NCBI RefSeq assembly: GCF_003290025.1 | Contig: NZ_QNHG01000001.1 | Span: forward strand, 305,645-369,644 | DNA length: 64,000 nt | Source: Pseudogemmobacter bohemicus | GTDB taxonomy: Bacteria > Pseudomonadota > Alphaproteobacteria > Rhodobacterales > Rhodobacteraceae | Reading direction: 5' to 3' | Shown here: piece by piece, positions 1 through 64,000 of the stretch | Layout of the letters: every line of letters starts with the position of its first letter | Numbering within the stretch: position 1 is the stretch's first letter | Translations under genes and position numbers: made by a program | Notes under the pieces: generated by a model | What the model was told of the DNA's origin: nothing | The model's database searches: none | The model's input: the letters and a program-made list of their open reading frames with translations, nothing else

Positions 1-2
1 GG

Positions 3-761
3 GTTTACGGCCTTCAGGCGCGCGGGCTTTACGGCGAGGACCAGCCGCATGGAGATTTCACCGAAGCCGCGCGCGATTACATCGCCGAGATCCGCCAGGT
101 GCAGCCCTCGGGTCCTTATCTGTTGGGCGGCTTTTCCGGCGGCGGGCTGATCGCCTGGGAAATGGCGCGCCAGCTGGAGGAGGCGGGCGAAGAGGTGGCG
201 CAGCTTGTGCTGCTGGATACCCCCTTGCCGATGCGACCCGGTCTCAGCCGCCGCGACAAGGCGCTGATCAAGCTGGCAGAGCTGAAACGCAAAGGGCCGG
301 CCTATCTGGCGGAATGGGCGAGGAACCGTCTGGACTGGGAGCGCAGGAAGCGCGTCGCTGCGCCGGTCGAGGAAGAGGGCTTCCATAACAGCGCCATCGA
401 GGCGGCCTTCCGCGCCGCATTGCCGCGCTATCAGATGAGCCGGCGCCCCGGTGCAACGGTGCTGTTCCGGCCGCCCCTGGACCGGCAATGGCAGGTTTCG
501 GGCGGGAAATGGGTTTCGGTCGCGAAGGAATATGTGTTTGACGACAATGACCTGACCCGGTTCGCGCCGGCGCTGTGGGTGATCGAGGTGCCGGGCGACC
601 ACGATTCCATGGTGCTGGAGCCGAATGTGCGGGTGCTGGCTGCGGCGCTGAAGAGCTTGCTGACAGAGGCTGAGGCGGGGCTGATAAAATCCGGGCTGGC
701 AAAATCCGGGCTGGCAGAAATGGGGCCGCGCGATGCCCCGCTGGCCACGGCGGCGGAATGA
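3..761 (+). CDS. Thioesterase domain, 5'-truncated, probable C-terminus of an NRPS/PKS
   Basis: This is an alpha/beta-hydrolase thioesterase of the kind that releases the product at the end of NRPS or PKS lines. The reading frame is open to the left edge, so the start lies outside the window. The nucleophile motif GGFSGGG puts the Ser at 135-137. An Asp follows 27 residues later in LLDTP (216-218), the same spacing as in surfactin thioesterase, and a His lies in GDHDS (600-602), so the triad looks complete. The C-terminus holds a small tandem repeat (KSGLA twice). The stop overlaps the next start by four bases (ATGA), so the two genes are translationally coupled. It could instead be a stand-alone type II thioesterase, because the upstream part is not visible. 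Confidence 0.85.
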   Translation, partial: VYGLQARGLYGEDQPHGDFTEAARDYIAEIRQVQPSGPYLLGGFSGGGLIAWEMARQLEEAGEEVAQLVLLDTPLPMRPGLSRRDKALIKLAELKRKGPAYLAEWARNRLDWERRKRVAAPVEEEGFHNSAIEAAFRAALPRYQMSRRPGATVLFRPPLDRQWQVSGGKWVSVAKEYVFDDNDLTRFAPALWVIEVPGDHDSMVLEPNVRVLAAALKSLLTEAEAGLIKSGLAKSGLAEMGPRDAPLATAAE

Positions 762-1786
762 CGATGGCGACTGTTCTGACCATCATCCTCAACTGGCGCT
801 CGCCGGAGATGACTTTGAGCTCGGCCGAGGCGGCGAGGGTGGCGATGCAGGGGATCCCGGGCGCGATCACCATCGTTGACAATGATTCCGGCGATGGCTC
901 GTTTGAGCGGATGCAGGCCGAGGTGACCGCGCGGGGCTGGGATAAAGCTCCGGTGCCGGTCAGGGTGCTGCAATCGGGCCGGAATGGCGGCTTTGGCGCC
1001 GGCAATAATGTCGGCATCCTCGCGGGTCTGCCGGAGGGGTTTGCGGAGGGATTTTTGGGGGGGGCACGCCCCGATTACGTCTATGTGCTGAACTCGGATG
1101 CCTTTCCGGCGCCCGATGCGATCCGCATCCTGCTGGATCATCTGGAACTGAACCCCGCCACCGGTTTCGCCGGCAGCTATATCCATGGCGAGGATGGCAC
1201 ACCGCATCACACCGCCTTTCGCTACCCGACCGCGCTGAATGATTTCGAGCGCCATATCCGGCTGGGGATCGTCTCGCGCGCGATGCGGAACAGCATGGTT
1301 GCAATGCCGCTCCCCGACCGCGCGACACGGGTGGACTGGCTGGCCGGCGCCAGTCTGATGATGCGGATGGATGTGCTGGACCGGATCGGCCTCTTTGATG
1401 AGCGGTTTTTCCTCTATTACGAGGAGACCGATCTCTGTTTGCGTGCGGCGCGGGCCGGGTTCCCAACCGATTATGTGCCCGAAAGCCGGGTGGCCCATAT
1501 CGGCTCGGTCTCTACGGGCATGGGGAAATGGCAGCGGATCCCGGGCTTCTGGCTGGATTCGCGGCTGCATTATTTCGCCAAGAACCATGGCCGCGCCTAT
1601 GCGGCGGCGGCGACAGCGCTGGCGGCTCTGGGCGGGCTGATCTGGCGGGCGCGGCTTTTGGTGCAGCGAAAGCGCGATCCGATCGACCCGCCGCATTACC
1701 TGCGCGACCTGATCGCGCATGATATCCGGCGCGGTTTCGGCATGAGCCCGGAGCCTGCGCGCGACCATTCCCGGAAAGGGGCCTGA
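758..1786 (+). CDS. Family 2 glycosyltransferase (rhamnosyltransferase-like)
   Basis: This 342-residue cytosolic or membrane-associated GT-A glycosyltransferase transfers a sugar from a nucleotide donor. The N-terminus shows the GT2 fold start ([10 protein letters not shown], then [10 protein letters not shown]), the NGGFGAGNN loop, a donor-metal motif in VLNSDA near residue 111, and the acceptor-side motif [16 protein letters not shown] near residues 213-228, which is typical of WbbL-type rhamnosyltransferases. It starts inside the end of the thioesterase gene and is followed one base later by the NRPS gene, so it belongs to the same operon. This suggests that the NRPS product, or a lipid or peptide linked to it, is glycosylated. 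The donor sugar cannot be read from the sequence. Confidence 0.85.
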
Positions 1787-1787
1787 G

Positions 1788-4700
1788 ATGAGCCTGACCG
1801 CTATCCTGATCGGCAATGAGACGCTGACGCGCGAATGTGGTGCGCTCTGGCTTTCGCGGGGGCATCGGATCCTGGGCGTCGTCAGCGAGGCGGAGCCGGT
1901 CCGGGACTGGGCGCAAGGTGCGGGGCTGGCGCTGTGTGATCTGGCGGATCTGCCGCCTGCCGACTGGATCCTGTCGGTAGCCAATCTGCGCCTGCTGGGG
2001 CCGGAGGTTCTGGGGCGGGCTTTGCGAGGCGCGGTGAATTTCCATGACGGGCCGTTGCCGGAACATGCCGGGCTGAATGCACCGGTCTGGGCTATCCTTG
2101 CAGGCGAGGCGCGCCATGGCGTGACCTGGCATCTGATCGAGGGCGGCGTGGATCAGGGGCGGATACTCGCTGAGCGCCGTTTCGACATGGCGCCGGACGA
2201 GACGGCGCTGACGCTGAACACGCGCTGTTTCGAAGAGGGGCTCGGGTCCTTCCCCGATGTGATGCTGGCACTGGAAAGCGGGGCGGCGCCGCAGGCGCAG
2301 CGCCCTGGCGGCGATGCGATGCATCGCCGCGCGGACCGTCCGGCGGCGATGGGGCGGATTGATTTCTGCCTTCCGGCGGCAGAGGTGGTGCGGCTGGTTC
2401 GGGGCCTTGATCACGGGCGTTACTGGAACCCGCTGACCACGGCGAAGATCGACACCGGCTCTGAGGTGCTGAATGTCGGAACGGCGGAGCTTGTGGCGGG
2501 GGAGGGCGCGGCGGGGACGGTGTTGACCGCCGGGCCGGAGGGGCTGGTGGTGGCCTGTGGCACCGGTGCGGTGCGGCTTGACCGGCTGAGCTGTCAGATT
2601 TCCGGCCGTCCGGTGATGGCCTCGATGGTCGGGGCGGCCTGGCTGCCTTTGCCGGGCGGCGACGAAGCGGCGGCGCTGACCGCTGCGGCTGCGGCCCTGG
2701 CCCCGCAGGAGGGGCGGCTGCGTGCGGCGCTGCTGGCGCTGCATCCGGTGATCCTGCCGGGAGACCTGCCTGGGGAAAAGGCGGCCGACTGGCGCCGGTT
2801 TCCTTTCGGACGCCGGCATGGTCTGGCCGAACTTGCGCTGGCCGGCCTCCGCGCGACTGGTTCTGTCGCGGGCGATTTCGCGAGGGCGGCGCCGGGCCGC
2901 ACCGGCTATATCGCGGCCTGGGAGCCGTTGCGCGCCGGGGGGGAGACGGTGGCGGCGGCGCTGGCAGGGGTCAGGGCGGCGCTGGCGCGGCCGGCGAGCG
3001 GCTGGGCGCTGGATCTGATGGTGCGCGACCAGGCGCTGGCGGGGATCGGGACGCCGCCGGTCGCGCTGTCGGAGGCGGAGCCGGTGGCGGGGGCCGGGCT
3101 GGTCCTGACGCCGGAGGCCGTGATCTGGGATGCCGCGCGGCTGGATGAGGCGGCAGCACAGGCTCTGGCCGTGCGGATCGACTGGCTGGCGGCGGAGGTT
3201 GCCGGGGCGGGTGCGCGGCCGCTGGCCGATCTGCCCATGCTGACGCCTGCCGAGTATGATCTCGTGATCAATGGGTTCAACCTGACGGGGCTGGAGCATG
3301 ACCGCGAGGCTCTGGTTCATACCGCCTTTGAGGCCCAGGTGGCGCGGACACCCGATGCCCCGGCTTTGGCCTTTGAGGATGAGGTGTTGAGCTACAGCGC
3401 GCTGAACGCCCGGGCCAATCGCGCCGCGCATGTTTTGCGCGGGATGGGGGTCGGGCCGGGGGTGCTGGTCGGGCTCTCGACCCGGCGCAGCGTCGATCTG
3501 GTTGCCGGCGCGCTGGCGATCCTGAAGGCGGGCGGCGCCTATGTGCCGATGGACCCCGCCTATCCGGCCGAGCGGCTGGCTTTGTTCGCCGAGGACAGCG
3601 GCGCCTCGGTGATCGTGACGCAATCGGATCTGATGGCGGATCTGGTGGCGGGCCTGCCAGAGGGCGTTTCAACGCTGTCGCTGGACCGGGATCCGCGGCT
3701 GGCCGGGGCGCCGGACTGGAACCCGGCAGGCGGCGCGCAGCCCGAAGATATCGCCTATATGATCTATACTTCCGGCTCGACCGGGCGGCCCAAGGGGGTG
3801 CAGGTCGAGCACCGCAATGTCGCCAATTTCTTCACCGGCATGGATCAGCGGATCGGGCGCGTACCGGGGTCCTGGCTGGCGGTCACCTCGCTGTCTTTCG
3901 ACATCTCGGTGCTGGAGCTGTTCTGGACGCTGGCACGCGGCTTTAAGGTGGTGATTTCCTCGGATGAGAACCGGGCGCTGGTTTCGGGGGCGCGGATCAC
4001 CTCGGAGCGGAAGATGGATTTCTCGCTCTATTACTGGGGCAATGATGACGGGCCGGGGCCGAAGAAATACCAGCTTTTGCTGGATGGTGCGCGCTTTGCC
4101 GATCAACACGGCTTTGTCGCGGTCTGGACGCCCGAGCGGCATTTCCACGCCTTTGGCGGCCCCTATCCGAACCCGAGCGTGACCGGTGCGGCGGTGGCGG
4201 CGGTGACCTCGAATATCGGGGTCAGGGCGGGTTCGGTGGTGGCGCCGCTGCATCATCCTGCAAGGATCGCCGAGGAATGGGCGGTGATCGACAATCTGAC
4301 CGCAGGCCGCGCCGGGCTGGCTTTTGCCTCGGGCTGGCATCCGGATGATTTCGTGCTGCGGCCGGAAAATGCGCCGCCAAAGAACAAGGCCGCGATGTTC
4401 CAGGCGATCCGCGATGTGCGGGCGTTGTGGCGCGGTGAAGGGGTGGATTTTCCGAAGGCGGATGGCACCACATTCACCGTGAAAACACAGCCGCGCCCGG
4501 TCTCAGCGGAACTGCCGGTCTGGGTGACGACCGCAGGCAACCCCGAGACCTGGGCCGAGGCGGGGCGGGCCGGCGCCAATGTGCTGACCCATCTTCTGGG
4601 CCAGTCGATTGCGGAAGTGGCTGACAAGATTGCGCTCTATCATTCCGCTTTGCGCGAGGCGGGCCATGATCCGGCGGATTTCACCGTCACGCTGATGCTG

Positions 4701-6389
4701 CACAGCTATATCGCGGCAACGCGCGAGGAGGCGCGGCGCGTGGCCGAGGCGCCGATGAAATCCTACCTCGCTTCGGCGGCGGCGCTGGTGAAGCAATATG
4801 CCTGGGCCTTTCCGGCGTTCAAAAAGCCGGCGGGCGCCGCCAATCCGATGGATATCGACCTTGCGGCTTTGTCGGAGGAAGAGAATGCGGCGATCCTCGA
4901 TTTCGCGTTCCAGCGCTATTTTGACGAGTCTGGCCTGTTTGGCACCGTCGAGGATGCGCTTACCCGCGTCGAGGCGCTGAAAGCGATTGGCGTCGGCGAG
5001 GTTGCCTGTCTGGTCGATTACGGCATCGCGCCGGAGGTGGTTCTTGAGGGGCTGAAGCCGCTGGCCGAAGTGGTGCGGCTGGCCAATCAGGGTGGGCCGG
5101 CAGCGGATGATTTCTCGATCGCGGCGCAGATCCACCGGCACAAGGTCACGCATCTGCAATGCACACCCTCGATGGCGCGGATGATCGTGATGGATGAGGA
5201 AAGCCGTCGCGCGCTGGCCGGGGTAAACACGATGATGGTCGGCGGTGAGGCGCTGCCGGGCGCGCTGGCGGCTGAATTGAAAGCGGCCGGGGTGGGGCGG
5301 CTTTTGAACATGTATGGGCCGACCGAGACGACTATCTGGTCGTCGGTCGAAGAGGTGGGCGCGGGCGATCCGGTGGTGAATATCGGCAAGCCTTTGGCGA
5401 ACCAACAGCTTTATGTGCTGGATGCGGCGCGGCGCCCGGTGCCTGTTGGCGTCGAGGGAGAGCTGTGGATTGGCGGCGAGGGTGTCACGCGCGGCTATTG
5501 GCGGCGGCCCGATCTGACGGCGGAGCGGTTTGTTCCGAACCCTTTCCATGCAGGGCGGATGTATCAGACCGGGGACCTCGTACGGCTGCGCGCGGATGGG
5601 CGGGTTGATTATGTCGGGCGGGCTGACAGTCAGGTGAAGCTGCGCGGCTACCGGATTGAGCTGGGGGAGATCGAGGCGGTGCTGGAGGCGCAGCCCGGGG
5701 TGACCCAGGCGGTGGTGATGGCGCGCGAAGACAGTCCGGGCGATCTGCGGCTGGTGGCGTATGTGAGCGGCAGCGCCGTTGAAACCGGGCTGCGGGATGC
5801 ACTGGCCCGCGCATTGCCGGAGCATATGAGGCCCGCGCATTATGTGGCGGTGGAGCGCTTCCCGCTGACACCGAACCGTAAGGTCGACCGTAAAGCGCTG
5901 CCGGCACCGTCGCGCTTCTTGCCCGAAGCCGGGCCAGCAGCGCCGGACACCGGGACGCCTGTGGCGGCGGCAGCTGTCGCACCGGTGCAACCTGGCGCGG
6001 CGGATCCGGCCATCGGCAATGAGATCGCGAAGATCTGGGCGCGGGTGCTTGGGGTGGCGCGGGTCGGGCCTAAGGACAATTTCTTCGCGCTGGGGGGCCA
6101 TTCGTTGCTGGCGGTGCAGACCCATCGCGAGATCCGTGAGCGGTTGCCGCAGGCGAAGGTGTCAATCACGGATATCTTCCGCTTCCCGGTGCTGGAGGCG
6201 CTGGTGGCGCATGTCGGCGGTGGGGCGGTGGGGCCTGTGGTCGCCGTGCAGGCGCCGGTGTTCCGGCCGGTGTTCCAGCCGGTGGCGCAAGTGGCGGTCG
6301 TGCAGGCGGTGCCGATGGATGCTGGTCTGGACCAGGCGATGGCGCGGCGCCGCGCGATGCGGCTTGCGCGGCGGGGTGTGGATGCCTGA
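1788..6389 (+). CDS. Single-module NRPS: formyltransferase, adenylation domain with inserted luciferase-like monooxygenase, carrier domain
   Basis: This 1533-residue protein has four recognisable parts. Residues 1-300 are a formyltransferase domain like methionyl-tRNA formyltransferase, with the catalytic triad at N84, H86 (VNFHDGPLP) and D122 (GGVDQGR); the H-to-D spacing of 36 equals that of E. coli Fmt. Residues 300-490 look like the remains of a condensation domain with no HHxxxDG. The adenylation domain starts near 490: [11 protein letters not shown] about 659-670, FDIS about 704. It is interrupted at 740-1100 by a luciferase-like FMN monooxygenase (the MupA/Atu3671-type family) and resumes with NMYGPTE near 1174, YQTGD and [10 protein letters not shown] near 1362. 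A carrier domain follows with GGHSL, phosphopantetheine Ser1439. There is no condensation-competent or release domain here, so it probably acts as a loading module that formylates and perhaps N-oxidises its substrate. The substrate is unknown. Confidence 0.92.
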
Positions 6390-7011
6390 TCCGGGGCAGG
6401 TGCTGGCAGTTCGGGCGGCGGCGTTTTTGCCGGCGGGGTGCTTTGTGGCCTCGGCGGATCCTGGTCGGCTCTGGCCGCTTTGGGCCGGAGAAGACACGGC
6501 CAGCATGGTGCCGCGCAGGGCGGCGGAGTTTTCCGCCGGGCGGCATGCGGCGCGTCTGGCGATGGCAGCGGCCGGGCTGGAGGGGGGCGCTGTGCCCAGG
6601 GGGGCGGATCGCGCGCCGGTCTGGGCTCCGGGCATGGTCGGCTCGATCAGCCATTCGGATCTGGCCTGTATCGCGGCGGTGTCATCAGGGCTGCGGGGGA
6701 TTGGCCTCGATCTGGAACCGCTTCGGTCGCTGGATCCGGGCGTTGCCGCACTGATCTGCGGGCCGTCAGACCTGGTCGCGGCAGAGGGCGATCCGGGGCT
6801 CCTGGTCTTTTGCGCCAAGGAGGCGGCCTACAAGGCGCAATATGCGCTGACGCGCCGGCTCTTTGGCCCTGATATGCTGGCGGTCTCGATCCGGGGCGAC
6901 ATGTTTCGCGCCCGGATGCAGGAGGATGTCGCGCCCTTTGCGGCGGGCGCGGAGATTGAGGGGCGCATCACGCTTTGCGCCGGGCATGTGCTGGCGGTCG
7001 CCTGGCTGTGA
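6382..7011 (+). CDS. 4'-phosphopantetheinyl transferase, EntD/Sfp type
   Basis: This enzyme moves phosphopantetheine from CoA to the Ser of carrier domains and so activates the neighbouring NRPS. The three family motifs are visible in a 209-residue protein: [17 protein letters not shown] near residues 74-90, GIGLDLEP near 111-118 (Mg-binding Asp and Glu), and [12 protein letters not shown] near 143-154. The chosen ATG lies eight bases inside the end of the NRPS gene, which gives the usual EntD length; longer in-frame reading upstream is only a shadow of the NRPS. It is the last gene of the cluster and ends six bases from the convergent fds operon. Confidence 0.9.
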
Positions 7012-7017
7012 CGGGGC

Positions 7018-7251
7018 TCAGGCCGGATCGGGGCGGCGGATCTTTGCGGCGGCTTTGAGCACCAGCGGGCGCAGGCCTTCACCACCGGCGTCGATAATCT
7101 CGAAGAACTGGCGACGCATCCGGGGCTCCCAGAAATCATTGATATGGCTGGAAAGACCTTCGATGCCTTCGGCCTCGGGCTTGCTCTCCATGAACATGGC
7201 GATCTGATTGGCCATGCGCGGGATTTTCGGGTTGATGCCGTCAGTTTGCAT
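7018..7251 (-). CDS. fdsD: Formate dehydrogenase subunit delta
   Basis: This is a small 77-residue protein with the FdsD signature: MANQIAMFMESKP, then HINDFWEPRMR and a short tail. In Rhodobacter capsulatus the delta subunit is needed to form active NAD-dependent formate dehydrogenase and is thought to help with the molybdenum cofactor; it is a small partner of the FdsA/FdsB/FdsG enzyme. The gene is last in the operon, and its start overlaps the end of fdhD by 11 bases. Confidence 0.9.
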   Translation of the reverse strand: MQTDGINPKIPRMANQIAMFMESKPEAEGIEGLSSHINDFWEPRMRRQFFEIIDAGGEGLRPLVLKAAAKIRRPDPA

Positions 7252-8059
7252 GGGGTTGCTCCGTTACGATGCGGTCTGAATGGGTGAAAAGCTCGAATTT
7301 TTCCGGACGAGCGAGGGCGATCACCGTGATGCCGAGATGGTCGGCCAGCGCCACGGCATCGGCGGTCGGCGCCGAAACTGCGATCAGCATCCCGGCACCG
7401 ATGGCTGCAACCTTCTGCACCATATCGGTCGAGACGCGGGAGGTCAGGACCACCGCACCTTCCGGGGGATCATGGCGCACCAGATGACCCGCGAGCTTGT
7501 CCAGCGCATTGTGGCGCCCGACATCTTCGCGCGCGGCGAAGAGGCCGCCGGGAACCCAGTAAGCTGCGCAATGGGCTGCGCGGGTGATGTCGTGGAGCGG
7601 CTGATGCGCGGGCAACGCCGCGATGGCGTCGCGCACCTCGGCCGGGGTCATGCGGAACGGGGAAGGGGCCACCGGGGGCAGCTCGCGCAGCGCCTCATTG
7701 ATGCTGTCGATACCGCAGAGGCCACAGCCAACGGGGCCCGCCATGGTACGGCGGCGTTTGGCAAGGCGCGCCTCGGCTTCAGGCACCAGCCAGGACTGCA
7801 CGTCAATGCCACGCTCGCCCGCGACCACGGTGATCTCTTCGATCTCATGCGGGCGGGCGATGCCTTCGGTCAGCGCGAAACCATAAGCGAAATCAACCAG
7901 ATCGTCCGGAGTTGCCATCATCACGGCCTGGGTCGTACCGTTAAAGGACAGCGCTACCGCAAATTCCTGCGGCAGCGTGCGGTTTCCCTGTTCGATGGCG
8001 TCCCCGCCCTCCCGCGCCCCGAAGAAGAGGCGCGGAACCGGTTTTGATCCGATGGTCAT
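7241..8059 (-). CDS. fdhD: Formate dehydrogenase accessory sulfurtransferase FdhD (FdsC)
   Basis: FdhD carries sulfur to bis-MGD so that formate dehydrogenase becomes active. The 272-residue protein has the CGLCG motif near residues 114-118 that holds the reactive cysteines, the family segments DLVDFAYGFALTEGI and EDVGRHNALDKL, and the SRVSTDMVQK motif. The start at MTIGSKP was chosen because GGAG stands a few bases upstream and the previous stop lies 13 bases away; longer reading would overlap fdsA. The order G-B-A-C-D matches the R. capsulatus fds operon, where this gene is called fdsC. Confidence 0.93.
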   Translation of the reverse strand: MTIGSKPVPRLFFGAREGGDAIEQGNRTLPQEFAVALSFNGTTQAVMMATPDDLVDFAYGFALTEGIARPHEIEEITVVAGERGIDVQSWLVPEAEARLAKRRRTMAGPVGCGLCGIDSINEALRELPPVAPSPFRMTPAEVRDAIAALPAHQPLHDITRAAHCAAYWVPGGLFAAREDVGRHNALDKLAGHLVRHDPPEGAVVLTSRVSTDMVQKVAAIGAGMLIAVSAPTADAVALADHLGITVIALARPEKFELFTHSDRIVTEQPHAN

Positions 8060-8072
8060 GTCAGCTCCGCCT

Positions 8073-10979
8073 TTACTCTGCGGCGGGCAGGATCCGGCGC
8101 GACAGGGTGGCCTGAGCATTATACTCTTCCTGCCAGTCCGATGGCCCGTTCGAGGGGCTGACCTGCACCGCCGTCACCTTGTATTCCGGGCAATTGGTCG
8201 CCCAATCCGAGAAATCGGTGGTGATGACGTTAGCCTGGGTGTCGGGGTGGTGGAAGGTGGTATAGACCACGCCGGGCGAGACCTTGTCGGTGATATCCGC
8301 GCGCAAAGTCGTGACACCTGCCCGCGAGGCCAGCCGCACCCAGTCTCCATTGCGGATGCCCCGGTTCTCGGCGTCATGCGGGTGGATTTCCAGCATATCC
8401 TCGGGGTGCCAGGCGGTATTGTCGGTGCGCCGCGTCTGGGCGCCGACATTATACTGGCTGAGGATGCGGCCGGTGGTCAGCAGAAGCGGGAATTTCGGCC
8501 CGGTCTTCTCATCGGTGGCGACATATTCGGTGCGGATGAACTTGCCCTTGCCACGCACAAACCCGTCGACATGGACCAGCGGCGTACCCTCGGGCGCCTT
8601 GTCGTTCACCGGCCATTGCACCGAGCCCATGGTCTCGATCTTCTCATAGCTCACACCGGCGAAGGACGGCGTGGTCATGGCGATCTCTTCCATGATCTGG
8701 CTCGGATGGGTGTAGCCCCAGGTCCGGCCAGTGCCTTCCAGCATCGCGTTCGCGAACATCTGGGTGACTTCCCAGTCGGCATAGCCTTGCTTCGGCGCCA
8801 TCACCTTGCGGACCATGTTGATCCGGCGCTCGGCATTGGTGAAGGTGCCGTCTTTTTCCAGGAAGGACGAGCCGGGGAAGAAGACATGCGCGTAATTCGC
8901 GGTCTCGTTGAGGAAGAGGTCATGCACGATGACGCATTCCATCGCCGCCAGACCCGCCGCGACGTGATGGGTGTCGGGGTCGGATTGCAGGATGTCTTCG
9001 CCCTGGCAATAGAGGCCTTTGAAGCTGCCCTCGACCGCCGCGTCGAGCATGTTGGGGATGCGCAGACCCGGCTCCGGGTCGATCTTCACGCCCCAGAGGT
9101 TCTCATAGATCGCGCGGACTTCGGGGTTTTTGACATGGCGGTAGCCCGGCAGCTCATGCGGGAATGACCCCATATCGCAGGAACCCTGGACGTTGTTCTG
9201 ACCCCGGAGCGGGTTCACACCAACGCCCGGGCGGCCGATACTGCCGGTCAGCATGGCGAGGTTCGCGATGCCGATTACGGTGGTCGAGCCCTGGCTGTGC
9301 TCGGTCACGCCAAGCCCGTAATAGATTGCCGCATTGCCGCCGGTGGCGTAGAGCCGCGCGGCGCCGCGAACCTCTGCCGCCGGAACGCTGGTCAGCATCT
9401 CGATCGCTTCGGGCGCGTGGCGCGGGTCGGCGACGAATTCCATATAGTCCTGGAATTCATCCCAGTCGCAGCGGGTGCGGATGAACTCTTCGTTGTAAAG
9501 TCCCTCGGTCACGATCACATGCGCCAGCGCGGTAACGATGGCGACGTTGGTGCCGGGCTTCAGCGCGAGGTGATGGCTTGCCCGGTAATGCGGGCCTTCG
9601 ACCGATTCCGTGCGGCGTGGGTCGACGACGATCAGCTTCGCGCCCTTGCGCAGGCGTTTCTTCATGCGGCTCGCGAAAACCGGGTGGCCGGAATGCGGGT
9701 TGGCGCCGATCACGAGGATCACATCGGCCTCTTCAACCGAGTCGAAATCCTGGGTGCCGGCCGAGGTGCCGAAGGTTTGCCCCAGGCCGTAACCCGTCGG
9801 CGAATGGCAGACACGGGCGCAGGTATCGGTGTTGTTGTTTTCAAACACACCGCGCGTCAGCTTTTGGACGAGGTAGGTTTCCTCATTGGTGCAGCGCGAG
9901 GAGGTGATCACGCCGACCGACTGGCGGCCATATTTCGTCTGGATCGCCTTCATCCGGTTGGCGGCGAAAGACATGGCCTCGGCCCAGGTCACTTCCTGCC
10001 AGGGATCGTTGATCGAGTCGCGGATCATCGGGTTCAGGATGCGGTCCTTGTGGCTCGCATAGCCGTAAGCGAAGCGGCCCTTGACGCAGCTGTGCCCCCG
10101 GTTCGCCTTGCCGTGTTTATAGGGCACCATGCGGACGAGTTCATCGCCGCGCATCTCGGCCTTGAACTGGCAGCCCACGCCGCAATAGGCGCAGGTGGTG
10201 ACGACGGACTTGTCCGGTGTGCCGATGTCGAGCACCGATTTCTCGATCAGCGTCGCGGTCGGGCAGGCCTGAACGCAAGCGCCGCAAGAGACGCAATCGG
10301 ATGACAGGAAGGTGTCCTCTTTGACGCCCGCATGAACGCGGCTCTCGAAACCCCGGCCTGCAATGGTCAGCGCGAAGGTGCCCTGGACTTCCTCACAGGC
10401 GCGCACGCAGCGGTTGCAGACAATGCATTTCGACGGGTCGTAAGAGAAATAGGGGTTCGAGTCATCCTTGGGCAGCCAGTCGATATTGGCCTCGCCCGAG
10501 GTGTTTTTCGCAGAAAAATGCGTGGCTTCAGCCTCATAGCGCACATCGCGCAGACCGACGGCACCGGCCATATCCTGGAGCTCACAATCGCCATTCGCGC
10601 CGCAGGTCAGACAGTCGAGCGGGTGGTCGGAGATATAAAGCTCCATCACCCCCTTGCGCAGCTGTTTCAGCTTGCCGGTCTGGGTCTTGACCTTGATCCC
10701 GGGCGCGACCGGGGTGGTGCAGGAGGCCGGCGTGCCATTGCGGCCTTCGATTTCCACCAGACACAACCGGCAGGAGCCGAAAGCCTCGATGGAATCCGTC
10801 GCGCAAAGCTTGGGCACGGTGATGCCGAGTTCCGCCGCAGCGCGCATGATGGACGTGCCCTCGGGCACGGTAATCTCGAAACCGTCGATTTCCAGCGTCA
10901 CTTGGGTCTTCGACTTCGACGCGGGCGTGCCCATGTCGCGGTCGGAGAACATCGGGGCGGGGATGATGAAGTCTTTCAT
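8073..10979 (-). CDS. fdsA: NAD-dependent formate dehydrogenase alpha subunit (molybdenum, bis-MGD)
   Basis: This 968-residue catalytic subunit oxidises formate to CO2 and passes electrons along Fe-S clusters to FdsB/FdsG and NAD. Visible ligands are a [2Fe-2S] cluster (C59, C70, C73, C87), a His-Cys [4Fe-4S] cluster (H119, C123, C126, C132), two ferredoxin-type clusters (C185/188/191/195 and C229/232/235/239), and the [4Fe-4S] of the Mo domain (C263, C266, C270, C298). The motif CARVCHSPT gives the Mo-ligand Cys391 with the neighbouring conserved His392, so this is the cysteine form, not the selenocysteine form. The enzyme is cytosolic, with no Tat signal. It lies 109 bases after fdsB, in a gap holding a double hairpin. 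Confidence 0.96.
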   Translation of the reverse strand: MKDFIIPAPMFSDRDMGTPASKSKTQVTLEIDGFEITVPEGTSIMRAAAELGITVPKLCATDSIEAFGSCRLCLVEIEGRNGTPASCTTPVAPGIKVKTQTGKLKQLRKGVMELYISDHPLDCLTCGANGDCELQDMAGAVGLRDVRYEAEATHFSAKNTSGEANIDWLPKDDSNPYFSYDPSKCIVCNRCVRACEEVQGTFALTIAGRGFESRVHAGVKEDTFLSSDCVSCGACVQACPTATLIEKSVLDIGTPDKSVVTTCAYCGVGCQFKAEMRGDELVRMVPYKHGKANRGHSCVKGRFAYGYASHKDRILNPMIRDSINDPWQEVTWAEAMSFAANRMKAIQTKYGRQSVGVITSSRCTNEETYLVQKLTRGVFENNNTDTCARVCHSPTGYGLGQTFGTSAGTQDFDSVEEADVILVIGANPHSGHPVFASRMKKRLRKGAKLIVVDPRRTESVEGPHYRASHHLALKPGTNVAIVTALAHVIVTEGLYNEEFIRTRCDWDEFQDYMEFVADPRHAPEAIEMLTSVPAAEVRGAARLYATGGNAAIYYGLGVTEHSQGSTTVIGIANLAMLTGSIGRPGVGVNPLRGQNNVQGSCDMGSFPHELPGYRHVKNPEVRAIYENLWGVKIDPEPGLRIPNMLDAAVEGSFKGLYCQGEDILQSDPDTHHVAAGLAAMECVIVHDLFLNETANYAHVFFPGSSFLEKDGTFTNAERRINMVRKVMAPKQGYADWEVTQMFANAMLEGTGRTWGYTHPSQIMEEIAMTTPSFAGVSYEKIETMGSVQWPVNDKAPEGTPLVHVDGFVRGKGKFIRTEYVATDEKTGPKFPLLLTTGRILSQYNVGAQTRRTDNTAWHPEDMLEIHPHDAENRGIRNGDWVRLASRAGVTTLRADITDKVSPGVVYTTFHHPDTQANVITTDFSDWATNCPEYKVTAVQVSPSNGPSDWQEEYNAQATLSRRILPAAE

Positions 10980-11037
10980 TCTGCTGTCTCCCGGCTGGGA
11001 ATGGCTTTGATGAGGCTGATGCGGGGCGCTACGGCCC

Positions 11038-11080
11038 GGATTTTTTCAAAAATCCGGACAAAATTCTTTGAAGAATTTTG
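11038..11080. repeat. Paired perfect hairpins between fdsB and fdsA
   Basis: There are two back-to-back palindromes. GGATTTTT (11038-11045) pairs with AAAAATCC (11048-11055), and CAAAATTCTT (11059-11068) pairs with AAGAATTTTG (11071-11080), each with a two-base loop. The same layout recurs at 52741-52783 with different stem bases, so it is a repeat element, not chance. Inside the operon it may protect or process the mRNA between fdsB and fdsA. Confidence 0.8.
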
Positions 11081-11088
11081 CAGCGCTC

Positions 11089-12609
11089 TCATTCAACCGC
11101 CTCGCGGGTGTTGGAGGTGAAATCGTCGGGGAAATGGGTCAGGGCCGACATCACCGGATAGGGCGTGAAGCCGCCAAGCGCGCAGAGCGAGCCGGATTTC
11201 ATCGTCTCGCACAGATCGGTCAGCAGCGGGATGGCGGCGGTATCGCCGCGCGCGATGCGGTCCAGCGTCTCGACGCCGCGCACGGCGCCGATGCGGCAGG
11301 GGGTGCATTTGCCGCAGGACTCGATGGCGCAGAACTCCATCGCGAAGCGCGCCATCGCCATCATATCGGCGGTGTCATCGGCGACGGTCAGCCCGGCATG
11401 GCCGATCAGCGCATTCTGGCCGGCATATTCCTCATAGCCGAAGGGTGTTGCAAACTGGCTGACCGGGATCCAGGCGCCCAGCGGCCCGCCGACCTGCACC
11501 GCCTTGACCGGGCGGCCGGATGCGGTGCCGCCGCCGATCTCGTTCACGATCTTGTCGAGCGTCAGGCCGAAGGCGATCTCATAAAGCCCGCCGCGAGCGA
11601 CATTGCCGGCGATCTGCAGCGGGATGGTGCCCTTCGAGCGGCCGATCCCGAAGCTGGCATAATATTCGGCGCCGTGTTGCAGGATCACCGGCACCGAGGC
11701 CAGCGAGATCACGTTGTTCACCACTGTCGGGCGGCCCATGAAGCCCTGCAGCGCCGGCAGCGGCGGCTTGGCGCGGACCGTGCCGCGCTTGCCTTCCAGC
11801 GAGTTCAGCAGCGCCGTTTCCTCGCCGCAGACATAGGCGCCGGCGCCGACGCGCAGCTCCAGCTCGAACGGCTTGCCCGAGCCCAGCACGTTCTGGCCCA
11901 GCAGCCCCTCGACCCGGGCGACCGCGATGGCGGCCTGCATCACCTCATTGGCGTCGGGATATTCCGAGCGCGAATAGATGAAACCCTTGGTCGCGCCGAC
12001 GGCCACACCGGCGATCACCATGCCTTCGATCAGGGTGAAGGGGTCGCCTTCCATGATCATCCGGTCGGCAAAGGTGCCGGAATCGCCCTCATCGGCATTG
12101 GTGACGATGTACTTGCGCTCACCGGGGGCATCATGGACGGTTTTCCATTTGATGCCGGTGGGGAAGCCCGCGCCGCCGCGACCGCGCAGGCCCGAGTTCA
12201 GCACTTCCTGCACCACCTCGGCGCCGGTCATTTTCAGTGCGCGTTCCAGCCCCCTGAGGCCGCCATGCGCACGGTATTCCGTCAGCGACAACGGGTCGAT
12301 GATGCCGCAGCGCTGGAAGGTCAGCCTTGTCTGCGCCTTGAGCCAGGGCAGCTCTTCGGTCAGGCCAAGCGCCAGCGGGCCGCCGTCAAAGATCTGCGCC
12401 ACATCTTCAGGGGTCATCGGGCCGAAAGCCGCGCGGCCATCGGGGGTTTCCATCTCGACCAGCGGCTCCAGCCAGACCATCCCGCGCGAGCCGTTGCGGG
12501 TGATTGTCACATCAACGCCACGGCGCGCAGCCTCGGCCTTTACCGCCGCCACCACCTCTTCGGCACCAAGCGCTTTGGCAGCCGCGTCACGGGGGATCCA
12601 GATCCTCAT
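11089..12609 (-). CDS. fdsB: NAD-dependent formate dehydrogenase beta subunit (NuoF-like)
   Basis: This 506-residue flavoprotein binds FMN and NAD and is the NADH-forming module of the Fds complex. The N-terminal 130 residues are a thioredoxin-like ferredoxin region. The NuoF core follows with SGLRGRGGAGFPTG near residues 139-152 (FMN site) and GAGAYVCGEETALL (NADH site). The C-terminal ESCGKCTPCRIG with a later Cys supplies the [4Fe-4S] cluster. Its ATG shares one base with the fdsG stop, so the two are coupled. Confidence 0.95.
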   Translation of the reverse strand: MRIWIPRDAAAKALGAEEVVAAVKAEAARRGVDVTITRNGSRGMVWLEPLVEMETPDGRAAFGPMTPEDVAQIFDGGPLALGLTEELPWLKAQTRLTFQRCGIIDPLSLTEYRAHGGLRGLERALKMTGAEVVQEVLNSGLRGRGGAGFPTGIKWKTVHDAPGERKYIVTNADEGDSGTFADRMIMEGDPFTLIEGMVIAGVAVGATKGFIYSRSEYPDANEVMQAAIAVARVEGLLGQNVLGSGKPFELELRVGAGAYVCGEETALLNSLEGKRGTVRAKPPLPALQGFMGRPTVVNNVISLASVPVILQHGAEYYASFGIGRSKGTIPLQIAGNVARGGLYEIAFGLTLDKIVNEIGGGTASGRPVKAVQVGGPLGAWIPVSQFATPFGYEEYAGQNALIGHAGLTVADDTADMMAMARFAMEFCAIESCGKCTPCRIGAVRGVETLDRIARGDTAAIPLLTDLCETMKSGSLCALGGFTPYPVMSALTHFPDDFTSNTREAVE

Positions 12610-13076
12610 CAGCGCATCCCCTTCACGATCTGGTCAAGTTTTTCGGGCGTCACCCGGCCGACCACCTTGCCATCGACCAGCGCGGCCGGGCCGCAGGCGC
12701 AAAGGCCAAGGCAGAAAATCGGCTCCAGCGTGATCTTTCCGTCAGGCGTGGTCTCATGCCAGTCGAGGCCGAGTTTTTCCTTCGCATGGGTCGCCAGCCC
12801 TTCGGCGCCCATGGTCTGACAGCTTTCGGCCCGGCAGAGTTTCAGCACATGAGTTCCGGCCGGTTTCGACCTGAAATCATGGTAGAAAGTCATCACGCCG
12901 TAAGCTTCGGCTTTCGAGATATTCTGGTTTTGCGCGATCTGTGGCAGCGCCTCTTCGGGCACATAACCAAAGCTTTCCTGAATGGAATGGAGGATCGGCA
13001 AAAGCGCGCCCTCGGTCCCGGCATGGGCGGCGAGGATCTCTTCTACACGGGTGGCGATATCAACAGAATCAAGCAT
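12609..13076 (-). CDS. fdsG: NAD-dependent formate dehydrogenase gamma subunit (NuoE-like)
   Basis: This 155-residue [2Fe-2S] protein is the first gene of the fds operon and partners FdsB in electron transfer to NAD. The helical N-terminal domain (LLPILHSIQESFGYVPEEAL) is followed by a thioredoxin-like domain with the four cluster cysteines C81, C86, C122 and C126 (CRAESC and CLGLC). The length is normal for the family. The regulator gene lies upstream in the same direction, separated by 176 bases that carry the presumed promoter. Confidence 0.95.
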   Translation of the reverse strand: MLDSVDIATRVEEILAAHAGTEGALLPILHSIQESFGYVPEEALPQIAQNQNISKAEAYGVMTFYHDFRSKPAGTHVLKLCRAESCQTMGAEGLATHAKEKLGLDWHETTPDGKITLEPIFCLGLCACGPAALVDGKVVGRVTPEKLDQIVKGMR

Positions 13077-13149
13077 GAGCGGGCCTTTCGCTGGCCCCCT
13101 GATTTGACGCCCTTATGATAGGCCAATCAATTCTTATTGCCCGTTGAGC

Positions 13150-13166
13150 GATAGGTGAAACCTATC
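13150..13166. promoter_or_regulatory. Candidate LysR-type operator upstream of fdsG
   Basis: The perfect inverted repeat GATAGGT-GAA-ACCTATC matches the LysR-type pattern ATAG-N7-CTAT (a T-N11-A core). It lies between the LysR gene and fdsG, about 75 bases before the fdsG start, and is followed toward fdsG by another ATAG half-site near 13117. It is probably the binding site for the adjacent regulator; this is inferred from position and pattern. Confidence 0.6.
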
Positions 13167-13252
13167 AGGACATGAGTGATTTCATCAGGAATACTTTTGG
13201 ATGCCATGGTGCACTTTGCCGCCATTCGCGGCGGGCAGCGGCGACAGGGACG

Positions 13253-14140
13253 TTACTGGCGGGCGCGGTATTTCTGCGCCTCGTCCACCAGGGCGGCGAT
13301 GACCGGGGTTTGCGGATCACGCCGCGCGCAGATCAGGCCGACCATATGCTCGACCTCGGGATCCAGCAGCGGGATGGGGATGATCTGGCCACCCGCCGCG
13401 AAAATATCGGCAAGGCGCTTTGAAACGATCGAGCACCACTGGCCGGAAAGCACATGGCTGACCAGCACGATGGAGGAATTGCTCTCGACCCCGGGCGGGC
13501 GCAGCCCCCCGGCAGCCGCCAGGTTCTGATCGACGATGCGGCGGTTTTGCATGTCCTGGGTCAGCAGGCAGAGGGGCTGTGCCGCCGCCTCGGACCAGGA
13601 GAGACGATCGCGCCCGGCCAGCTCGGATCCGGGCGCGCAGATGAAGCGGTAAAACTCGGCGTAAAGCGGTGTCTGGCTGACGCGGCCCAGCGGCTCATTG
13701 TCGAGATAGGTGATGCCCGCATCGAGGTCGAGGCTTTCGATCCCGGTCAGGATCTCGGTCGAATTGCGCGACAGCACCGAAAGCGTGACATTGGGGTGGC
13801 GGGTGAGAAAGGGGCGGGTCAGCTCCGCCACCATCGGCAGCGCGGTCGGGATCACACCGATCCGCAGATGGCCCGAAAGGCCCGAGCGCGCCACCCGCAT
13901 CTCATCGCGCAAAGCCCGTACGTCACCGACGATCTGCACCGCGCGCTCCAGCACCCGTTTTCCTTCGGGCGTCAGGCCCTGAAAGCGGGACCCGCGATGG
14001 ACGAGCTGCACGCCAAGCGTCTCCTCAAGCTGGCGAATGGCCGAGGAAAGCGAGGGCTGGGTAACGCCGCAAGCCTCGGCGGCGCGACCGAAATGGCGCT
14101 CTTTCGCCAGCGCGATGAACATCTGCAGCTTGTCGATCAT
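13253..14140 (-). CDS. LysR-family regulator, probably of the fds operon
   Basis: This 295-residue regulator has a winged HTH at residues 1-60 (FIALAKERHFGRAAEACGVTQPSLSSAIRQLEE) and a periplasmic-binding-protein-like effector domain from about residue 90. It lies directly upstream of fdsG in the same orientation, as the fds regulator does in other bacteria, so formate-related control of formate dehydrogenase is the likely role. The effector is not readable from sequence. A 17-base palindrome of LysR type stands between it and fdsG. Confidence 0.88.
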   Translation of the reverse strand: MIDKLQMFIALAKERHFGRAAEACGVTQPSLSSAIRQLEETLGVQLVHRGSRFQGLTPEGKRVLERAVQIVGDVRALRDEMRVARSGLSGHLRIGVIPTALPMVAELTRPFLTRHPNVTLSVLSRNSTEILTGIESLDLDAGITYLDNEPLGRVSQTPLYAEFYRFICAPGSELAGRDRLSWSEAAAQPLCLLTQDMQNRRIVDQNLAAAGGLRPPGVESNSSIVLVSHVLSGQWCSIVSKRLADIFAAGGQIIPIPLLDPEVEHMVGLICARRDPQTPVIAALVDEAQKYRARQ

Positions 14141-14327
14141 TCTGGCTCTGCACGCATGTTTTCATTTATTTCATGGGGTTTGCAGATTTTGTCTGTGCTG
14201 GCCCCGTCACACAGAACCCCGATCATCTGCGAAAAGCAAGGGGATGGCGCCGCCGGGGGCTTTCTTCCCGGCGCGAGGGTGGTCGCCCCGGCAGCGGCGC
14301 GCAGGCCAGCTGCAGAGTGCAACTGCC

Positions 14328-15764
14328 TCAGATATCCGGGTGGTCAGGCAGCCAGAAGGCCATGCGACATATGAAAACAATCGAAATCGTGACGCAAATG
14401 CAATTCCGGGCCACCCGCCGGGGGAACGGTCGGTTCTGGGTGAAGCCTGCGGGTAAGTCAGAGCGCGCCTCTGACAGTCTTTGCCGCAAGATCTGCCGCC
14501 AGCCCGCCACCATCCGCTCCGACGGCCATCTTCGCAAGCGCGCCGGTTGCGGAGGCAATACCGGGAGCGGTGACGAAAAGCACCGTGAGGACGCGCGCCG
14601 CCCTGAACCAGTCAGGCGCGCCGGATGCATCCATGACGGGCAGGCCTTCGCTGTGTTGGCCTCTGCCTGGCACCGTCTTTGCAGGCGATCTGCGGTCATT
14701 CTTCCCTGACTGGCTTTCCGGCAGTCTGCCTGCATTCCGATGCGGAGGTTCGCCCCGCCAGGGGATGATGTCTGGCCCGGCCTTCCTGGGGGGGGCGAGA
14801 TCAGGGCCCGGGCCTTATCCATCAGATACACCCCAGGCAGGGACAGCACCGTCGCCAGCAGAATGACCGGCAGTGGGGGAATTCCCTGCTCTGCCAGCAG
14901 CAGAAGAACCGGCATATGCAGAAACATCAGCGGCACCGTCCTGCGCCCGATCCAGACCAGACCGCCCTGAGCCAGCCGGCTCTGCGACAGTGCCATAGCG
15001 AGCAGCATCAAAAGCACAGAAAGCGCCACAGCCAGCGCGGATCCCAGCAGGACCGGCCCGAAATTGGCGAATTTCATCGCCAGCGACAGCTTTACCCCGA
15101 AAAGGGCAGCGAGCCCGCTCAGCCCGACAACGAAAAGCGCTGTTGCGGCAAGCCATTTCCGGCGATGCAGAACCGGCCTCAGCATGGCCCCTGCGGTGAA
15201 GAAGAAAAACGCCATCGGCACCAGATTGGCAAGCCAGGGAACCGGCACGCCTCTGGTCCATTGCATCACCGCAGGCCCCGAGATGAGCCCGAAAAGCGCC
15301 AGCGCGAGGATCAGCCGCCTGCCATCCTGACGGGCAAAGAGCCAGTCATGGATCACGATCACCGCAAACAGCACCGGCAGGAACCAGAACACCGCGAAAT
15401 CGCCACTCAGATACCGCCCGCCCAGCAGCGTACCGCGCAGCAGCCAGGCCAATGAACCGGATTCAAAGCCGTTTTTGGCCGCAAACCACAAGCCGATCAG
15501 CAAGAGCCAGAAGAAATAGGGCCAGATCAGCGCCCGCCATTTGCTCGTCACCGCCTCTGCCGGGGCCTGAGGGCGATGCGTCAGCCCGGCAAGCATGAAA
15601 AAGAGCGGCATATGAAAGAGATAGATGGCTCTGCTCAGCCGAATCCAGGCCGAATCCCCATCGCGTGGCACGATATGTTCGACATGACCCACAACCACCA
15701 GCAGGATGCCGAGCGCTTTGGCTATATCCACCCAGACAAGGCGGCTGTTATTCTCTGGTTGCAT
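14328..15764 (-). CDS. Acyltransferase 3 family membrane protein with doubtful C-terminal extension
   Basis: Residues 1-320 read as an acyltransferase-3 (COG3594-like) integral membrane enzyme with about ten hydrophobic segments. The N-terminus carries the family start VWVDIAKALGILLVVVGH with the catalytic-type His, followed by FHMPLFFMLAGL. Such enzymes acetylate sugars of surface polysaccharides. The usual length is about 340 residues, but here the frame runs on for some 155 polar, Arg/Ser/Pro-rich residues that look non-coding. The change comes just after a run of eight C (14788-14795 on this strand) at residue 323. One C fewer would end the protein at 14697, near residue 356. I therefore trust 14697-15764 and not the rest. 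Confidence 0.7.
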   Translation of the reverse strand: MQPENNSRLVWVDIAKALGILLVVVGHVEHIVPRDGDSAWIRLSRAIYLFHMPLFFMLAGLTHRPQAPAEAVTSKWRALIWPYFFWLLLIGLWFAAKNGFESGSLAWLLRGTLLGGRYLSGDFAVFWFLPVLFAVIVIHDWLFARQDGRRLILALALFGLISGPAVMQWTRGVPVPWLANLVPMAFFFFTAGAMLRPVLHRRKWLAATALFVVGLSGLAALFGVKLSLAMKFANFGPVLLGSALAVALSVLLMLLAMALSQSRLAQGGLVWIGRRTVPLMFLHMPVLLLLAEQGIPPLPVILLATVLSLPGVYLMDKARALISPPPGRPGQTSSPGGANLRIGMQADCRKASQGRMTADRLQRRCQAEANTAKACPSWMHPARLTGSGRRASSRCFSSPLPVLPPQPARLRRWPSERMVAGWRQILRQRLSEARSDLPAGFTQNRPFPRRVARNCICVTISIVFICRMAFWLPDHPDI

Positions 15765-15970
15765 CCCCGTCTCCTGGCTTGCCCCGAAAAAGGGGCAGGG
15801 ACCTGAGGTCCTGCCTCTGCTGGTCGGTTTCCCGCCAGGGGCAGGAATTCCAGCCTGTCAAAGGCGGGCGCCAGCTGCTCACATCGCTCTGTTTCTGCTT
15901 TCGGAAGCGGGATCTTACGCGTAGGATTCGCGCGCAGGGGCGCAGGTCCGGATGTCTGATGGAGACCAGT

Positions 15971-17041
15971 ATGTCGAATTTTGAAGCGCAAATTCTTGAA
16001 AGCGAAAAGCAGGTCCGGGCCGCGCAGGAAAAGATCACCACCATTACCTCGGTGATCGAAAACGCGCGGATCAAGGCCGAACAGGGCATCGAGCTGGACG
16101 TGGAGAACGCCACGCTCGAAGATGTCCACAAACATACTGATGTGATGAACGCGAATATCGCCGAGCTGATCATGGGGCTTGACGATGTCACCGCCGCTTT
16201 CTCGAAGGATTTCGATGAAATGCGGACCAAGACCGGCTGGGAAAGCTTTGTCGGGATCTTTTCCTCGGGCAAATCCGAAAGCCTGCGCCAGGAGCGGCTG
16301 CGCTCGGCCACCATTGACGACAAGCTGCAGGATCTGATCTCGAAATCGGATGTGATCGTGAAACTGCTGCAGGGGCAGCTGGAACTGCTGAACGGGCAGA
16401 AGGCGAAGGTCGAGGCGAATCTCGCGTCGACGCTGACCGACCGTGAAACCACCGTGGCCGAACTGGAATCGGTGCGTGCCGAAGTGGCAGCGATGGATCC
16501 GCGCCTGATCGAGCTGGAAAACCGCATCGCGGTCGAGATGGATGCGGCGGCGCGGACCAAACTGGAAACCGAACTCGCCGGGCTGAACGCCAAACACAAT
16601 GCGCTGATCCAGGACGAGCAGGTGAAACTTGCCCGCAGCCAGACGCTGGAGCGCTATATCGAAAAGGGCAAGACCTGGGTGGACAGCCTGACGAACCAGG
16701 CCGCGACCCAGCTGGTGCTGATCAACAAGCTGCAAACGGATACCCGCCAGCGCGTGGTGCTTTATGACGCGCTGACCTCGTCCCTGAAGACCGCGCAGCA
16801 GCAGGATGTGGCGCACCGGATCAACGAGATCGGCGTGAAAACCGATCAGGAGGCCCAGGCGGCCATGGCGGCCATTGGCTCGGCGACCAATGCGAAAATG
16901 GCCGATATGCTGGAGGCACATGAAGGCAATATGGTGTTTGCCCGCAAGATCCTTGAGGAAAAAGCCAAGGCGGATGAACGCTTTGCCCGCCGCTTTGCCG
17001 CCATTGTCGAGAAGCACGACAAAAACGCCTACGGTGGATGA
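15971..17041 (+). CDS. Coiled-coil protein, first gene of an uncharacterised operon
   Basis: This is a 356-residue soluble protein that is almost entirely helical and rich in Glu, Lys, Ala and Gln, with long heptad-like stretches (for example residues 150-260). There is no signal peptide or membrane segment. The MSNFEA start follows GGAG with good spacing; longer reading upstream is not supported. The last third (segments around QLVLINKLQTDTRQRVVLYDAL) reminds me of the helical TelA/toxic-anion-resistance fold, but this is a weak resemblance. It overlaps the next gene by four bases and heads eight co-directional genes that include an AAA ATPase. It may be a scaffold or partner of that ATPase. 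Confidence 0.8.
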   Translation: MSNFEAQILESEKQVRAAQEKITTITSVIENARIKAEQGIELDVENATLEDVHKHTDVMNANIAELIMGLDDVTAAFSKDFDEMRTKTGWESFVGIFSSGKSESLRQERLRSATIDDKLQDLISKSDVIVKLLQGQLELLNGQKAKVEANLASTLTDRETTVAELESVRAEVAAMDPRLIELENRIAVEMDAAARTKLETELAGLNAKHNALIQDEQVKLARSQTLERYIEKGKTWVDSLTNQAATQLVLINKLQTDTRQRVVLYDALTSSLKTAQQQDVAHRINEIGVKTDQEAQAAMAAIGSATNAKMADMLEAHEGNMVFARKILEEKAKADERFARRFAAIVEKHDKNAYGG

Positions 17042-17292
17042 TGGTTGCCCGGCTTCTCAGCCGGGCCTTCCCGCCCGGATTGATCCTGATCGCGCTTGGC
17101 ATCGTTCTGATCGGGCTTGGCACGGTGCTTGACCATTACGATATGACGCGCAGTGAATGGTATGCGGGCGAGGCGGGGATCGTCGTGCTCGCCATAGGCA
17201 GCCTCCTGGCATTTGCATCGGTGATGGCGGTGCTGTTCGGGGCGGATGATCCGCCTGCGGGCGGGGATGGCGGGGGAGGCGGTGATGGCTGA
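17038..17292 (+). CDS. Small membrane protein, two transmembrane segments
   Basis: This 84-residue protein has hydrophobic segments at about residues 10-32 (LILIALGIVLIGLGTVL) and 46-67 (IVVLAIGSLLAFASVMAVLF), and a Gly-rich tail. I do not recognise the family. It starts in an ATGA overlap with the coiled-coil gene and ends eight bases inside the next gene, so the three are translated together. Confidence 0.75.
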   Translation: MMVARLLSRAFPPGLILIALGIVLIGLGTVLDHYDMTRSEWYAGEAGIVVLAIGSLLAFASVMAVLFGADDPPAGGDGGGGGDG

Positions 17293-18409
17293 TAACAGCG
17301 TGAAAGAGGCGCTGGTCAGCGATCATGCCGAGATCTACGAGCCGGCCCAGGCGCGGCGCTATTTCACCAAATTCGGCCGGATCGGCGGTTATCTGGCGCG
17401 GGTGGCGGCGGAATTCGAGAAAGAGGGCCGTTTCAGCCGGATCGAGACCCGGGTGCTTGCCGGCTACCTGAACGGCGTGATCGGAACCTTTCGCGCGCTC
17501 AGCCATAAATATCTGATGAGCGGCCTTGCCGAGGGGGCGCCGCGCCTGACCATCGACCGCCACGAAAGCGGCTTCCCGGTGGTGCAGGAGCTGATGATGA
17601 TGGCGGTGGATGCGCAGCAGGCCGAGCGGCATCTGTCCGGCATGGCCTCGGAGGCGGAACTCAGGGACCGGATGGTGCGCACCATCGTGGGCGAGCGTAA
17701 GGTGCCGGTACAGCTGCAATTCGCGCTGAGCCAGCGGCTTTACTATGAGGCGGTGCGGGCTGGCGGCCTGTTCCATGCCCGCAATGATCCGGATGTGCAA
17801 TGGCTGGGGCAAAGCCGCGACCGGCGGCGCTATCTGATCCATTGGGCGGTCTGGGATTCTGGGCTGAACCTGCCGGTGGTCTATCTGCTCGATCTGGAAG
17901 ATTCCGGTCGCCGCCCGCTGCCCGAAGACGCCTATCGCTGGCCCGGCATCCAGCAAAAGCTGCTGGCGCAAAGCATGGGCGGGCTGAAACTGGTGACCCT
18001 GGCCACCGGTTTCGACAAGGATTTCGAGGATGTGCGCCCGAAACGGCTGCGGCGGATCACACTCGGGCCGATGTATTCGTCGGGCTTCACGCTGCAATCG
18101 GGGCCGATCTCGCATGTGCTGGACGATGCCCGTGCGCCGGAGGGCGAGGACTGGGCGCTGGTCTGGACGCTGGAGGATCTGGTCTCCGACCGCGAAGAGA
18201 TGGTCAGGGATGGCTGGTTTTCATCGCGCCCGGCTCAGATCTGGCGGCTGGCGCCGGTTGTGGGCGCCGATACCGGCGCGACCCTGTTTGAGCGGATGAT
18301 TGTGCTGCCGGAGCGGCCCTATCAGGTTCTGGTGGAACAGGACCCGCCCGGGCTGCGCGGGATCCGGAAATTCGTGGTTGGCGCCGGGGGCAGGCTGATC
18401 CCTGGCTAG
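17285..18409 (+). CDS. Conserved hypothetical protein in the ATPase operon
   Basis: This is a 374-residue soluble protein of unknown family. It starts with MADNSVKEALVSDHAEIYEP, has no signal peptide or membrane segment, and contains no catalytic motif I recognise. The middle holds a well-ordered stretch (WAVWDSGLNLPVVYLLDLED) and the end contains IVLPERPYQVLVEQDP. Codon use matches the neighbours, so it is not obviously foreign. It overlaps the small membrane protein gene by eight bases. A long palindrome lies between it and the ATPase gene. It may correspond to one of the Rhodobacterales-restricted DUF families, which I cannot name with certainty. Confidence 0.78.
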   Translation: MADNSVKEALVSDHAEIYEPAQARRYFTKFGRIGGYLARVAAEFEKEGRFSRIETRVLAGYLNGVIGTFRALSHKYLMSGLAEGAPRLTIDRHESGFPVVQELMMMAVDAQQAERHLSGMASEAELRDRMVRTIVGERKVPVQLQFALSQRLYYEAVRAGGLFHARNDPDVQWLGQSRDRRRYLIHWAVWDSGLNLPVVYLLDLEDSGRRPLPEDAYRWPGIQQKLLAQSMGGLKLVTLATGFDKDFEDVRPKRLRRITLGPMYSSGFTLQSGPISHVLDDARAPEGEDWALVWTLEDLVSDREEMVRDGWFSSRPAQIWRLAPVVGADTGATLFERMIVLPERPYQVLVEQDPPGLRGIRKFVVGAGGRLIPG

Positions 18410-18450
18410 GGGGCGCTGCCCCCGCCCGCGCTGGCGCGCGGACTCCCCCG

Positions 18451-18500
18451 GGATATTTAGAGACAGATGAAAGCGGCTTTTCATCTGTCCTTAAATATCC
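18451..18500. repeat. Long intergenic palindrome (GATATTT/GACAGATGAAA family)
   Basis: GGATATTTA (18451-18459) pairs with TAAATATCC (18492-18500), and GACAGATGAAA (18462-18472) pairs with TTTCATCTGTC (18479-18489), which gives a 20-bp stem with a small internal loop. Related half copies stand at 36205-36240 and 61606-61636. It lies inside the operon, before the ATPase gene, and could act as a terminator, attenuator or mRNA stabiliser. Confidence 0.8.
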
Positions 18501-18553
18501 CCGCCGGAGGCATGAGCGGTTGAAGCCGGGTGATCCGGCAGGAAGGAAGAGAG

Positions 18554-20482
18554 ATGGTTGCGCGCGATACAATGGAACTGAAGGAAGAGACGATCCGGGC
18601 GCAATATGAGGCCGCGCTTGGGCTGGTTTCCGGTTTCGATCACGCGCCGCGGCTGGCAAAGCCGCAGGAGGTGGCGGCGGTGGCGGAGCGCTCTCCCGGG
18701 ATCGGGGCGCGGCCGCGGTTCCGCTCGACCGTGCCGGGAATGGCGGCGCGGCCTGCGGCCCGGCCAGGGGGGGTGCGGTTGTTTGACCGGATCGAAGGGC
18801 TCTCGGATGGGCTTTTGTCGCCGGCACAATCGGCGGCGCTGAATGTGCTGCGCCGCGCGCTGGCGGTTGCGCTGGCGATGGGCGACACTTTCGCGGCGCA
18901 ATCGGGGCTTGCCGAGCTGAAACGCGCCAATCTGGAGGGGCGGCTTCCCGAGGCGCGACGGGCGGAATTCAGTGAACTGCTGCAGGCCGAGGCGCTGGCG
19001 GTGCTTTACACCTTTGCCAATGCGAGTGCTTTCCTGATCGCGCCGCATCTGGGCAGCCAGTCGGTCGAGATCGGCGAGGTCGAGGAGGTGCTGACCGACA
19101 ATGCCCCCCTCGCGCTGCAGGGCGTGCTGTGGGAGCTGGATCAGGATATTGCCGTTCTCGCCCCGGATGACGCGCGGCTGGTGGCGGTGATTTCGGCCTT
19201 TGCCGAGGCGCTGATGCAGAAGGTCGCGCTCCGGGCCGAGACTGCGCCCCGCATCGCGGCCTATACCGGCGGATCCTGGAAGGTCGAGGCCGATGGGCTG
19301 CTGATCGCCGGCTTCCGCCCGGCGCGGGCGGCAAAGGGCGGCCAGATCACCATGGCATTCAAAAAGCCGCATGAGGTGGTTGGCAACCATATCGCGAAAT
19401 ATCAGAGCCTGCGTCTGTCAAAAATGCTGATGGCATATGATTTTGAGCGGCGCCTTAATCCATTTGCCGAACTGGGCGGGTTTATTTTCACCTTCATGGG
19501 GGATGGCAAGCCCGGAACCGGTAAAACCACGCTGATCCAGATGATGGCGGGGCTTTTGAATGATTATTGTCAGATCGCGGGATATCCGTTCCGCTATCAG
19601 AATTTCTCGATTGACCAGATCGACAGCTATCAGGGTAAGTCGGGCCAGAACGCCAAAGCGTTTGTCGACACTATCCTTGACCCATCCGTTATCGGTTTTG
19701 GCACGATTGACGATATTGACCAGGTGGCCGGAAAGCGCGGTGATCGTCTGTCCAGCGCCGGTCAGCAGGAGGTGACGGCGGTATTCATGGGGGCCTTCGC
19801 GGGATCGGGCACGGTGGTACGCGGCAATTGTACCTTTGGCATGTTCTCGAATTACCCGGAAAATGTTGATGACGCGCTGAGGCAAAGGGCAGGGGCGCGG
19901 TTCCTTGTCGACGGGCCACAGACGCGCGAGGATTATATCGACATCCTGTCGCTTCTCTTGGGGAAGAACCACGCCATTCCGCTGGGCGAGCATGATCTCT
20001 TTGCCGCTCAGGAGATCAAAAAGGCAGTGCAGGCCAGTTTCGAGGGTCATTCCCGCCCGCATGAGGCGGGTCTGGTGACGGTCTGGGAAGAGATTGGCAA
20101 TAAAGTTGGCCCGCTGGATACAATCGCGAAGATCGGTTCATATCTGAAAGCGATCCAGCAGGCGGATGAGCGGTTCACCGGTCGCGCCATCAAGAATATC
20201 ACCGATGCGGTCAAGGTCCGGGCGATGGATTTCGAATTGCCCGATGAATGGATGGAAGAGCCGGATCTCTTCCTCTTCAAACCCTATGATGAGAAGCTCG
20301 CGATGATCCGCGGGCTGATGACGCCGATCACGGTCGAGATGGTGGTGCAGGAAATCAACCGCTATGCCGACAGCGAATTCCGCTATGCCGATAACTCCGA
20401 TGAGGTGGCGGTGCAGAACATGGTCCGCGATTTCACCCGGCAGGAGGAAGCGAAGCGTCGCTATATCGAGGGCAAGGGCTGA
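18554..20482 (+). CDS. AAA-family ATPase of unknown role
   Basis: This 642-residue protein has an N-terminal helical domain of about 300 residues and an AAA ATPase core. The Walker A motif is GDGKPGTGKTTL near residues 321-332 and the Walker B region is GFGTIDDIDQV near 386-396. A sensor-1 region (FGMFSNYPEN) and a Pro/Arg box (LRQRAGARFLVDGP) follow, as in classical AAA proteins with arginine fingers, so it is expected to form a ring and remodel a partner. The start was chosen for the strong GGAAGGA upstream. The last 200 residues are helical, with no protease motif. The next gene shares one base with its stop. The neighbours are membrane and coiled-coil proteins, which suggests work at the membrane. 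Confidence 0.85.
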   Translation: MVARDTMELKEETIRAQYEAALGLVSGFDHAPRLAKPQEVAAVAERSPGIGARPRFRSTVPGMAARPAARPGGVRLFDRIEGLSDGLLSPAQSAALNVLRRALAVALAMGDTFAAQSGLAELKRANLEGRLPEARRAEFSELLQAEALAVLYTFANASAFLIAPHLGSQSVEIGEVEEVLTDNAPLALQGVLWELDQDIAVLAPDDARLVAVISAFAEALMQKVALRAETAPRIAAYTGGSWKVEADGLLIAGFRPARAAKGGQITMAFKKPHEVVGNHIAKYQSLRLSKMLMAYDFERRLNPFAELGGFIFTFMGDGKPGTGKTTLIQMMAGLLNDYCQIAGYPFRYQNFSIDQIDSYQGKSGQNAKAFVDTILDPSVIGFGTIDDIDQVAGKRGDRLSSAGQQEVTAVFMGAFAGSGTVVRGNCTFGMFSNYPENVDDALRQRAGARFLVDGPQTREDYIDILSLLLGKNHAIPLGEHDLFAAQEIKKAVQASFEGHSRPHEAGLVTVWEEIGNKVGPLDTIAKIGSYLKAIQQADERFTGRAIKNITDAVKVRAMDFELPDEWMEEPDLFLFKPYDEKLAMIRGLMTPITVEMVVQEINRYADSEFRYADNSDEVAVQNMVRDFTRQEEAKRRYIEGKG

Positions 20483-20829
20483 TGGACGGCCAGGCGGAGT
20501 CCGGGCTTGAAAGCTATGTGATCTGGGGGTTGATCGCGACGATCTGGCTCTCGGCCACCTGGTTTGTGCTGAAACAGCTGTGCAATTCCCGGGGCACGAT
20601 GCGCTTTGTGCTCTTTGTTTCCGGTGCTCTTATGGTGGCCATCGCAGCGGCCCCTCTCTGGTTTGTGGTGATGCTGATGCTTATGGCGATGGGAACCTCT
20701 GGCCCCGAAGGCCCGGTCGGGATCGGCAGCGCGGCCATCGTCTCGGGTGCTGTGCTGGGGGGGATCACAGGGCTGGTGCTCACTATGGTTGTGATGATGC
20801 GCAAACGCCCGGAGGTCGCAGGGACATGA
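20482..20829 (+). CDS. Small membrane protein, three transmembrane segments
   Basis: This 115-residue protein has hydrophobic segments at about residues 13-32, 41-70 (FVLFVSGALMVAIAAAPLWF onward) and 84-106, and a short basic C-terminus. No family is recognised. It overlaps both the ATPase gene (TGATG) and the next gene (ATGA), so it is made in step with them. Confidence 0.75.
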   Translation: MDGQAESGLESYVIWGLIATIWLSATWFVLKQLCNSRGTMRFVLFVSGALMVAIAAAPLWFVVMLMLMAMGTSGPEGPVGIGSAAIVSGAVLGGITGLVLTMVVMMRKRPEVAGT

Positions 20830-22199
20830 AGCGCCTCATTGAAAAGGGCCTGATGTATGGCAATCTGATCGAGGTCTCCTCGCCGCAGCTGGTGGCGCGC
20901 TATAATCGCGCGCTGAAGGCGCTGATCGGTCGTGAGACCACGCTGACCGATTTTCATATCGACCTCTCGGGGTTCTCGCCCGAGATCGGTGATGAATTCG
21001 ATGATCCATATTACCTCAATCCGAACGGCGCCAACCGGCAATTCATCCTGCTCAGCACGGCGCAAAAGACCGCGCCTTTGCTGAATATCCGCTTTTCGAC
21101 CGCGCGCGGCATTCTGGTGCAATTCATCGAGGCGAATGAGGCGCAGCTTTTTGCGCTGACCGCCCGCGATGTGGTGGCGGGTGAATTGCAGGGATCGGTG
21201 TTTTCAGTGGAAAAGCCCGATCAGCTTTTCCGCATGCGCCGCGTCACCGTCGAGGCCGATACAATCGGCGGCCATGTCGCCGATGCCGAAAAGCTGGCCA
21301 CCCTGATCGAGCGTTTTCGCCGCGAGCCCGATGGCTGGCGCGATGAGGCGCTGATCCAACAGATGATCGGGCTTGCGGCGCGCACGGGTGATGTAACGCG
21401 GGTGCCGATCCATCTGCCGGCGATGGCATTTGAACAGCACGATTTCTGGTCGGGTCTGTTTGGCGGCATCTATATCTTTCAGGGCCAGAAATTCCCCGCC
21501 GCCATCACAAGGCGCCCGATGATGGAGTTCGGCACGCTTCCCATCGCGCAGGTGATGGATTTCAGCCACAGGAACCATATCGCCGACTGGCTGGATCGCA
21601 ATCAGCTGGTCGAGCCGGTGGTGCAGGCGCGGGGCAGCGGGGCAGGGGCGATCCTCAGACAGAAGATGGATTTCATCCTGGTCAATGTCGCCGATCAGCT
21701 GGGCATTGATATCGGCGCCGCCCGGCGGACCGAGTTGCGCAAGCTCGCCTATCGGCTGGGCGAGGCGCTGCCGCAGGAATTTCTCGGCCTTGCCGCCATG
21801 CTGGCCTGGACCGAAGAGGCCGGGCCATGGCCGCGGATTTCCAGCGAGCATCCGGCCTATTTCTACACGATCCGCGCCCGCCCCGGCCCGAATCGCGACC
21901 TGATCAATATGCTGCTCTCGGAACTGGCGCTGATGGATGTCCGTCAGCTTTTCATCACCCATAAAGAGCGGTTCTACGAGGAATACCGCAGCTGGTCCGA
22001 TACGAAACGGCAATATGTGGCTGATTTTCTTGAGCGGGAGTATAAGGTCGACAAGGAAGGCGCGCGCGAGACGCTGTTCGGGCCGGAACCGAAGATGGAT
22101 GAGCTTGCGCGCCCCGAGATGCAGGCCGGGCCAAAGCCCGTGGGCGACAGAATGCCGGCCGGGCCCTGGGGCAAGCCCTTTCAGCGCCGGGACAGGTAG
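20826..22199 (+). CDS. Conserved hypothetical protein in the ATPase operon
   Basis: This 457-residue soluble protein starts MKRLIEKGLMYGNLIEVSS and contains the ordered segments FHIDLSGFSPEIGDEFDDP and NRQFILLSTAQKTAPLLNIRF. There is no signal peptide, membrane span or known catalytic motif. The C-terminal 50 residues are Pro/Lys-rich and probably disordered. I believe it matches a DUF restricted to Rhodobacterales (perhaps DUF6638), but that is from memory. It begins in an ATGA overlap with the upstream membrane protein gene, which argues for a shared complex or pathway with the ATPase. Confidence 0.8.
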   Translation: MKRLIEKGLMYGNLIEVSSPQLVARYNRALKALIGRETTLTDFHIDLSGFSPEIGDEFDDPYYLNPNGANRQFILLSTAQKTAPLLNIRFSTARGILVQFIEANEAQLFALTARDVVAGELQGSVFSVEKPDQLFRMRRVTVEADTIGGHVADAEKLATLIERFRREPDGWRDEALIQQMIGLAARTGDVTRVPIHLPAMAFEQHDFWSGLFGGIYIFQGQKFPAAITRRPMMEFGTLPIAQVMDFSHRNHIADWLDRNQLVEPVVQARGSGAGAILRQKMDFILVNVADQLGIDIGAARRTELRKLAYRLGEALPQEFLGLAAMLAWTEEAGPWPRISSEHPAYFYTIRARPGPNRDLINMLLSELALMDVRQLFITHKERFYEEYRSWSDTKRQYVADFLEREYKVDKEGARETLFGPEPKMDELARPEMQAGPKPVGDRMPAGPWGKPFQRRDR

Positions 22200-22243
22200 C
22201 GCATAACGTAAAGCAGGATGCGGAACGGAGGACGGGGACGCGC

Positions 22244-22513
22244 ATGATCATCGGCTGGATCAGACTTGCCTTCTTCATGTTGATCGGCCTGACGATCGCC
22301 TATTTCCTGGCCTCGGTCTATTCGCGCTCGGTGCGGCGCGAAAAGCTGGAAAAACACTGGCAGAGCGCCGCGCTTGAGGGCGACCGCGAGGCCTTTGTCG
22401 CGCGCGGCATGCAGGCCTATGAAAAGGGGCTGAAACGGCGGCTGCTGTGGCTTATCTATATCATTCCCATGATCGCCTTTAACGCGATCTTCTTCTATGT
22501 GAACTGGTTCTGA
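22244..22513 (+). CDS. Small membrane protein next to the DUF1523 gene
   Basis: This 89-residue protein has one N-terminal membrane segment (residues 6-26), a charged cytoplasmic stretch of about 40 residues (REKLEKHWQSAALEGDREAF), and a second segment near residues 66-86 (LLWLIYIIPMIAFNAIFFYV). The function is unknown. It lies 44 bases after the previous gene and four bases before the DUF1523 gene, so the last two are probably a pair. Confidence 0.8.
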   Translation: MIIGWIRLAFFMLIGLTIAYFLASVYSRSVRREKLEKHWQSAALEGDREAFVARGMQAYEKGLKRRLLWLIYIIPMIAFNAIFFYVNWF

Positions 22514-22517
22514 TCCG

Positions 22518-23189
22518 ATGCGCTATGTCAAATGGACCCTCTGGCTGATCGTCTTCATCCTGGTGGGCGGCTTCCTGCATTACACCTTGCCGCAGCACGA
22601 TATCGTGCGCATCGTCGGCACCGAGAACCGCCGCGTGGATATCGGCGAGAATTCCCTGTTCTGGAGCCGGGCCGAGGTCGGCATGACCGACAGCACCTCG
22701 CGCGATGTGTTCTTCATCAATGCGGTCTCCCCCGATGGCAGCCCGATGGAATATCGCAACGAGGATACCGGCTGGGGCTGGCCGCCCTATTTCAAGATCG
22801 ACAGTTTCGGGCTGCAGACGCGGTCCAAGGATCTGGTCTCGACCCCCGCCGCTCCGGTCTGGGTCGAGGTCACGCATTACGGCTGGCGCAACAAGTTCTT
22901 CACCATCTTCCCCAATGCGGTTTCGGTGAAACAGGTCGCGGGGCCGGATGTGACGGTGATCCCCTGGGTCTCGATCGTGATCCTGCTGGTGCTGGCCTTC
23001 CTTTTGTTCATGGTCCGCCGCATGTGGATGCAGTTCCGCGAGCGGATGGTCGATCCGGCCATGGTCAGGGCCGAACAGGCCTTTGACCGTGTCGATGCCG
23101 GCGTTGGCGAGGTACGGGCGGGTGCGCGCGGTATCTGGGGGCGCATCCGGGCCTGGCTCGACAGCTGGAAATCAAAGCCGAAGCGCTGA
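22518..23189 (+). CDS. DUF1523 family membrane protein
   Basis: This 223-residue protein has an N-terminal membrane anchor (WTLWLIVFILVGGFLHYTLP), the family start HYTLPQHDIVRIVGTENRRVD, a central periplasmic domain of about 120 residues, and a second hydrophobic segment near residues 154-175 (VSIVILLVLAFLLFMVRR). A helical cytoplasmic tail follows. This matches DUF1523 as I know it from Rhodobacter relatives; no function is established. It is the last gene of the eight-gene run and ends before a perfect palindrome. Confidence 0.85.
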   Translation: MRYVKWTLWLIVFILVGGFLHYTLPQHDIVRIVGTENRRVDIGENSLFWSRAEVGMTDSTSRDVFFINAVSPDGSPMEYRNEDTGWGWPPYFKIDSFGLQTRSKDLVSTPAAPVWVEVTHYGWRNKFFTIFPNAVSVKQVAGPDVTVIPWVSIVILLVLAFLLFMVRRMWMQFRERMVDPAMVRAEQAFDRVDAGVGEVRAGARGIWGRIRAWLDSWKSKPKR

Positions 23190-23211
23190 GCACGGCGCTA
23201 TAAACGGCAAA

Positions 23212-23232
23212 GGCCCGACCAGTGGTCGGGCC
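23212..23232. terminator. Palindrome between convergent genes, likely bidirectional terminator
   Basis: GGCCCGACC (23212-23220) pairs perfectly with GGTCGGGCC (23224-23232) across a three-base loop. It stands between the end of the DUF1523 gene and the end of the opposite-strand roadblock-like gene. No U-tract follows, so termination is inferred from position and stem strength. Confidence 0.55.
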
Positions 23233-23254
23233 CCGGGCAGGATAGTCTCGACTG

Positions 23255-23611
23255 TCAGACCTTGATCTTGCCTTCCACGCCTTTGACCGCGATCCGGGCC
23301 ATGCCGAGATTGGCAGTGGAGCGATCAAGCGCGACATAGATAAAGACCAGCGGGTTCGAGGTCAGCGGGCGGATCAGGTGGAACTGCTCGCCAAGGGTGA
23401 TGAGAATATCTTCGATTTCGTCGTCCAGCCCCAGAGCCTGCATCGCGCGATGCTTGGCGCGAACGACTTCTGTATTGGCGGCAGCGGCGGTCTCAATGTC
23501 AAATTTTGCCGATTTCTTTTCGGAAACAAGCATCAGACCGGTTTCGCTGTCGACGAGGCAGGCGCCGATAAAGCCAGCGATATCTTTGAGTGCCGAGATG
23601 TTGGTAGCCAT
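23255..23611 (-). CDS. Roadblock/LC7-like small protein
   Basis: This 118-residue protein starts MATNISALKDIAGFIGACLVDSETGLML. The alternation of helix and strand, the VDSETGLML strand and the end FIYVALDRSTANLGMARIAV look like the roadblock/MglB fold, which binds small GTPases or forms homodimeric platforms. There is no signal peptide. It is monocistronic; the 659 bases upstream hold no gene I can support, so its promoter lies there. No GTPase partner gene is nearby. The family call is by eye. Confidence 0.65.
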   Translation of the reverse strand: MATNISALKDIAGFIGACLVDSETGLMLVSEKKSAKFDIETAAAANTEVVRAKHRAMQALGLDDEIEDILITLGEQFHLIRPLTSNPLVFIYVALDRSTANLGMARIAVKGVEGKIKV

Positions 23612-24270
23612 TATATTACCCAGGTTAAACACACGCTCACTTACTGTGAACACCATTGTTCTGAGCCCGGAAACGGACGAAAAAACGGCAAGGAATCGTC
23701 AATTTGATCCGGAATTCGGGGTATTTTCATCCGTTTTTCACGGCGGAATCCTCCGGAAAATATGGCGCCGATGTGGCGGGCGGGGCGAGGTCACCTGTTC
23801 GTCCCTGTTTTTGGTGAATTGGGGCGGCGTAAGGGTCTGGCGCGGCATCTGAGAGGGACGCATGGCCAGCGGGCCGCTGATCGGCGAATTTAAGGCCGCA
23901 CAGACGGGTGATTGCCGGAAAACCGGGCCTCACCCTGAATTGCTGATATTTCACGGTATTTGCAGTCGGAGCGCCGCTGTTTCAAAGTGGCTGGCGGCGC
24001 GGGAAACCTGCGGGCCAGCAGGGGGCACAAGGTTCCGGGTGGGGCGACGGTGGCGCAGTCTTATGCCCTGTGGTTTCGGGATGGAAACCGGGTGACCCCA
24101 GCGGGGGGAAAGCAATGCGTGTTTTGCAAATGGCGGCGGCGTCGCTCTGGTCAGCCGACGCTGTTGCCCGTTACTGACTGCCCGTCATCGACTGCCAGCG
24201 TTCACAGGCAGTATCCCGGGCACAGTGCGCCCGGTGTCATCGGCAGGTGGATTCACGGGGGCAGGAGGGC
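23612..24270. other. 659-base stretch without a supported gene
   Basis: I see no coding region here with convincing composition, start site or family resemblance. The part nearest 23612 is AT-richer and should carry the promoter of the roadblock-like gene. The rest is ordinary GC-rich sequence with no strong hairpin, tRNA or repeat that I can recognise. Confidence 0.5.
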
Positions 24271-24582
24271 TCAGCCGCCGCAATAGGCCTCGGCCATGGC
24301 GCCGAACTGCTTGTAGCGGTCCCAGAACGCATCATCTGCCGGCTTTTGCGAGATCCAGACCGTATGGGCCAGATCCGGGTCGCGGAAGAATTTCGCCGCG
24401 CGGCGCTGATCGCCGCCTTTCAGCGTCATATCGGCAACCTGCTGGATGCAGCCACACAAAGCCCGGCTGGCGGATTCACGGCCCGAGCGCATGCAGGCCG
24501 ATTCAATCGGACCGGCGGAAGCCATCGGAACAGATGTCAGAAGAAGAGCGGCGCCAAGCGCAGCCGAAAGGACTGGTTTCAT
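24271..24582 (-). CDS. Small secreted protein with four cysteines
   Basis: This 103-residue protein has a clear signal peptide (MKPVLSAALGAALLLTSVPM, cut probably after ASA). The mature part of about 80 residues has four Cys: one in SACMRSG, two in LCGC and one at the end in YCGG, probably two disulfides. Similar small proteins in relatives are often labelled arginine transporter without evidence, and I would not use that name. It is an exported protein of unknown role and stands alone. Confidence 0.75.
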   Translation of the reverse strand: MKPVLSAALGAALLLTSVPMASAGPIESACMRSGRESASRALCGCIQQVADMTLKGGDQRRAAKFFRDPDLAHTVWISQKPADDAFWDRYKQFGAMAEAYCGG

Positions 24583-24766
24583 GTTTTCTGCCTCAATTGC
24601 CGGGAGCAGGGTTTCCCTCCGCCCGTCGGTCATTTTTCTGCCAGACAGGATGCCAAAAATCGCCCGATTCTTCAATGCCGCAACGCAGCCAGGCGGGGAA
24701 TCGCGCGCACTACCAGCACCAGGGGGCTGCCAGGGGCTTTGCCCCAGGATCGGCTGTGCTGCCGGC

Positions 24767-25930
24767 TCAGGGCGCGGGATCAAGCAGGCGCCAGCTTTCG
24801 ATCTGCCAGCCCGGAGCGGCCGGCATGAAGAGATCGGCGGCATGGCTGATTCGGCCGCTCCCGACCCGGGCGCAGCCGGGCAGGCAGGCGGTATCATAGC
24901 CCGCCGCCGCCACCGCCTTAAGCAGCGCATCCTCCAGCATCAGCAGATCGGGCGGTGTAAAGCCGCCCAGGTCGATCCGCGCCGCGACCGCGTCCAGATC
25001 AGCCGGTGCCATTTCCAGCGTGATGCTGCGCTGCCGGTAGCTGTAGCCGGGCAGGGCGCGCAGCCGGCCCTCCTTGTCGAAACCCGGGCCGGAGAGAATG
25101 GGTATATCCATCGGCCAGGATTTCCGGACCCTGACCTCGCCTTGCATCTCTCCGAGCCAGGACCGGCCAAGCGCCTCCAGCGCCGCCTCTGCGGCCTGTT
25201 CGTCATCGAAATTCGCCTGATCGGCGTTCCGGGTCAGCAATTCGGCGGGCAGTGAGATGTCGATCTGCGCCAGCCTTTCCTCGCGGGGCGCAAGCCGCTG
25301 CGCGCCGGGTTCAGCGAACCAGCGCGTGGGATCCGCGCTGATCGCGGCATGGGCGGCCCTGTAGGAGTCGTAATTGTCGTAATAGCCGGTCATATGCTCG
25401 ACCGGAGAACCGGGTGCAGAACCGGGTGCAGAATCGGGAGGGGTGGCGGCCTCGCGGATCGCGGCAAAGCCGCTGCGTCTGGCGCCCTCGTGGTCAGAAA
25501 GGCCGAACCAGCCGCCGCATTCATCGGTCGGGCAGGTGAAGATACGGATCGCGGCCCCGTCCCGGATCAGGGTGGCGACCTCGCGACGGGCCCGCGCGCG
25601 TTCGGTCGGGGACGAGAGCAATCCCCCCTCACGGCGGGTCTCAAGATACCAGAGCGCGGCGCGGGCGGCCTCGATTTCGGCCGGGTCGCGCAGGATCCGG
25701 GCACCGCTGCCGGTCACCAGATCGCCCAGTACCAGCGTATATCCGGCGGCGCCGGGGGGTACGCCCTCCAGAATATCCACCCGCGTCTCGACCTCCCGGC
25801 CCTCGAACACCGTCGCAGCGACATCCGTCACATCGGGGACGATGCTGACGAAGAGCCTGATATAGGCCGCCGAGATGGCGGCGAATATCAGCAGCGCCAC
25901 CCCGGCCGCGATAAGCAGATATTTCAACAC
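24767..25930 (-). CDS. Membrane-anchored protein of unknown function
   Basis: This 387-residue protein has one N-terminal membrane segment ([20 protein letters not shown], residues 5-24) and a long, probably periplasmic domain. The visible Cys are at FTCPTDEC near residue 133 and CLPGC near the C-terminus. A short tandem repeat (APGSAPGS) near residue 168 reflects a duplicated 12-base unit and marks a flexible linker. No family is recognised. It runs opposite to lepA, with 194 bases between the starts. Confidence 0.7.
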
Positions 25931-26124
25931 GGAAAGCGGCGCCTCAGGGTTTCGGGCGCGTTTTCGGGCGCGCTGGCCGGGTTTGTCCAGCCCGGACCCC
26001 GACCGGATGGCCGGGCTTGCACAGGCAGATATATGCGGGCCAGAGACTAAACCATGAAAATCCCCGCTGCCAGCCGGTTTGCCCCTCTTCCCGGCTCGCT
26101 CAGATCCGGATATATGCGCCGGTT

Positions 26125-27924
26125 ATGACCCAGCTTGATCACATCCGCAATTTTTCCATCGTCGCCCATATCGACCACGGGAAATCCACGCTCGCCGACC
26201 GGCTTATTCAGATGACCGGCACCGTGGCCGAGCGCGATATGAAGGCGCAAATCCTCGACTCGATGGATATCGAGCGTGAGCGCGGCATCACGATCAAGGC
26301 GAACTCCGTCCGGATCGAATATCCGGCGAAGGATGGGAAAACCTATATCCTGAACCTGATCGACACGCCCGGCCATGTCGATTTCGCCTATGAAGTCTCG
26401 CGCTCGATGCGCGCGGTTGAGGGCTCACTGCTGGTGGTTGATGCCAGCCAGGGGGTTGAGGCGCAGACGCTGGCCAATGTCTATCAGGCGCTGGATGCCG
26501 GGCATGAGATCGTGCCGGTTCTGAACAAGATCGACCTGCCGGCAGCCGATCCCGAGCGGGTGAAGGCCAATATCGAGGATGTGATCGGGCTCGATGCTTC
26601 CGATGCGATTCCGATTTCCGCGAAATCGGGCCTGGGCATCCCGGATGTGCTGGAAGCCATCGTGCAGCGCCTGCCCGCACCCAAAGGCGACCGTGATGCG
26701 CCGCTGAAGGCGATGCTGGTCGACAGCTGGTATGACAGCTATCTTGGCGTGGTCGTGATGATCCGCGTCATGGATGGCGTGATCAAAAAGGGCGAGCGCA
26801 TCCGGATGATGCAGACCAATGCGGTCTATCCGATTGACCGCCTCGCCGTGCTCACGCCCAAGATGACCGATATCGCGGAACTCGGGCCGGGTGAAATCGG
26901 CGTCTTCACGGCCTCTATCAAACAGGTCCGCGACACCCGCGTCGGCGACACCGTGACCCATGAGCGTAAAGGCACCGACACGCCGCTGCCGGGCTTCAAG
27001 CCCGCGCAGCCGGTGGTTTTCTGCGGCCTCTTCCCGGTCGATGCCGCCGATTTCGAGGCGCTTCGCGATGCAATCGAAAAGCTTGCGCTGAATGATGCGT
27101 CGTTCAGCTATGAGATGGAGACCTCGGCCGCGCTTGGTTTCGGCTTCCGTTGCGGCTTCCTGGGGCTCTTGCACCTTGAAGTGATCCGCGAGCGGCTGGA
27201 GCGCGAGTTCGACCTTGATCTGATCACCACCGCGCCTTCGGTCGTGTTCAAGCTGCATATGAAAGACGGCGAGGTGCGCGACCTGCACAACCCCGCCGAT
27301 ATGCCCGACCTGACCTATATCGACCATATTGAAGAGCCGCGCATCAAGGCGACGATCATGGTGCCGGATGAATATCTCGGCGATATCCTGAAACTCTGCC
27401 AGGACCGGCGCGGCATCCAGCTGAACCTGACCTATGCCGGCCCGCGCGCCATGGTGGAATATGATCTGCCGCTGGCAGAGGTGGTGTTCGACTTCTACGA
27501 CCGGCTGAAATCGGTGACCAAGGGCTATGCGTCGTTCGACTATCAGTTGAACGAATATCGCGAGGATCACCTCGTGAAGATGTCGATCATGGTGAATGAA
27601 GAGCCGGTCGATGCGCTGGCGATGATGGTCCACCGCGACCGTGCCGAGGCGCGGGGCCGGGTGATGGTGGAAAAGCTGAAAGAGCTGATCCCCCGCCATA
27701 TGTTCAAGATCCCGATCCAGGCCGCCATCGGCAGCCGGGTGATCGCGCGGGAAACGCTGTCTGCGATGCGCAAGGACGTGACGGCGAAATGCTATGGCGG
27801 CGACGCGACGCGTAAGCGCAAGCTTCTGGACAAGCAGAAGGAAGGCAAAAAGAAGATGCGGCAATTCGGCAAGGTCGAGATTCCGCAGACGGCCTTCATC
27901 CAGGCGCTCAAAATGGACAATTGA
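26125..27924 (+). CDS. lepA: Elongation factor 4
   Basis: LepA/EF4 is a ribosome-bound GTPase that acts on stalled or mis-translocated ribosomes and in initiation. The 599 residues equal the E. coli length. G motifs are AHIDHGKST near residues 12-20, [14 protein letters not shown] and NKIDLPAA, and the family-specific C-terminal domain ends [17 protein letters not shown]. The start at [10 protein letters not shown] was chosen by alignment to that length; longer reading upstream is not supported. A factor-independent terminator follows. Confidence 0.97.
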
Positions 27925-27980
27925 GGCGCGGGGGGCATCCCTCCCCTCACTGTCCAGAGATCATTTTCGAAACAGCATGA

Positions 27981-28009
27981 AGCCCCGGTGAGAGTCGCCG
28001 GGGCTTTTT
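27981..28009 (+). terminator. Factor-independent terminator after lepA
   Basis: AGCCCCGG (27981-27988) pairs with CCGGGGCT (27998-28005) and is followed by a run of T. It lies 57 bases after the lepA stop. On the opposite strand it would be the first strong stem after the sRNA array but lacks a U-tract there. Confidence 0.8.
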
Positions 28010-28041
28010 CGTTTTCACGTCTGATCGGAAAGGAGGGGAGG

Positions 28042-28114
28042 GCGGCGGTCCCGAGGGAGGAGGAGAGGGACCGCCGCAAGTTCCGGTGGCGCAAGGGAGG
28101 AGGAGAGCGCCGCC
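28042..28114 (-). ncRNA. CcsR/cuckoo-like sRNA unit 5
   Basis: The 5' hairpin pairs GGTGGCGC (28085-28092) with GCGCCGCC (28107-28114), with one non-pair. The 3' hairpin has a perfect 11-bp stem, GCGGCGGTCCC with GGGACCGCCGC (28042-28052 with 28067-28077). It is the last unit; another CCUCC-rich stretch follows at 28031-28041 without a stem. Confidence 0.78.
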
Positions 28115-28158
28115 GAACTGGTCGGGCAGGAGGTTCAGACCTCTGCCCTTTTGGGAGG

Positions 28159-28233
28159 GCGCAGCGGCTCCAGGGAGGAGGAGGGGAGCCGCCGCGCTTT
28201 CCGGAAACCCCAGGGAGGAGGAGAGGGGGTCCG
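28159..28233 (-). ncRNA. CcsR/cuckoo-like sRNA unit 4
   Basis: The 5' hairpin pairs CCCC (28208-28211) with GGGG (28225-28228). The 3' hairpin pairs GCGGCTCC (28164-28171) with GGAGCCGC (28185-28192) and extends outward with GCGC pairing past one position that is G-U on the minus strand. It is a near copy of unit 3 with changes confined largely to the stems. Confidence 0.8.
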
Positions 28234-28280
28234 AACTGGTCTGACCCGGGCGCCATAAAGGCGATGGGCCACTATTTTGC

Positions 28281-28353
28281 GCAGCGGCTCCAGGGAGGAG
28301 GAGGGGAGCCGCTGCAGTTTCCGGAAACCCCAGGGAGGAGGAGAGGGGCTCCG
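28281..28353 (-). ncRNA. CcsR/cuckoo-like sRNA unit 3
   Basis: The 5' hairpin pairs CCCC (28328-28331) with GGGG (28345-28348), with an outer GG/CC pair. The 3' hairpin has a perfect 11-bp stem, GCAGCGGCTCC with GGAGCCGCTGC (28281-28291 with 28305-28315). It is nearly identical to unit 4 over about 80 bases, so one is a duplicate of the other. Confidence 0.8.
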
Positions 28354-28397
28354 AACTCGTCAGGCCCGGCGCGATGCGCTGCAGACCGGTATCTGGT

Positions 28398-28466
28398 GCG
28401 GCGACCCCAGGGAGGAGGAGGGGGGTCGCCGCGGTTTCGAAGGCCCGAGGGAGGAGGAGAGGGCCA
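28398..28466 (-). ncRNA. CcsR/cuckoo-like sRNA unit 2
   Basis: The 5' hairpin has a short stem GGCCC/GGGCC (28442-28446 with 28461-28465) around a 14-base loop. The 3' hairpin has a perfect 11-bp stem, GCGGCGACCCC with GGGGTCGCCGC (28398-28408 with 28422-28432). The anti-Shine-Dalgarno-like CCUCCUCCC lies in both loops. Confidence 0.8.
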
Positions 28467-28500
28467 CCGAACTATACGGGCATTGCTGCCCTGAATTGGG

Positions 28501-28567
28501 TGGCGCCACCTGGGAGGAGGGTGGTGGCGCCGCTTTCACGCAGGATCCAGGGAGGAGGAGAGGATCC
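28501..28567 (-). ncRNA. CcsR/cuckoo-like sRNA unit 1
   Basis: This is the first unit after the DUF1127 gene. The 5' hairpin has stem GGATCC/GGATCC (28543-28548 with 28562-28567). The 3' hairpin has stem GGCGCCACC/GGTGGCGCC (28502-28510 with 28523-28531), and its loop is altered to TGGGAGGAGGGT on the plus strand. The extra stem bases suggest a processed RNA of about 70-100 nt. Confidence 0.8.
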
Positions 28568-28580
28568 AGGACGCGGAAAC

Positions 28581-28793
28581 TTACTTGCCGTAGGCCGCTT
28601 CGCGGGCAACCTCGGTGATCATGGCGCGCGAGAGGCCCAGGTCCGACAGGTCGCGATCCGAGAGCGAGCGCAGCTCTTCCAGGGTGCGCGCATAGAGCTT
28701 GCGGCGCGCGATTGCGTTGCGCAGGGCCTCGACAACATCGCCAAACAGCGAGGGGCGGGCGAGGGCGGCGCGGGAGGTGTTCACATATGCCAT
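28581..28793 (-). CDS. ccaF1: DUF1127 small protein, CcaF1-like
   Basis: This 70-residue basic protein ends in the DUF1127 motif: LYARTLEELRSLSDRDLSDLGLSRAMITEVAREAAYG. In Rhodobacter sphaeroides the DUF1127 protein CcaF1 is encoded just upstream of the CcsR sRNAs, is co-transcribed with them from a stress (RpoH-type) promoter, and binds RNA to influence sRNA processing. Here the hairpin array begins 13 bases after its stop on the same strand, which strongly supports the same role. The upstream 290 bases, shared with the divergent apbC gene, should hold the promoter; I could not fix a -35/-10 pair with confidence. Confidence 0.9.
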   Translation of the reverse strand: MAYVNTSRAALARPSLFGDVVEALRNAIARRKLYARTLEELRSLSDRDLSDLGLSRAMITEVAREAAYGK

Positions 28794-28923
28794 TTCATCA
28801 AGCCTTTGCGTCAGGATCGGCGGTGGTCTTGCCAGGGTTGGCGGATCTTCGTGCCGGTCTGTTGCTTTCCGTTGTCGCTAACATGCGGGCTTTTCTGCGT
28901 TTGCACAATAGACGGCCCGACAA

Positions 28924-28938
28924 TGCTGCCATGCAGCA
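28924..28938. promoter_or_regulatory. TGC-rich palindrome between ccaF1 and apbC
   Basis: TGCTGC-CAT-GCAGCA is a perfect 6-bp inverted repeat with a three-base spacer. The core CTGC-N3-GCAG equals the site reported for the polyhydroxyalkanoate regulator PhaR in Rhodobacter/Paracoccus. It lies 131 bases upstream of the ccaF1-like gene and 146 upstream of apbC. The link to PhaR is inference. Confidence 0.4.
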
Positions 28939-29083
28939 ATCGCATGGCTGTTTCGGGGCCTATGTCATTGATATGAACAGATATGATTAATCCATGGGCG
29001 GTCTGCGAACAGATCTTTCTCCGCCCCTTGCCCTTTCCGCAAAAACTGCCGAGTCTCAGTCAGCGATTTGTCCGGAGAGAACG

Positions 29084-30205
29084 ATGACAGCCACGCGCGA
29101 GGCGGTAACAGAGATTCTGGCAGGGATTGCCCTGCCGGGCGGCGGCACTCTGGTGTCGCGCGATTTGATTCGCGCGCTATCGGTTGATCAGGGCGTGGTA
29201 CGCTTTGTCATCGAGGCGGAAAGCGCCGATCAGGCCCGCGCGCTTGCGCCGGTCCAGGCGGCAGCCGAGGCGGCGCTGAAGGCGCTGCCCGGCATCAGCG
29301 CCGTTCAGGTGGTGATGACCGCGCATGGTCCGGCGGCGAAAGCGGCGCCGAAACCGGCCGGTCCGGTGATGCGCTCGTCCGGCGGCGGGGCGGAACCTCC
29401 AAGCCTGAAGATCGGCGGCCATCCAAAGCCGCAGGAGGGCGGGCCGCAAAAGCTTTCGGGTATTGACCGCATCATCGCCATCGGTTCGGGGAAGGGCGGT
29501 GTCGGGAAATCGACCGTCAGCTCGAACCTTGCGGTGGCGCTGGCGAAACAGGGGCGCCGGGTCGGACTGCTTGATGCCGATATCTATGGGCCGAGCCAGG
29601 CGCGGATGATGGGGGTCTCAAAACGCCCCTCTTCCATAGATGGCAAGATCATCGAGCCGGTGGTCGCGCATGGTGTCACCATGATGTCGATGGGGCTCTT
29701 GCTGAAAGAGGGCGAGGCGGTGGTCTGGCGCGGCCCGATGCTGATGGGGGCGATCCAGCAGCTTTTGTCCCAGGTGGCCTGGGGCGATCTTGATATCCTG
29801 CTGATCGACCTGCCGCCCGGCACCGGCGATGTGCAGCTCTCGCTGTCGCAACGGGTGCAGCTGACCGGCGCGCTGGTGGTCTCGACGCCGCAGGATGTGG
29901 CACTGATCGACGCGCTGAAGGCCATCGACATGTTCAACAAGCTGAAAACGCCGATCATCGGCCTGATCGAGAACATGTCTTCCTATATATGTCCCAATTG
30001 CGGGCATGAGGCGCATATCTTCGGCCATGGCGGCGTGCCGGCCGAGGCGCAGCGCCTGAACATTCCTTTCCTTGGTGAACTGCCGCTGGCGCTGGATGTG
30101 AGGGTTGCGGGCGATGCCGGCACGCCCATCGCTGTCACCGATGGCCCGCTGGCCGAGGCCTATGCCCGCCTCGCCCGTCGTCTGATCGACGGCAATATGG
30201 CCTGA
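29084..30205 (+). CDS. apbC: Iron-sulfur carrier P-loop ATPase ApbC/Mrp
   Basis: This 373-residue Mrp/NBP35 protein transfers [4Fe-4S] clusters to target proteins in the cytosol. It has an N-terminal MIP18 (DUF59) domain in residues 1-80, a variable Pro/Lys linker, the deviant Walker [12 protein letters not shown] near residues 129-139, and the cluster-binding CPNCG near residue 304. The ATG follows GGAGAGA. It is monocistronic and ends in a strong terminator. It is divergent from the ccaF1 gene. Confidence 0.95.
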
Positions 30206-30266
30206 CCGCCACCCCTCTGTTGCAGAGCGGGCTGCTGTCACCCCTGGCCCGGACAGTCAAAATCCC

Positions 30267-30294
30267 CCCGTCGCCTGCCAGGCGGCGGGTTTTT
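30267..30294 (+). terminator. Factor-independent terminator after apbC
   Basis: CCCGTCGCCT (30267-30276) pairs with AGGCGGCGGG (30280-30289), with one G-U pair and a three-base loop, followed by TTTTT. It lies 61 bases after the apbC stop. Confidence 0.85.
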
Positions 30295-31027
30295 CATTCC
30301 GCGCGCCCGCTGCCGCCCGGCCTTCGGGGTGCCGGGGGGGCGGAATGGGATTGCATGGGATGGGCTGCGTCCGAATCAATCGCCATGGAATCTTATGGAA
30401 CTGTCTGGGCATTTTCGCCTCTGGCGGGTGATATCGCGGGATTTTGCCGCCGTCTGCGTGTAAGTGGCGGGAAGATTCAGCGATCCCACAGAAATCCTGG
30501 CTGGATGATCGGAAAAAATATCGCCCAGCCGGGATTTCATGGTTCAGCACCAAATATCCAACATATCGGTGATAACGCGAATGATATCCATATATATGGT
30601 GGCGTGAACGGGCTGGCCTGCCACTATATCCTGTTTTCCTACCCGATCCCGGACAAGATATTGCCGTCTCCGCCCAACATTTCCCTTGTCAGACCATGAA
30701 ATCCCAGGCATGTTGATTTCACGGAAGATGAGACGGGCAAACAAAGACGTCAGGGGCGGACGAAGACCCCGAACAAAGGCGAAAAAAGGCAGCTCATACA
30801 GGCAAACCCTTTCATCGGACGACAGAGATCCGGCGCGCGAGCGAGCAGACATCTCCCCCAGGTGGCGCGCGTAGCTGGACGCCCAGCGATGGGACAGAGG
30901 CGGATCGGACAGTGGCAGCAGTCCGATCCGCCCATTTCATTTCTGGACCATGAGAATTCGGCCGACGGGCCAAAGATAATCGGGCCGCAAGGCTCAGGGA
31001 CAACGCAACAAAGGCCGGCACAAAGCG
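30295..31027. other. 733-base stretch before mraZ without a supported gene
   Basis: No coding region is convincing. The middle (about 30480-30720) is clearly AT-richer than the rest of the window, and the last 190 bases form the leader and promoter region of the mraZ operon. A 12-bp perfect hairpin lies at 30899-30932. A TGGGA element near 30892 resembles a single MraZ box, but no spaced repeats of it are seen. No tRNA or RNase P RNA signature was found. Confidence 0.5.
30899..30932. terminator. Strong hairpin upstream of mraZ
   Basis: GGCGGATCGGAC (30899-30910) pairs perfectly with GTCCGATCCGCC (30921-30932) around a 10-base loop, followed by a moderately T-rich tract. It is 95 bases before mraZ. 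It may end upstream transcription or shape the mraZ leader. Confidence 0.5.
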
Positions 31028-31531
31028 ATGGCTGAGGCATTCAGAGGCGAATTCTACCAGAAGGTAGATGCTAAGGCGCGGGTCTCGATCCCGGCGCCTT
31101 TTCGCCGTGTTCTGGAGGCCGGAGATGTCGGGGCTGCGTCCGGGCGCCCGCGCGTTGTGATGGTCTATGGCGGCCGCGCCGGTCAGGCCTATGTTGAATG
31201 CTATTCCGTCGCGCAGATGACGGTGATGGAAGACAGGATCCGCAAGCTCGCACCCGGCACGCCGCAGCGCAAAGTGCTTGAGCGCAATTACATCACCCTC
31301 TCGCAAACGGTTGAGATCGACGATGATGGCCGTCTTGTGCTGCCGGCCAAGGTGCGCGAACGGATCGGCCTGAACGATGCTGCCGAGGCCTGTTTTGCGG
31401 GCGCTCTGGATACGTTCCAGATCTGGCTGCGCGAGACCTATGATGCGGAAATGGCGGCCCAGGAAGAGATTGATCTCGACCTGCCCGATGGTGCGGATCT
31501 CCTCTCGCTCCTGCCGCATGACGGGGCGTGA
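31028..31531 (+). CDS. mraZ: Division/cell wall cluster regulator MraZ
   Basis: This 167-residue protein has two AbrB/SpoVT-like halves (VDAKARVSIPAPFRRVL near residue 13 and IDDDGRLVLPAKVRERIGL near 97). MraZ is a DNA-binding regulator of its own operon. It is the first gene of the peptidoglycan/division block and lies three bases before rsmH. Confidence 0.95.
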   Translation: MAEAFRGEFYQKVDAKARVSIPAPFRRVLEAGDVGAASGRPRVVMVYGGRAGQAYVECYSVAQMTVMEDRIRKLAPGTPQRKVLERNYITLSQTVEIDDDGRLVLPAKVRERIGLNDAAEACFAGALDTFQIWLRETYDAEMAAQEEIDLDLPDGADLLSLLPHDGA

Positions 31532-31534
31532 GCC

Positions 31535-32533
31535 ATGGCCGGAAGCGCACCGCATATCCCGGTGCTTCTCAGGCCTCTTTTGGCGGCATCGGCACCGGTC
31601 GAAGGCTTCTGGATTGACGGAACCTTCGGGGCAGGGGGCTATGCAAAGGGCCTGATCGCCGCCGGTGCCGCGCGGGTTCTGGGGATCGACCGCGACCCGC
31701 TGGCGCATCAGATGGCTTCGTCCTGGCTTTCGGATTACGGCGGGCGGATCGCGCTGGCTTTGGGTACGTTTTCCGATCTTGACAGCCTGGCCGGTGAGCC
31801 CGCCGATGGTGTGGTGCTGGATCTTGGCGTCTCCTCGATGCAGCTCGACGAGGCCGGGCGCGGCTTTTCTTTTCAGAAAGACGGCCCGCTTGACATGCGG
31901 ATGAGCCAGGACGGGCCTTCGGCGGCGGATCTGGTGAATACGGCCGGCGAAGAATATCTCGCCGATATCCTTTACAATTACGGCGAAGAACGCGCCTCGC
32001 GCCGTATTGCGCGTGCGATTGTGGCCGCACGCGAAAGCAACCCTTTCACCACCACCTTGCAACTGGCCGAAGTGGTCGCGAAACAGCTGCCGCGCCCGAA
32101 ATTCGGCGAAAGCCATCCGGCGACCCGCAGCTTTCAGGCGATCCGTATCGCGGTGAATGCCGAATTCGACCAGCTGGCCGAGGGGCTCGCTGCGGCCGAG
32201 CGCGTCCTGAAGCCCGGTGGACGTCTTGCGGTGGTGACCTTCCATTCGCTCGAAGACCGCATCGCCAAGCGATTTTTCCAGCTGGCCTCGGGCGCCGAGC
32301 CCGCCGCCAACCGCTATGCGCCGGCGCGCGACAGCGTCACGCCGCGTTTCCGGCTCGTCTCGAAAAAGGCCATCGGCCCGGATGAGGAGGAACTCGCCGC
32401 CAATCCGCGCTCGCGTTCGGCAAAACTCCGCGTCGGGATCCGCACCGATGCAGCGCCGGTCGCTGCTGACCCTGCGGCGCTTGGCCTTCCCCGGTTTCAT
32501 GTGACCCGTAATCCGCAAAAAGGACGGTCCTGA
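31535..32533 (+). CDS. rsmH: 16S rRNA (cytosine1402-N4)-methyltransferase
   Basis: This 332-residue SAM-dependent methyltransferase (formerly MraW) methylates C1402 in the ribosomal P site. Motifs are [10 protein letters not shown] at the start, [14 protein letters not shown] (SAM loop, near residues 26-39), [12 protein letters not shown] and [18 protein letters not shown]. It is in its standard place between mraZ and ftsL. Confidence 0.97.
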
Positions 32534-32534
32534 C

Positions 32535-32900
32535 ATGCGCCCCGTGCTTTACGTTTTCACCTTCCTCTCTGTGATCGCGCTTGGCTTCTGGGCTTACCGC
32601 GAGAATTACGCCACCCAGGAGGTGCTGAGAGAGGTCCGGGTGCTGCAGCGTGAAATCGCGGGCCTGCGCGAGGGGCTCTCGGTGCAAAAGGCGGAATGGG
32701 CCTGGCTGAACCGCCCCGACCGGCTGCGGGATCTGGTGTCGCTGAATTTCGAACGCGTTCCCCTGATGCCGATGGAGCCGGGCCAGTTCGGCGCCACCGC
32801 AAGCGTCGTCTATCCGGTGCCGGAAGTGCCGGCCATCGAACTGCCTGAAGGTGTCGGCGCGGTCGAGACCACTTCTGCCACTGAAGAAGAGGGGCTCTGA
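32535..32900 (+). CDS. ftsL: Cell division protein FtsL
   Basis: This 121-residue bitopic membrane protein has one N-terminal membrane segment (VLYVFTFLSVIALGFWAYR) and a short coiled-coil (VLREVRVLQREIAGLREGL), followed by a WLNRPDRLRDL segment typical of alphaproteobacterial FtsL. It acts with FtsB/FtsQ and FtsW/FtsI at the septum. Identity rests on topology and gene order, because sequence conservation of FtsL is low. Confidence 0.88.
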   Translation: MRPVLYVFTFLSVIALGFWAYRENYATQEVLREVRVLQREIAGLREGLSVQKAEWAWLNRPDRLRDLVSLNFERVPLMPMEPGQFGATASVVYPVPEVPAIELPEGVGAVETTSATEEEGL

Positions 32901-32903
32901 TCC

Positions 32904-34694
32904 ATGCGCACACCGCTCCGCCCGCTTGCCCGCATTCTTGACGCCCGCCAGAAAGGCGAGAACCCCGATCTGATCGAGCGCGAGAATCTCGCGCGCCGCC
33001 ATGACGCCATGCGTGAGAAAAGCCAGCCGCGCGCCTCGGCCCGGCTGGGCCTGCTGGCCCTGGCCTTTGGCTGCGCCTATCTGACGATCGGTGTGCGGAT
33101 GGGCCATCTGGCGGCATCCGAGCCGGTCGAGCCGGTGGCCTCGGCGCCGGGTGCCGAGATCGTCGCACAACGTGCCGATATCACGGACAGAAATGGTCGT
33201 ATCCTTGCGACCAATATGACCACTTCGGCGCTTTATGCGCATCCGAAAGAGATGGTCGACCCCAAGGGTTCGGCCCGCAAACTGGCGGTGATCTTCCCCG
33301 ATCTCAATGCGGAGGATCTGGAGAAACGCTTCACCGACGGGCGCCGCTTCCTCTGGGTCAGGAAGGTGCTTTCCCCCGAACAGATGCAGGCGGTGCATGA
33401 GATCGGCGATCCGGGCCTTTTGTTCGGCCCGCGCGAGATGCGGCTTTACCCCAATGGCTCGCTGGCCGCGCATGTGCTGGGGGGCTATTCCTTTGGTGCC
33501 GAGGGCGTCCATTCCGCCGAGGTGATCGGCACCGCCGGCATTGAAAAGGCGATGGATGCGCGGCTGCGTGACCCGGCACAGGCCGGCCAGCCGCTGGAGC
33601 TGTCGCTGGATCTGACGGTGCAGGCCACGGTCGAAGAGGTGCTTTCCGCCGGGATCACGATGCTGAATGCGCGCGGTGGCGCGGCGATTGTGATGGATGT
33701 GCGCACCGGCGAGATCATCGCGCTGGCCTCGGCACCGACATTTGATCCCAATAACCGACCCGTGCCGCTGGTTGGCAAGGATGACGAAGCCTCGGACAGC
33801 CCGCTCTTCAACCGCGCGGTGCAGGGCGTCTATGAGCTTGGCTCCGCCTTCAAGATCTTCGCCGCGGCGCAAGCGATGGAGCTGGGTCTTGTCAGCCCCG
33901 ACACCATGGTCAACGCCAATGCGCCGATGACCTGGGGCAAATACAGGATCAAAGAATTCGAAGGTAAGAATTACGGACCGATGCTTTCCGTGCGCGGCGT
34001 GATCGAGAAATCCTCGAACGTCGGCACCGCCAATATTGCGCTGATGATCGGGCCGCAGCGCCAGCAGGCCTTTCTCAAATCGCTCGGCTTTTTCGAGCCG
34101 ACCCCGCTGGAGCTGATCGAGGCCCCCGGCGCGCGCCCGCTGATCCCGAAACGCTGGCCGGAAATCGTGACGATCACCACCTCCTACGGCCATGGCATGT
34201 CGGCCAGCCCGATGCATCTGGCGGCGGCCTATGCCTCGATCGCGAATGGCGGCATCTATGTAAAGCCGACGCTGCTGAAACAAAATGGTCCGGCCTCGGG
34301 CGTGCGTGTTATGAGCGAGAAGGTCGCGAAAGACTCGGTCGCCATGCTGCGCTCGGTCGTGACCGATGGCACCGCAAGCCTTGGCGAGGTCAAGGGCTAT
34401 GAGGTCGCCGGTAAGACCGGCACCGCCGATAAGCCCAAGAAATCCGGCGGCTATTACAAGGATAAGGTGATCAATACCTTCGCCGCGACCTTCCCGGCCT
34501 CGAGCCCGCGTTATGTGGTGATCGTGACGCTTGACGAGCCCGCCGATACCTCGGGGCCGAAACCGCTGCGCACTGCCGGCTGGACGAGCGTACCGGTCAC
34601 CGCCGAGATGATCCGCCGCATCGCGCCGCTGCTGGATGTGCGTCCGATAGTTGAACCTGTCACCGGAGCTGCGCTAACTGCGGCTGCGAACTGA
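32904..34694 (+). CDS. ftsI: Peptidoglycan transpeptidase FtsI (PBP3)
   Basis: This 596-residue class B penicillin-binding protein cross-links septal peptidoglycan. It has a short cytoplasmic part, one membrane segment near residues 44-62, a PBP dimer domain (RADITDRNGRILATNM), and a transpeptidase domain with the active-site SxxK in LGSAFKIF near residue 315, SxN in EKSSNVGT near 370 and KTG in VAGKTGTADKP near 500. It lies four bases after ftsL. Confidence 0.96.
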   Translation: MRTPLRPLARILDARQKGENPDLIERENLARRHDAMREKSQPRASARLGLLALAFGCAYLTIGVRMGHLAASEPVEPVASAPGAEIVAQRADITDRNGRILATNMTTSALYAHPKEMVDPKGSARKLAVIFPDLNAEDLEKRFTDGRRFLWVRKVLSPEQMQAVHEIGDPGLLFGPREMRLYPNGSLAAHVLGGYSFGAEGVHSAEVIGTAGIEKAMDARLRDPAQAGQPLELSLDLTVQATVEEVLSAGITMLNARGGAAIVMDVRTGEIIALASAPTFDPNNRPVPLVGKDDEASDSPLFNRAVQGVYELGSAFKIFAAAQAMELGLVSPDTMVNANAPMTWGKYRIKEFEGKNYGPMLSVRGVIEKSSNVGTANIALMIGPQRQQAFLKSLGFFEPTPLELIEAPGARPLIPKRWPEIVTITTSYGHGMSASPMHLAAAYASIANGGIYVKPTLLKQNGPASGVRVMSEKVAKDSVAMLRSVVTDGTASLGEVKGYEVAGKTGTADKPKKSGGYYKDKVINTFAATFPASSPRYVVIVTLDEPADTSGPKPLRTAGWTSVPVTAEMIRRIAPLLDVRPIVEPVTGAALTAAAN

Positions 34695-34706
34695 TCGGGT
34701 GGTGAC

Positions 34707-36194
34707 ATGGCGGGTGAAAGACGGCTTTCCGGGCTGGGGTTGAAGGCAAGGCAAAGCAGGGATCCGGTGCTGACCGGGATCACGGCAGACAGCCGGGCGG
34801 TCAGGCCCGGCTTCCTCTTTGCGGCGCTGCCGGGCAGCCTGCGCCACGGCGCCGATTTCATCGCAACCGCGCTGGAGAAGGGTGCGGTCGCGATCCTCAC
34901 CGATCCGATGGGTGCGGTGATCGGAACGGATGCCATCGGGCTGAAAGAGGTGGCTCTGGTGGTGGTCGATGAGCCGCGCGAGGCGCTGGCCCGGGCCGCC
35001 GCGCTCTGGTCGGGCGCCCAGCCCGCCGTGATGGCCGCCGTCACCGGCACCAATGGCAAGACCTCGGTTTCCACCTTTACCCGCCAGATCTGGCAGGCGC
35101 TTGGCCATGCCGCGATCAATATCGGCACCACCGGGGTCGAGGGCGACTGGCAGGCACCGTCCTCCCACACGACCCCCGATCCGGTAACGCTGCATGCGAT
35201 GCTGGCCGAGGCGGCGGCGGATGGCATCACCCATGCGGTGATGGAGGCCTCGTCCCATGGTCTCGACCAGCGCCGGCTGGAAGGGGTGCGGCTGAAAGCG
35301 GCGGGCTTCACCAATCTGACCCAGGATCATCTCGACTACCATCACACGATGGAAGCCTATTTCGAGGCGAAAGCCGGTCTCTTCACCCGGCTTCTCCCTG
35401 ATGATGCGGTGGCGGTGATCAATCTCGACGGCGCATACGGCCCGCGCATGGCCACCCTCGCGGCCCAGCGAGGCCTTCCCGTGCTCAGCGTCGGACGCGG
35501 CGAGGCCGGCGCGGTGCCCGATCTGCAGATCAGGGCGATCCGCCCCGATGCGACGGGGCAGGAGTTGCGGCTTATGTGGCAGGGGAAACCCTTCCAGGCT
35601 CGGCTGAACCTCACCGGATCCTTCCAGGCCGAGAACGTGGCGCTGGCCGCCGGGCTGGTCATCGCCTGCGGCGAAAGCCCCGCCCGGGTGATGGAGACCC
35701 TGTCTGCCCTGAAAGGTGTGCGCGGCAGGATGGAGCTGGCAGCGACCCGCAAAAACGGCGCCCCGGTCTATGTCGATTACGCCCATACGCCCGATGCCAT
35801 CGCCACCGCTCTCAGGGGGCTGCGCCCGCATGTGATGGGGCGGCTGATCGTGGTGTTCGGCGCCGGCGGCGACCGTGACCGCACGAAACGTCCGGCTATG
35901 GGCGAGGCCGCGCAACAGAATGCCGATATCCTCTTCGTCACCGATGACAATCCGCGTTCCGAAGACCCCGCCGCCATCCGCGCGGAAATCATGACGACCT
36001 GCCCCGAGGCCAATGAGGTCGGCGACCGCGCCGAGGCGATCCTGCGCGCGGTTGACGCTCTTCTCCCCGGAGATGCGCTGCTGATCGCCGGCAAAGGCCA
36101 TGAAAGCGGCCAGATCATCAGGGGCGAGGTCTATCCTTTCGACGATGTCGAACAGGCCTCGGTCGCCACCGCCGCCCTTGACGGGCTGATCTGA
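34707..36194 (+). CDS. murE: UDP-MurNAc-L-Ala-D-Glu:meso-diaminopimelate ligase
   Basis: This 495-residue ATP-dependent Mur ligase adds meso-diaminopimelate to the peptidoglycan precursor. The ATP loop is VTGTNGKTS near residues 111-119, and the DNPR motif in FVTDDNPRSEDP near residue 411 marks a ligase for meso-DAP, not lysine. It is separated from murF by 109 bases that hold a repeat element. Confidence 0.96.
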   Translation: MAGERRLSGLGLKARQSRDPVLTGITADSRAVRPGFLFAALPGSLRHGADFIATALEKGAVAILTDPMGAVIGTDAIGLKEVALVVVDEPREALARAAALWSGAQPAVMAAVTGTNGKTSVSTFTRQIWQALGHAAINIGTTGVEGDWQAPSSHTTPDPVTLHAMLAEAAADGITHAVMEASSHGLDQRRLEGVRLKAAGFTNLTQDHLDYHHTMEAYFEAKAGLFTRLLPDDAVAVINLDGAYGPRMATLAAQRGLPVLSVGRGEAGAVPDLQIRAIRPDATGQELRLMWQGKPFQARLNLTGSFQAENVALAAGLVIACGESPARVMETLSALKGVRGRMELAATRKNGAPVYVDYAHTPDAIATALRGLRPHVMGRLIVVFGAGGDRDRTKRPAMGEAAQQNADILFVTDDNPRSEDPAAIRAEIMTTCPEANEVGDRAEAILRAVDALLPGDALLIAGKGHESGQIIRGEVYPFDDVEQASVATAALDGLI

Positions 36195-36204
36195 TGCGCA
36201 ACAC

Positions 36205-36290
36205 AGCCCCTTTCATCTGTCCGGAAATATCCCCGGGGGGCGGCTCCGCAGGAGCCGGGGGGCAGGCAGCCCCCCTCCGCCCCGAGCCAC
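36205..36290. repeat. Intergenic repeat element between murE and murF
   Basis: The sequence CCTTTCATCTGTCC-GGAAATATCCCC (about 36209-36235) is the reverse-oriented half of the palindrome at 18451-18500. It is followed by smaller inverted repeats, GGCTCC-gca-GGAGCC and GGGGGGCAG-gca-GCCCCCC. The copy at 61561-61640 has the same two-part structure in the other direction. Confidence 0.7.
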
Positions 36291-36303
36291 AGGACGCCCG
36301 CTT

Positions 36304-37746
36304 ATGACCCCGCTCTGGACTTCCTCTGACGCCGCTAACGCCACCGGGGGGCGCGCCACGACCACCTGGAGCGCCACCGGCGTCTCGATTGACACCCGCA
36401 GCCTGCAACCGGGCGATCTCTTCGTGGCGCTTGCCGCCGCCCGCGACGGCCATGATTTCGTGGCCGGGGCGCTGGAAAAAGGTGCCTGCGCCGCGCTGGT
36501 TTCCCGCATTCCCGAAGGCGTCTCCGCGGATGCGCCCCTCCTGATCGTGCCCGATGTGCTTAAAGGGCTGGAGGCGCTCGGCCAGGCGGCCCGTGCCCGC
36601 ACAAAGGCCCGGGTGGTCGGTGTCACCGGCTCGGTCGGCAAGACCTCGACCAAGGAAATGCTGCGCGCCATGCTGTCGGGGCAGGGCGTCACCCATGCCT
36701 CTGATGCCAGCTATAACAACCATTGGGGCGTGCCGCTGACGCTCGCCCGCATGCCCGCAGATGCCGATTACGCGGTGATCGAGATCGGCATGTCGAACCC
36801 GGGCGAGATCGCGCCGCTGGCCCGCCTCGCCCGCCCGCATGTCGCGCTGATCACCACGGTCGCGCCGGCGCATATGGCCGCTTTCGGCTCTATCGAAGGC
36901 ATCGCCCGCGAAAAGGGCGCGATTTTCGAGGGGCTGGAGCCCGGTGGCACCGCCGTGATCAATCTTGATCTTGACACCACGCCGGTGCTGACCGCGCTGG
37001 CCGAAACCGCCGGCGCAAGGATCACCGGCTTTGGCCGCGCGCCCGGCGCCGCCTGGCATCTCGACGAGGTGAGGCTGGGCGATGAGATCACAGTTGTCCG
37101 CGCCAGCCATGACGGGCAGATGAGCCTCTTCCGCATCGCCTCGCCCGGCACGCATTTCGCGATGAACGCGCTTGGCGCGCTGGCCTCTGTGGCGGCGCTT
37201 GGCGCCGATCCGGTGCTGGCCGCGCATGATCTCGGCCGCTGGCAGCCCCCTTCCGGGCGCGGCACCCGCGAGAGGATCGACATGGATGTGGTCGAGGAGA
37301 CCTTTTTCGACCTGATCGACGACAGTTTCAACGCCAACCCCGCCTCGCTGGCGGCAAGCCTTGATATGCTGATCCGGGCAAAGCCCGTGGACGGTATCGG
37401 CTGCCTCGGTGCCGGTCGCCGCATCGCGGTGCTTGGCGATATGCTGGAGCTGGGCGATCAGGAGCTGCAGCTTCACGCCGCCGTCGCGGATCATCCCGGC
37501 CTGAAAGCCATCACGCTGTTTCACTGCGTCGGTCCGCGCATGCGGGAACTTCACCGCGCTCTTCCCCTTGCGCAGCGCGGCGAATGGGTGGAAACGGCGG
37601 CGGAACTGGCGGGTCGCGCCCGCTCGCTGATGGATCCGGGCGATATCCTGCTCGTCAAAGGGTCCAAAGGATCGAAAGTCAGCCTGGTGGCCGAGGCCCT
37701 GCGCCGCCTTGGCATCGCCCGCGCCAAAACCGAAGGAACCGAGTGA
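36304..37746 (+). CDS. murF: UDP-MurNAc-tripeptide:D-Ala-D-Ala ligase
   Basis: This 480-residue Mur ligase adds D-Ala-D-Ala to complete the pentapeptide precursor. Motifs are the GVSIDTRSLQPGDLFVAL start, the ATP loop GVTGSVGKTSTKEML near residues 107-121, and DDSFNANPASL with GDMLELG in the C-terminal half. It is directly followed by mraY (stop and start adjacent). Confidence 0.96.
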   Translation: MTPLWTSSDAANATGGRATTTWSATGVSIDTRSLQPGDLFVALAAARDGHDFVAGALEKGACAALVSRIPEGVSADAPLLIVPDVLKGLEALGQAARARTKARVVGVTGSVGKTSTKEMLRAMLSGQGVTHASDASYNNHWGVPLTLARMPADADYAVIEIGMSNPGEIAPLARLARPHVALITTVAPAHMAAFGSIEGIAREKGAIFEGLEPGGTAVINLDLDTTPVLTALAETAGARITGFGRAPGAAWHLDEVRLGDEITVVRASHDGQMSLFRIASPGTHFAMNALGALASVAALGADPVLAAHDLGRWQPPSGRGTRERIDMDVVEETFFDLIDDSFNANPASLAASLDMLIRAKPVDGIGCLGAGRRIAVLGDMLELGDQELQLHAAVADHPGLKAITLFHCVGPRMRELHRALPLAQRGEWVETAAELAGRARSLMDPGDILLVKGSKGSKVSLVAEALRRLGIARAKTEGTE

Positions 37747-38829
37747 ATGCTTTTCTGGCTGACCGAACTCTCAGACGGTGGCGATTTCTTCAACCTGTTC
37801 CGCTATATCACCTTCCGGGCGGGGATGGCTTTCGGCACTGCGCTGATCTTCGGTTTCCTCTTCGGGCGCCCGCTGATCAACCTCTTGCGCAGGAAGCAAG
37901 GCAAGGGCCAGCCGATCCGCGATGACGGACCGCAGAGCCATTTCGCCAAGGCCGGCACGCCGACGATGGGGGGCCTCCTGATCCTTTCGGCGCTGACCTT
38001 CTCGACGCTTCTCTGGGCGCGGCTGGACAATCCTTATGTCTGGATCGTCCTTCTGGTGACGCTGGCCTTCGGTCTGATCGGTTTCGCCGATGATTATGCG
38101 AAAGTCACCAAGCAGAATACCAAAGGCGTGTCCTCGCGCATCCGCTTTATCCTTGGCCTCGTGATCGCGGGCCTTGCGGCCTGGGCTGCGGCGCGGTTCC
38201 ATCCCGAAGGGCTGACCAATCAGCTGGCCTTCCCCTTCTTCAAGGATGCGCTGATCAATCTGGGGATCTTCTTCGTCCCCTTCGGTATGATCGTGATCGT
38301 CGGCGCCGCCAATGCGGTGAACCTGACCGATGGTCTTGACGGGCTTGCCATCATGCCGGTGATGATCGCCGCCGGCACCATCGGCGTCATCGCCTATGTG
38401 GTCGGCACCTCGACCATGGCGAATTACCTCGGCGTGCATGCCGTGCCCGGTACGGCCGAGCTGGTGATCTTCGCCTCGGCCCTGATCGGAGGCGGGCTTG
38501 GCTTCCTGTGGTATAACGCGCCGCCCGCAGCGGTGTTCATGGGCGATACCGGCAGCCTCGCGCTTGGCGGCGCGCTTGGCGCCATGGCGGTCTGCACCAA
38601 ACACGAGATCGTGCTGGCCATTGTCGGCGGGTTGTTCGTGGTCGAGGCGCTGAGCGTCATCATCCAGGTGCTTTACTACAAGCGCACCAAAAAGCGCATT
38701 TTCCTGATGGCCCCGATCCACCACCATTTCGAGAAAAAAGGCTGGGCCGAGCCGCAGATCGTGATCCGCTTCTGGATCATCTCGCTGATCCTCGCGATGA
38801 TCGGGCTGGCGACGCTGAAAGTGCGCTGA
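37747..38829 (+). CDS. mraY: Phospho-MurNAc-pentapeptide transferase
   Basis: This 360-residue integral membrane enzyme makes lipid I by moving phospho-MurNAc-pentapeptide to undecaprenyl phosphate. It has about ten membrane segments. Family motifs are [19 protein letters not shown] (Mg-binding Asp pair), [13 protein letters not shown] and [12 protein letters not shown], then HHHFEKKGW near the end. Normal length. Confidence 0.97.
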
Positions 38830-38897
38830 GCGCGGCGGCGGCGCATCTTTGCCCCCGCCGTCTTCCGTTTGCGGCGGGGCAGCGCCTATAAGGCGAT

Positions 38898-39257
38898 ATG
38901 AATGATTCGCTGACTCCCGCTTTGCCGCCCTGTCCCGCCTGTTCCTCGCCCTATGCCTATGAAAGCGGGGCACTGCTGAGCTGTCCTGAATGCGGGCATG
39001 AATGGGATCCCGCAGCCTCTGCACCGGAAGAGGACAAGGCGGTGGTGCGTGATGCGGTCGGGAATGTCCTGACGGATGGCGACAGCGTGACGGTGATCAA
39101 GGATCTGAAGATCAAGGGTTCTTCACAGGTGGTGAAGGTCGGCACGAAGGTCACCAATATCACCCTGACCCATGGCGACCATGATATCGACTGCAAGATC
39201 CCCGGTTTCGGCCAGATGGGCCTGAAATCTCAATTCGTAAAGAAAATCAGCGGCTGA
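38898..39257 (+). CDS. yjdM: PhnA/YjdM family zinc-ribbon protein
   Basis: This 119-residue protein has an N-terminal zinc ribbon ([10 protein letters not shown] and CPECGHEW) and the PhnA C-terminal domain ([27 protein letters not shown]). The old name phnA implied phosphonate use, but the biochemical role is not settled. It follows mraY by 68 bases that contain a small GC-rich stem, and it is the first gene that breaks the cell-wall block. Confidence 0.9.
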
Positions 39258-39355
39258 ACGCGGGCATGGCCCGGAATGCCGGCGCCGACGGGCGCAAAGG
39301 GATCGCCTGAGCGCACGCGCGAAGCCGCGCTCTGTCGCCCGGACTTTGCGCGCGC

Positions 39356-39976
39356 TCACCGATCCAGCGCGCCTTTACCGGCCATGATCTTCGGGCGGAA
39401 CTTTTCGATCCGCGCGATCCGGGTCGCCACCGTCTTCGCAGTGTTCAGGTTGAAGGCATAGCTTTTCTGCCGGCCAGGTGTCAGGGCGTGGAAGGCTTCC
39501 GCCAGTTCGGGATCGGCATCCAGCGCCTCAATCAACTCCTCCGGCAGGTCGACCGCGCGCGGCCTGCGGGGGGACAGGATGCCCGCCTCGGCATAGCCCA
39601 TTGCCTCGTGGAGATATCCGGTGATCGTGGCAGCCCGCGCCGTCACCTGATCATGCGCAGTAAAGCGGATCATATCGGGATGCTGCGTATTCGGCCCCTG
39701 GCGCTCCAGCACGCCGTCCGGGTCTTTCATCAGCGCGGCGTTGAAGAAGCTGAGCCGGAAATCCCCCCGCAATGCGCCGATGATCGCGATATTGCGGCCC
39801 TTATGCATGTAACAGGGGTGGCCCCATTTCACGACCTCTTCCAGCCCCGCATCAAGGCAGAGCCGGCGCAAAGCCGCCAGACCCGCTTCCCAGGGCCGCA
39901 CCGAACACTCCGGCGTTGCGAAACGCGGGCAGCGGCCGCAGCCGAGGCGAAAGAAATCCCCGATATCGGTGATCAT
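39356..39976 (-). CDS. YdeI/OmpD-associated family protein
   Basis: This 206-residue protein has a DUF1801-like N-terminal half (LEEVVKWGHPCYMHKGRNIAIIGAL) and a C-terminal YdeI part (LPEELIEALDADPELAEAFHALTPGRQKSYAFNLNTAKTVATRIARIEK). Members are linked to bacteriocin or peptide tolerance in a few species, but the mechanism is unknown. Four Cys in the first 25 residues (CGRCPRF, PECS) are unusual and may bind a metal. It is monocistronic, opposite to the cell-wall genes. Confidence 0.82.
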   Translation of the reverse strand: MITDIGDFFRLGCGRCPRFATPECSVRPWEAGLAALRRLCLDAGLEEVVKWGHPCYMHKGRNIAIIGALRGDFRLSFFNAALMKDPDGVLERQGPNTQHPDMIRFTAHDQVTARAATITGYLHEAMGYAEAGILSPRRPRAVDLPEELIEALDADPELAEAFHALTPGRQKSYAFNLNTAKTVATRIARIEKFRPKIMAGKGALDR

Positions 39977-40085
39977 GCTGGCGCTCCATCAGGCTGGCCG
40001 GGACCAGCCTGCCTCAGACGGGGCCGAAATGCAAAAGGGTGGCATATCTGCCGCCCTTCCGCATCGGCCCCGGGGAGCAGAGGCT

Positions 40086-40682
40086 TCAGAACTTCATCAC
40101 ATAGGAAACGCTTGCGACCAGCGGATCGATATTCACCTTGCCGATATTGGCGCCGTTCAGAACCACATCGCTGTCGATGTCGATGTAACGGATATCGGCG
40201 CGCAGCGCGGCCTTCTCATTCAGCGCGTAATCGATGCCGAGGGTCGCGGCGAGACCAAAGCTCTCTTTGATCTTCAGCGTGCCGAGTGAAGATTTCTCCT
40301 CGAAGAATTTGGTATAGTTCACGCCGAGGCCGACAAACGGGGTCAGCTTGCCGCCGGTCGGGATATGCCAGTTCACGCTGAGGGTTGGCGGCAGATGTTT
40401 GGTCGAACCGATCTCGCCAAGGCCGGCAAGGCTGATGTCATGTTTGAAGGGGGCGGCGCCCAGCAGCTCGATGCCGATATTGTCGCGGATGAAATATTCC
40501 AGCGTCAGGATCGGGCGGGTGTTGTTGCCGATGTTCGACTCCATCCCGGCAAGCGCGCCGTTATTGTCCTTTGGCGCAACGATGCCGAGACCGAAGCCGA
40601 GGGTGATGGTTCCGGCATCCTGGGCCAAAGCGGGGGAGGCCGTAAGAAGGGCGGCGAGAAGGGCGGCGGAGAGGTGTTTCAT
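40086..40682 (-). CDS. OmpW family outer membrane protein
   Basis: This 198-residue protein has a signal peptide (MKHLSAALLAALLTASPALA) and an eight-stranded barrel pattern with alternating polar and hydrophobic residues. OmpW marks are the RPILTLEYFIRDNIGIELLG and LPPTLSVNWHIPTGGKLTPFVGLGVNYT segments and a C-terminal Phe. OmpW proteins form small hydrophobic channels linked to stress and uptake of small apolar compounds. The short form was chosen because it begins with the signal peptide. Confidence 0.88.
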   Translation of the reverse strand: MKHLSAALLAALLTASPALAQDAGTITLGFGLGIVAPKDNNGALAGMESNIGNNTRPILTLEYFIRDNIGIELLGAAPFKHDISLAGLGEIGSTKHLPPTLSVNWHIPTGGKLTPFVGLGVNYTKFFEEKSSLGTLKIKESFGLAATLGIDYALNEKAALRADIRYIDIDSDVVLNGANIGKVNIDPLVASVSYVMKF

Positions 40683-40965
40683 AACCGTTACTTTCTGTTT
40701 TCCACAGAGCAAGGCATAGCGCCTGGTGCCGCACCGGCTTTGAGGCAGGTCAAACGGGCCTTTACTGGGGCTGCGACAGATTGGCCCGCCTCCCCCCGGC
40801 CACGCTTGCGCCACCAGGCGCCGGCTCGCCCGCCGGTCACCCTCTGGCCGCCCTACAGGTCGCCGCCCGGCCGCCTTGCGTCGGCCTGGCGGCTGGCGCA
40901 TTGTCGCGGCGGAAAATGGGCCCCTCAGGGTGGGAGGGGCAGGGCAGAAATGGCGGGCGGCAGAG

Positions 40966-42378
40966 ATGATTCCGGTACGGGGCTATCAGGGGCAAAAGGT
41001 TGCGGTTCTGGGGCTGGGGCGGTCAGGCCTGGCCACCGCGCGGGCGCTGATCGCCGGGGGGGCAGAGCCGCTTTTGTGGGATGACAGCCCGGAATCGCGC
41101 GGGCTTGCCGAGGCAGAGGGTTTTGCCCTCACCGATCTCACCCGCAACACCGCGCTGGAGGGCGTGGCCTGTCTGGTGACCTCGCCCGGGATCCCGCATC
41201 TCTACCCGAAGCCCAATCCGATCATCGCCCGCGCGCTGGAGCTGGGGGTGCCGGTCGACAATGATATCGGCCTCTTCTTCCAGTCCTGGGGCGGCGCGGA
41301 GTGGGATGATTTCGACCAGGTGCCGAAAGTGGTCTGTGTCACCGGCTCGAACGGGAAATCGACCACCACGGCGCTGATCCATCATATCCTTGAGGTGGCG
41401 GGGCGTCCGACCCAGATGGCCGGCAATATCGGCAAGGGGGTGCTGTCGATTGACCCGCCGCAGGATGGCGAGGTGCTGGTGCTGGAACTCTCCTCCTACC
41501 AGACCGATCTTGCGCGCGCGCTGACGCCGGATGTGGCGGTTTTCACCAATCTCTCGCCCGATCACCTCGACCGCCATGGCGGCATGGGCGGCTATTTTGC
41601 GGCCAAGCGCCGGCTTTTCGCCGAAGGGGGCCCGGATCGCGCAGTGATCGGGGTGGATGAGGTCGAGGGGCGGTTCCTCGCCGGGCAGCTGGCCCAGGGC
41701 GCAGGGGATGACCGGGTGATCCGGATTTCCTCGGGGTCGAAACTTGAGGGCTTTGCCTGGTCGGTTTTTGCGAGGAAGGGGTTTCTGGCGGAATGGCGGC
41801 GGGGCAGGCAAATGGCCTCGGTCGATCTGCGCGGCATTGCGGGGCTGCCGGGCGCGCATAACCATCAGAATGCCTGTGCGGCCTGGGCGGTGGCACGGAC
41901 GCTGGGGCTGGCGCCGCAGCTGATCGAGGGCGCTTTGGCGAGTTTCGCGGGCCTTCCCCATCGCAGCCAGCTGATCGGCAGCCGTGAAGGTGTCAAATTC
42001 ATCAATGATTCCAAAGCCACCAACGTCGACAGCGCTGCGATGGCGCTGCGCGCTTTCCCGAAAATCCGCTGGATCGCCGGCGGTATGGGCAAGGAAGGTG
42101 GGATTGAAAGCCTCGGCCCGGATCTCGGATCGGTGGTGAAAGCCTATCTGATCGGCCATTCCGCCCGCGATTTCGCGTTGCAGATCGGCCAGACCCCGCA
42201 TGAGATCTGCGAGACGATGGAACGCGCCGTGGCCCGCGCGGCCGAAGAGGCCGGGGCGGGCGAGGTCGTGCTGCTGGCCCCGGCGGCGGCGAGTTTCGAC
42301 CAATACCCGAATTTCGAGAAGCGCGGTGAGGATTTCACCCGCCTCGTGCGGGCGCTGCCGGGGATCGTGCTGCCTTAG
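40966..42378 (+). CDS. murD: UDP-MurNAc-L-alanine:D-glutamate ligase
   Basis: This 470-residue Mur ligase adds D-Glu to UDP-MurNAc-L-Ala. It has an N-terminal Rossmann part ([17 protein letters not shown]), the ATP loop [17 protein letters not shown] near residues 123-139, and the C-terminal [16 protein letters not shown] motif. It is separated from mraY by four unrelated genes and is not followed by ftsW, so the block is broken here. The start MIPVRGY gives normal length. Confidence 0.95.
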
Positions 42379-42394
42379 CGGCGCCCGGAACGTC

Positions 42395-42811
42395 TCAGAA
42401 CGCTTCTGGCCGCAGCACCGCCAGCGAAAAGCGGTGAAAGGTCGCAAGGATGGCGCCTAGCACGATCAGCTCCGGCACGCCGGTGGAGACCACCGAGCCA
42501 GCTCCGAAAATCGCCCCCCAGACCAGCGCGGTCAGCGAGCCATAGGCGCCATAGCGGCAAAAGAGGGCGGTGCCGATGCCGATGGCGATCCAGAACGGGC
42601 CGGAGACCAGCGGTGAAAGCAGCATGAGATAGAAGAGCATCTGCAGCGCCGCGCGGTCGCCCGCATTGCCGCCTCCCAGCCCCAGATCCATCACGATCCA
42701 GCCGATACCGCCCGGCAGTGCCGGCAGCAGGCACCAGGCCAGGGTGGTGAAGATCAGCGTTTTGATACCGATGATCCGGAGGCCGCGCGGGGCAGAAACG
42801 ATAAGGCTCAA
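42395..42811 (-). CDS. Hypothetical membrane protein, four transmembrane segments
   Basis: This 138-residue protein has four hydrophobic segments (about residues 15-40, 57-78, 82-103 and 108-130). No family is recognised. It is convergent with murD, 16 bases away, in the place where ftsW would stand in the usual order. It is far too short to be FtsW and lacks its motifs. Confidence 0.65.
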   Translation of the reverse strand: MSLIVSAPRGLRIIGIKTLIFTTLAWCLLPALPGGIGWIVMDLGLGGGNAGDRAALQMLFYLMLLSPLVSGPFWIAIGIGTALFCRYGAYGSLTALVWGAIFGAGSVVSTGVPELIVLGAILATFHRFSLAVLRPEAF

Positions 42812-43126
42812 TACTGGCTCCCTGAACTCACGGCACAGTCCCCCCGCTGCCGGCGCGGCATCGGCTCTGCGGCCCTTGCAGGGGGCGCGGAGCCAGGGCG
42901 CGGCAGAGCGGTTTCCGGATCAGGGTCTAGCCTGCAACCGCCCGATCCTGCAATCACCGGCACAGGATCAGGCGGCAGTCCGCCCGGGCGCTTTGCGGCG
43001 CCTGCCCGAACCGGAGGCTTTTCGGCGGCTGCGCGCCGGGGTCCCTTGCGGCGTCTGTGCGCCGGGGCGCCTTGCGGCGCCGCGTGCCAGGATGGCCCTG
43101 CGGCGGCCGTGCGGCCCGGGGACCCG
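42812..43126. other. GC-rich intergenic stretch with imperfect tandem units
   Basis: There is no supported gene. From about 43030 to 43109, three imperfect units of about 25-29 bases share TGCGCGCCGGGG and CCTTGCGGCG-type words, and inverted GGCGCC words allow strong folding. The stretch follows the tldD stop on the minus strand and may simply end its transcript. Confidence 0.5.
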
Positions 43127-44551
43127 TCAGGCCGCCTTTTGTCCGCCAACGGTCAGCCCGCCGATCATCAGCGTCGGCTGGCCGACACCAACCGGCACCC
43201 ATTGCCCGGCCTTGCCGCAATTGCCGATGCCGGGATCCAGCTTCAGGTCATTGCCGATCGCGCGGATGCCTTTCAGCGCGGTGGCACCGTCGCCAATCAG
43301 CGTGGCGCCCCGGATCGCCTCGCCGACCTGGCCGTTTCTGACGCGGTAGGCCTCGGTGCAGCTGAACACGAATTTGCCCGAGGTGATATCGACCTGGCCG
43401 CCGCCGAAACCCACCGCCCAGATTCCGTCTTTCAGATCGGCAAGCACCGCCGCCGGATCATCCTGGCCGGCCAGCATATAGGTATTGGTCATCCGGGGCA
43501 TCGGGATATGGGCATAGCTTTCGCGCCGCCCGTTGCCGGTGGGCGTCACCCCCATCAGCCGCGCATTCTGGCGGTCCTGCATATAGCCGACCAGCACCCC
43601 GTCCTCGATCAGCACATTCTTCCCCGAAGGTGTGCCCTCATCGTCAAAGGTCAGCGAGCCGCGCCGGTCGGGCAGCGTGCCGTCATCCAGGACGGTCACG
43701 CCGCGCGCCGCAATCTGCTGCCCCATCAATCCGGCAAAGGCCGAGGTCTGTTTGCGGTTGAAATCGCCCTCAAGCCCGTGGCCGATCGCTTCATGGAGCA
43801 GGATGCCCGGCCAGCCTGGTCCAAGCACCACATCCATCATCCCGGCAGGGGCGGGCACCGCCGTCAGATTGACACGCGCGATGCGGATTGCCTCAAGGAT
43901 GGCGGCTTTCCAGTTCGCGGGCGACAACAATTCCGCCAGCCCATGCCGGCCGCCGCCACCATGGGTGCCACTTTCGCGCCGGCCGTTTTCCTCAAGGATC
44001 ACCGAGACATTCAGCCGCGCCATCGGGCGGATATCGGACAGCCGCAGCCCTTCGGGGCGCAGGATCTCGACCTCCTGGAGGCTCGCGGACAGCGATGCCG
44101 AGACCTGGACCACCCGGGTATCCTGATCGCGGGCAAAGGCGTCGATCTCTTTCAGAATGTCGATCTTGCCGGCGAAAGAGGTATCCTCCAGCGGATTGAC
44201 CGCCTGATAGAGATGGTGATTGGTGCCGGGGGGAGGGGGGGCCAGCACGCCACCACCACCGCCAACCGCCAGCCGTGCTGTCCCCGTCGCGCGCCTGAGC
44301 GCCGATTCCGAGATCTCGGTCGAATGGGCATAGCCCGCCACCTCGCCCCGGACCGCGCGCAGGCCGAAACCCTCGCTCGCGTCATAGCTTGCATTGCGGA
44401 TGCGGCCGTCATCCAGCACGAGGCTCTCGCCCCGGCGGCGTTCGAGGAAAAGCTCGCCATCATCGGCGCCGGCGGTGGCCTCACGCAACAGGCCAAGCGC
44501 GGCAGATTCGTCGAGTTTGTCCTCGAAAGGGCGGAAAGGGGCGGTGCTCAT
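43127..44551 (-). CDS. tldD: Metalloprotease TldD
   Basis: This 474-residue cytosolic zinc metalloprotease subunit works as a TldD/TldE (PmbA) heterodimer that trims unfolded peptides and matures some ribosomal peptide products. The zinc motif HEAIGHGLEGD is near residues 251-261, with a third ligand Cys in FVFSCTEAYRVRNG near residue 404. No tldE lies in the window. It is divergent from the cytochrome oxidase cluster. Confidence 0.95.
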   Translation of the reverse strand: MSTAPFRPFEDKLDESAALGLLREATAGADDGELFLERRRGESLVLDDGRIRNASYDASEGFGLRAVRGEVAGYAHSTEISESALRRATGTARLAVGGGGGVLAPPPPGTNHHLYQAVNPLEDTSFAGKIDILKEIDAFARDQDTRVVQVSASLSASLQEVEILRPEGLRLSDIRPMARLNVSVILEENGRRESGTHGGGGRHGLAELLSPANWKAAILEAIRIARVNLTAVPAPAGMMDVVLGPGWPGILLHEAIGHGLEGDFNRKQTSAFAGLMGQQIAARGVTVLDDGTLPDRRGSLTFDDEGTPSGKNVLIEDGVLVGYMQDRQNARLMGVTPTGNGRRESYAHIPMPRMTNTYMLAGQDDPAAVLADLKDGIWAVGFGGGQVDITSGKFVFSCTEAYRVRNGQVGEAIRGATLIGDGATALKGIRAIGNDLKLDPGIGNCGKAGQWVPVGVGQPTLMIGGLTVGGQKAA

Positions 44552-44735
44552 CGGGCATGTCCTTGATTCACGTCAACCTGGCCGGCCTGCGGCATCATGG
44601 TTTCTCTTGTCGTCCTGCGCCCAATATGGTTTGAACGACAGCGGAAACAATGGGATTCCTCACCGCTTCGTGACTGGAAGGGCGGGGTTCCCTCAAGGCA
44701 GCGGCAACAGGCCGCACCCAGAAGCGGGACGAGAC

Positions 44736-45695
44736 ATGCGTGTTATGACCACTCTGAAGGGCGCGGCCCTTGCAGGCTTTGCGGCACTGGCCTCCGGGTC
44801 TGCCATGGCACAGACCCTTGAAATCATTGGCCAGCCTCAAGATCGCGGCGTCAATTTACAGACGGCTGCGACCGAGCTGGCGAATGACAAGCACTTCCTT
44901 GACAATATGGTGCTGTGGATCATCACCATTGTGACCATTTTTGTGATGGTGCTGTTGCTGATCGTGATCGTCCGCTTCAACAGCCGCTCGAATCCGGTGC
45001 CGCGCAAATTCACCCATAATACGCCGCTGGAAATCGCCTGGACCCTGGTGCCGATCATCATCCTGATCGTGATCGGCGTCTATTCGATGCCGGCGCTGAA
45101 AAAGCAGCAGACCTTCCCCGAAGGCGATGTGGTGATCAAAATCACGGGCAACCAGTGGAACTGGACCTACGAATATCCGCAGATCCTGGATGAGAGCGGA
45201 TCGGCGGTTTCCTTCGGCAGCTATATGATCGGCGGCAATGCCTGGGATCAGACGCTGGAAGACGGCACCAAACTTGTCGGCAACGGCACCCTGACCGCCG
45301 ATGCGATCAAGGGTCTTGAGCTGGCCGGCTATGCCAAAGAGCAGTTCCTGCTGGCGACCGACACCGCGATGGTGGTTCCGGTCGGCAAAAAGATCCTGCT
45401 GCAGATCACCGGTTCCGACGTGATCCATTCCTGGACCATTCCGGCTTTCGCCGTGAAGCAGGACGCGGTTCCCGGTCGTATCGCTCTGGCCTGGTTCGAG
45501 GCCGATAAAGAGGGCATCTATTTCGGCCAGTGCTCAGAGCTGTGCGGCAAGGATCACGCCTATATGCCGATCACGGTCAAGGTCGTCTCGCAGGAGGCCT
45601 ATGACGCCTGGGCGAAACAGGCGGCGTCCACGGGCGAGGTCGTACTGGCCAATACGCCGGCGACGGATGCCTCTGTCTCGCTGGCGTCGAACTGA
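44736..45695 (+). CDS. ctaC: Cytochrome c oxidase subunit II
   Basis: This 319-residue subunit carries the CuA centre that takes electrons from cytochrome c. It has a signal peptide (MTTLKGAALAGFAALASGSA), two membrane segments (about residues 64-85 and 105-125), and the CuA ligands in HSWTIPAF, FGQCSELCGKDHAYM (two Cys, Glu, His, Met). The start is either MRVMTTL (used here) or the Met three codons later. It heads ctaC-ctaB-coxF-ctaG-ctaE; subunit I is not in the window. Confidence 0.96.
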   Translation: MRVMTTLKGAALAGFAALASGSAMAQTLEIIGQPQDRGVNLQTAATELANDKHFLDNMVLWIITIVTIFVMVLLLIVIVRFNSRSNPVPRKFTHNTPLEIAWTLVPIIILIVIGVYSMPALKKQQTFPEGDVVIKITGNQWNWTYEYPQILDESGSAVSFGSYMIGGNAWDQTLEDGTKLVGNGTLTADAIKGLELAGYAKEQFLLATDTAMVVPVGKKILLQITGSDVIHSWTIPAFAVKQDAVPGRIALAWFEADKEGIYFGQCSELCGKDHAYMPITVKVVSQEAYDAWAKQAASTGEVVLANTPATDASVSLASN

Positions 45696-45777
45696 GACGA
45701 CTGCGGTTGGAGTGAACCCCAGGGCAGGGGCCGGGCGACAGCTGCGGCCTCTTCGCGCAAGGTGAAGGTGGGATGGA

Positions 45778-46722
45778 ATGAGCGATACCGGCTCATATGA
45801 GCGTTCGGCAAGCGGGCCCGGTGAGGGCAGTTTCGGTGATTATGTGCAGCTGCTGAAGCCGCGCGTGATGTCGCTGGTGGTGTTCACCGCGCTGGTCGGT
45901 CTGCTGGTCGCGCCGGTGCGTCTGCACCCGGTCGAGGCCTTTTCGGCGATCCTGTTCATCGCGCTTGGCGCGGGTGCCTCTGGCGCGCTGAATATGTGGT
46001 GGGATGCGGATATCGACGCGGTGATGCGCCGCACGCAAGCCCGCCCCGTTCCCTCGGGCCGGGTCGAGCCGGGCGAAGCGCTCGGGATCGGCCTTGCGCT
46101 GTCGGGCCTTTCGGTGCTGATGCTCTGGCTCGCGACCAACCTGCTGGCGGCGGCGCTGCTGGCATTCACCATCTTCTTCTATGCCGTCATCTATACGATG
46201 TGGCTCAAGCGCTGGACGCCGCAGAATATCGTGATCGGCGGCGCGGCCGGGGCCTTCCCTCCGATGATTGGATGGGTGGCGGCGACCGGGTCGGTCAGCC
46301 TTGAGGCGGTGCTGATGTTCGCGCTGATCTTCATGTGGACGCCGCCGCATTTCTGGGCGCTGGCGCTGTTCATCAACAGCGACTATTCCAAGGCCAAAGT
46401 GCCGATGCTGACCGTGACGCATGGCAAGAAATCGACGCGCAACCATATCCTCGTCTATACGCTGCTGCTGATCCCGGTGCCGCTCTGGGCGGCGATGACT
46501 TCCATTGGCGGGCCGCTGACGCTGGCGGTGGCGGTGGCGCTGAACGCGATCTTCCTTCTGGGTGCCATCATCATCTGGCGCCGCGACGAAGAGACCGCCC
46601 AGGCCGATGGCTACCGGATCGAAAAACGTTTCTTCGCCTTTTCGATCCTCTATCTTTTCCTGCATTTCGGTGCATTCCTTGCCGAGGCGGCTTTGCGCCC
46701 CTATGGCTTCGGAGGCTGGTGA
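45778..46722 (+). CDS. ctaB: Protoheme IX farnesyltransferase (heme O synthase)
   Basis: This 314-residue membrane prenyltransferase of the UbiA superfamily makes heme O, the precursor of heme A for the oxidase. The prenyl-diphosphate motif is NMWWDADIDAVMRRTQARP near residues 75-93, with a second Asp-containing loop (NSDYSKAKVPML) and about nine membrane segments. It lies between ctaC and coxF as in Paracoccus and Rhodobacter. Confidence 0.96.
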   Translation: MSDTGSYERSASGPGEGSFGDYVQLLKPRVMSLVVFTALVGLLVAPVRLHPVEAFSAILFIALGAGASGALNMWWDADIDAVMRRTQARPVPSGRVEPGEALGIGLALSGLSVLMLWLATNLLAAALLAFTIFFYAVIYTMWLKRWTPQNIVIGGAAGAFPPMIGWVAATGSVSLEAVLMFALIFMWTPPHFWALALFINSDYSKAKVPMLTVTHGKKSTRNHILVYTLLLIPVPLWAAMTSIGGPLTLAVAVALNAIFLLGAIIIWRRDEETAQADGYRIEKRFFAFSILYLFLHFGAFLAEAALRPYGFGGW

Positions 46723-46725
46723 GAC

Positions 46726-46932
46726 ATGGCACTGCAACCCACACATGAGCTGCACAAGCGGCGCTTTGGCCGCAATTTCGGCGTAGCGGGCCTTTTACTG
46801 GCCTTTGTCGTACTGGTCTTCTGGCTTACCGTGGTCAAGATTCAGCGCGGTGAGCCTGTGCAGGGCTTTGACCATATACCCACGGCCGAGCGCACGACTG
46901 ACACGCCGGCCGCCGCCGGGGCCACGCCATGA
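46726..46932 (+). CDS. coxF: CoxF-like small membrane protein
   Basis: This 68-residue protein has one membrane segment (VAGLLLAFVVLVFWLTVVKI, residues 20-39) preceded by a basic HELHKRRFGRN stretch. A protein of this form stands at this place in the ctaB-ctaG interval of Rhodobacteraceae and is usually called CoxF; its role in oxidase assembly is assumed from location only. It overlaps ctaG by four bases. Confidence 0.8.
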   Translation: MALQPTHELHKRRFGRNFGVAGLLLAFVVLVFWLTVVKIQRGEPVQGFDHIPTAERTTDTPAAAGATP

Positions 46933-47528
46933 GCAGGCAGACCCCCAGGAGCCCGCATCGGAGGACCGGACTGATCCTTGCCGGGGTGGTGCCGGTGATG
47001 CTTGGCCTCTCCTTTGCGGCGGTGCCGTTTTATAACTGGTTCTGCCGGGTGACCGGGTTCGGCGGCACCGTGCTGGTCTCGCCGGAGCCCTCCTCCTCGA
47101 TGCTGGAGCGTGAGATCACCATCCGTTTCGACGCCTCACGCGCGGTCGGAATGCCCTGGGAATTCCGCCCCGAGCTGACCGAGATGAAGGTGAAGATCGG
47201 TGAGAATGCGCTGGCCTTTTACGAGGCCTATAACCCGACCGATGCCGTCACTGCGGGCACAGCCAGTTATAATGTCGCGCCCTATGCGGCGGGCGGCTAT
47301 TTCGTCAAGGTGCATTGCTTCTGCTTTGAACAGCAGGTGCTGCAACCGGGCGAGCGGGTGATGATGCCGGTCAGCTTCTATGTCGATCCGTCGATCATGG
47401 ACGATCCCGAGGGCAAGGTCCTGAAAGAGATCACGCTGAGCTATACGTTCCACAGCACGGACCTGCCTGAAGGCAGTGCCGCGACGCAAAATGATACCGG
47501 GGCGGCATCTGCCGCTTCCACCAACTGA
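46929..47528 (+). CDS. ctaG: Cytochrome c oxidase assembly protein Cox11
   Basis: This 199-residue copper chaperone delivers copper to CuB of subunit I. It has one N-terminal membrane segment (LILAGVVPVMLGLSFAAVPF), the YNWFCRVTGFGGT region with a conserved Cys, and the copper-binding CFCFEQQ motif near residue 136. The soluble domain faces the periplasm. It is coupled to coxF by an ATGA overlap. Confidence 0.96.
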   Translation: MSRQTPRSPHRRTGLILAGVVPVMLGLSFAAVPFYNWFCRVTGFGGTVLVSPEPSSSMLEREITIRFDASRAVGMPWEFRPELTEMKVKIGENALAFYEAYNPTDAVTAGTASYNVAPYAAGGYFVKVHCFCFEQQVLQPGERVMMPVSFYVDPSIMDDPEGKVLKEITLSYTFHSTDLPEGSAATQNDTGAASAASTN

Positions 47529-47624
47529 TGACCAATGATGCGGGGCGCGGCCCGGCGGGTCGGGCTGCGTTAACGGAACTGAAAGAAGACGCCTGTTAAA
47601 GGATACGAGGGAACGGAACCGGCC

Positions 47625-48491
47625 ATGGCCCACGCAAAGAACCACGATTACCATATTCTGCCACCGTCGATCTGGCCTTTCGCGCTTGCGGTCGGCGCCT
47701 TCATCATGCTGCTTGGCGGTGTGCTCTGGCAGGGCGCCCGGGTTGAGGTGCTGGAAGACAGCAGCGCGCTGTTGAAGGCCACTGCTCATAATCCCTGGGT
47801 CTTCCTGATCGGGCTTGCGGTCGTGCTTTACTGCATGTTCGGCTGGTTCGCGGCGATGACCAATGAAGGCCAGACCGGCGACCATACCCCGGTCGTCCGT
47901 ATCGGCCTGCGCTATGGCATGATCCTTTTCATCTTGTCCGAAGTGATGTTCTTCTCGGCCTGGTTCTGGGCGTTTTTCAAGATCAAGCTCTATCCGCTGA
48001 CCGAAGGCTACCCCTGGGTCGATGGCACATGGCCGCCCGCCGGTATCGAGACCTTCGACCCCTGGCATCTGCCGCTGATCAACACGCTGATCCTGCTCCT
48101 GTCTGGCTGTGCCGTGACCTGGGCACACCATGCGCTCGTGCATGAAAACAACCGCAAGGATATGATCAACGGCCTCGCCCTTGGCGTCGCGTTCGGGGTG
48201 GTCTTCACCTTCCTGCAGGCCTATGAATACAGCCATGCCGCCTTTGGTTTCGCCAATAATGCCGAAGGCGCGCCCTCGGTCTATGGCGGCGCTTTCTACA
48301 TGGCGACCGGCTTCCACGGCTTCCACGTCATCATGGGGACGATCTTCCTCTTCGTCTGTCTGATTCGCGCGCTGAATGGCCATTTCACCCAGGCGAACCA
48401 TGTCGGTTTCGAGGCTGCGGCCTGGTACTGGCACTTCGTCGATGTGGTCTGGCTCTTCCTCTTCTTCGTGATCTATGTCTGGGGCCAATAA
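47625..48491 (+). CDS. ctaE: Cytochrome c oxidase subunit III
   Basis: This 288-residue integral membrane subunit of the aa3-type oxidase stabilises the complex and the proton uptake path. It shows seven membrane segments and the family marks [13 protein letters not shown] at the start, [14 protein letters not shown] and [10 protein letters not shown], then [16 protein letters not shown] at the end. It is 96 bases after ctaG. Confidence 0.96.
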
Positions 48492-48606
48492 GACCGGCGA
48501 TCAGTAAAACCGGCGATCAGTAAGCCCCGTCACATGACATGACTGCGACGCGGGCCTCGTGAACGGGGTCCGCGTTTTCCATTCCGCTTGTTGTCCGGAG
48601 AGCCCG

Positions 48607-49272
48607 ATGCGGCAGATCCTTTTCGTGCTGATGATTGGTGTATGCGGCACTGCGGTGCTGCTGCGCTTCGGTTTTTGGCAGCTGGAGCGGCTGGACTGGA
48701 AAGAGGGTCTGATCGCCGATGCCGCGCAGATGATAGAGCTGGCGCCGGTGCCTTTGCCCGCAGCCCCCGATCCGGAGGCCGACCGCTACCGCCCGGTGGT
48801 GGTGAGCGGGGCTTTCCTGACCGATGAGGTCCATGTCCTGACCTCGACCCGCGAAGCGGGGCCGGGATTTCGCATCATCACCGCCTTCATTACCGATGAT
48901 GGCCGCCGCATCATGGTTGATCGCGGCTATGTCACCGAGGCGGCCCGCAATACGCCCCGCAGCGGCCATCCGGCCAGGGTCACCGGCAATCTGAACTGGC
49001 CCGATGACGTCACCTCCTCGACCCCGGCGCCGGATATTGCCGCGAATATGTGGTTCGGCCGTGATGTCACGGCGATGGCTGCGGCGTTGGACACCGAACC
49101 CGTGCTGGTGATCGCCCGCGAGGATACCGGCGACGGCGTGACCGCGCAGCCCGCGACGGCGGCTTTCCGGAACGATCACCTCGGCTATGCGGTGACCTGG
49201 TTCGGTCTGGCCCTTGTCTGGGCGGGGATGACACTCTACTGGCTCTGGCGTATCAGGACGCGCAAGGTCTGA
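48607..49272 (+). CDS. surf1: SURF1 family cytochrome oxidase biogenesis protein
   Basis: This 221-residue protein has an N-terminal membrane segment (ILFVLMIGVCGTAVLLRFGF), the SURF1 motif FWQLERLDWKEGLI, a periplasmic domain with ILVDRGYV-like text (IMVDRGYVTEAARN), and a C-terminal membrane segment (WFGLALVWAGMTLYWLWR). SURF1 helps insert heme A into subunit I. The start at MRQILFV follows a GAGAG stretch and fits the topology. Confidence 0.93.
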   Translation: MRQILFVLMIGVCGTAVLLRFGFWQLERLDWKEGLIADAAQMIELAPVPLPAAPDPEADRYRPVVVSGAFLTDEVHVLTSTREAGPGFRIITAFITDDGRRIMVDRGYVTEAARNTPRSGHPARVTGNLNWPDDVTSSTPAPDIAANMWFGRDVTAMAAALDTEPVLVIAREDTGDGVTAQPATAAFRNDHLGYAVTWFGLALVWAGMTLYWLWRIRTRKV

Positions 49273-49283
49273 AGGGCGAATTC

Positions 49284-50678
49284 ATGCGATATATCTCGAC
49301 ACGCGGCCAGGCACCGGTTCTCGGTTTCGGCGAAGCGATGATGACGGGCCTTGCCCGCGATGGCGGCCTTTATGTCCCCGAGAAGGTGCCGCATTTCACG
49401 AAGCAAGGCATCGCGGCTTTGCGCGGTCTGTCCTACGAGGATCTCGCCTTCCATGTGATGAAACCCTTCATCGGCGATTTCTTCCGGGATGATGAATTTC
49501 GCAGCCTGCTGGCCAAAGCCTATGCCGGTTTCGGCCATAACGCCCGCGCGCCGCTGGTGCAGCTGGGACCAAACCATTTCCTGATGGAGCTCTTCCACGG
49601 CCCGACGCTGGCGTTCAAGGATTTCGCCATGCAGATCATCGGGCAGATGATGCAGGCAGCGCTGGCCCGGACCGGAGAGCGGATCACCATCGTCGGCGCC
49701 ACCTCGGGTGATACCGGCTCTGCCGCGATCGAGGCCTTCCGGGGCCTGAAGAATGTGGATGTTTTCATCCTTTTCCCGCATGGCCGCGTATCCGAGGTGC
49801 AGCGCCGCCAGATGACGACACCGTCAGAGGCCAATGTCCATGCGCTGGCGCTGGAGGGCGATTTCGACGATTGCCAGGCCCGCCTGAAAGACATGTTCAA
49901 TGATTTCGAGTTCCGCGACGGCGTGCGGCTGGCAGGGGTGAACTCGATCAACTGGGCGCGGGTGCTGGCGCAGGTGGTCTATTACTTCCATGCCGCCCTG
50001 GCGCTTGGGGCCCCTGATCGCGAGATCAGCTTCACGGTGCCGACCGGCAATTTCGGCGATGTCTTCGCGGGGTTTATCGCGCGCGAAATGGGGTTGCCGA
50101 TCAAACGGCTGGTGATCGCCACCAATGAAAACGACATCCTGCACCGCTGCATGGAGAGCGCCTCGTATACGAAACACGGCGTGGTGCCGACGATCAGCCC
50201 GTCGATGGATATCGAGGTCTCGTCGAACTTTGAGCGGGCACTGTTCTGGGCGCATGGCAAGGATGGCGCCGCGATCCGCGAACTGATGGCTGAGCTGTCG
50301 GAAAAGGGCGGCTTCCGCCTCTCGCAAAATGCCATGACCGCACTTGCGGCGGTCTATGACAGCGGTTCGGTCACCGAAGAGCGCACCTATGAGACCATCG
50401 CGGCAACGCTGGCGGAAACCGGAGAGCTCCTCTGCCCGCATTCCGCCGTGGGCGTGACTGTCGGAGCCAAACACCAGAGCCGCAACCCGGAGATTCCCAT
50501 GGTGACGCTGGCGACCGCGCATCCGGCCAAATTCCCCGATGCGGTGGCAAAGGCTACCGGCATCCGCCCGGGCCTGCCGCCCCGGATGGCCGACCTCTTT
50601 GACCGCAATGAACGTGTCACCCGGGTGCCGAATGATCTGGGTGGGCTCAAAGATCTGATCCGCGCGCGCCTGGGCTGA
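49284..50678 (+). CDS. threonine synthase thrC: Threonine synthase
   Basis: This 464-residue PLP enzyme makes threonine from O-phosphohomoserine. It has the family start YISTRGQAPVLGFGEAMMTGLARDGGLYVP, the PLP lysine in GPTLAFKDFAMQ near residue 113, and the phosphate-binding GATSGDTGSAA near residues 137-147. It lies 11 bases after surf1, and this neighbourhood is common in Rhodobacteraceae. Confidence 0.96.
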   Translation: MRYISTRGQAPVLGFGEAMMTGLARDGGLYVPEKVPHFTKQGIAALRGLSYEDLAFHVMKPFIGDFFRDDEFRSLLAKAYAGFGHNARAPLVQLGPNHFLMELFHGPTLAFKDFAMQIIGQMMQAALARTGERITIVGATSGDTGSAAIEAFRGLKNVDVFILFPHGRVSEVQRRQMTTPSEANVHALALEGDFDDCQARLKDMFNDFEFRDGVRLAGVNSINWARVLAQVVYYFHAALALGAPDREISFTVPTGNFGDVFAGFIAREMGLPIKRLVIATNENDILHRCMESASYTKHGVVPTISPSMDIEVSSNFERALFWAHGKDGAAIRELMAELSEKGGFRLSQNAMTALAAVYDSGSVTEERTYETIAATLAETGELLCPHSAVGVTVGAKHQSRNPEIPMVTLATAHPAKFPDAVAKATGIRPGLPPRMADLFDRNERVTRVPNDLGGLKDLIRARLG

Positions 50679-50686
50679 ATGCGGAT

Positions 50687-50757
50687 GCCTCCGGCGGGAG
50701 TATTTCAGTCAAGAGGAAGACGGCATTTCCTCTTGATGAAAATACTCCGGGGGAGGC
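50687..50757. repeat. Long intergenic palindrome (GGAGTATTT/CAAGAGGAA family)
   Basis: GGAGTATTT (50697-50705) pairs with AAATACTCC (50740-50748), and TCAAGAGGAA (50709-50718) pairs with TTCCTCTTGA (50727-50736). The flank GCCTCCGGCGGG is shared with the copy at 55741-55800 and, in reverse, with the palindrome at 18451-18500. It stands between thrC and the M16 peptidase gene. Confidence 0.8.
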
Positions 50758-50832
50758 TGCCGAAAGGCAGACGGGGGCAGCGCCCCCTTTTCTAGCGCTT
50801 TGCCCGGGTGTAAGACGCCCCGATTGCCTCGC

Positions 50833-52110
50833 ATGCGAACGGAACCAGCCTTGACCGTCCAGATACATACGCTTTCCAACGGATTTCGCATTGTCACCGA
50901 ATCCATGCCGGGCCTGAAATCGGCCTCGGTTGGGATCTGGGTCGGCGCGGGCGGCCGGCATGAGACGGCGGCACAGAATGGTGTCGCGCATTTCCTTGAG
51001 CATATGGCTTTCAAGGGGACGCCGTCGCGCTCGGCGCTGAGGATCGCCGAGGAGATCGAGGATGTCGGCGGCTATATCAACGCCTATACCTCGCGCGAGA
51101 TGACCGCCTATTATGCGCGTTGCCTGTCCGAGGATGTGCCGCGCGCGCTGGAGGTGATCGCGGATATCGTCCTCAACCCACTCTTCAATCCGGCCGATAT
51201 CGAGACCGAGCGCCATGTGATCCTGCAGGAGATCGGCCAGTCCAATGATACGCCCGACGACGTGATCTTCGACTGGCTGCATGAGGTCAGCTATCCCGCC
51301 CAGGCCTTCGGGCGCACCATTCTGGGGCCGGAAGAACGGGTCTCGTCGTTCCGCCGCGAGGATTTTCTGGGCTTTGTCGCGCGCCATTACGGGCCGGACC
51401 GGATGATCCTTTCGGCGGCCGGCGGGATCAGCCATGACGAGATCCTGAAACGGGCCGAGGCGCTGTTCGGCGATCTGCCGGGGGTCGGGAATGAGGCGCC
51501 CGAGCCCGCGCATTTCACTGCCGGCGAGCGGCGTGAGGAGAAGGATCTCGAACAGGCGCATTTCGCGTTCAACCTTGAAGCGCCGGGTTTTCGTGATCCG
51601 GGTGTCTGGGCCTCGCAGGTCTGGACCACGGCGATGGGGGGCGGCATGTCCTCGCGTCTGTTCCAGAAGATTCGCGAAGAGCGGGGGCTGTGCTATTCGA
51701 TCCATGCCCAGCCGGCTGCCTATGAGGATACCGGCCATGTCACCATCTATGCCGGCACCTCTGGCGAAGAGATCGGCGCGCTGGCCGAGCTGACCGTCGC
51801 CGAGCTGCGGCGCTCGGCCGAGGATATGTCTGAGGCCGAGGTCGCGCGGGCAAAGGCGCAATTGACGGCGGGGCTGGTGATGGGGCTTGAGAGTCCCTCG
51901 TCGCGGGCCGAACGCAATGCGCGTCTGCTGGCGATCTGGGACCGGGTGCCCGATCTGGATGAGGCAGTGGCAAAGATCGGCTCTGTCAGCCTTGAGATGG
52001 TGCGCGAGCAGGGCGCCCGTGTGTTGCAGGGCAAGGCCGCGCTGGCGGTTTATGGTCCGATTTCCGACGCGCCTGGGCTGGATGCGATGATGGCAGGGAT
52101 GCGGGCGTAA
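50833..52110 (+). CDS. M16 family zinc peptidase (mitochondrial processing peptidase-like)
   Basis: This 425-residue peptidase of the pitrilysin fold has the inverted zinc motif HFLEH near residues 57-61, with the distal Glu in ETERHVILQEIGQ near residue 134, so it should be active. The C-terminal half has the substrate-holding GGGMSSRLFQKIREERGLCYS. The start is ATG at 50833; a TTG six codons later (50851) would also fit. The last base of its stop is the first base of the next gene. Confidence 0.93.
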   Translation: MRTEPALTVQIHTLSNGFRIVTESMPGLKSASVGIWVGAGGRHETAAQNGVAHFLEHMAFKGTPSRSALRIAEEIEDVGGYINAYTSREMTAYYARCLSEDVPRALEVIADIVLNPLFNPADIETERHVILQEIGQSNDTPDDVIFDWLHEVSYPAQAFGRTILGPEERVSSFRREDFLGFVARHYGPDRMILSAAGGISHDEILKRAEALFGDLPGVGNEAPEPAHFTAGERREEKDLEQAHFAFNLEAPGFRDPGVWASQVWTTAMGGGMSSRLFQKIREERGLCYSIHAQPAAYEDTGHVTIYAGTSGEEIGALAELTVAELRRSAEDMSEAEVARAKAQLTAGLVMGLESPSSRAERNARLLAIWDRVPDLDEAVAKIGSVSLEMVREQGARVLQGKAALAVYGPISDAPGLDAMMAGMRA

Positions 52111-52700
52111 TGCTTGGCCTGACGCGCAGGGTCAGGATCGAGACCGAGCGGCTGACGCTGCGTCTGCCGATCCATGACGACTGGCGGCAATGGAGCGTGC
52201 TGAGGGCCGAAAGTGAGGGCTTTCTGAAACCCTGGGAGCCGGTCTGGTCAGACCAGCACCTGTCGCGGCGCAGTTTTTCCGGCCGCGTCTACTGGGCGCG
52301 CCGCGCCGAGGCCCAGGGCAGCGCCCTGCCGCTGGTGATGCTGCGGCGCGAGGATCAGCAGATCGTCGGTTCGATCACATTGGACAATATCCGGCGCGGG
52401 CCGGCCCAGACGGGGACGCTGGGCTATTGGGTGGGCGAAGCCTTCGCCCGTCAGGGCTATATGCGTGAGGCGATTCAGAGCATTGTGCATCATGCCTTTA
52501 CCCGGCTGGATCTGAGCCGGATCGAGGCCGCCTGTCTGCCGGAAAATCTTGCCTCGCGCGGGGTCCTGGAAAAGACCGGCTTCAAATATGAGGGTGTGGC
52601 CCAGGCCTATCTGCAGATCAACGGGCGCTGGCGCAACCATGTGCTTTATTCCTGCCTGCGCACGGATCGGCGCGGGCGGACCGATGTGGGGCCTGCCTGA
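52110..52700 (+). CDS. rimJ: RimJ-like GNAT N-acetyltransferase
   Basis: This 196-residue GNAT enzyme transfers acetyl from CoA to a protein N-terminus, probably ribosomal. It has the start ETERLTLRLPIHDDW, the acetyl-CoA loop segment VGEAFARQGYMREAI near residues 111-125, and RIEAACLPENLASRGVLEKTGFKYEG, typical of RimJ/RimL. It is translationally coupled to the M16 peptidase gene. The exact substrate is not certain. Confidence 0.85.
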   Translation: MLGLTRRVRIETERLTLRLPIHDDWRQWSVLRAESEGFLKPWEPVWSDQHLSRRSFSGRVYWARRAEAQGSALPLVMLRREDQQIVGSITLDNIRRGPAQTGTLGYWVGEAFARQGYMREAIQSIVHHAFTRLDLSRIEAACLPENLASRGVLEKTGFKYEGVAQAYLQINGRWRNHVLYSCLRTDRRGRTDVGPA

Positions 52701-52740
52701 GGCCCGCCCGGATGTGGGCGGCCAGCCATAGCGCGGAACC

Positions 52741-52783
52741 GGAGTTTTTCAAAACTCCGGACCGATTTCTTTGAAGAAATCGG
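52741..52783. repeat. Paired perfect hairpins, second copy
   Basis: GGAGTTTT (52741-52748) pairs with AAAACTCC (52751-52758), and CCGATTTCTT (52762-52771) pairs with AAGAAATCGG (52774-52783), each with a two-base loop. The architecture and spacing are the same as at 11038-11080, with stem bases changed in pairs. It lies 41 bases before the FAD oxidase gene. Confidence 0.8.
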
Positions 52784-52823
52784 GGTCGCGTGGGGTGAAA
52801 AAAAGCGGAAGAGGAACTGGAAC

Positions 52824-54236
52824 ATGCTCAATCCGGTTGATGATGGTTTTCTTGCCACGCTGGCGGCGGGTCTTCCCGAGGGCCGCCTGCGCCCGGCCGG
52901 GCCCCGCCATCTTACCGAGCCGCGTGGCAAATGGCAGGGCCGGCCCGGGCCGGTTGCCATGCCCCGCAGCACTGCCGAAGTGTCACAGATCCTTGCCGCC
53001 TGTCATGCCGCCGCAGTGCCGGTTCTTCCCTGGGGCGGCGGCACCGGCCTTGTCTCGGGGCAGGTCATGCCTGAAGGTCCGCTGCCACTGATCCTCTCGC
53101 TGGAAAAGCTCACCGCTTTGCGCGGCGTCTGGCCGGGGGAGAACACGATCACCGTCGAGGCGGGGATGACGCTCGCCTCGGTGCAGCATGCGGCGCGCGA
53201 GGCGGGGCGGCTCTTCCCGCTTTCGCTCGCGTCTGAGGGCACGGCGACAATCGGGGGAACGCTTGCGACCAATGCCGGTGGCACCCAGGTGCTGCGTTAC
53301 GGCACCGCGCGGGAGCTCTGTCTTGGCGTTGAGGCCGTGCTGGCCTCGGGTGAGGTGATCTCGGGGCTCAAACGGCTTCGGAAGGACAATTCCGGCTATG
53401 ATCTGCGCGATCTGATTCTCGGATCCGAGGGCAGCCTTGCGGTGATCACCGCCGCTGCGCTGCGGCTTTTCCCCATCCCGAAAAAGCGCGTTGTTGCTTT
53501 GCTGGCGGTGCCTTCGCCAGAAGCCGCGCAGGATCTTCTGAGGCTTTCCGAGGCTGAGCTGGGCGGCCTGGTCTCGGGCTTTGAGCTGATGTCGCGCATG
53601 GGGTTCGATTTCCTGGCCGAGACCGGCTTTGATCTGCGCGCGCCCTTTGATCCGCTGCCGGACTGGCTGGTGCTGGTCGAACTGGGCCTGCCTGCGGCGC
53701 TGGATGCCGAGGCGGCGATGGCCTCGCTTTATGAGCAGGGCGCCGATCTCGGCCTTGTGCTGGACGGGGTGATTGCCGCCTCTGAGGCCCAGGCCGATCA
53801 CCTCTGGGCGCTGCGCGAGACCATCCCGGATGCCAATCGCAGGCTGGGCTCGATCTCCAGCCATGATGTGTCGCTGCCGCTGGGGGCGATCCCCGCTTTC
53901 ATCCGCGAGGCCGGCCCGCGCCTTGCCGCAATCGCCGATATCAGGATCAACTGTTTCGGCCATCTCGGCGATGGCAATCTGCATTTCAACCTGTTTCCCG
54001 CGCGTGGCCAGAGCCGCGCCGATTATGCCGATGTTGCGCCGGCGCTGTCGGATCTGGTGCATGAGATGGTCGTGGCGATGGAGGGCAGCATCTCGGCCGA
54101 ACATGGCATCGGCCGGCTGAAAGTGGCCGAGCTGCAGCGCTTCGGTGACCCGACCCGGCTTGCCATGATGCGCCGGATCAAGACGGCGCTGGACCCGAAG
54201 GGCATCCTCAATCCGGGCGTGGTGCTGCCGCTCTGA
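52824..54236 (+). CDS. FAD-binding oxidase/dehydrogenase, GlcD/D-2-hydroxyacid type
   Basis: This 470-residue flavoprotein of the vanillyl-alcohol-oxidase fold has the FAD-binding PCMH domain (VPVLPWGGGTGLVSGQ near residues 66-81; LASEGTATIGGTLATNAGG near 134-152) and a C-terminal FAD-linked oxidase domain ending HGIGRLKVAEL and DPKGILNPGVVLP. Such enzymes oxidise D-lactate, glycolate or D-2-hydroxyglutarate; the substrate cannot be decided here. It converges with apt with no bases between the stops. Confidence 0.88.
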   Translation: MLNPVDDGFLATLAAGLPEGRLRPAGPRHLTEPRGKWQGRPGPVAMPRSTAEVSQILAACHAAAVPVLPWGGGTGLVSGQVMPEGPLPLILSLEKLTALRGVWPGENTITVEAGMTLASVQHAAREAGRLFPLSLASEGTATIGGTLATNAGGTQVLRYGTARELCLGVEAVLASGEVISGLKRLRKDNSGYDLRDLILGSEGSLAVITAAALRLFPIPKKRVVALLAVPSPEAAQDLLRLSEAELGGLVSGFELMSRMGFDFLAETGFDLRAPFDPLPDWLVLVELGLPAALDAEAAMASLYEQGADLGLVLDGVIAASEAQADHLWALRETIPDANRRLGSISSHDVSLPLGAIPAFIREAGPRLAAIADIRINCFGHLGDGNLHFNLFPARGQSRADYADVAPALSDLVHEMVVAMEGSISAEHGIGRLKVAELQRFGDPTRLAMMRRIKTALDPKGILNPGVVLPL

Positions 54237-54770
54237 TCAGAGCCCTTCAAAGGCGCAAAGGCAATGGACCTCCATGCCCATCGCCTCAAGCTTTTTGCGC
54301 CCGCCCAGATCGGGCAGGTCAACCACGAAGGCGCAGCCGATCACTTCGGCGCCCAGCCGTTCGATCAGCGAGATCCCGGCCGCTGCCGTGCCACCGGTCG
54401 CCAGCAGGTCATCGACCAGCAGCACCCGCTCACCGGCCAAAAGCGCATCCTCATGGATCTCGACCACCGCCTCGCCATATTCCAGCTGATAGGCCTGTGA
54501 GATGGTCTGGCCCGGCAGCTTGCCCTTTTTGCGGACCGGCACGAAACCGGTGGAAAGCTGATGCGCCACCGCGCCGCCAAGGATGAAGCCGCGCGCCTCA
54601 AGCCCCACAACCTTGTCGATCCGCATCCCGGCATAGGGCGCCAGCAGCTGGTCGATACACATGCGAAAGCCGCGCGGATCGGCGAAAAGCGTGGTCACAT
54701 CGCGAAAGAGGATCCCCTCATGCGGGAAATCGACGATGGTTCGGATATAGTCGCGTACAGATTTTTGCAT
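54237..54770 (-). CDS. apt: Adenine phosphoribosyltransferase
   Basis: This 177-residue enzyme salvages adenine to AMP with PRPP. It has the phosphoribosyl motif [17 protein letters not shown] near residues 122-138 and [15 protein letters not shown] near 59-73. It follows mtnP by 14 bases on the same strand, which makes sense because MtnP releases adenine that Apt recycles. Confidence 0.96.
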
Positions 54771-54784
54771 CTCGGATCTTCCGG

Positions 54785-55666
54785 TTACAACAGGCGGCCG
54801 GCAATGGCGTCAAGCTTTGCCACCAGTTTTGGATCGCGTTTTGCGGGGGCGGTCATCAGCGCGGTTGCAAGCGCGCGGTCGCAGCCGCAGGGGCAGGGTG
54901 CGCGCGTGATGCCAAGCGCCGCCGGCAACGCCGCCACCACCGCGCGCGCTTTGCTGGCATTGGCGGTCAGGGTGGCGATCACCGCCGCCACATCCACCGC
55001 ATCGTGGTCGGGATGCCAGCAATCGTAATCGGTCACCATAGCGAGACTGGCATAGCAGAGCTCGGCCTCGCGGGCGAGTTTGGCCTCTGGCATTGCGGTC
55101 ATCCCGATCAGATCGGCGCCCCATTGCCGGTAGAGACGGCTTTCGGCCAGGGTGGAGAATTGCGGTCCCTCCATCGCGAGATAGGTGGCGCCGCGATGGA
55201 TCGCGATGCCGGCTGATCCGGCCGCCTCTGCCACCCGATCCCCCAGCCGCGCACAGGTCGGATGCGCGAAGCCGACATGGCCGACAAGACCCTCGCCGAA
55301 AAAGCTTTTCTCGCGGGCGAAACTACGGTCGATGAACTGATCGACCAGCACGAATTCGCCCGGAGCGCGGTCCTCTCGCAGCGACCCCACCGCCGAGACC
55401 GCCAGGATATCGGTGCAGCCGATCCGCTTCAGTGCGTCGATATTGGCGCGATAAGGGACAGAGGATGGGCTGTGAACATGGCCGCGCCCATGCCGGGGCA
55501 GGAAGGCAATCGGCAGATCGCCAAGCCGCCCGATCAGGATCTCATCCGACGGATCACCCCAGGGCGTTTCCAAACGGACCCATGAGGCGCCCTCCAGCCC
55601 GTCGATCTGATAGACACCCGAGCCGCCGATTACCCCGATCATGGTCTGCCCGTTGATGTCTTGCAT
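54785..55666 (-). CDS. mtnP: S-methyl-5'-thioadenosine phosphorylase
   Basis: This 293-residue enzyme splits methylthioadenosine, a by-product of SAM use, to adenine and methylthioribose-1-phosphate. Family marks are [16 protein letters not shown] near residue 10, [20 protein letters not shown] with the phosphate-site His residues, and [34 protein letters not shown] near residues 175-208. The start MQDINGQ follows AGGATC; longer reading upstream runs through a repeat and is not supported. Confidence 0.95.
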
Positions 55667-55740
55667 CTCTGATCCTTTCTGCTGCGGGGGGAAACTAGCG
55701 CCCCTGCCGCAATGCGGCAAGGGATGGCCGATTTCGGAAT

Positions 55741-55800
55741 GAGTATTTGGGTCAAGGGGAAAGGGATTTCCTCTTGAGAAAAATACTCCCGCCGGAGGCA
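55741..55800. repeat. Intergenic palindrome, second copy of the GGAGTATTT family
   Basis: GAGTATTT (55741-55748) pairs with AAATACTC (55780-55787), and the inner TCAAGGGGAA pairs with TTCCTCTTGA through one G-U. The flank GCCGGAGGC after the stem matches the copies at 50687 and 18501. It lies between mtnP and lysC, which are divergent. Confidence 0.75.
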
Positions 55801-55922
55801 TCCGACGATTCCCATCGGGAAATGCCGCCAGCCCCTTGCGCCTGACCAGCGCTGACTATAGGAAACGCGCGATTTTGGCGGGTGCTTTGCGCGCGCTCTG
55901 GAACAGGCTCGGGGGGGTGCGG

Positions 55923-57182
55923 ATGCCGCTTCTGGTGATGAAATTCGGGGGCACTTCTGTCGCCGATCTCGACCGTATCGCGAATGCCGCGAAGAAGGTG
56001 CAAAAAGAGGTCGAGCGCGGCTATGACGTGATCGTCATCGTCAGCGCCATGTCTGGCAAGACCAATGAGCTGGTCGGCTGGGTCGAGGGAACCTCGAAAC
56101 TCTACGATGCGCGCGAATATGACGCCGTCGTGGCATCGGGCGAGAATGTCACCGCCGGGCTGATGGCGCTGCGTTTGCAGGAAATGGGCGTGCCTGCCCG
56201 GTCCTGGCAGGGCTGGCAGGTGCCGATCAACACCACCTCGGCGCATAGCTCGGCGCGGTTCGTCTCGATCCCGCGCGACAATCTCGATGCGAAATTCGCG
56301 GAAGGGTTCCGGGTCGCGGTTGTGGCGGGCTTCCAGGGGATTTCCACCGAGGGCCGGATCACCACCCTTGGCCGGGGCGGCTCGGACACCACCGCCGTGG
56401 CCTTTGCCGCTGCTTTCGGCGCCGAGCGTTGCGATATCTATACCGATGTCGATGGTGTCTATACCACCGATCCGCGTGTCAGCTCGAAAGCCAAAAAGCT
56501 CGACAAGATCGCTTTCGAGGAAATGCTGGAACTGGCCTCGCTGGGCGCGAAGGTCCTCCAGACGCGCTCGGTCGAGCTGGCGATGCGCTACAAGGTGCGC
56601 CTGCGGGTGCTGTCCTCGTTCGAGGATACCGACGAGAACTCTGGAACCCTGGTCTGTGACGAGGAGGAAATCATGGAATCGAAAGTCGTAAGCGGCGTCG
56701 CCTTCTCGCGCGAAGAGGCGAAGATCACGCTTTTCACCATCGAAGACCGTCCGGGCGTCGCCCAGGCGATCTTTGGCCCTCTGGCCGAGGCCGGGGTCAA
56801 TGTGGATATGATCGTCCAGAACATCTCGGAAAAGGATTATGACGAGCGCCACTCGGGTGCCGTCACCGACATGACCTTCTCCTGCCCGATCAACCAGGTC
56901 GAGCGCGCCAAAAAGGCGATGGAAGAGGCGAAGGCGCGCGGCGAGATCGCCTATGACGAGCTGATCATTGACACCGATGTGGCCAAGGTCTCGGTTGTGG
57001 GGATCGGCATGCGCTCCCATGCCGGGGTTGCGGCGCGCACCTTCAGGGCGCTGGCCGCCGAGAATATCAATATCAAGGTCATCGCGACCTCCGAGATCAA
57101 GATCTCGGTGCTGATCGACCGCAAATATATGGAGCTGGCCGTGCAGGCGCTGCATGACGCGTTCGAGCTGGAAAAGGCCTGA
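55923..57182 (+). CDS. lysC: Aspartate kinase
   Basis: This 419-residue enzyme phosphorylates aspartate at the start of the lysine, threonine and methionine pathway. It has the kinase start VMKFGGTSVADLDRI, TTLGRGGSDTTAVAFAAAFGA and the DVDGVYTTDPR motif, and two ACT domains from about residue 265 (FTIEDRPGVAQAIFGPLAEAGVN and VVGIGMRSHAGVAARTFRALA) for feedback control. The start MPLLVMKF matches the family start. A terminator follows. Confidence 0.97.
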   Translation: MPLLVMKFGGTSVADLDRIANAAKKVQKEVERGYDVIVIVSAMSGKTNELVGWVEGTSKLYDAREYDAVVASGENVTAGLMALRLQEMGVPARSWQGWQVPINTTSAHSSARFVSIPRDNLDAKFAEGFRVAVVAGFQGISTEGRITTLGRGGSDTTAVAFAAAFGAERCDIYTDVDGVYTTDPRVSSKAKKLDKIAFEEMLELASLGAKVLQTRSVELAMRYKVRLRVLSSFEDTDENSGTLVCDEEEIMESKVVSGVAFSREEAKITLFTIEDRPGVAQAIFGPLAEAGVNVDMIVQNISEKDYDERHSGAVTDMTFSCPINQVERAKKAMEEAKARGEIAYDELIIDTDVAKVSVVGIGMRSHAGVAARTFRALAAENINIKVIATSEIKISVLIDRKYMELAVQALHDAFELEKA

Positions 57183-57203
57183 ACAATATCTCGTTTCCTC
57201 AGA

Positions 57204-57230
57204 ACGCCCCGCCTGTCGCGGGGCGTTTTG
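57204..57230 (+). terminator. Factor-independent terminator after lysC
   Basis: AACGCCCCGC (57204-57213) pairs with GCGGGGCGTT (57219-57228) and runs into a T stretch. It lies 21 bases after the lysC stop. Confidence 0.85.
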
Positions 57231-57301
57231 CATTTCGGGAAAGGTGATGCGGCGATGTCTGCTTTGCGGGACGGAGCAGTCATTCGACATGCACGGCAAA
57301 G

Positions 57302-58294
57302 TCACTGCCGGCGCAAGACGACAATGTCCTGATAATCCAGAATCGCCCCGGCTCGGTATTCCAGTACCTCGAATAGCGCCCCCCAGTGCATTTCGGTGTA
57401 GGCGCGGCTTTGGTATGTCGTCCGATAGTAGCCAGCAGGTGCGACGTTTTGCAAAGTCACATCCGGGATTTCGTCAATAATGCCTTCCTTCGATAGTCGC
57501 GTGGCCAGCCCATTGCGTGCGGCGGCCGCTTCGCCATGAACGGTCAGGGCAAGGACTGCGCCGGGCGCTGTCAGGCGGCGCAGCTCGGTCAGCCACCGAA
57601 GCTGAAGATGGCGTTCCAGATGGGTCATAACAGAGTAACCGATGACTGCGGTGAATGTCCCGGCTGCCAGAGCAACCGGTGGCTCCGGCGGGATCGTCAG
57701 AAATGTGCCGCCAGCCAGATGCGCGCGGCACCACTCTACGGCCTCGGTGTCAATGTCGCAGCCGGTATAGGTGGTGAAGCGCGGATCCCCGATAAGATGA
57801 CGTGCCAGCCGCCCACAGCCGCAGCCCCAGTCCAGAAGATGCTGCACAGGCAAGATGAGATGCGGTGTCAACACCGGAAGCATCTCGAACAGATTGACCA
57901 GGCCACTGCCGATGAACTGATAGCCTGTGCGGGTATGCGCCACCCGATACATCAGGTCATGTGACGGCACACAGTCACGAGACCGCAGGGCATTGATGAC
58001 GGCTTCAACTTCGCGATTTTCATCCACCAGCTCCAGCAGCGTTATCCTGTCACGGAGTTCGGTGGTGGTGCATTCCGGCTGTGTCGGGCATGTCTGGCAG
58101 GGCCGAGGCAGGGCGCCGGTCAGAAGGTTCCGACGCAAGGCGCGCAAACCGGCATCGCACTGAGGCAGGTCCTCTGCTGGCCATCCTTGCTCAAAATGCC
58201 TGCAGGGGGCGATCATCGGCGCCCCATCATTCCTGAGAACAAAGGTCTCCCATGGAAGGGAGCACAGTCGGGTAGTCTCTGGACCGGACGTCAA
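57302..58294 (-). CDS. SPASM-like Cys domain fused to a SAM-dependent methyltransferase
   Basis: The first 75 residues (CSLPWETFVLRNDGAPMIAPC, then CDAGLRALRRNLLTGALPRPC and CQTCPTQPEC) look like the auxiliary iron-sulfur SPASM domain that normally follows a radical-SAM core, but no CxxxCxxC core is present. Residues 145-330 are a class I methyltransferase with the SAM loop LLDWGCGCGRLARHL near residue 153 and GCDIDTEAVEWC after it. The start is TTG, preceded by a G-rich stretch and an in-frame stop; the next ATG would remove part of the Cys domain. The substrate is unknown. It sits alone between lysC and ptsP. Confidence 0.8.
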   Translation of the reverse strand: MTSGPETTRLCSLPWETFVLRNDGAPMIAPCRHFEQGWPAEDLPQCDAGLRALRRNLLTGALPRPCQTCPTQPECTTTELRDRITLLELVDENREVEAVINALRSRDCVPSHDLMYRVAHTRTGYQFIGSGLVNLFEMLPVLTPHLILPVQHLLDWGCGCGRLARHLIGDPRFTTYTGCDIDTEAVEWCRAHLAGGTFLTIPPEPPVALAAGTFTAVIGYSVMTHLERHLQLRWLTELRRLTAPGAVLALTVHGEAAAARNGLATRLSKEGIIDEIPDVTLQNVAPAGYYRTTYQSRAYTEMHWGALFEVLEYRAGAILDYQDIVVLRRQ

Positions 58295-58539
58295 TGATCA
58301 GCCCCCCGCACGAATGGCCAGCTTATATGGGGCAGACAGATACCATCTGCCCTTATCACGTCACCATAAATATGAAGGCGCGCAATGGGCTTTCTGTGTC
58401 GATCCCGGCGCGCGCGGTTTCTCCCCTGGCGCCGGACCGTGCCGGGGGTGGCGGCTATGTGGGATGCAGCGGACATTCACTCGCAATCAAATGCTCTCTC
58501 GTTACGGATGAGGCAGACGTGGCATGCCGGTGCCTTGCG

Positions 58540-58989
58540 CTATTTCAGCACCACTTCATAACCGTCGCCATTGCGAACGAACCTGACATCCAGGGCCGAA
58601 CCGCGACCAGCAAGGGCAGCAGCGGTAACGGATTGCAAAGTCTGGACCTCAATCGGGTAGATCGGAGTGGTTCTGACGCGACAATCGCCTCTGCGGTCAA
58701 TCCCGACCGAAACCGAGGAATCCCCGGCAAAGATCAGCGGATTGTCGATAGCAGCCCGATACCCGCCGCGCCACGCGACGAAGCCTTGCGCGGCAAGGCG
58801 TGACAAAGGCGCTCCTGTGGTCCTGGCATCGGCACAGGCGGCAACCGCCGTATGCGTTGCCCTCCGGAGCTCGGCCGTCATCAGGGGGGGCTGGCCGGGC
58901 GGTCCCGAGGCCACGCTGCCATCGGAACTGACGGTTCCACAGGATGCCGATCCGAAAAGCAGAAATACAAGACCGGACTTCCTGAACAT
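58540..58989 (-). CDS. Putative lipoprotein
   Basis: This 149-residue protein starts MFRKSGLVFLLFGSASCGT, a short signal peptide ending in a lipobox-like SAS-C, so it should be lipid-anchored in the envelope. The mature part has no recognised domain; it includes two further Cys (AACADART and RGDCRVRTT). It runs opposite to ptsP, and the 290 bases between the starts hold both promoters. Confidence 0.7.
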   Translation of the reverse strand: MFRKSGLVFLLFGSASCGTVSSDGSVASGPPGQPPLMTAELRRATHTAVAACADARTTGAPLSRLAAQGFVAWRGGYRAAIDNPLIFAGDSSVSVGIDRRGDCRVRTTPIYPIEVQTLQSVTAAALAGRGSALDVRFVRNGDGYEVVLK

Positions 58990-59279
58990 CTTATACCCTT
59001 CTTTGTTGCTGAAACCCTGGCTGCGGCTTTTGCATGACCGGCGGCGCAGATCCCGGCGGGTAGCTGGTTCCTGAGGCAGCGGGGGGTTCAAAGCGTTGCC
59101 GCAAGTGCTCCGTCTTCACACTGATCCTGCTTCGTTATGACAATGACTGCCCAGGATCCGGGCATTGTGCCCGATTGCCGCGCTGCGGCGTGAGCGGGAC
59201 GTTTCCCTCGTCGTCAAGCTGTGGTCTAAGGGGCGAAACATCCTCTGAGACGCCCATTGACGGAGGCCATACCGCGATC

Positions 59280-61523
59280 ATGCCCGAACGGACCGAGAGT
59301 GAGAGCCGAAGGCTGCTACGGCGGTTGCGCGATGTGCTGGCCATGCCCGGCAAGGGCCAGGACCGGCTGGACCGCATCACCCATCTGATCGCCGATTCCA
59401 TGGCGACCGAGGTTTGTTCGATCTATCTCTTCCGCGATGAGGAAACGCTTGAGCTGTTCGCCACCGAGGGGCTGAAGAAATCGGCTGTCCACAAGACCCG
59501 CATGCGGCTGGGCGAGGGGCTTGTCGGGCGGGTCGCGCGCACCGGTCTGCCGGTGAACACCGCCGATGCGCCCTCGGAAAAAGGGTTCCGCTTTATGCCC
59601 GAGACGGGGGAGGAGATTTTTTCTTCCTTCCTTGGGGTGCCTTTGCAGCGGGTGGGCGAGAAGCTGGGTGTGCTGGTCGTGCAGTCGAAAGAGGCGCGGG
59701 TCTTCTCCGAGGATGAGCTGGACGCGCTGGAAGTCGTGGCGATGGTGCTGGCCGAGATGACCGAGCTGGGCGCTTTTGCCGGCGATGACGGCACCGGGCG
59801 CCCGATCCACCGCCAGGCGCTGATGTTTCGCGGCACCTCGGGCCAGGAGGGGGCCTCGGAGGGCAAGGTCTGGCTGCATGAGCCGCGCGTCGTCGTCACC
59901 AACCCGGTCGCCGATGACCCGCTGACCGAGATCGACCGCATTCGCGATGCGGTGGGGCAGCTCAGGATCTCGATCGACGATCTGCTGGCGGCAGAGCAGC
60001 TGGACAAGGATCAGAAACAGGTCCTCGAAGCCTATCGCATGTTCGCCCATTCGCGCGGCTGGCTGAAGCGGATGGAGGAAGATATCCAGCTGGGCCTTTC
60101 GGCCGAGGCGGCGGTGGAGAAAGAGCAATCGGCGGCGCGGGCGCGGCTGGAACAGGTGCCGGATGCCTATCTGCGCGAGAGGCTGCAGGATCTGGACGAT
60201 CTGTCGAACCGGCTCTTGCGGATCCTGACCGGGCAGGGCGCCGATACCGGCGCGGCGATGCCGGAAAACCCGATCCTGATTGCGAGGAATATCGGCCCGG
60301 CGGAGCTTTTGGAATATGGCCGCCGGCTGAAAGGCGTGGTGCTGGAGGAGGGGTCGGTCGGGTCGCATGCCGCAATTGTGGCGCGGGCGCTGGCGATCCC
60401 GCTGGTGATCCATGCCGAGCGGATTACGGCCGAGGCGCTGAACGGCGACAATATCCTTGTGGATGGCGATCAGGGCATCGTGCATCTGCGCCCCGATGAG
60501 ACCGTCTCGCGCGCCTTTCGCGACAAGATCGCGATGCAGGCCGAAGCCCAGAAACGCTATGCCTCGCTGAAAGGGCTGCCGGCGCAGTCGAAATGCGGCG
60601 CGGTGATCTCATTGCATATGAATGCGGGGCTGATGGCCGATCTGCCAAGCCTTGAGGGATCGGGCGCCGAAGGGGTGGGGCTGTTCCGCACGGAACTGCA
60701 ATTCCTGATCCGCAACAAGATGCCGAAACGGGCCGAGCTGGCCTCGCTTTATACCCGTGTGCTGGAGGCGGCGGGCGGGCGCAGAGTGGCGTTCCGCACG
60801 CTTGATATCGGGTCGGACAAGGTGCTGCCCTATATGAAACCGAATGACGAGCCGAACCCGGCGATGGGCTGGCGCGCCATCCGGGTGGGGCTCGACAAGC
60901 CGGGTGTGCTGCGCATGCAGATGCAGGCGCTGATCCGGGCGGCGGCAGGGCGGCCTTTGACGGTGATGTTCCCCTTTGTCGCGGAATATGGCGAATTCAT
61001 CGAGGCGCGGTCACAGGCGCTGCGCGAGATCCATCGCGAGAAATCGCTGGGCCATCCGGTGCCGGCGACGCTGGAGATCGGCGCCATGTGCGAGACGCCC
61101 TCGCTGGCCTTCGCGCCCCAGGCATTTTTCGATGCGGTGGATTTCGTCTCGGTCGGCGGCAATGACCTGAAGCAGTTCTTCTTTGCGGCGGATCGCGAGA
61201 ATGAACGGGTCAGGCGGCGCTATGATACGCTGAATGTCAGCTTTCTGAGTTTTCTGGAGCAGATCATCGCGCGGTGTGCGGCCTCGGGGACACCTTTGTC
61301 GTTTTGCGGCGAGGATGCCGGGCGGCCCATCGAGGCGCTGGTGCTGGCGGCGCTTGGGTTTCGGGCGCTGTCGATGCGGCCGGCCTCGGTCGGGCCGGTG
61401 AAGGCGCTGATCCGCAATGTGGATCTGACCGAGGTGCGGGCGGTGATCGAAGAGGGACGCGCGGCGGGGGATGAGACGGTCCGGCCGCGGCTGATGGAAT
61501 GGCTTGCCCGCCTGCCGGGCTGA
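59280..61523 (+). CDS. ptsP: Nitrogen phosphotransferase enzyme I, PtsP
   Basis: This 747-residue EI-Ntr starts the regulatory PTS chain by taking phosphate from PEP and passing it to the NPr protein. Domains are an N-terminal GAF sensor (residues 20-160), an enzyme I N-terminal part, the phospho-His swivel (EEGSVGSHAAIVARALAIP, His near residue 364) and the PEP-binding barrel (GVGLFRTELQFLIRN, PFVAEYGEF, FVSVGGNDLKQFFFAADREN, FCGEDAG). The start MPERTESE fits the family. Confidence 0.95.
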   Translation: MPERTESESRRLLRRLRDVLAMPGKGQDRLDRITHLIADSMATEVCSIYLFRDEETLELFATEGLKKSAVHKTRMRLGEGLVGRVARTGLPVNTADAPSEKGFRFMPETGEEIFSSFLGVPLQRVGEKLGVLVVQSKEARVFSEDELDALEVVAMVLAEMTELGAFAGDDGTGRPIHRQALMFRGTSGQEGASEGKVWLHEPRVVVTNPVADDPLTEIDRIRDAVGQLRISIDDLLAAEQLDKDQKQVLEAYRMFAHSRGWLKRMEEDIQLGLSAEAAVEKEQSAARARLEQVPDAYLRERLQDLDDLSNRLLRILTGQGADTGAAMPENPILIARNIGPAELLEYGRRLKGVVLEEGSVGSHAAIVARALAIPLVIHAERITAEALNGDNILVDGDQGIVHLRPDETVSRAFRDKIAMQAEAQKRYASLKGLPAQSKCGAVISLHMNAGLMADLPSLEGSGAEGVGLFRTELQFLIRNKMPKRAELASLYTRVLEAAGGRRVAFRTLDIGSDKVLPYMKPNDEPNPAMGWRAIRVGLDKPGVLRMQMQALIRAAAGRPLTVMFPFVAEYGEFIEARSQALREIHREKSLGHPVPATLEIGAMCETPSLAFAPQAFFDAVDFVSVGGNDLKQFFFAADRENERVRRRYDTLNVSFLSFLEQIIARCAASGTPLSFCGEDAGRPIEALVLAALGFRALSMRPASVGPVKALIRNVDLTEVRAVIEEGRAAGDETVRPRLMEWLARLPG

Positions 61524-61560
61524 GGTGAACCGGCGGTGCGGGGCGCGCGGTCAAAGCCCG

Positions 61561-61640
61561 GGAAGGTGAGGGGGGCCAGCCCCCCTCGCGGCCAAAGCCG
61601 CTCACCCCCCGGGATATTTATGGACAGATGAAAAGGGCTT
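61561..61640. repeat. Intergenic repeat element, half copy of the GATATTT/GACAGATGAAA family
   Basis: CCCCCCGGGATATTTA-TGGACAGATGAAAAGGG (about 61606-61636) matches the left arm of the palindrome at 18451-18500 and the reverse copy at 36209-36235. It is preceded by GGGGGGCCAGCCCCCC, as in the copy between murE and murF. It stands between the ptsP stop and a convergent gene. Confidence 0.7.
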
Positions 61641-61997
61641 TCAGAGGAAAGTCTTGCCGCACCAGGGCGCGGTTTCGTCGAATTCCTGCATCAAAGCGGG
61701 CAGGGATTTGCGGCTGAGGAGCTTTTCAAAGCGCTGGCCCATGGCCTGGATTTTCTGGTTTTTGGTGCCGGGAACATAATCGAGCATCCGGACCGAGGCC
61801 GACTGGGCGCCATTGTAATCGGCGCGGCTGATATAGCCGGCCTGGTAGAGTTCTTCCGAGGCGATGAAGAGCAGTGCGGCGCAATGCAGCGCCTGGGCGG
61901 CGCGGCCCTGGATCACCAGATCGGCCTTGACCGGCAGGGCGAAGCCGAGGGTCAGCGAGGCGGCGGTGGCAAGGGCAAGGAGACGGGGGAAGCGCAT
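61641..61997 (-). CDS. Small secreted protein
   Basis: This 118-residue protein has a signal peptide (MRFPRLLALATAASLTLGFA, cut after VKA). The mature helical part has two Cys (ALHCAALL and the near-terminal PWCGKTFL), perhaps one disulfide. No family is recognised. The short start was chosen because it begins with the signal peptide. It converges with ptsP and is divergent from the MFS gene. Confidence 0.75.
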   Translation of the reverse strand: MRFPRLLALATAASLTLGFALPVKADLVIQGRAAQALHCAALLFIASEELYQAGYISRADYNGAQSASVRMLDYVPGTKNQKIQAMGQRFEKLLSRKSLPALMQEFDETAPWCGKTFL

Positions 61998-62167
61998 CGG
62001 GGGGAACCTTTCGTGATCCGTTGCCACAGGTTTCGCATGCAGGGCGGCCAGCGGTCCAATGACGAAAGCTGTCATCTTGCGGTGATTTGACAACGGCCTG
62101 GCGGGAATGCAGGTTGCCGCCTCCGGAGGAGGCTTCGCTTCCCCACCCTTCATGCTTCTGGTGCGAT

Positions 62168-63412
62168 ATGGCAGCCGACAGCCCGCCCGCCCCGGCCTCG
62201 CGCCATGCGGTGACCTTTGTTCTGATCACGGTTTTTCTGGATATGGTGGGCTTTGGCATCATCATGCCGGTGCTGCCCGCGCTGATAGAGGAGGTTGGCC
62301 ATGTCGGGCTGGACCGAGCCTCCGAGATCGGCGGCTGGATGTTCGCGGCCTTTGCGGTGTCGCAGTTTCTGTGCGCGCCGCTGGCGGGGAACCTGTCGGA
62401 CCGCTTTGGCCGGCGGCCGCTGTTGCTGCTGGCGATTTTCGGGTTGGGGGCGGATTTCCTGCTTTCGGCCTGGGCGCCGACTTTGTTCTGGCTGTTTGTC
62501 GGGCGGGTGCTGGCCGGGATCTGCGGATCGAGCTGGGTGATCGCCAATGCCTATATCGCCGATGTCACCGCCCCCGAAGACCGCGCCCGCGCTTTCGCCC
62601 TGATGGGGGCGGCTTTTGGCGTCGGTTTCGTGATCGGGCCGGCGATTGGCGGCCTTCTGGGCGAGATCGGCACCCGCATCCCCTTTATCGTGGCGGCCTG
62701 CGTCTCATTCTTGAATTTCATCTATGGCTGGTTCGTGCTGCCCGAAAGCCTGAGCCCCGGAAGCCGGCGCCGCTTTGAGCTGGCCCGCGCCAATCCCTTC
62801 GGCGCGTTCCGCGTCTTTCGCAGCTATCCCGGCGTGTTGCCGCTTTGCCTTGTGCTGTTTGTCTTCTTCTTCGCCTCATCGGTCTATCCTGCGATCTGGA
62901 CCTTCTGGGGCATGGCGAAATTCGGCTGGTCCGAGGGCATGGTCGGGCTGACGCTGGCGGTGTTCGGCCTGGTGATGGCCGGGTTCCAGGGCGGGCTGAC
63001 CGGGATTTTCGTCACCCGCTTTGGTGAGCATCGCACCGCGCTGATCGGCCTGGTCTGCGCCACCATCGCCGCGACCGGCTATGGGCTGGCGGGCGGGCTC
63101 TGGCTGGTGGTTATCCTCATGTTCATCCATGGGCCCGAGGGATTTATCCATCCGATGATCATGGCGATCATGTCGCGATCAGTCCCGGAGAATGCGCAGG
63201 GCGAGCTGCAGGGCGGCATCTCGGCCATCACCAATGTCGCCATGCTGTTCGGCACCGTCTTTTTCTCGCAGATCTTCGGGTATTTCATGGCCGCGGGGCG
63301 CGCCTGGCAATCGCCGGATGTGGCCTATTGGGTCGCGGGCGGCTGCCTCGCGCTTGCGCTCGTGCTGTTCCTGTGGCTGACAGGGGGAGACAACAGGAAG
63401 GCGGCAGAGTGA
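62168..63412 (+). CDS. MFS transporter, TetA-like drug exporter family
   Basis: This 414-residue proton-driven exporter has twelve membrane segments and the MFS motif A in [14 protein letters not shown] near residues 71-84, with [15 protein letters not shown] in the first segment as in TetA(A-C)-type proteins and [23 protein letters not shown] in the middle. The substrate is unknown; resistance to tetracycline should not be assumed. Its stop shares one base with the next start, so it is co-translated with the aminotransferase gene. Confidence 0.9.
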
Positions 63413-64000
63413 TGAGCGAGCGGTTCGGCGGCAGTTTCACCCAGCAGGAGCCGATCCCCGAAGCAGGGATCGAGGCGGCGCTGGCGGTTTTGCGCCATGG
63501 AAGGCTGCATCGCTACAATACGCAAGGCGATGAGATCGCCGAGGCGGCGGCCCTGGAAGAGGAATTCGCCGGTTTTACCGGCGCGCGCTATTGCCTTGGG
63601 GTTGCCTCGGGCGGCTATGCGATGGGCTGCGCGCTCAGGGCGGTGGGGGTGCAGCCCGGCGATCCGGTGCTGACCAATGCCTTCACGCTTGCGCCGGTGC
63701 CGGGCGCCATTGCGGCGCTTGGCGGGCGGCCGGTCTTTGTCGAGATCACCGACGACCTCGTGCTGGATTTCGACGATCTGGCGGCAAAGGCGGCGGCCAG
63801 TGGCGCGCGGGTGCTTTTGCTGTCGCATATGCGCGGCCATAGCTGCGATATGGAGGCGCTGATGGCGCTCTGCACCCGCCTGGGCCTCACGGTGATCGAG
63901 GATTGCGCCCATACGATGGGGGCGGAATGGAACGGGGTTGCCTCGGGCCGGCATGGGCTGGTGGGCTGCTATTCGACCCAGACCTATAAGCATATGAATT
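63412..64000 (+). CDS. DegT/DnrJ/EryC1 family aminotransferase, 3'-truncated by window end
   Basis: The first 196 residues of a PLP enzyme of the sugar aminotransferase family are visible. Segments are GARYCLGVASGGYAMGCALRAVGVQPGD (PLP phosphate loop), VLTNAFTLAPVPGAIAALGGRPVFVE, the cofactor Asp in VIEDCAHTMGA and the Schiff-base Lys in STQTYKHMN near residue 194. Such enzymes make amino sugars for surface glycans or antibiotics, or are PLP-binding regulators. It is coupled to the MFS gene. Confidence 0.88.
   Translation, partial: MSERFGGSFTQQEPIPEAGIEAALAVLRHGRLHRYNTQGDEIAEAAALEEEFAGFTGARYCLGVASGGYAMGCALRAVGVQPGDPVLTNAFTLAPVPGAIAALGGRPVFVEITDDLVLDFDDLAAKAAASGARVLLLSHMRGHSCDMEALMALCTRLGLTVIEDCAHTMGAEWNGVASGRHGLVGCYSTQTYKHMN

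Follow-up and report, generated by a model that had tools for sequence, protein, structure and literature searches.

The stretch of Pseudogemmobacter bohemicus DNA analyzed here, 64 kb in full and referred to as the window, carries a ccaF1-CcsR locus of the cuckoo RNA, CIN1-type kind. Within its family, which is a known one, the locus is ordinary. The new result lies in its promoter region, where a two-box element is conserved across the family upstream of ccaF1-CcsR. This family-wide promoter element, together with its likeness to PhaR operators, is a more useful result than the array itself.

The array is composed of ten hairpins in five double-hairpin units on the minus strand, at 28580-28043. 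Its layout had been proposed in a first-pass annotation and is borne out, as is the description of constant loops on varying stems; the earlier interval, 28042-28567, leaves out the foot of unit 1 on its 5' side. The CCUCCUCCC motif sits in the hairpin loops of the array minus strand, with 10 copies in the window against 1.06 expected. The same 9 bases, CCTCCTCCC, are found in all ten loops and nowhere else in the 64 kb, every copy being on the minus strand (28055-28063, 28095-28103, 28173-28181, 28213-28221, 28293-28301, 28333-28341, 28410-28418, 28449-28457, 28512-28520, and 28550-28558). The null for this 9-mer, made of 100 dinucleotide shuffles, has a mean of 1.06 and a largest count of 5, and ten copies were reached in none of the shuffles. 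Every loop has a closing stem, with stem scores of 6-13, and the two loops of a unit are 38-40 nt apart.

All five units match the Rfam CcsR1 family (RF02791) at full length, with 35.0-54.4 bits and E-values of 2.3e-12 to 1.3e-6. Unit 1 (28495..28580, minus; 46.7 bits, E 4.5e-10) has two hairpins, and its second loop is CACCCTCCTCCCA. Unit 2 (28393..28475, minus; 54.4 bits, E 2.3e-12) is the best match. Unit 3 (28276..28356, minus; 51.1 bits, E 2.2e-11) shares 83% identity with unit 4 (28156..28241, minus; 46.3 bits, E 5.8e-10), and unit 5 (28043..28118, minus; 35.0 bits, E 1.3e-6) closes the array. In the P. bohemicus genome, these five units are the only RF02791 matches at E <= 0.001, the next having an E-value of 0.21.

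A match to the cuckoo model had been set beforehand as a test, and the outcome is divided: five matches stand by E-value, but all are under the curated threshold. A search of the window against Rfam at curated thresholds gave no match, and none of the five units reaches the RF02791 gathering cut-off of 65.3 bits. A survey of 198 family genomes, one per genus, finds an RF02791 match at E <= 0.001 in 163 and the curated cut-off reached in 9. Because so few genomes reach it, the cut-off picks out a narrow group, and a score below it carries little weight. The ar14 family (RF02344) fits the units less well, with a best score of 49.3 bits against a gathering cut-off of 58.8; in the whole-window search at E <= 0.1, four full-length and one partial ar14 match fall in the array, all under the cut-off. 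The units are thus CcsR-like members of the cuckoo/CIN1 kind and not curated RF02791 members. The locus has the features of that kind, namely at least two hairpins with CCUCCUCCC loops, helices that are paired but variable, and an adjacent short DUF1127 gene. The CcsR/cuckoo identity given in the first-pass annotation is supported by the RF02791 matches, the DUF1127 gene, the loops, and the covariation described below.

The gene ahead of the array, at 28581..28793 on the same strand, encodes a ccaF1-like DUF1127 protein of 70 aa. It matches PF06568 with an E-value of 8e-11 and 41.9 bits against a cut-off of 23.3, which confirms the CcaF1-like gene noted earlier; an NCBIfam search of the protein gave no match. 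It is presumed to be the first gene of the array transcript. Downstream of the array lies lepA (26125-27924, named by Pfam), which is convergent, and a terminator-like hairpin behind lepA (27979..28007, plus) faces the array end. CCTCCCCTCCTTTCC follows the last hairpin of unit 5, and this hairpin may be the 3' end of the transcript; a terminator scan of the array strand found no terminator-like site. An mraZ gene with a dcw cluster is located about 2 kb from the array (31028-31531). In R. sphaeroides, the sRNA UpsM derives from the mraZ 5' UTR (PMC7866481). An Rfam search of the window at E <= 0.1 gave no match resembling UpsM.

Covariation supports the second hairpin of the units. The sample consists of 50 units, five from the window and 45 from other loci, out of 186 available. 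The RNAalifold consensus of these units contains an 11-pair helix in the second hairpin; no consensus helix was recovered for the first hairpin, whose alignment is less regular. In the second-hairpin helix, 96.3% of cells are paired and 9 of 11 pairs have two-sided changes. Two-sided changes occur in 65 cells, where the shuffles give 11.2, and on all five measures the alignment exceeded every one of the 500 shuffles. Sliding the partner columns by 1-3 lowers the pairing to 32-65%. Stems were also scored in 399 hairpins from the clusters of the window and of L015-L072, with both hairpins of the units included. A stem score of at least 6 is reached by 94% of them, compared with 48% of stems assembled from the arms of different hairpins and 18% of stems with shuffled arms.

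The array had also been called expanded. This holds in comparison with R. sphaeroides, which has four CcsR RNAs (PMC10253847), but not in comparison with the family. Among 74 arrays found via the promoter element, the number of hairpins ranges from 2 to at least 23, and 15 arrays have ten or more. Five or more RF02791 matches, not always within one array, are present in 28 of the 163 matching genomes (P. bohemicus included), with a maximum of ten. Five units are on the long side, but ordinary. One locus, L147 (G165:C1), has at least 25 CCTCCTCCC loops, 42-51 nt apart, in an array that nearly reaches the end of its stretch.

The nearest relatives of the DUF1127 protein among named genomes belong to Paracoccus sp. 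IB05 (99%), Pseudogemmobacter hezensis (87%), and P. humi (73%). By this one short protein, the host most likely belongs to Pseudogemmobacter. The arrays of these relatives have the same arrangement, with five units in IB05 and four each in P. hezensis and P. humi. Compared with the positional counterparts in these three genomes, unit 1 is 63-78% identical, unit 2 is 80-91% identical, and unit 5 is 86-97% identical. In the window, unit 3 and unit 4 each show 94-95% identity to the same-numbered IB05 unit. P. hezensis has only one third unit, which resembles both of them (74 and 77%), and the third unit of P. humi is not nearer to either of the two (66 and 68%). These identities are best explained by a single tandem duplication that predates the divergence from IB05, and units 3 and 4 probably arose in this way. 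Loss of a unit in the four-unit species would be an alternative history with a weaker fit.

The candidate promoter TTGTGC-N17-CATGTT is located at 28880..28908 on the minus strand and is kept in related upstream regions. Its place and spacing point to a promoter, putatively of the RpoH type by analogy. TTGTGC-N16 or N17-YATNWT is found in 63 of 87 loci with the two-box element, and a scan of 27900-29000 for sigma-70-type sites found none. Compared with the TTG and TAT given for RpoH in a figure legend of PMC10673084, the window promoter has CAT in place of TAT. Box 1, CTGCATGGCAG, lies upstream of the presumed -35 at 28926..28936 (minus) and fits CTGCNNNGCAG, which makes it a candidate PhaR site. 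Box 2, TTGTGCAAACGCAG, overlaps the presumed -35 at 28895..28908 (minus) and has a four-base spacer. The window copy of box 2 is weaker than the family form, TTGTGCANNYGCAGCA, and has GCAGAA in place of GCAGCA. A Mrp-type gene is divergent from ccaF1, with the box 1 site between the two genes, and in the P. bohemicus genome this site could serve the Mrp-type gene instead.

Alignment of the upstream regions of DUF1127 relatives reveals a block of about 100 bp that is kept in most. Its order is CTGCATGGC[AG]GCATTG, about ten free bases, ATTGTGCA, GCAGCA, and CATGTT. The pattern used to search for both boxes was CTGCATRGCRGCAWTG-N8..12-ATTGTGCA. It occurs at 87 places in 84 of the 198 family genomes, and the reversed pattern occurs at none. 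The GCAGCA half of box 2, which lies outside the search pattern, is kept in 84 to 87 of the 87 elements, position by position. An inverted repeat, GCCATGC...GCATGGC, overlaps box 1 and is kept in many loci (upstream regions of L045-L065); a PhaR site does not account for it. The accessible parts of the R. sphaeroides ccaF1-CcsR literature searched hold no mention of the two-box element.

The element is associated with the RNAs. Within 1.5 kb downstream, the limit of the hairpin count (two stretches are shorter), at least two CCTCCTCC hairpins follow 74 of the 87 elements and at least one follows 80. Thirteen elements have fewer than two hairpins behind them, and seven of these have none. The same test was positive on 0 of 60 control strands, taken from 30 phaC loci with both strands of the initial 1.4 kb. 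A strict DUF1127 pattern is positive in 27 of the 74 arrays, which is an undercount. In six loci (L027, L030, L032, L040, L042, and L043), the best box is only 106-121 nt before the first loop. A DUF1127 gene would not fit into that distance, which ties the element to the RNAs and not only to the protein. Two further loci, L207 and L210, have a two-box element before a DUF1127-like frame and no CCTCCTCC hairpin within 1.5 kb.

The boxes can be compared with known PhaR sites. The PhaR site of R. sphaeroides is CTGCNNNGCAG, two PhaR sites flank the -35 in the phasin promoters phaP1 and phaP2 of S. meliloti, and PhaR represses the small RNA MmgR in the same species (PMC12542648). The P. bohemicus genome encodes PhaR (PF07879, E 1.8e-27; PF05233, E 4.3e-12). 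The pattern TGCNGCATNGCNGCA occurs in this genome at 17 places, against 2 for its reversal. One of these places falls between phaC and a phasin gene, shortly before the start of the latter, which has phaR behind it. A paired palindrome is present at this phaC-phasin locus and at the corresponding loci of most genus mates examined.

A 17-bp matrix was built from 24 boxes at 12 phaC-phasin loci of one genus, including P. bohemicus, with nothing taken from near CcsR. It accepts a three-base spacer only, and box 2 with its four-base spacer is thus unscored. With this phaP-trained matrix, box 1 upstream of ccaF1 in the window scores 21.9 bits, against a maximum of 15.2 in a null of 4000 random 253-nt windows. 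The 99th percentile of this null is exceeded by 20 of 29 DUF1127 upstream regions (the window and L045-L072), and 9 are below it. Among those 20, the best match is outside the conserved block in L057 and L069, and inside it, in the GTTGTGCA form, in L047. The 3-kb stretches around the four DUF1127 paralogues of P. bohemicus contain no comparable box (best 0.9-9.9 bits).

A second set of loci was selected by the RNA match alone. These 30 loci (L015-L044) are the best of 30 genera by RF02791 match and not a random draw, and since sequences within the family are related they are not independent events. The 99th percentile of a second null is exceeded by 27 of the 30, and its maximum (11.7, n=3000) by 25. 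The loci under the threshold are L016, L035, and L041; L016 is one of three RF02791 loci with more than 100 bits. Box 1 is not universal among CcsR loci. PhaR is present in 191 of the 198 family genomes, so comparing the presence or absence of PhaR with that of the box is uninformative.

The simplest reading of the boxes is repression by PhaR that would be lifted upon polyhydroxybutyrate (PHB) formation. The ccaF1-CcsR promoter would then be an old two-box PhaR target across the Rhodobacter family, with PhaR on both boxes until it leaves once PHB granules form. We place this reading at even odds, because the spacing of box 2 departs from that of PhaR sites, the inverted repeat is unexplained, and some loci have no good box 1. 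A different regulator with a TGC-rich site is possible. The literature search, which covered mainly openly accessible papers, found nothing that joins PhaR with CcsR, CcaF1, cuckoo RNA, or NfeR1, the papers that pair PhaR with one of these terms being, to judge by title, on microwave sensors or medicine; the accessible part of PMC9230146 names PhaR and DUF1127 separately, with no link between them. A second TGC-rich palindrome, TGCCGCATTGCGGCA, is found at 55705-55719 of the window, flanked by a phosphorylase-type gene and an open frame on the plus strand.

The ccaF1-CcsR locus very probably produces one minus-strand transcript that gives rise to five double-hairpin RNAs and lowers the translation of chosen mRNAs. 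The evidence obtained here consists of the sequence, the covarying second hairpin, the match to the family, the order of the genes, and the conservation of the promoter region; transcription, processing, and target repression are inferred. A single transcript starting at about 28875 would contain the ccaF1 message and the five double-hairpin RNAs. In R. sphaeroides, ccaF1 is co-transcribed with CcsR from an RpoHI/RpoHII promoter, RNase E processes the transcript with the help of CcaF1 (PMC10253847, PMC8625941), and PNPase is involved in CcsR decay (PMC7866481). By analogy, induction in P. bohemicus would occur through RpoHI/RpoHII, RNase E, assisted by CcaF1, would cut the linkers, and PNPase would trim the products. 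Each RNA of about 80 nt would then show two C-rich loops that imitate the ribosomal anti-Shine-Dalgarno sequence. By pairing with start sites of the GGAGGAGG type, the loops would reduce the translation of chosen mRNAs. The target sequence would hold the loops constant, and the stems would need only to pair. The array loops share CCUCCU with the 3' end of 16S rRNA. The loops of NfeR1, the ar14 RNA, are called anti-Shine-Dalgarno motifs (PMC10746234). Because of these two likenesses, the loops are expected to repress at GGAGGAGG-rich start sites.

The transcript might instead remain unprocessed and act as one multivalent RNA. Its ten loops would titrate Shine-Dalgarno-rich mRNAs or initiating ribosomes, with copy number setting the dose. 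The 9 bases common to all ten loops fit this idea, as does the variation in hairpin number among relatives, from 2 to at least 23, around a fixed loop. It is nevertheless rather unlikely: R. sphaeroides processes its precursor into individual RNAs (PMC10253847, PMC7866481), and units keep their own stems across species, as seen in the counterparts of unit 5 (85-97% in four strains), which a pure dose effect would not need. It is hardly credible that the array is an ordinary or coding repeat without RNA function. Plus-strand open frames do traverse the repeats, but the unit spacings (118, 120, 116, and 101) break the reading frame; as some of them are not divisible by three, a repeated protein does not account for the array. 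The second-hairpin covariation and the promoter region kept before such arrays in many genera speak against an ordinary repeat.

A third alternative is that the array is dedicated to one-carbon metabolism and directly controls a formate dehydrogenase operon in the window. The complete operon reported earlier is present on the minus strand at 13076-7018, in the order fdsG (13076-12609), fdsB (12609-11089), fdsA (10979-8073), fdhD (8059-7241), and fdsD (7251-7018). In R. sphaeroides, CcsR RNAs bind Hfq and act on the mRNA of the regulator FlhR, with flhR as their target (PMC8307010). Pairing of the loops with gene starts was computed for 55 window genes called by a simple codon-usage caller, with a median of -12.4 and a best value of -23.9 kcal/mol. 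The fds starts pair about as well as those of other genes, and the proposed regulatory link is not supported. The start of fdsG (-16.7 kcal/mol) ranks 10th of the 55, with nine window genes pairing better; fdsB (-14.6) and fdsA (-13.2) pair slightly better than the median, fdhD (-12.4) is at the median, and fdsD (-5.8) pairs far more weakly. The 15 kb between array and operon is meaningless for a trans-acting RNA. None of the 36 GGAGGAGG-ATG places described next is inside the window. Direct control of fds by the array is very unlikely.

Targets in P. bohemicus were predicted by a motif: the pattern GGAGGAGG-N3..10-ATG occurs at 36 places in the genome, compared with 6 for the reversed pattern. 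Two places overlap, which leaves 35 stretches, and 20 of these are open for at least 60 codons. As 42% of all ATGs are open to that length, many of the places are not real starts. Pfam domains are found in 11 of the 20 longer frames; transport proteins account for five of the 11 (NMT1-like, two Peripla_BP_4, DctQ, and DcuC). Most candidate targets of NfeR1 encode ABC transport systems (PMC10746234), a parallel that is suggestive only.

The locus adds one more CcsR-like member to the family. The free variation in unit number, from 2 to at least 23 hairpins, amounts to a natural dose series for repeated anti-Shine-Dalgarno loops. If the PhaR reading is true, an anti-Shine-Dalgarno RNA array would be tied both to the carbon store of the cell and to stress signalling through RpoH. 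If the element is a PhaR site, the identity of the signal that sets CcsR levels beside the stress sigma factors, and the reason for the action of these RNAs on carbon flow, become testable questions.

Among the closest known systems is CcsR1-4/CcaF1 of R. sphaeroides, which has the same order: DUF1127 comes first and is followed, on its own strand and behind one promoter region, by double hairpins in tandem whose loops carry CCUCCUCCC. Unlike CcsR1-4, the array has five units in place of four, and its units score 35-54 bits, below the Rfam cut-off. A short DUF1127 gene beside CcsR-like RNAs is also the arrangement of the cuckoo RNA family and the CIN1 locus (PMC10253847). That source describes the cuckoo family with 2-4 hairpins, whereas here there are two per unit and ten per locus. 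The ar14/NfeR1 RNA of rhizobia has CCUCCUCCC loops in common with the array. NfeR1 is a trans-acting RNA of three hairpins with a sigma-70 promoter signature (PMC10746234); the P. bohemicus locus is a tandem array behind a DUF1127 gene.
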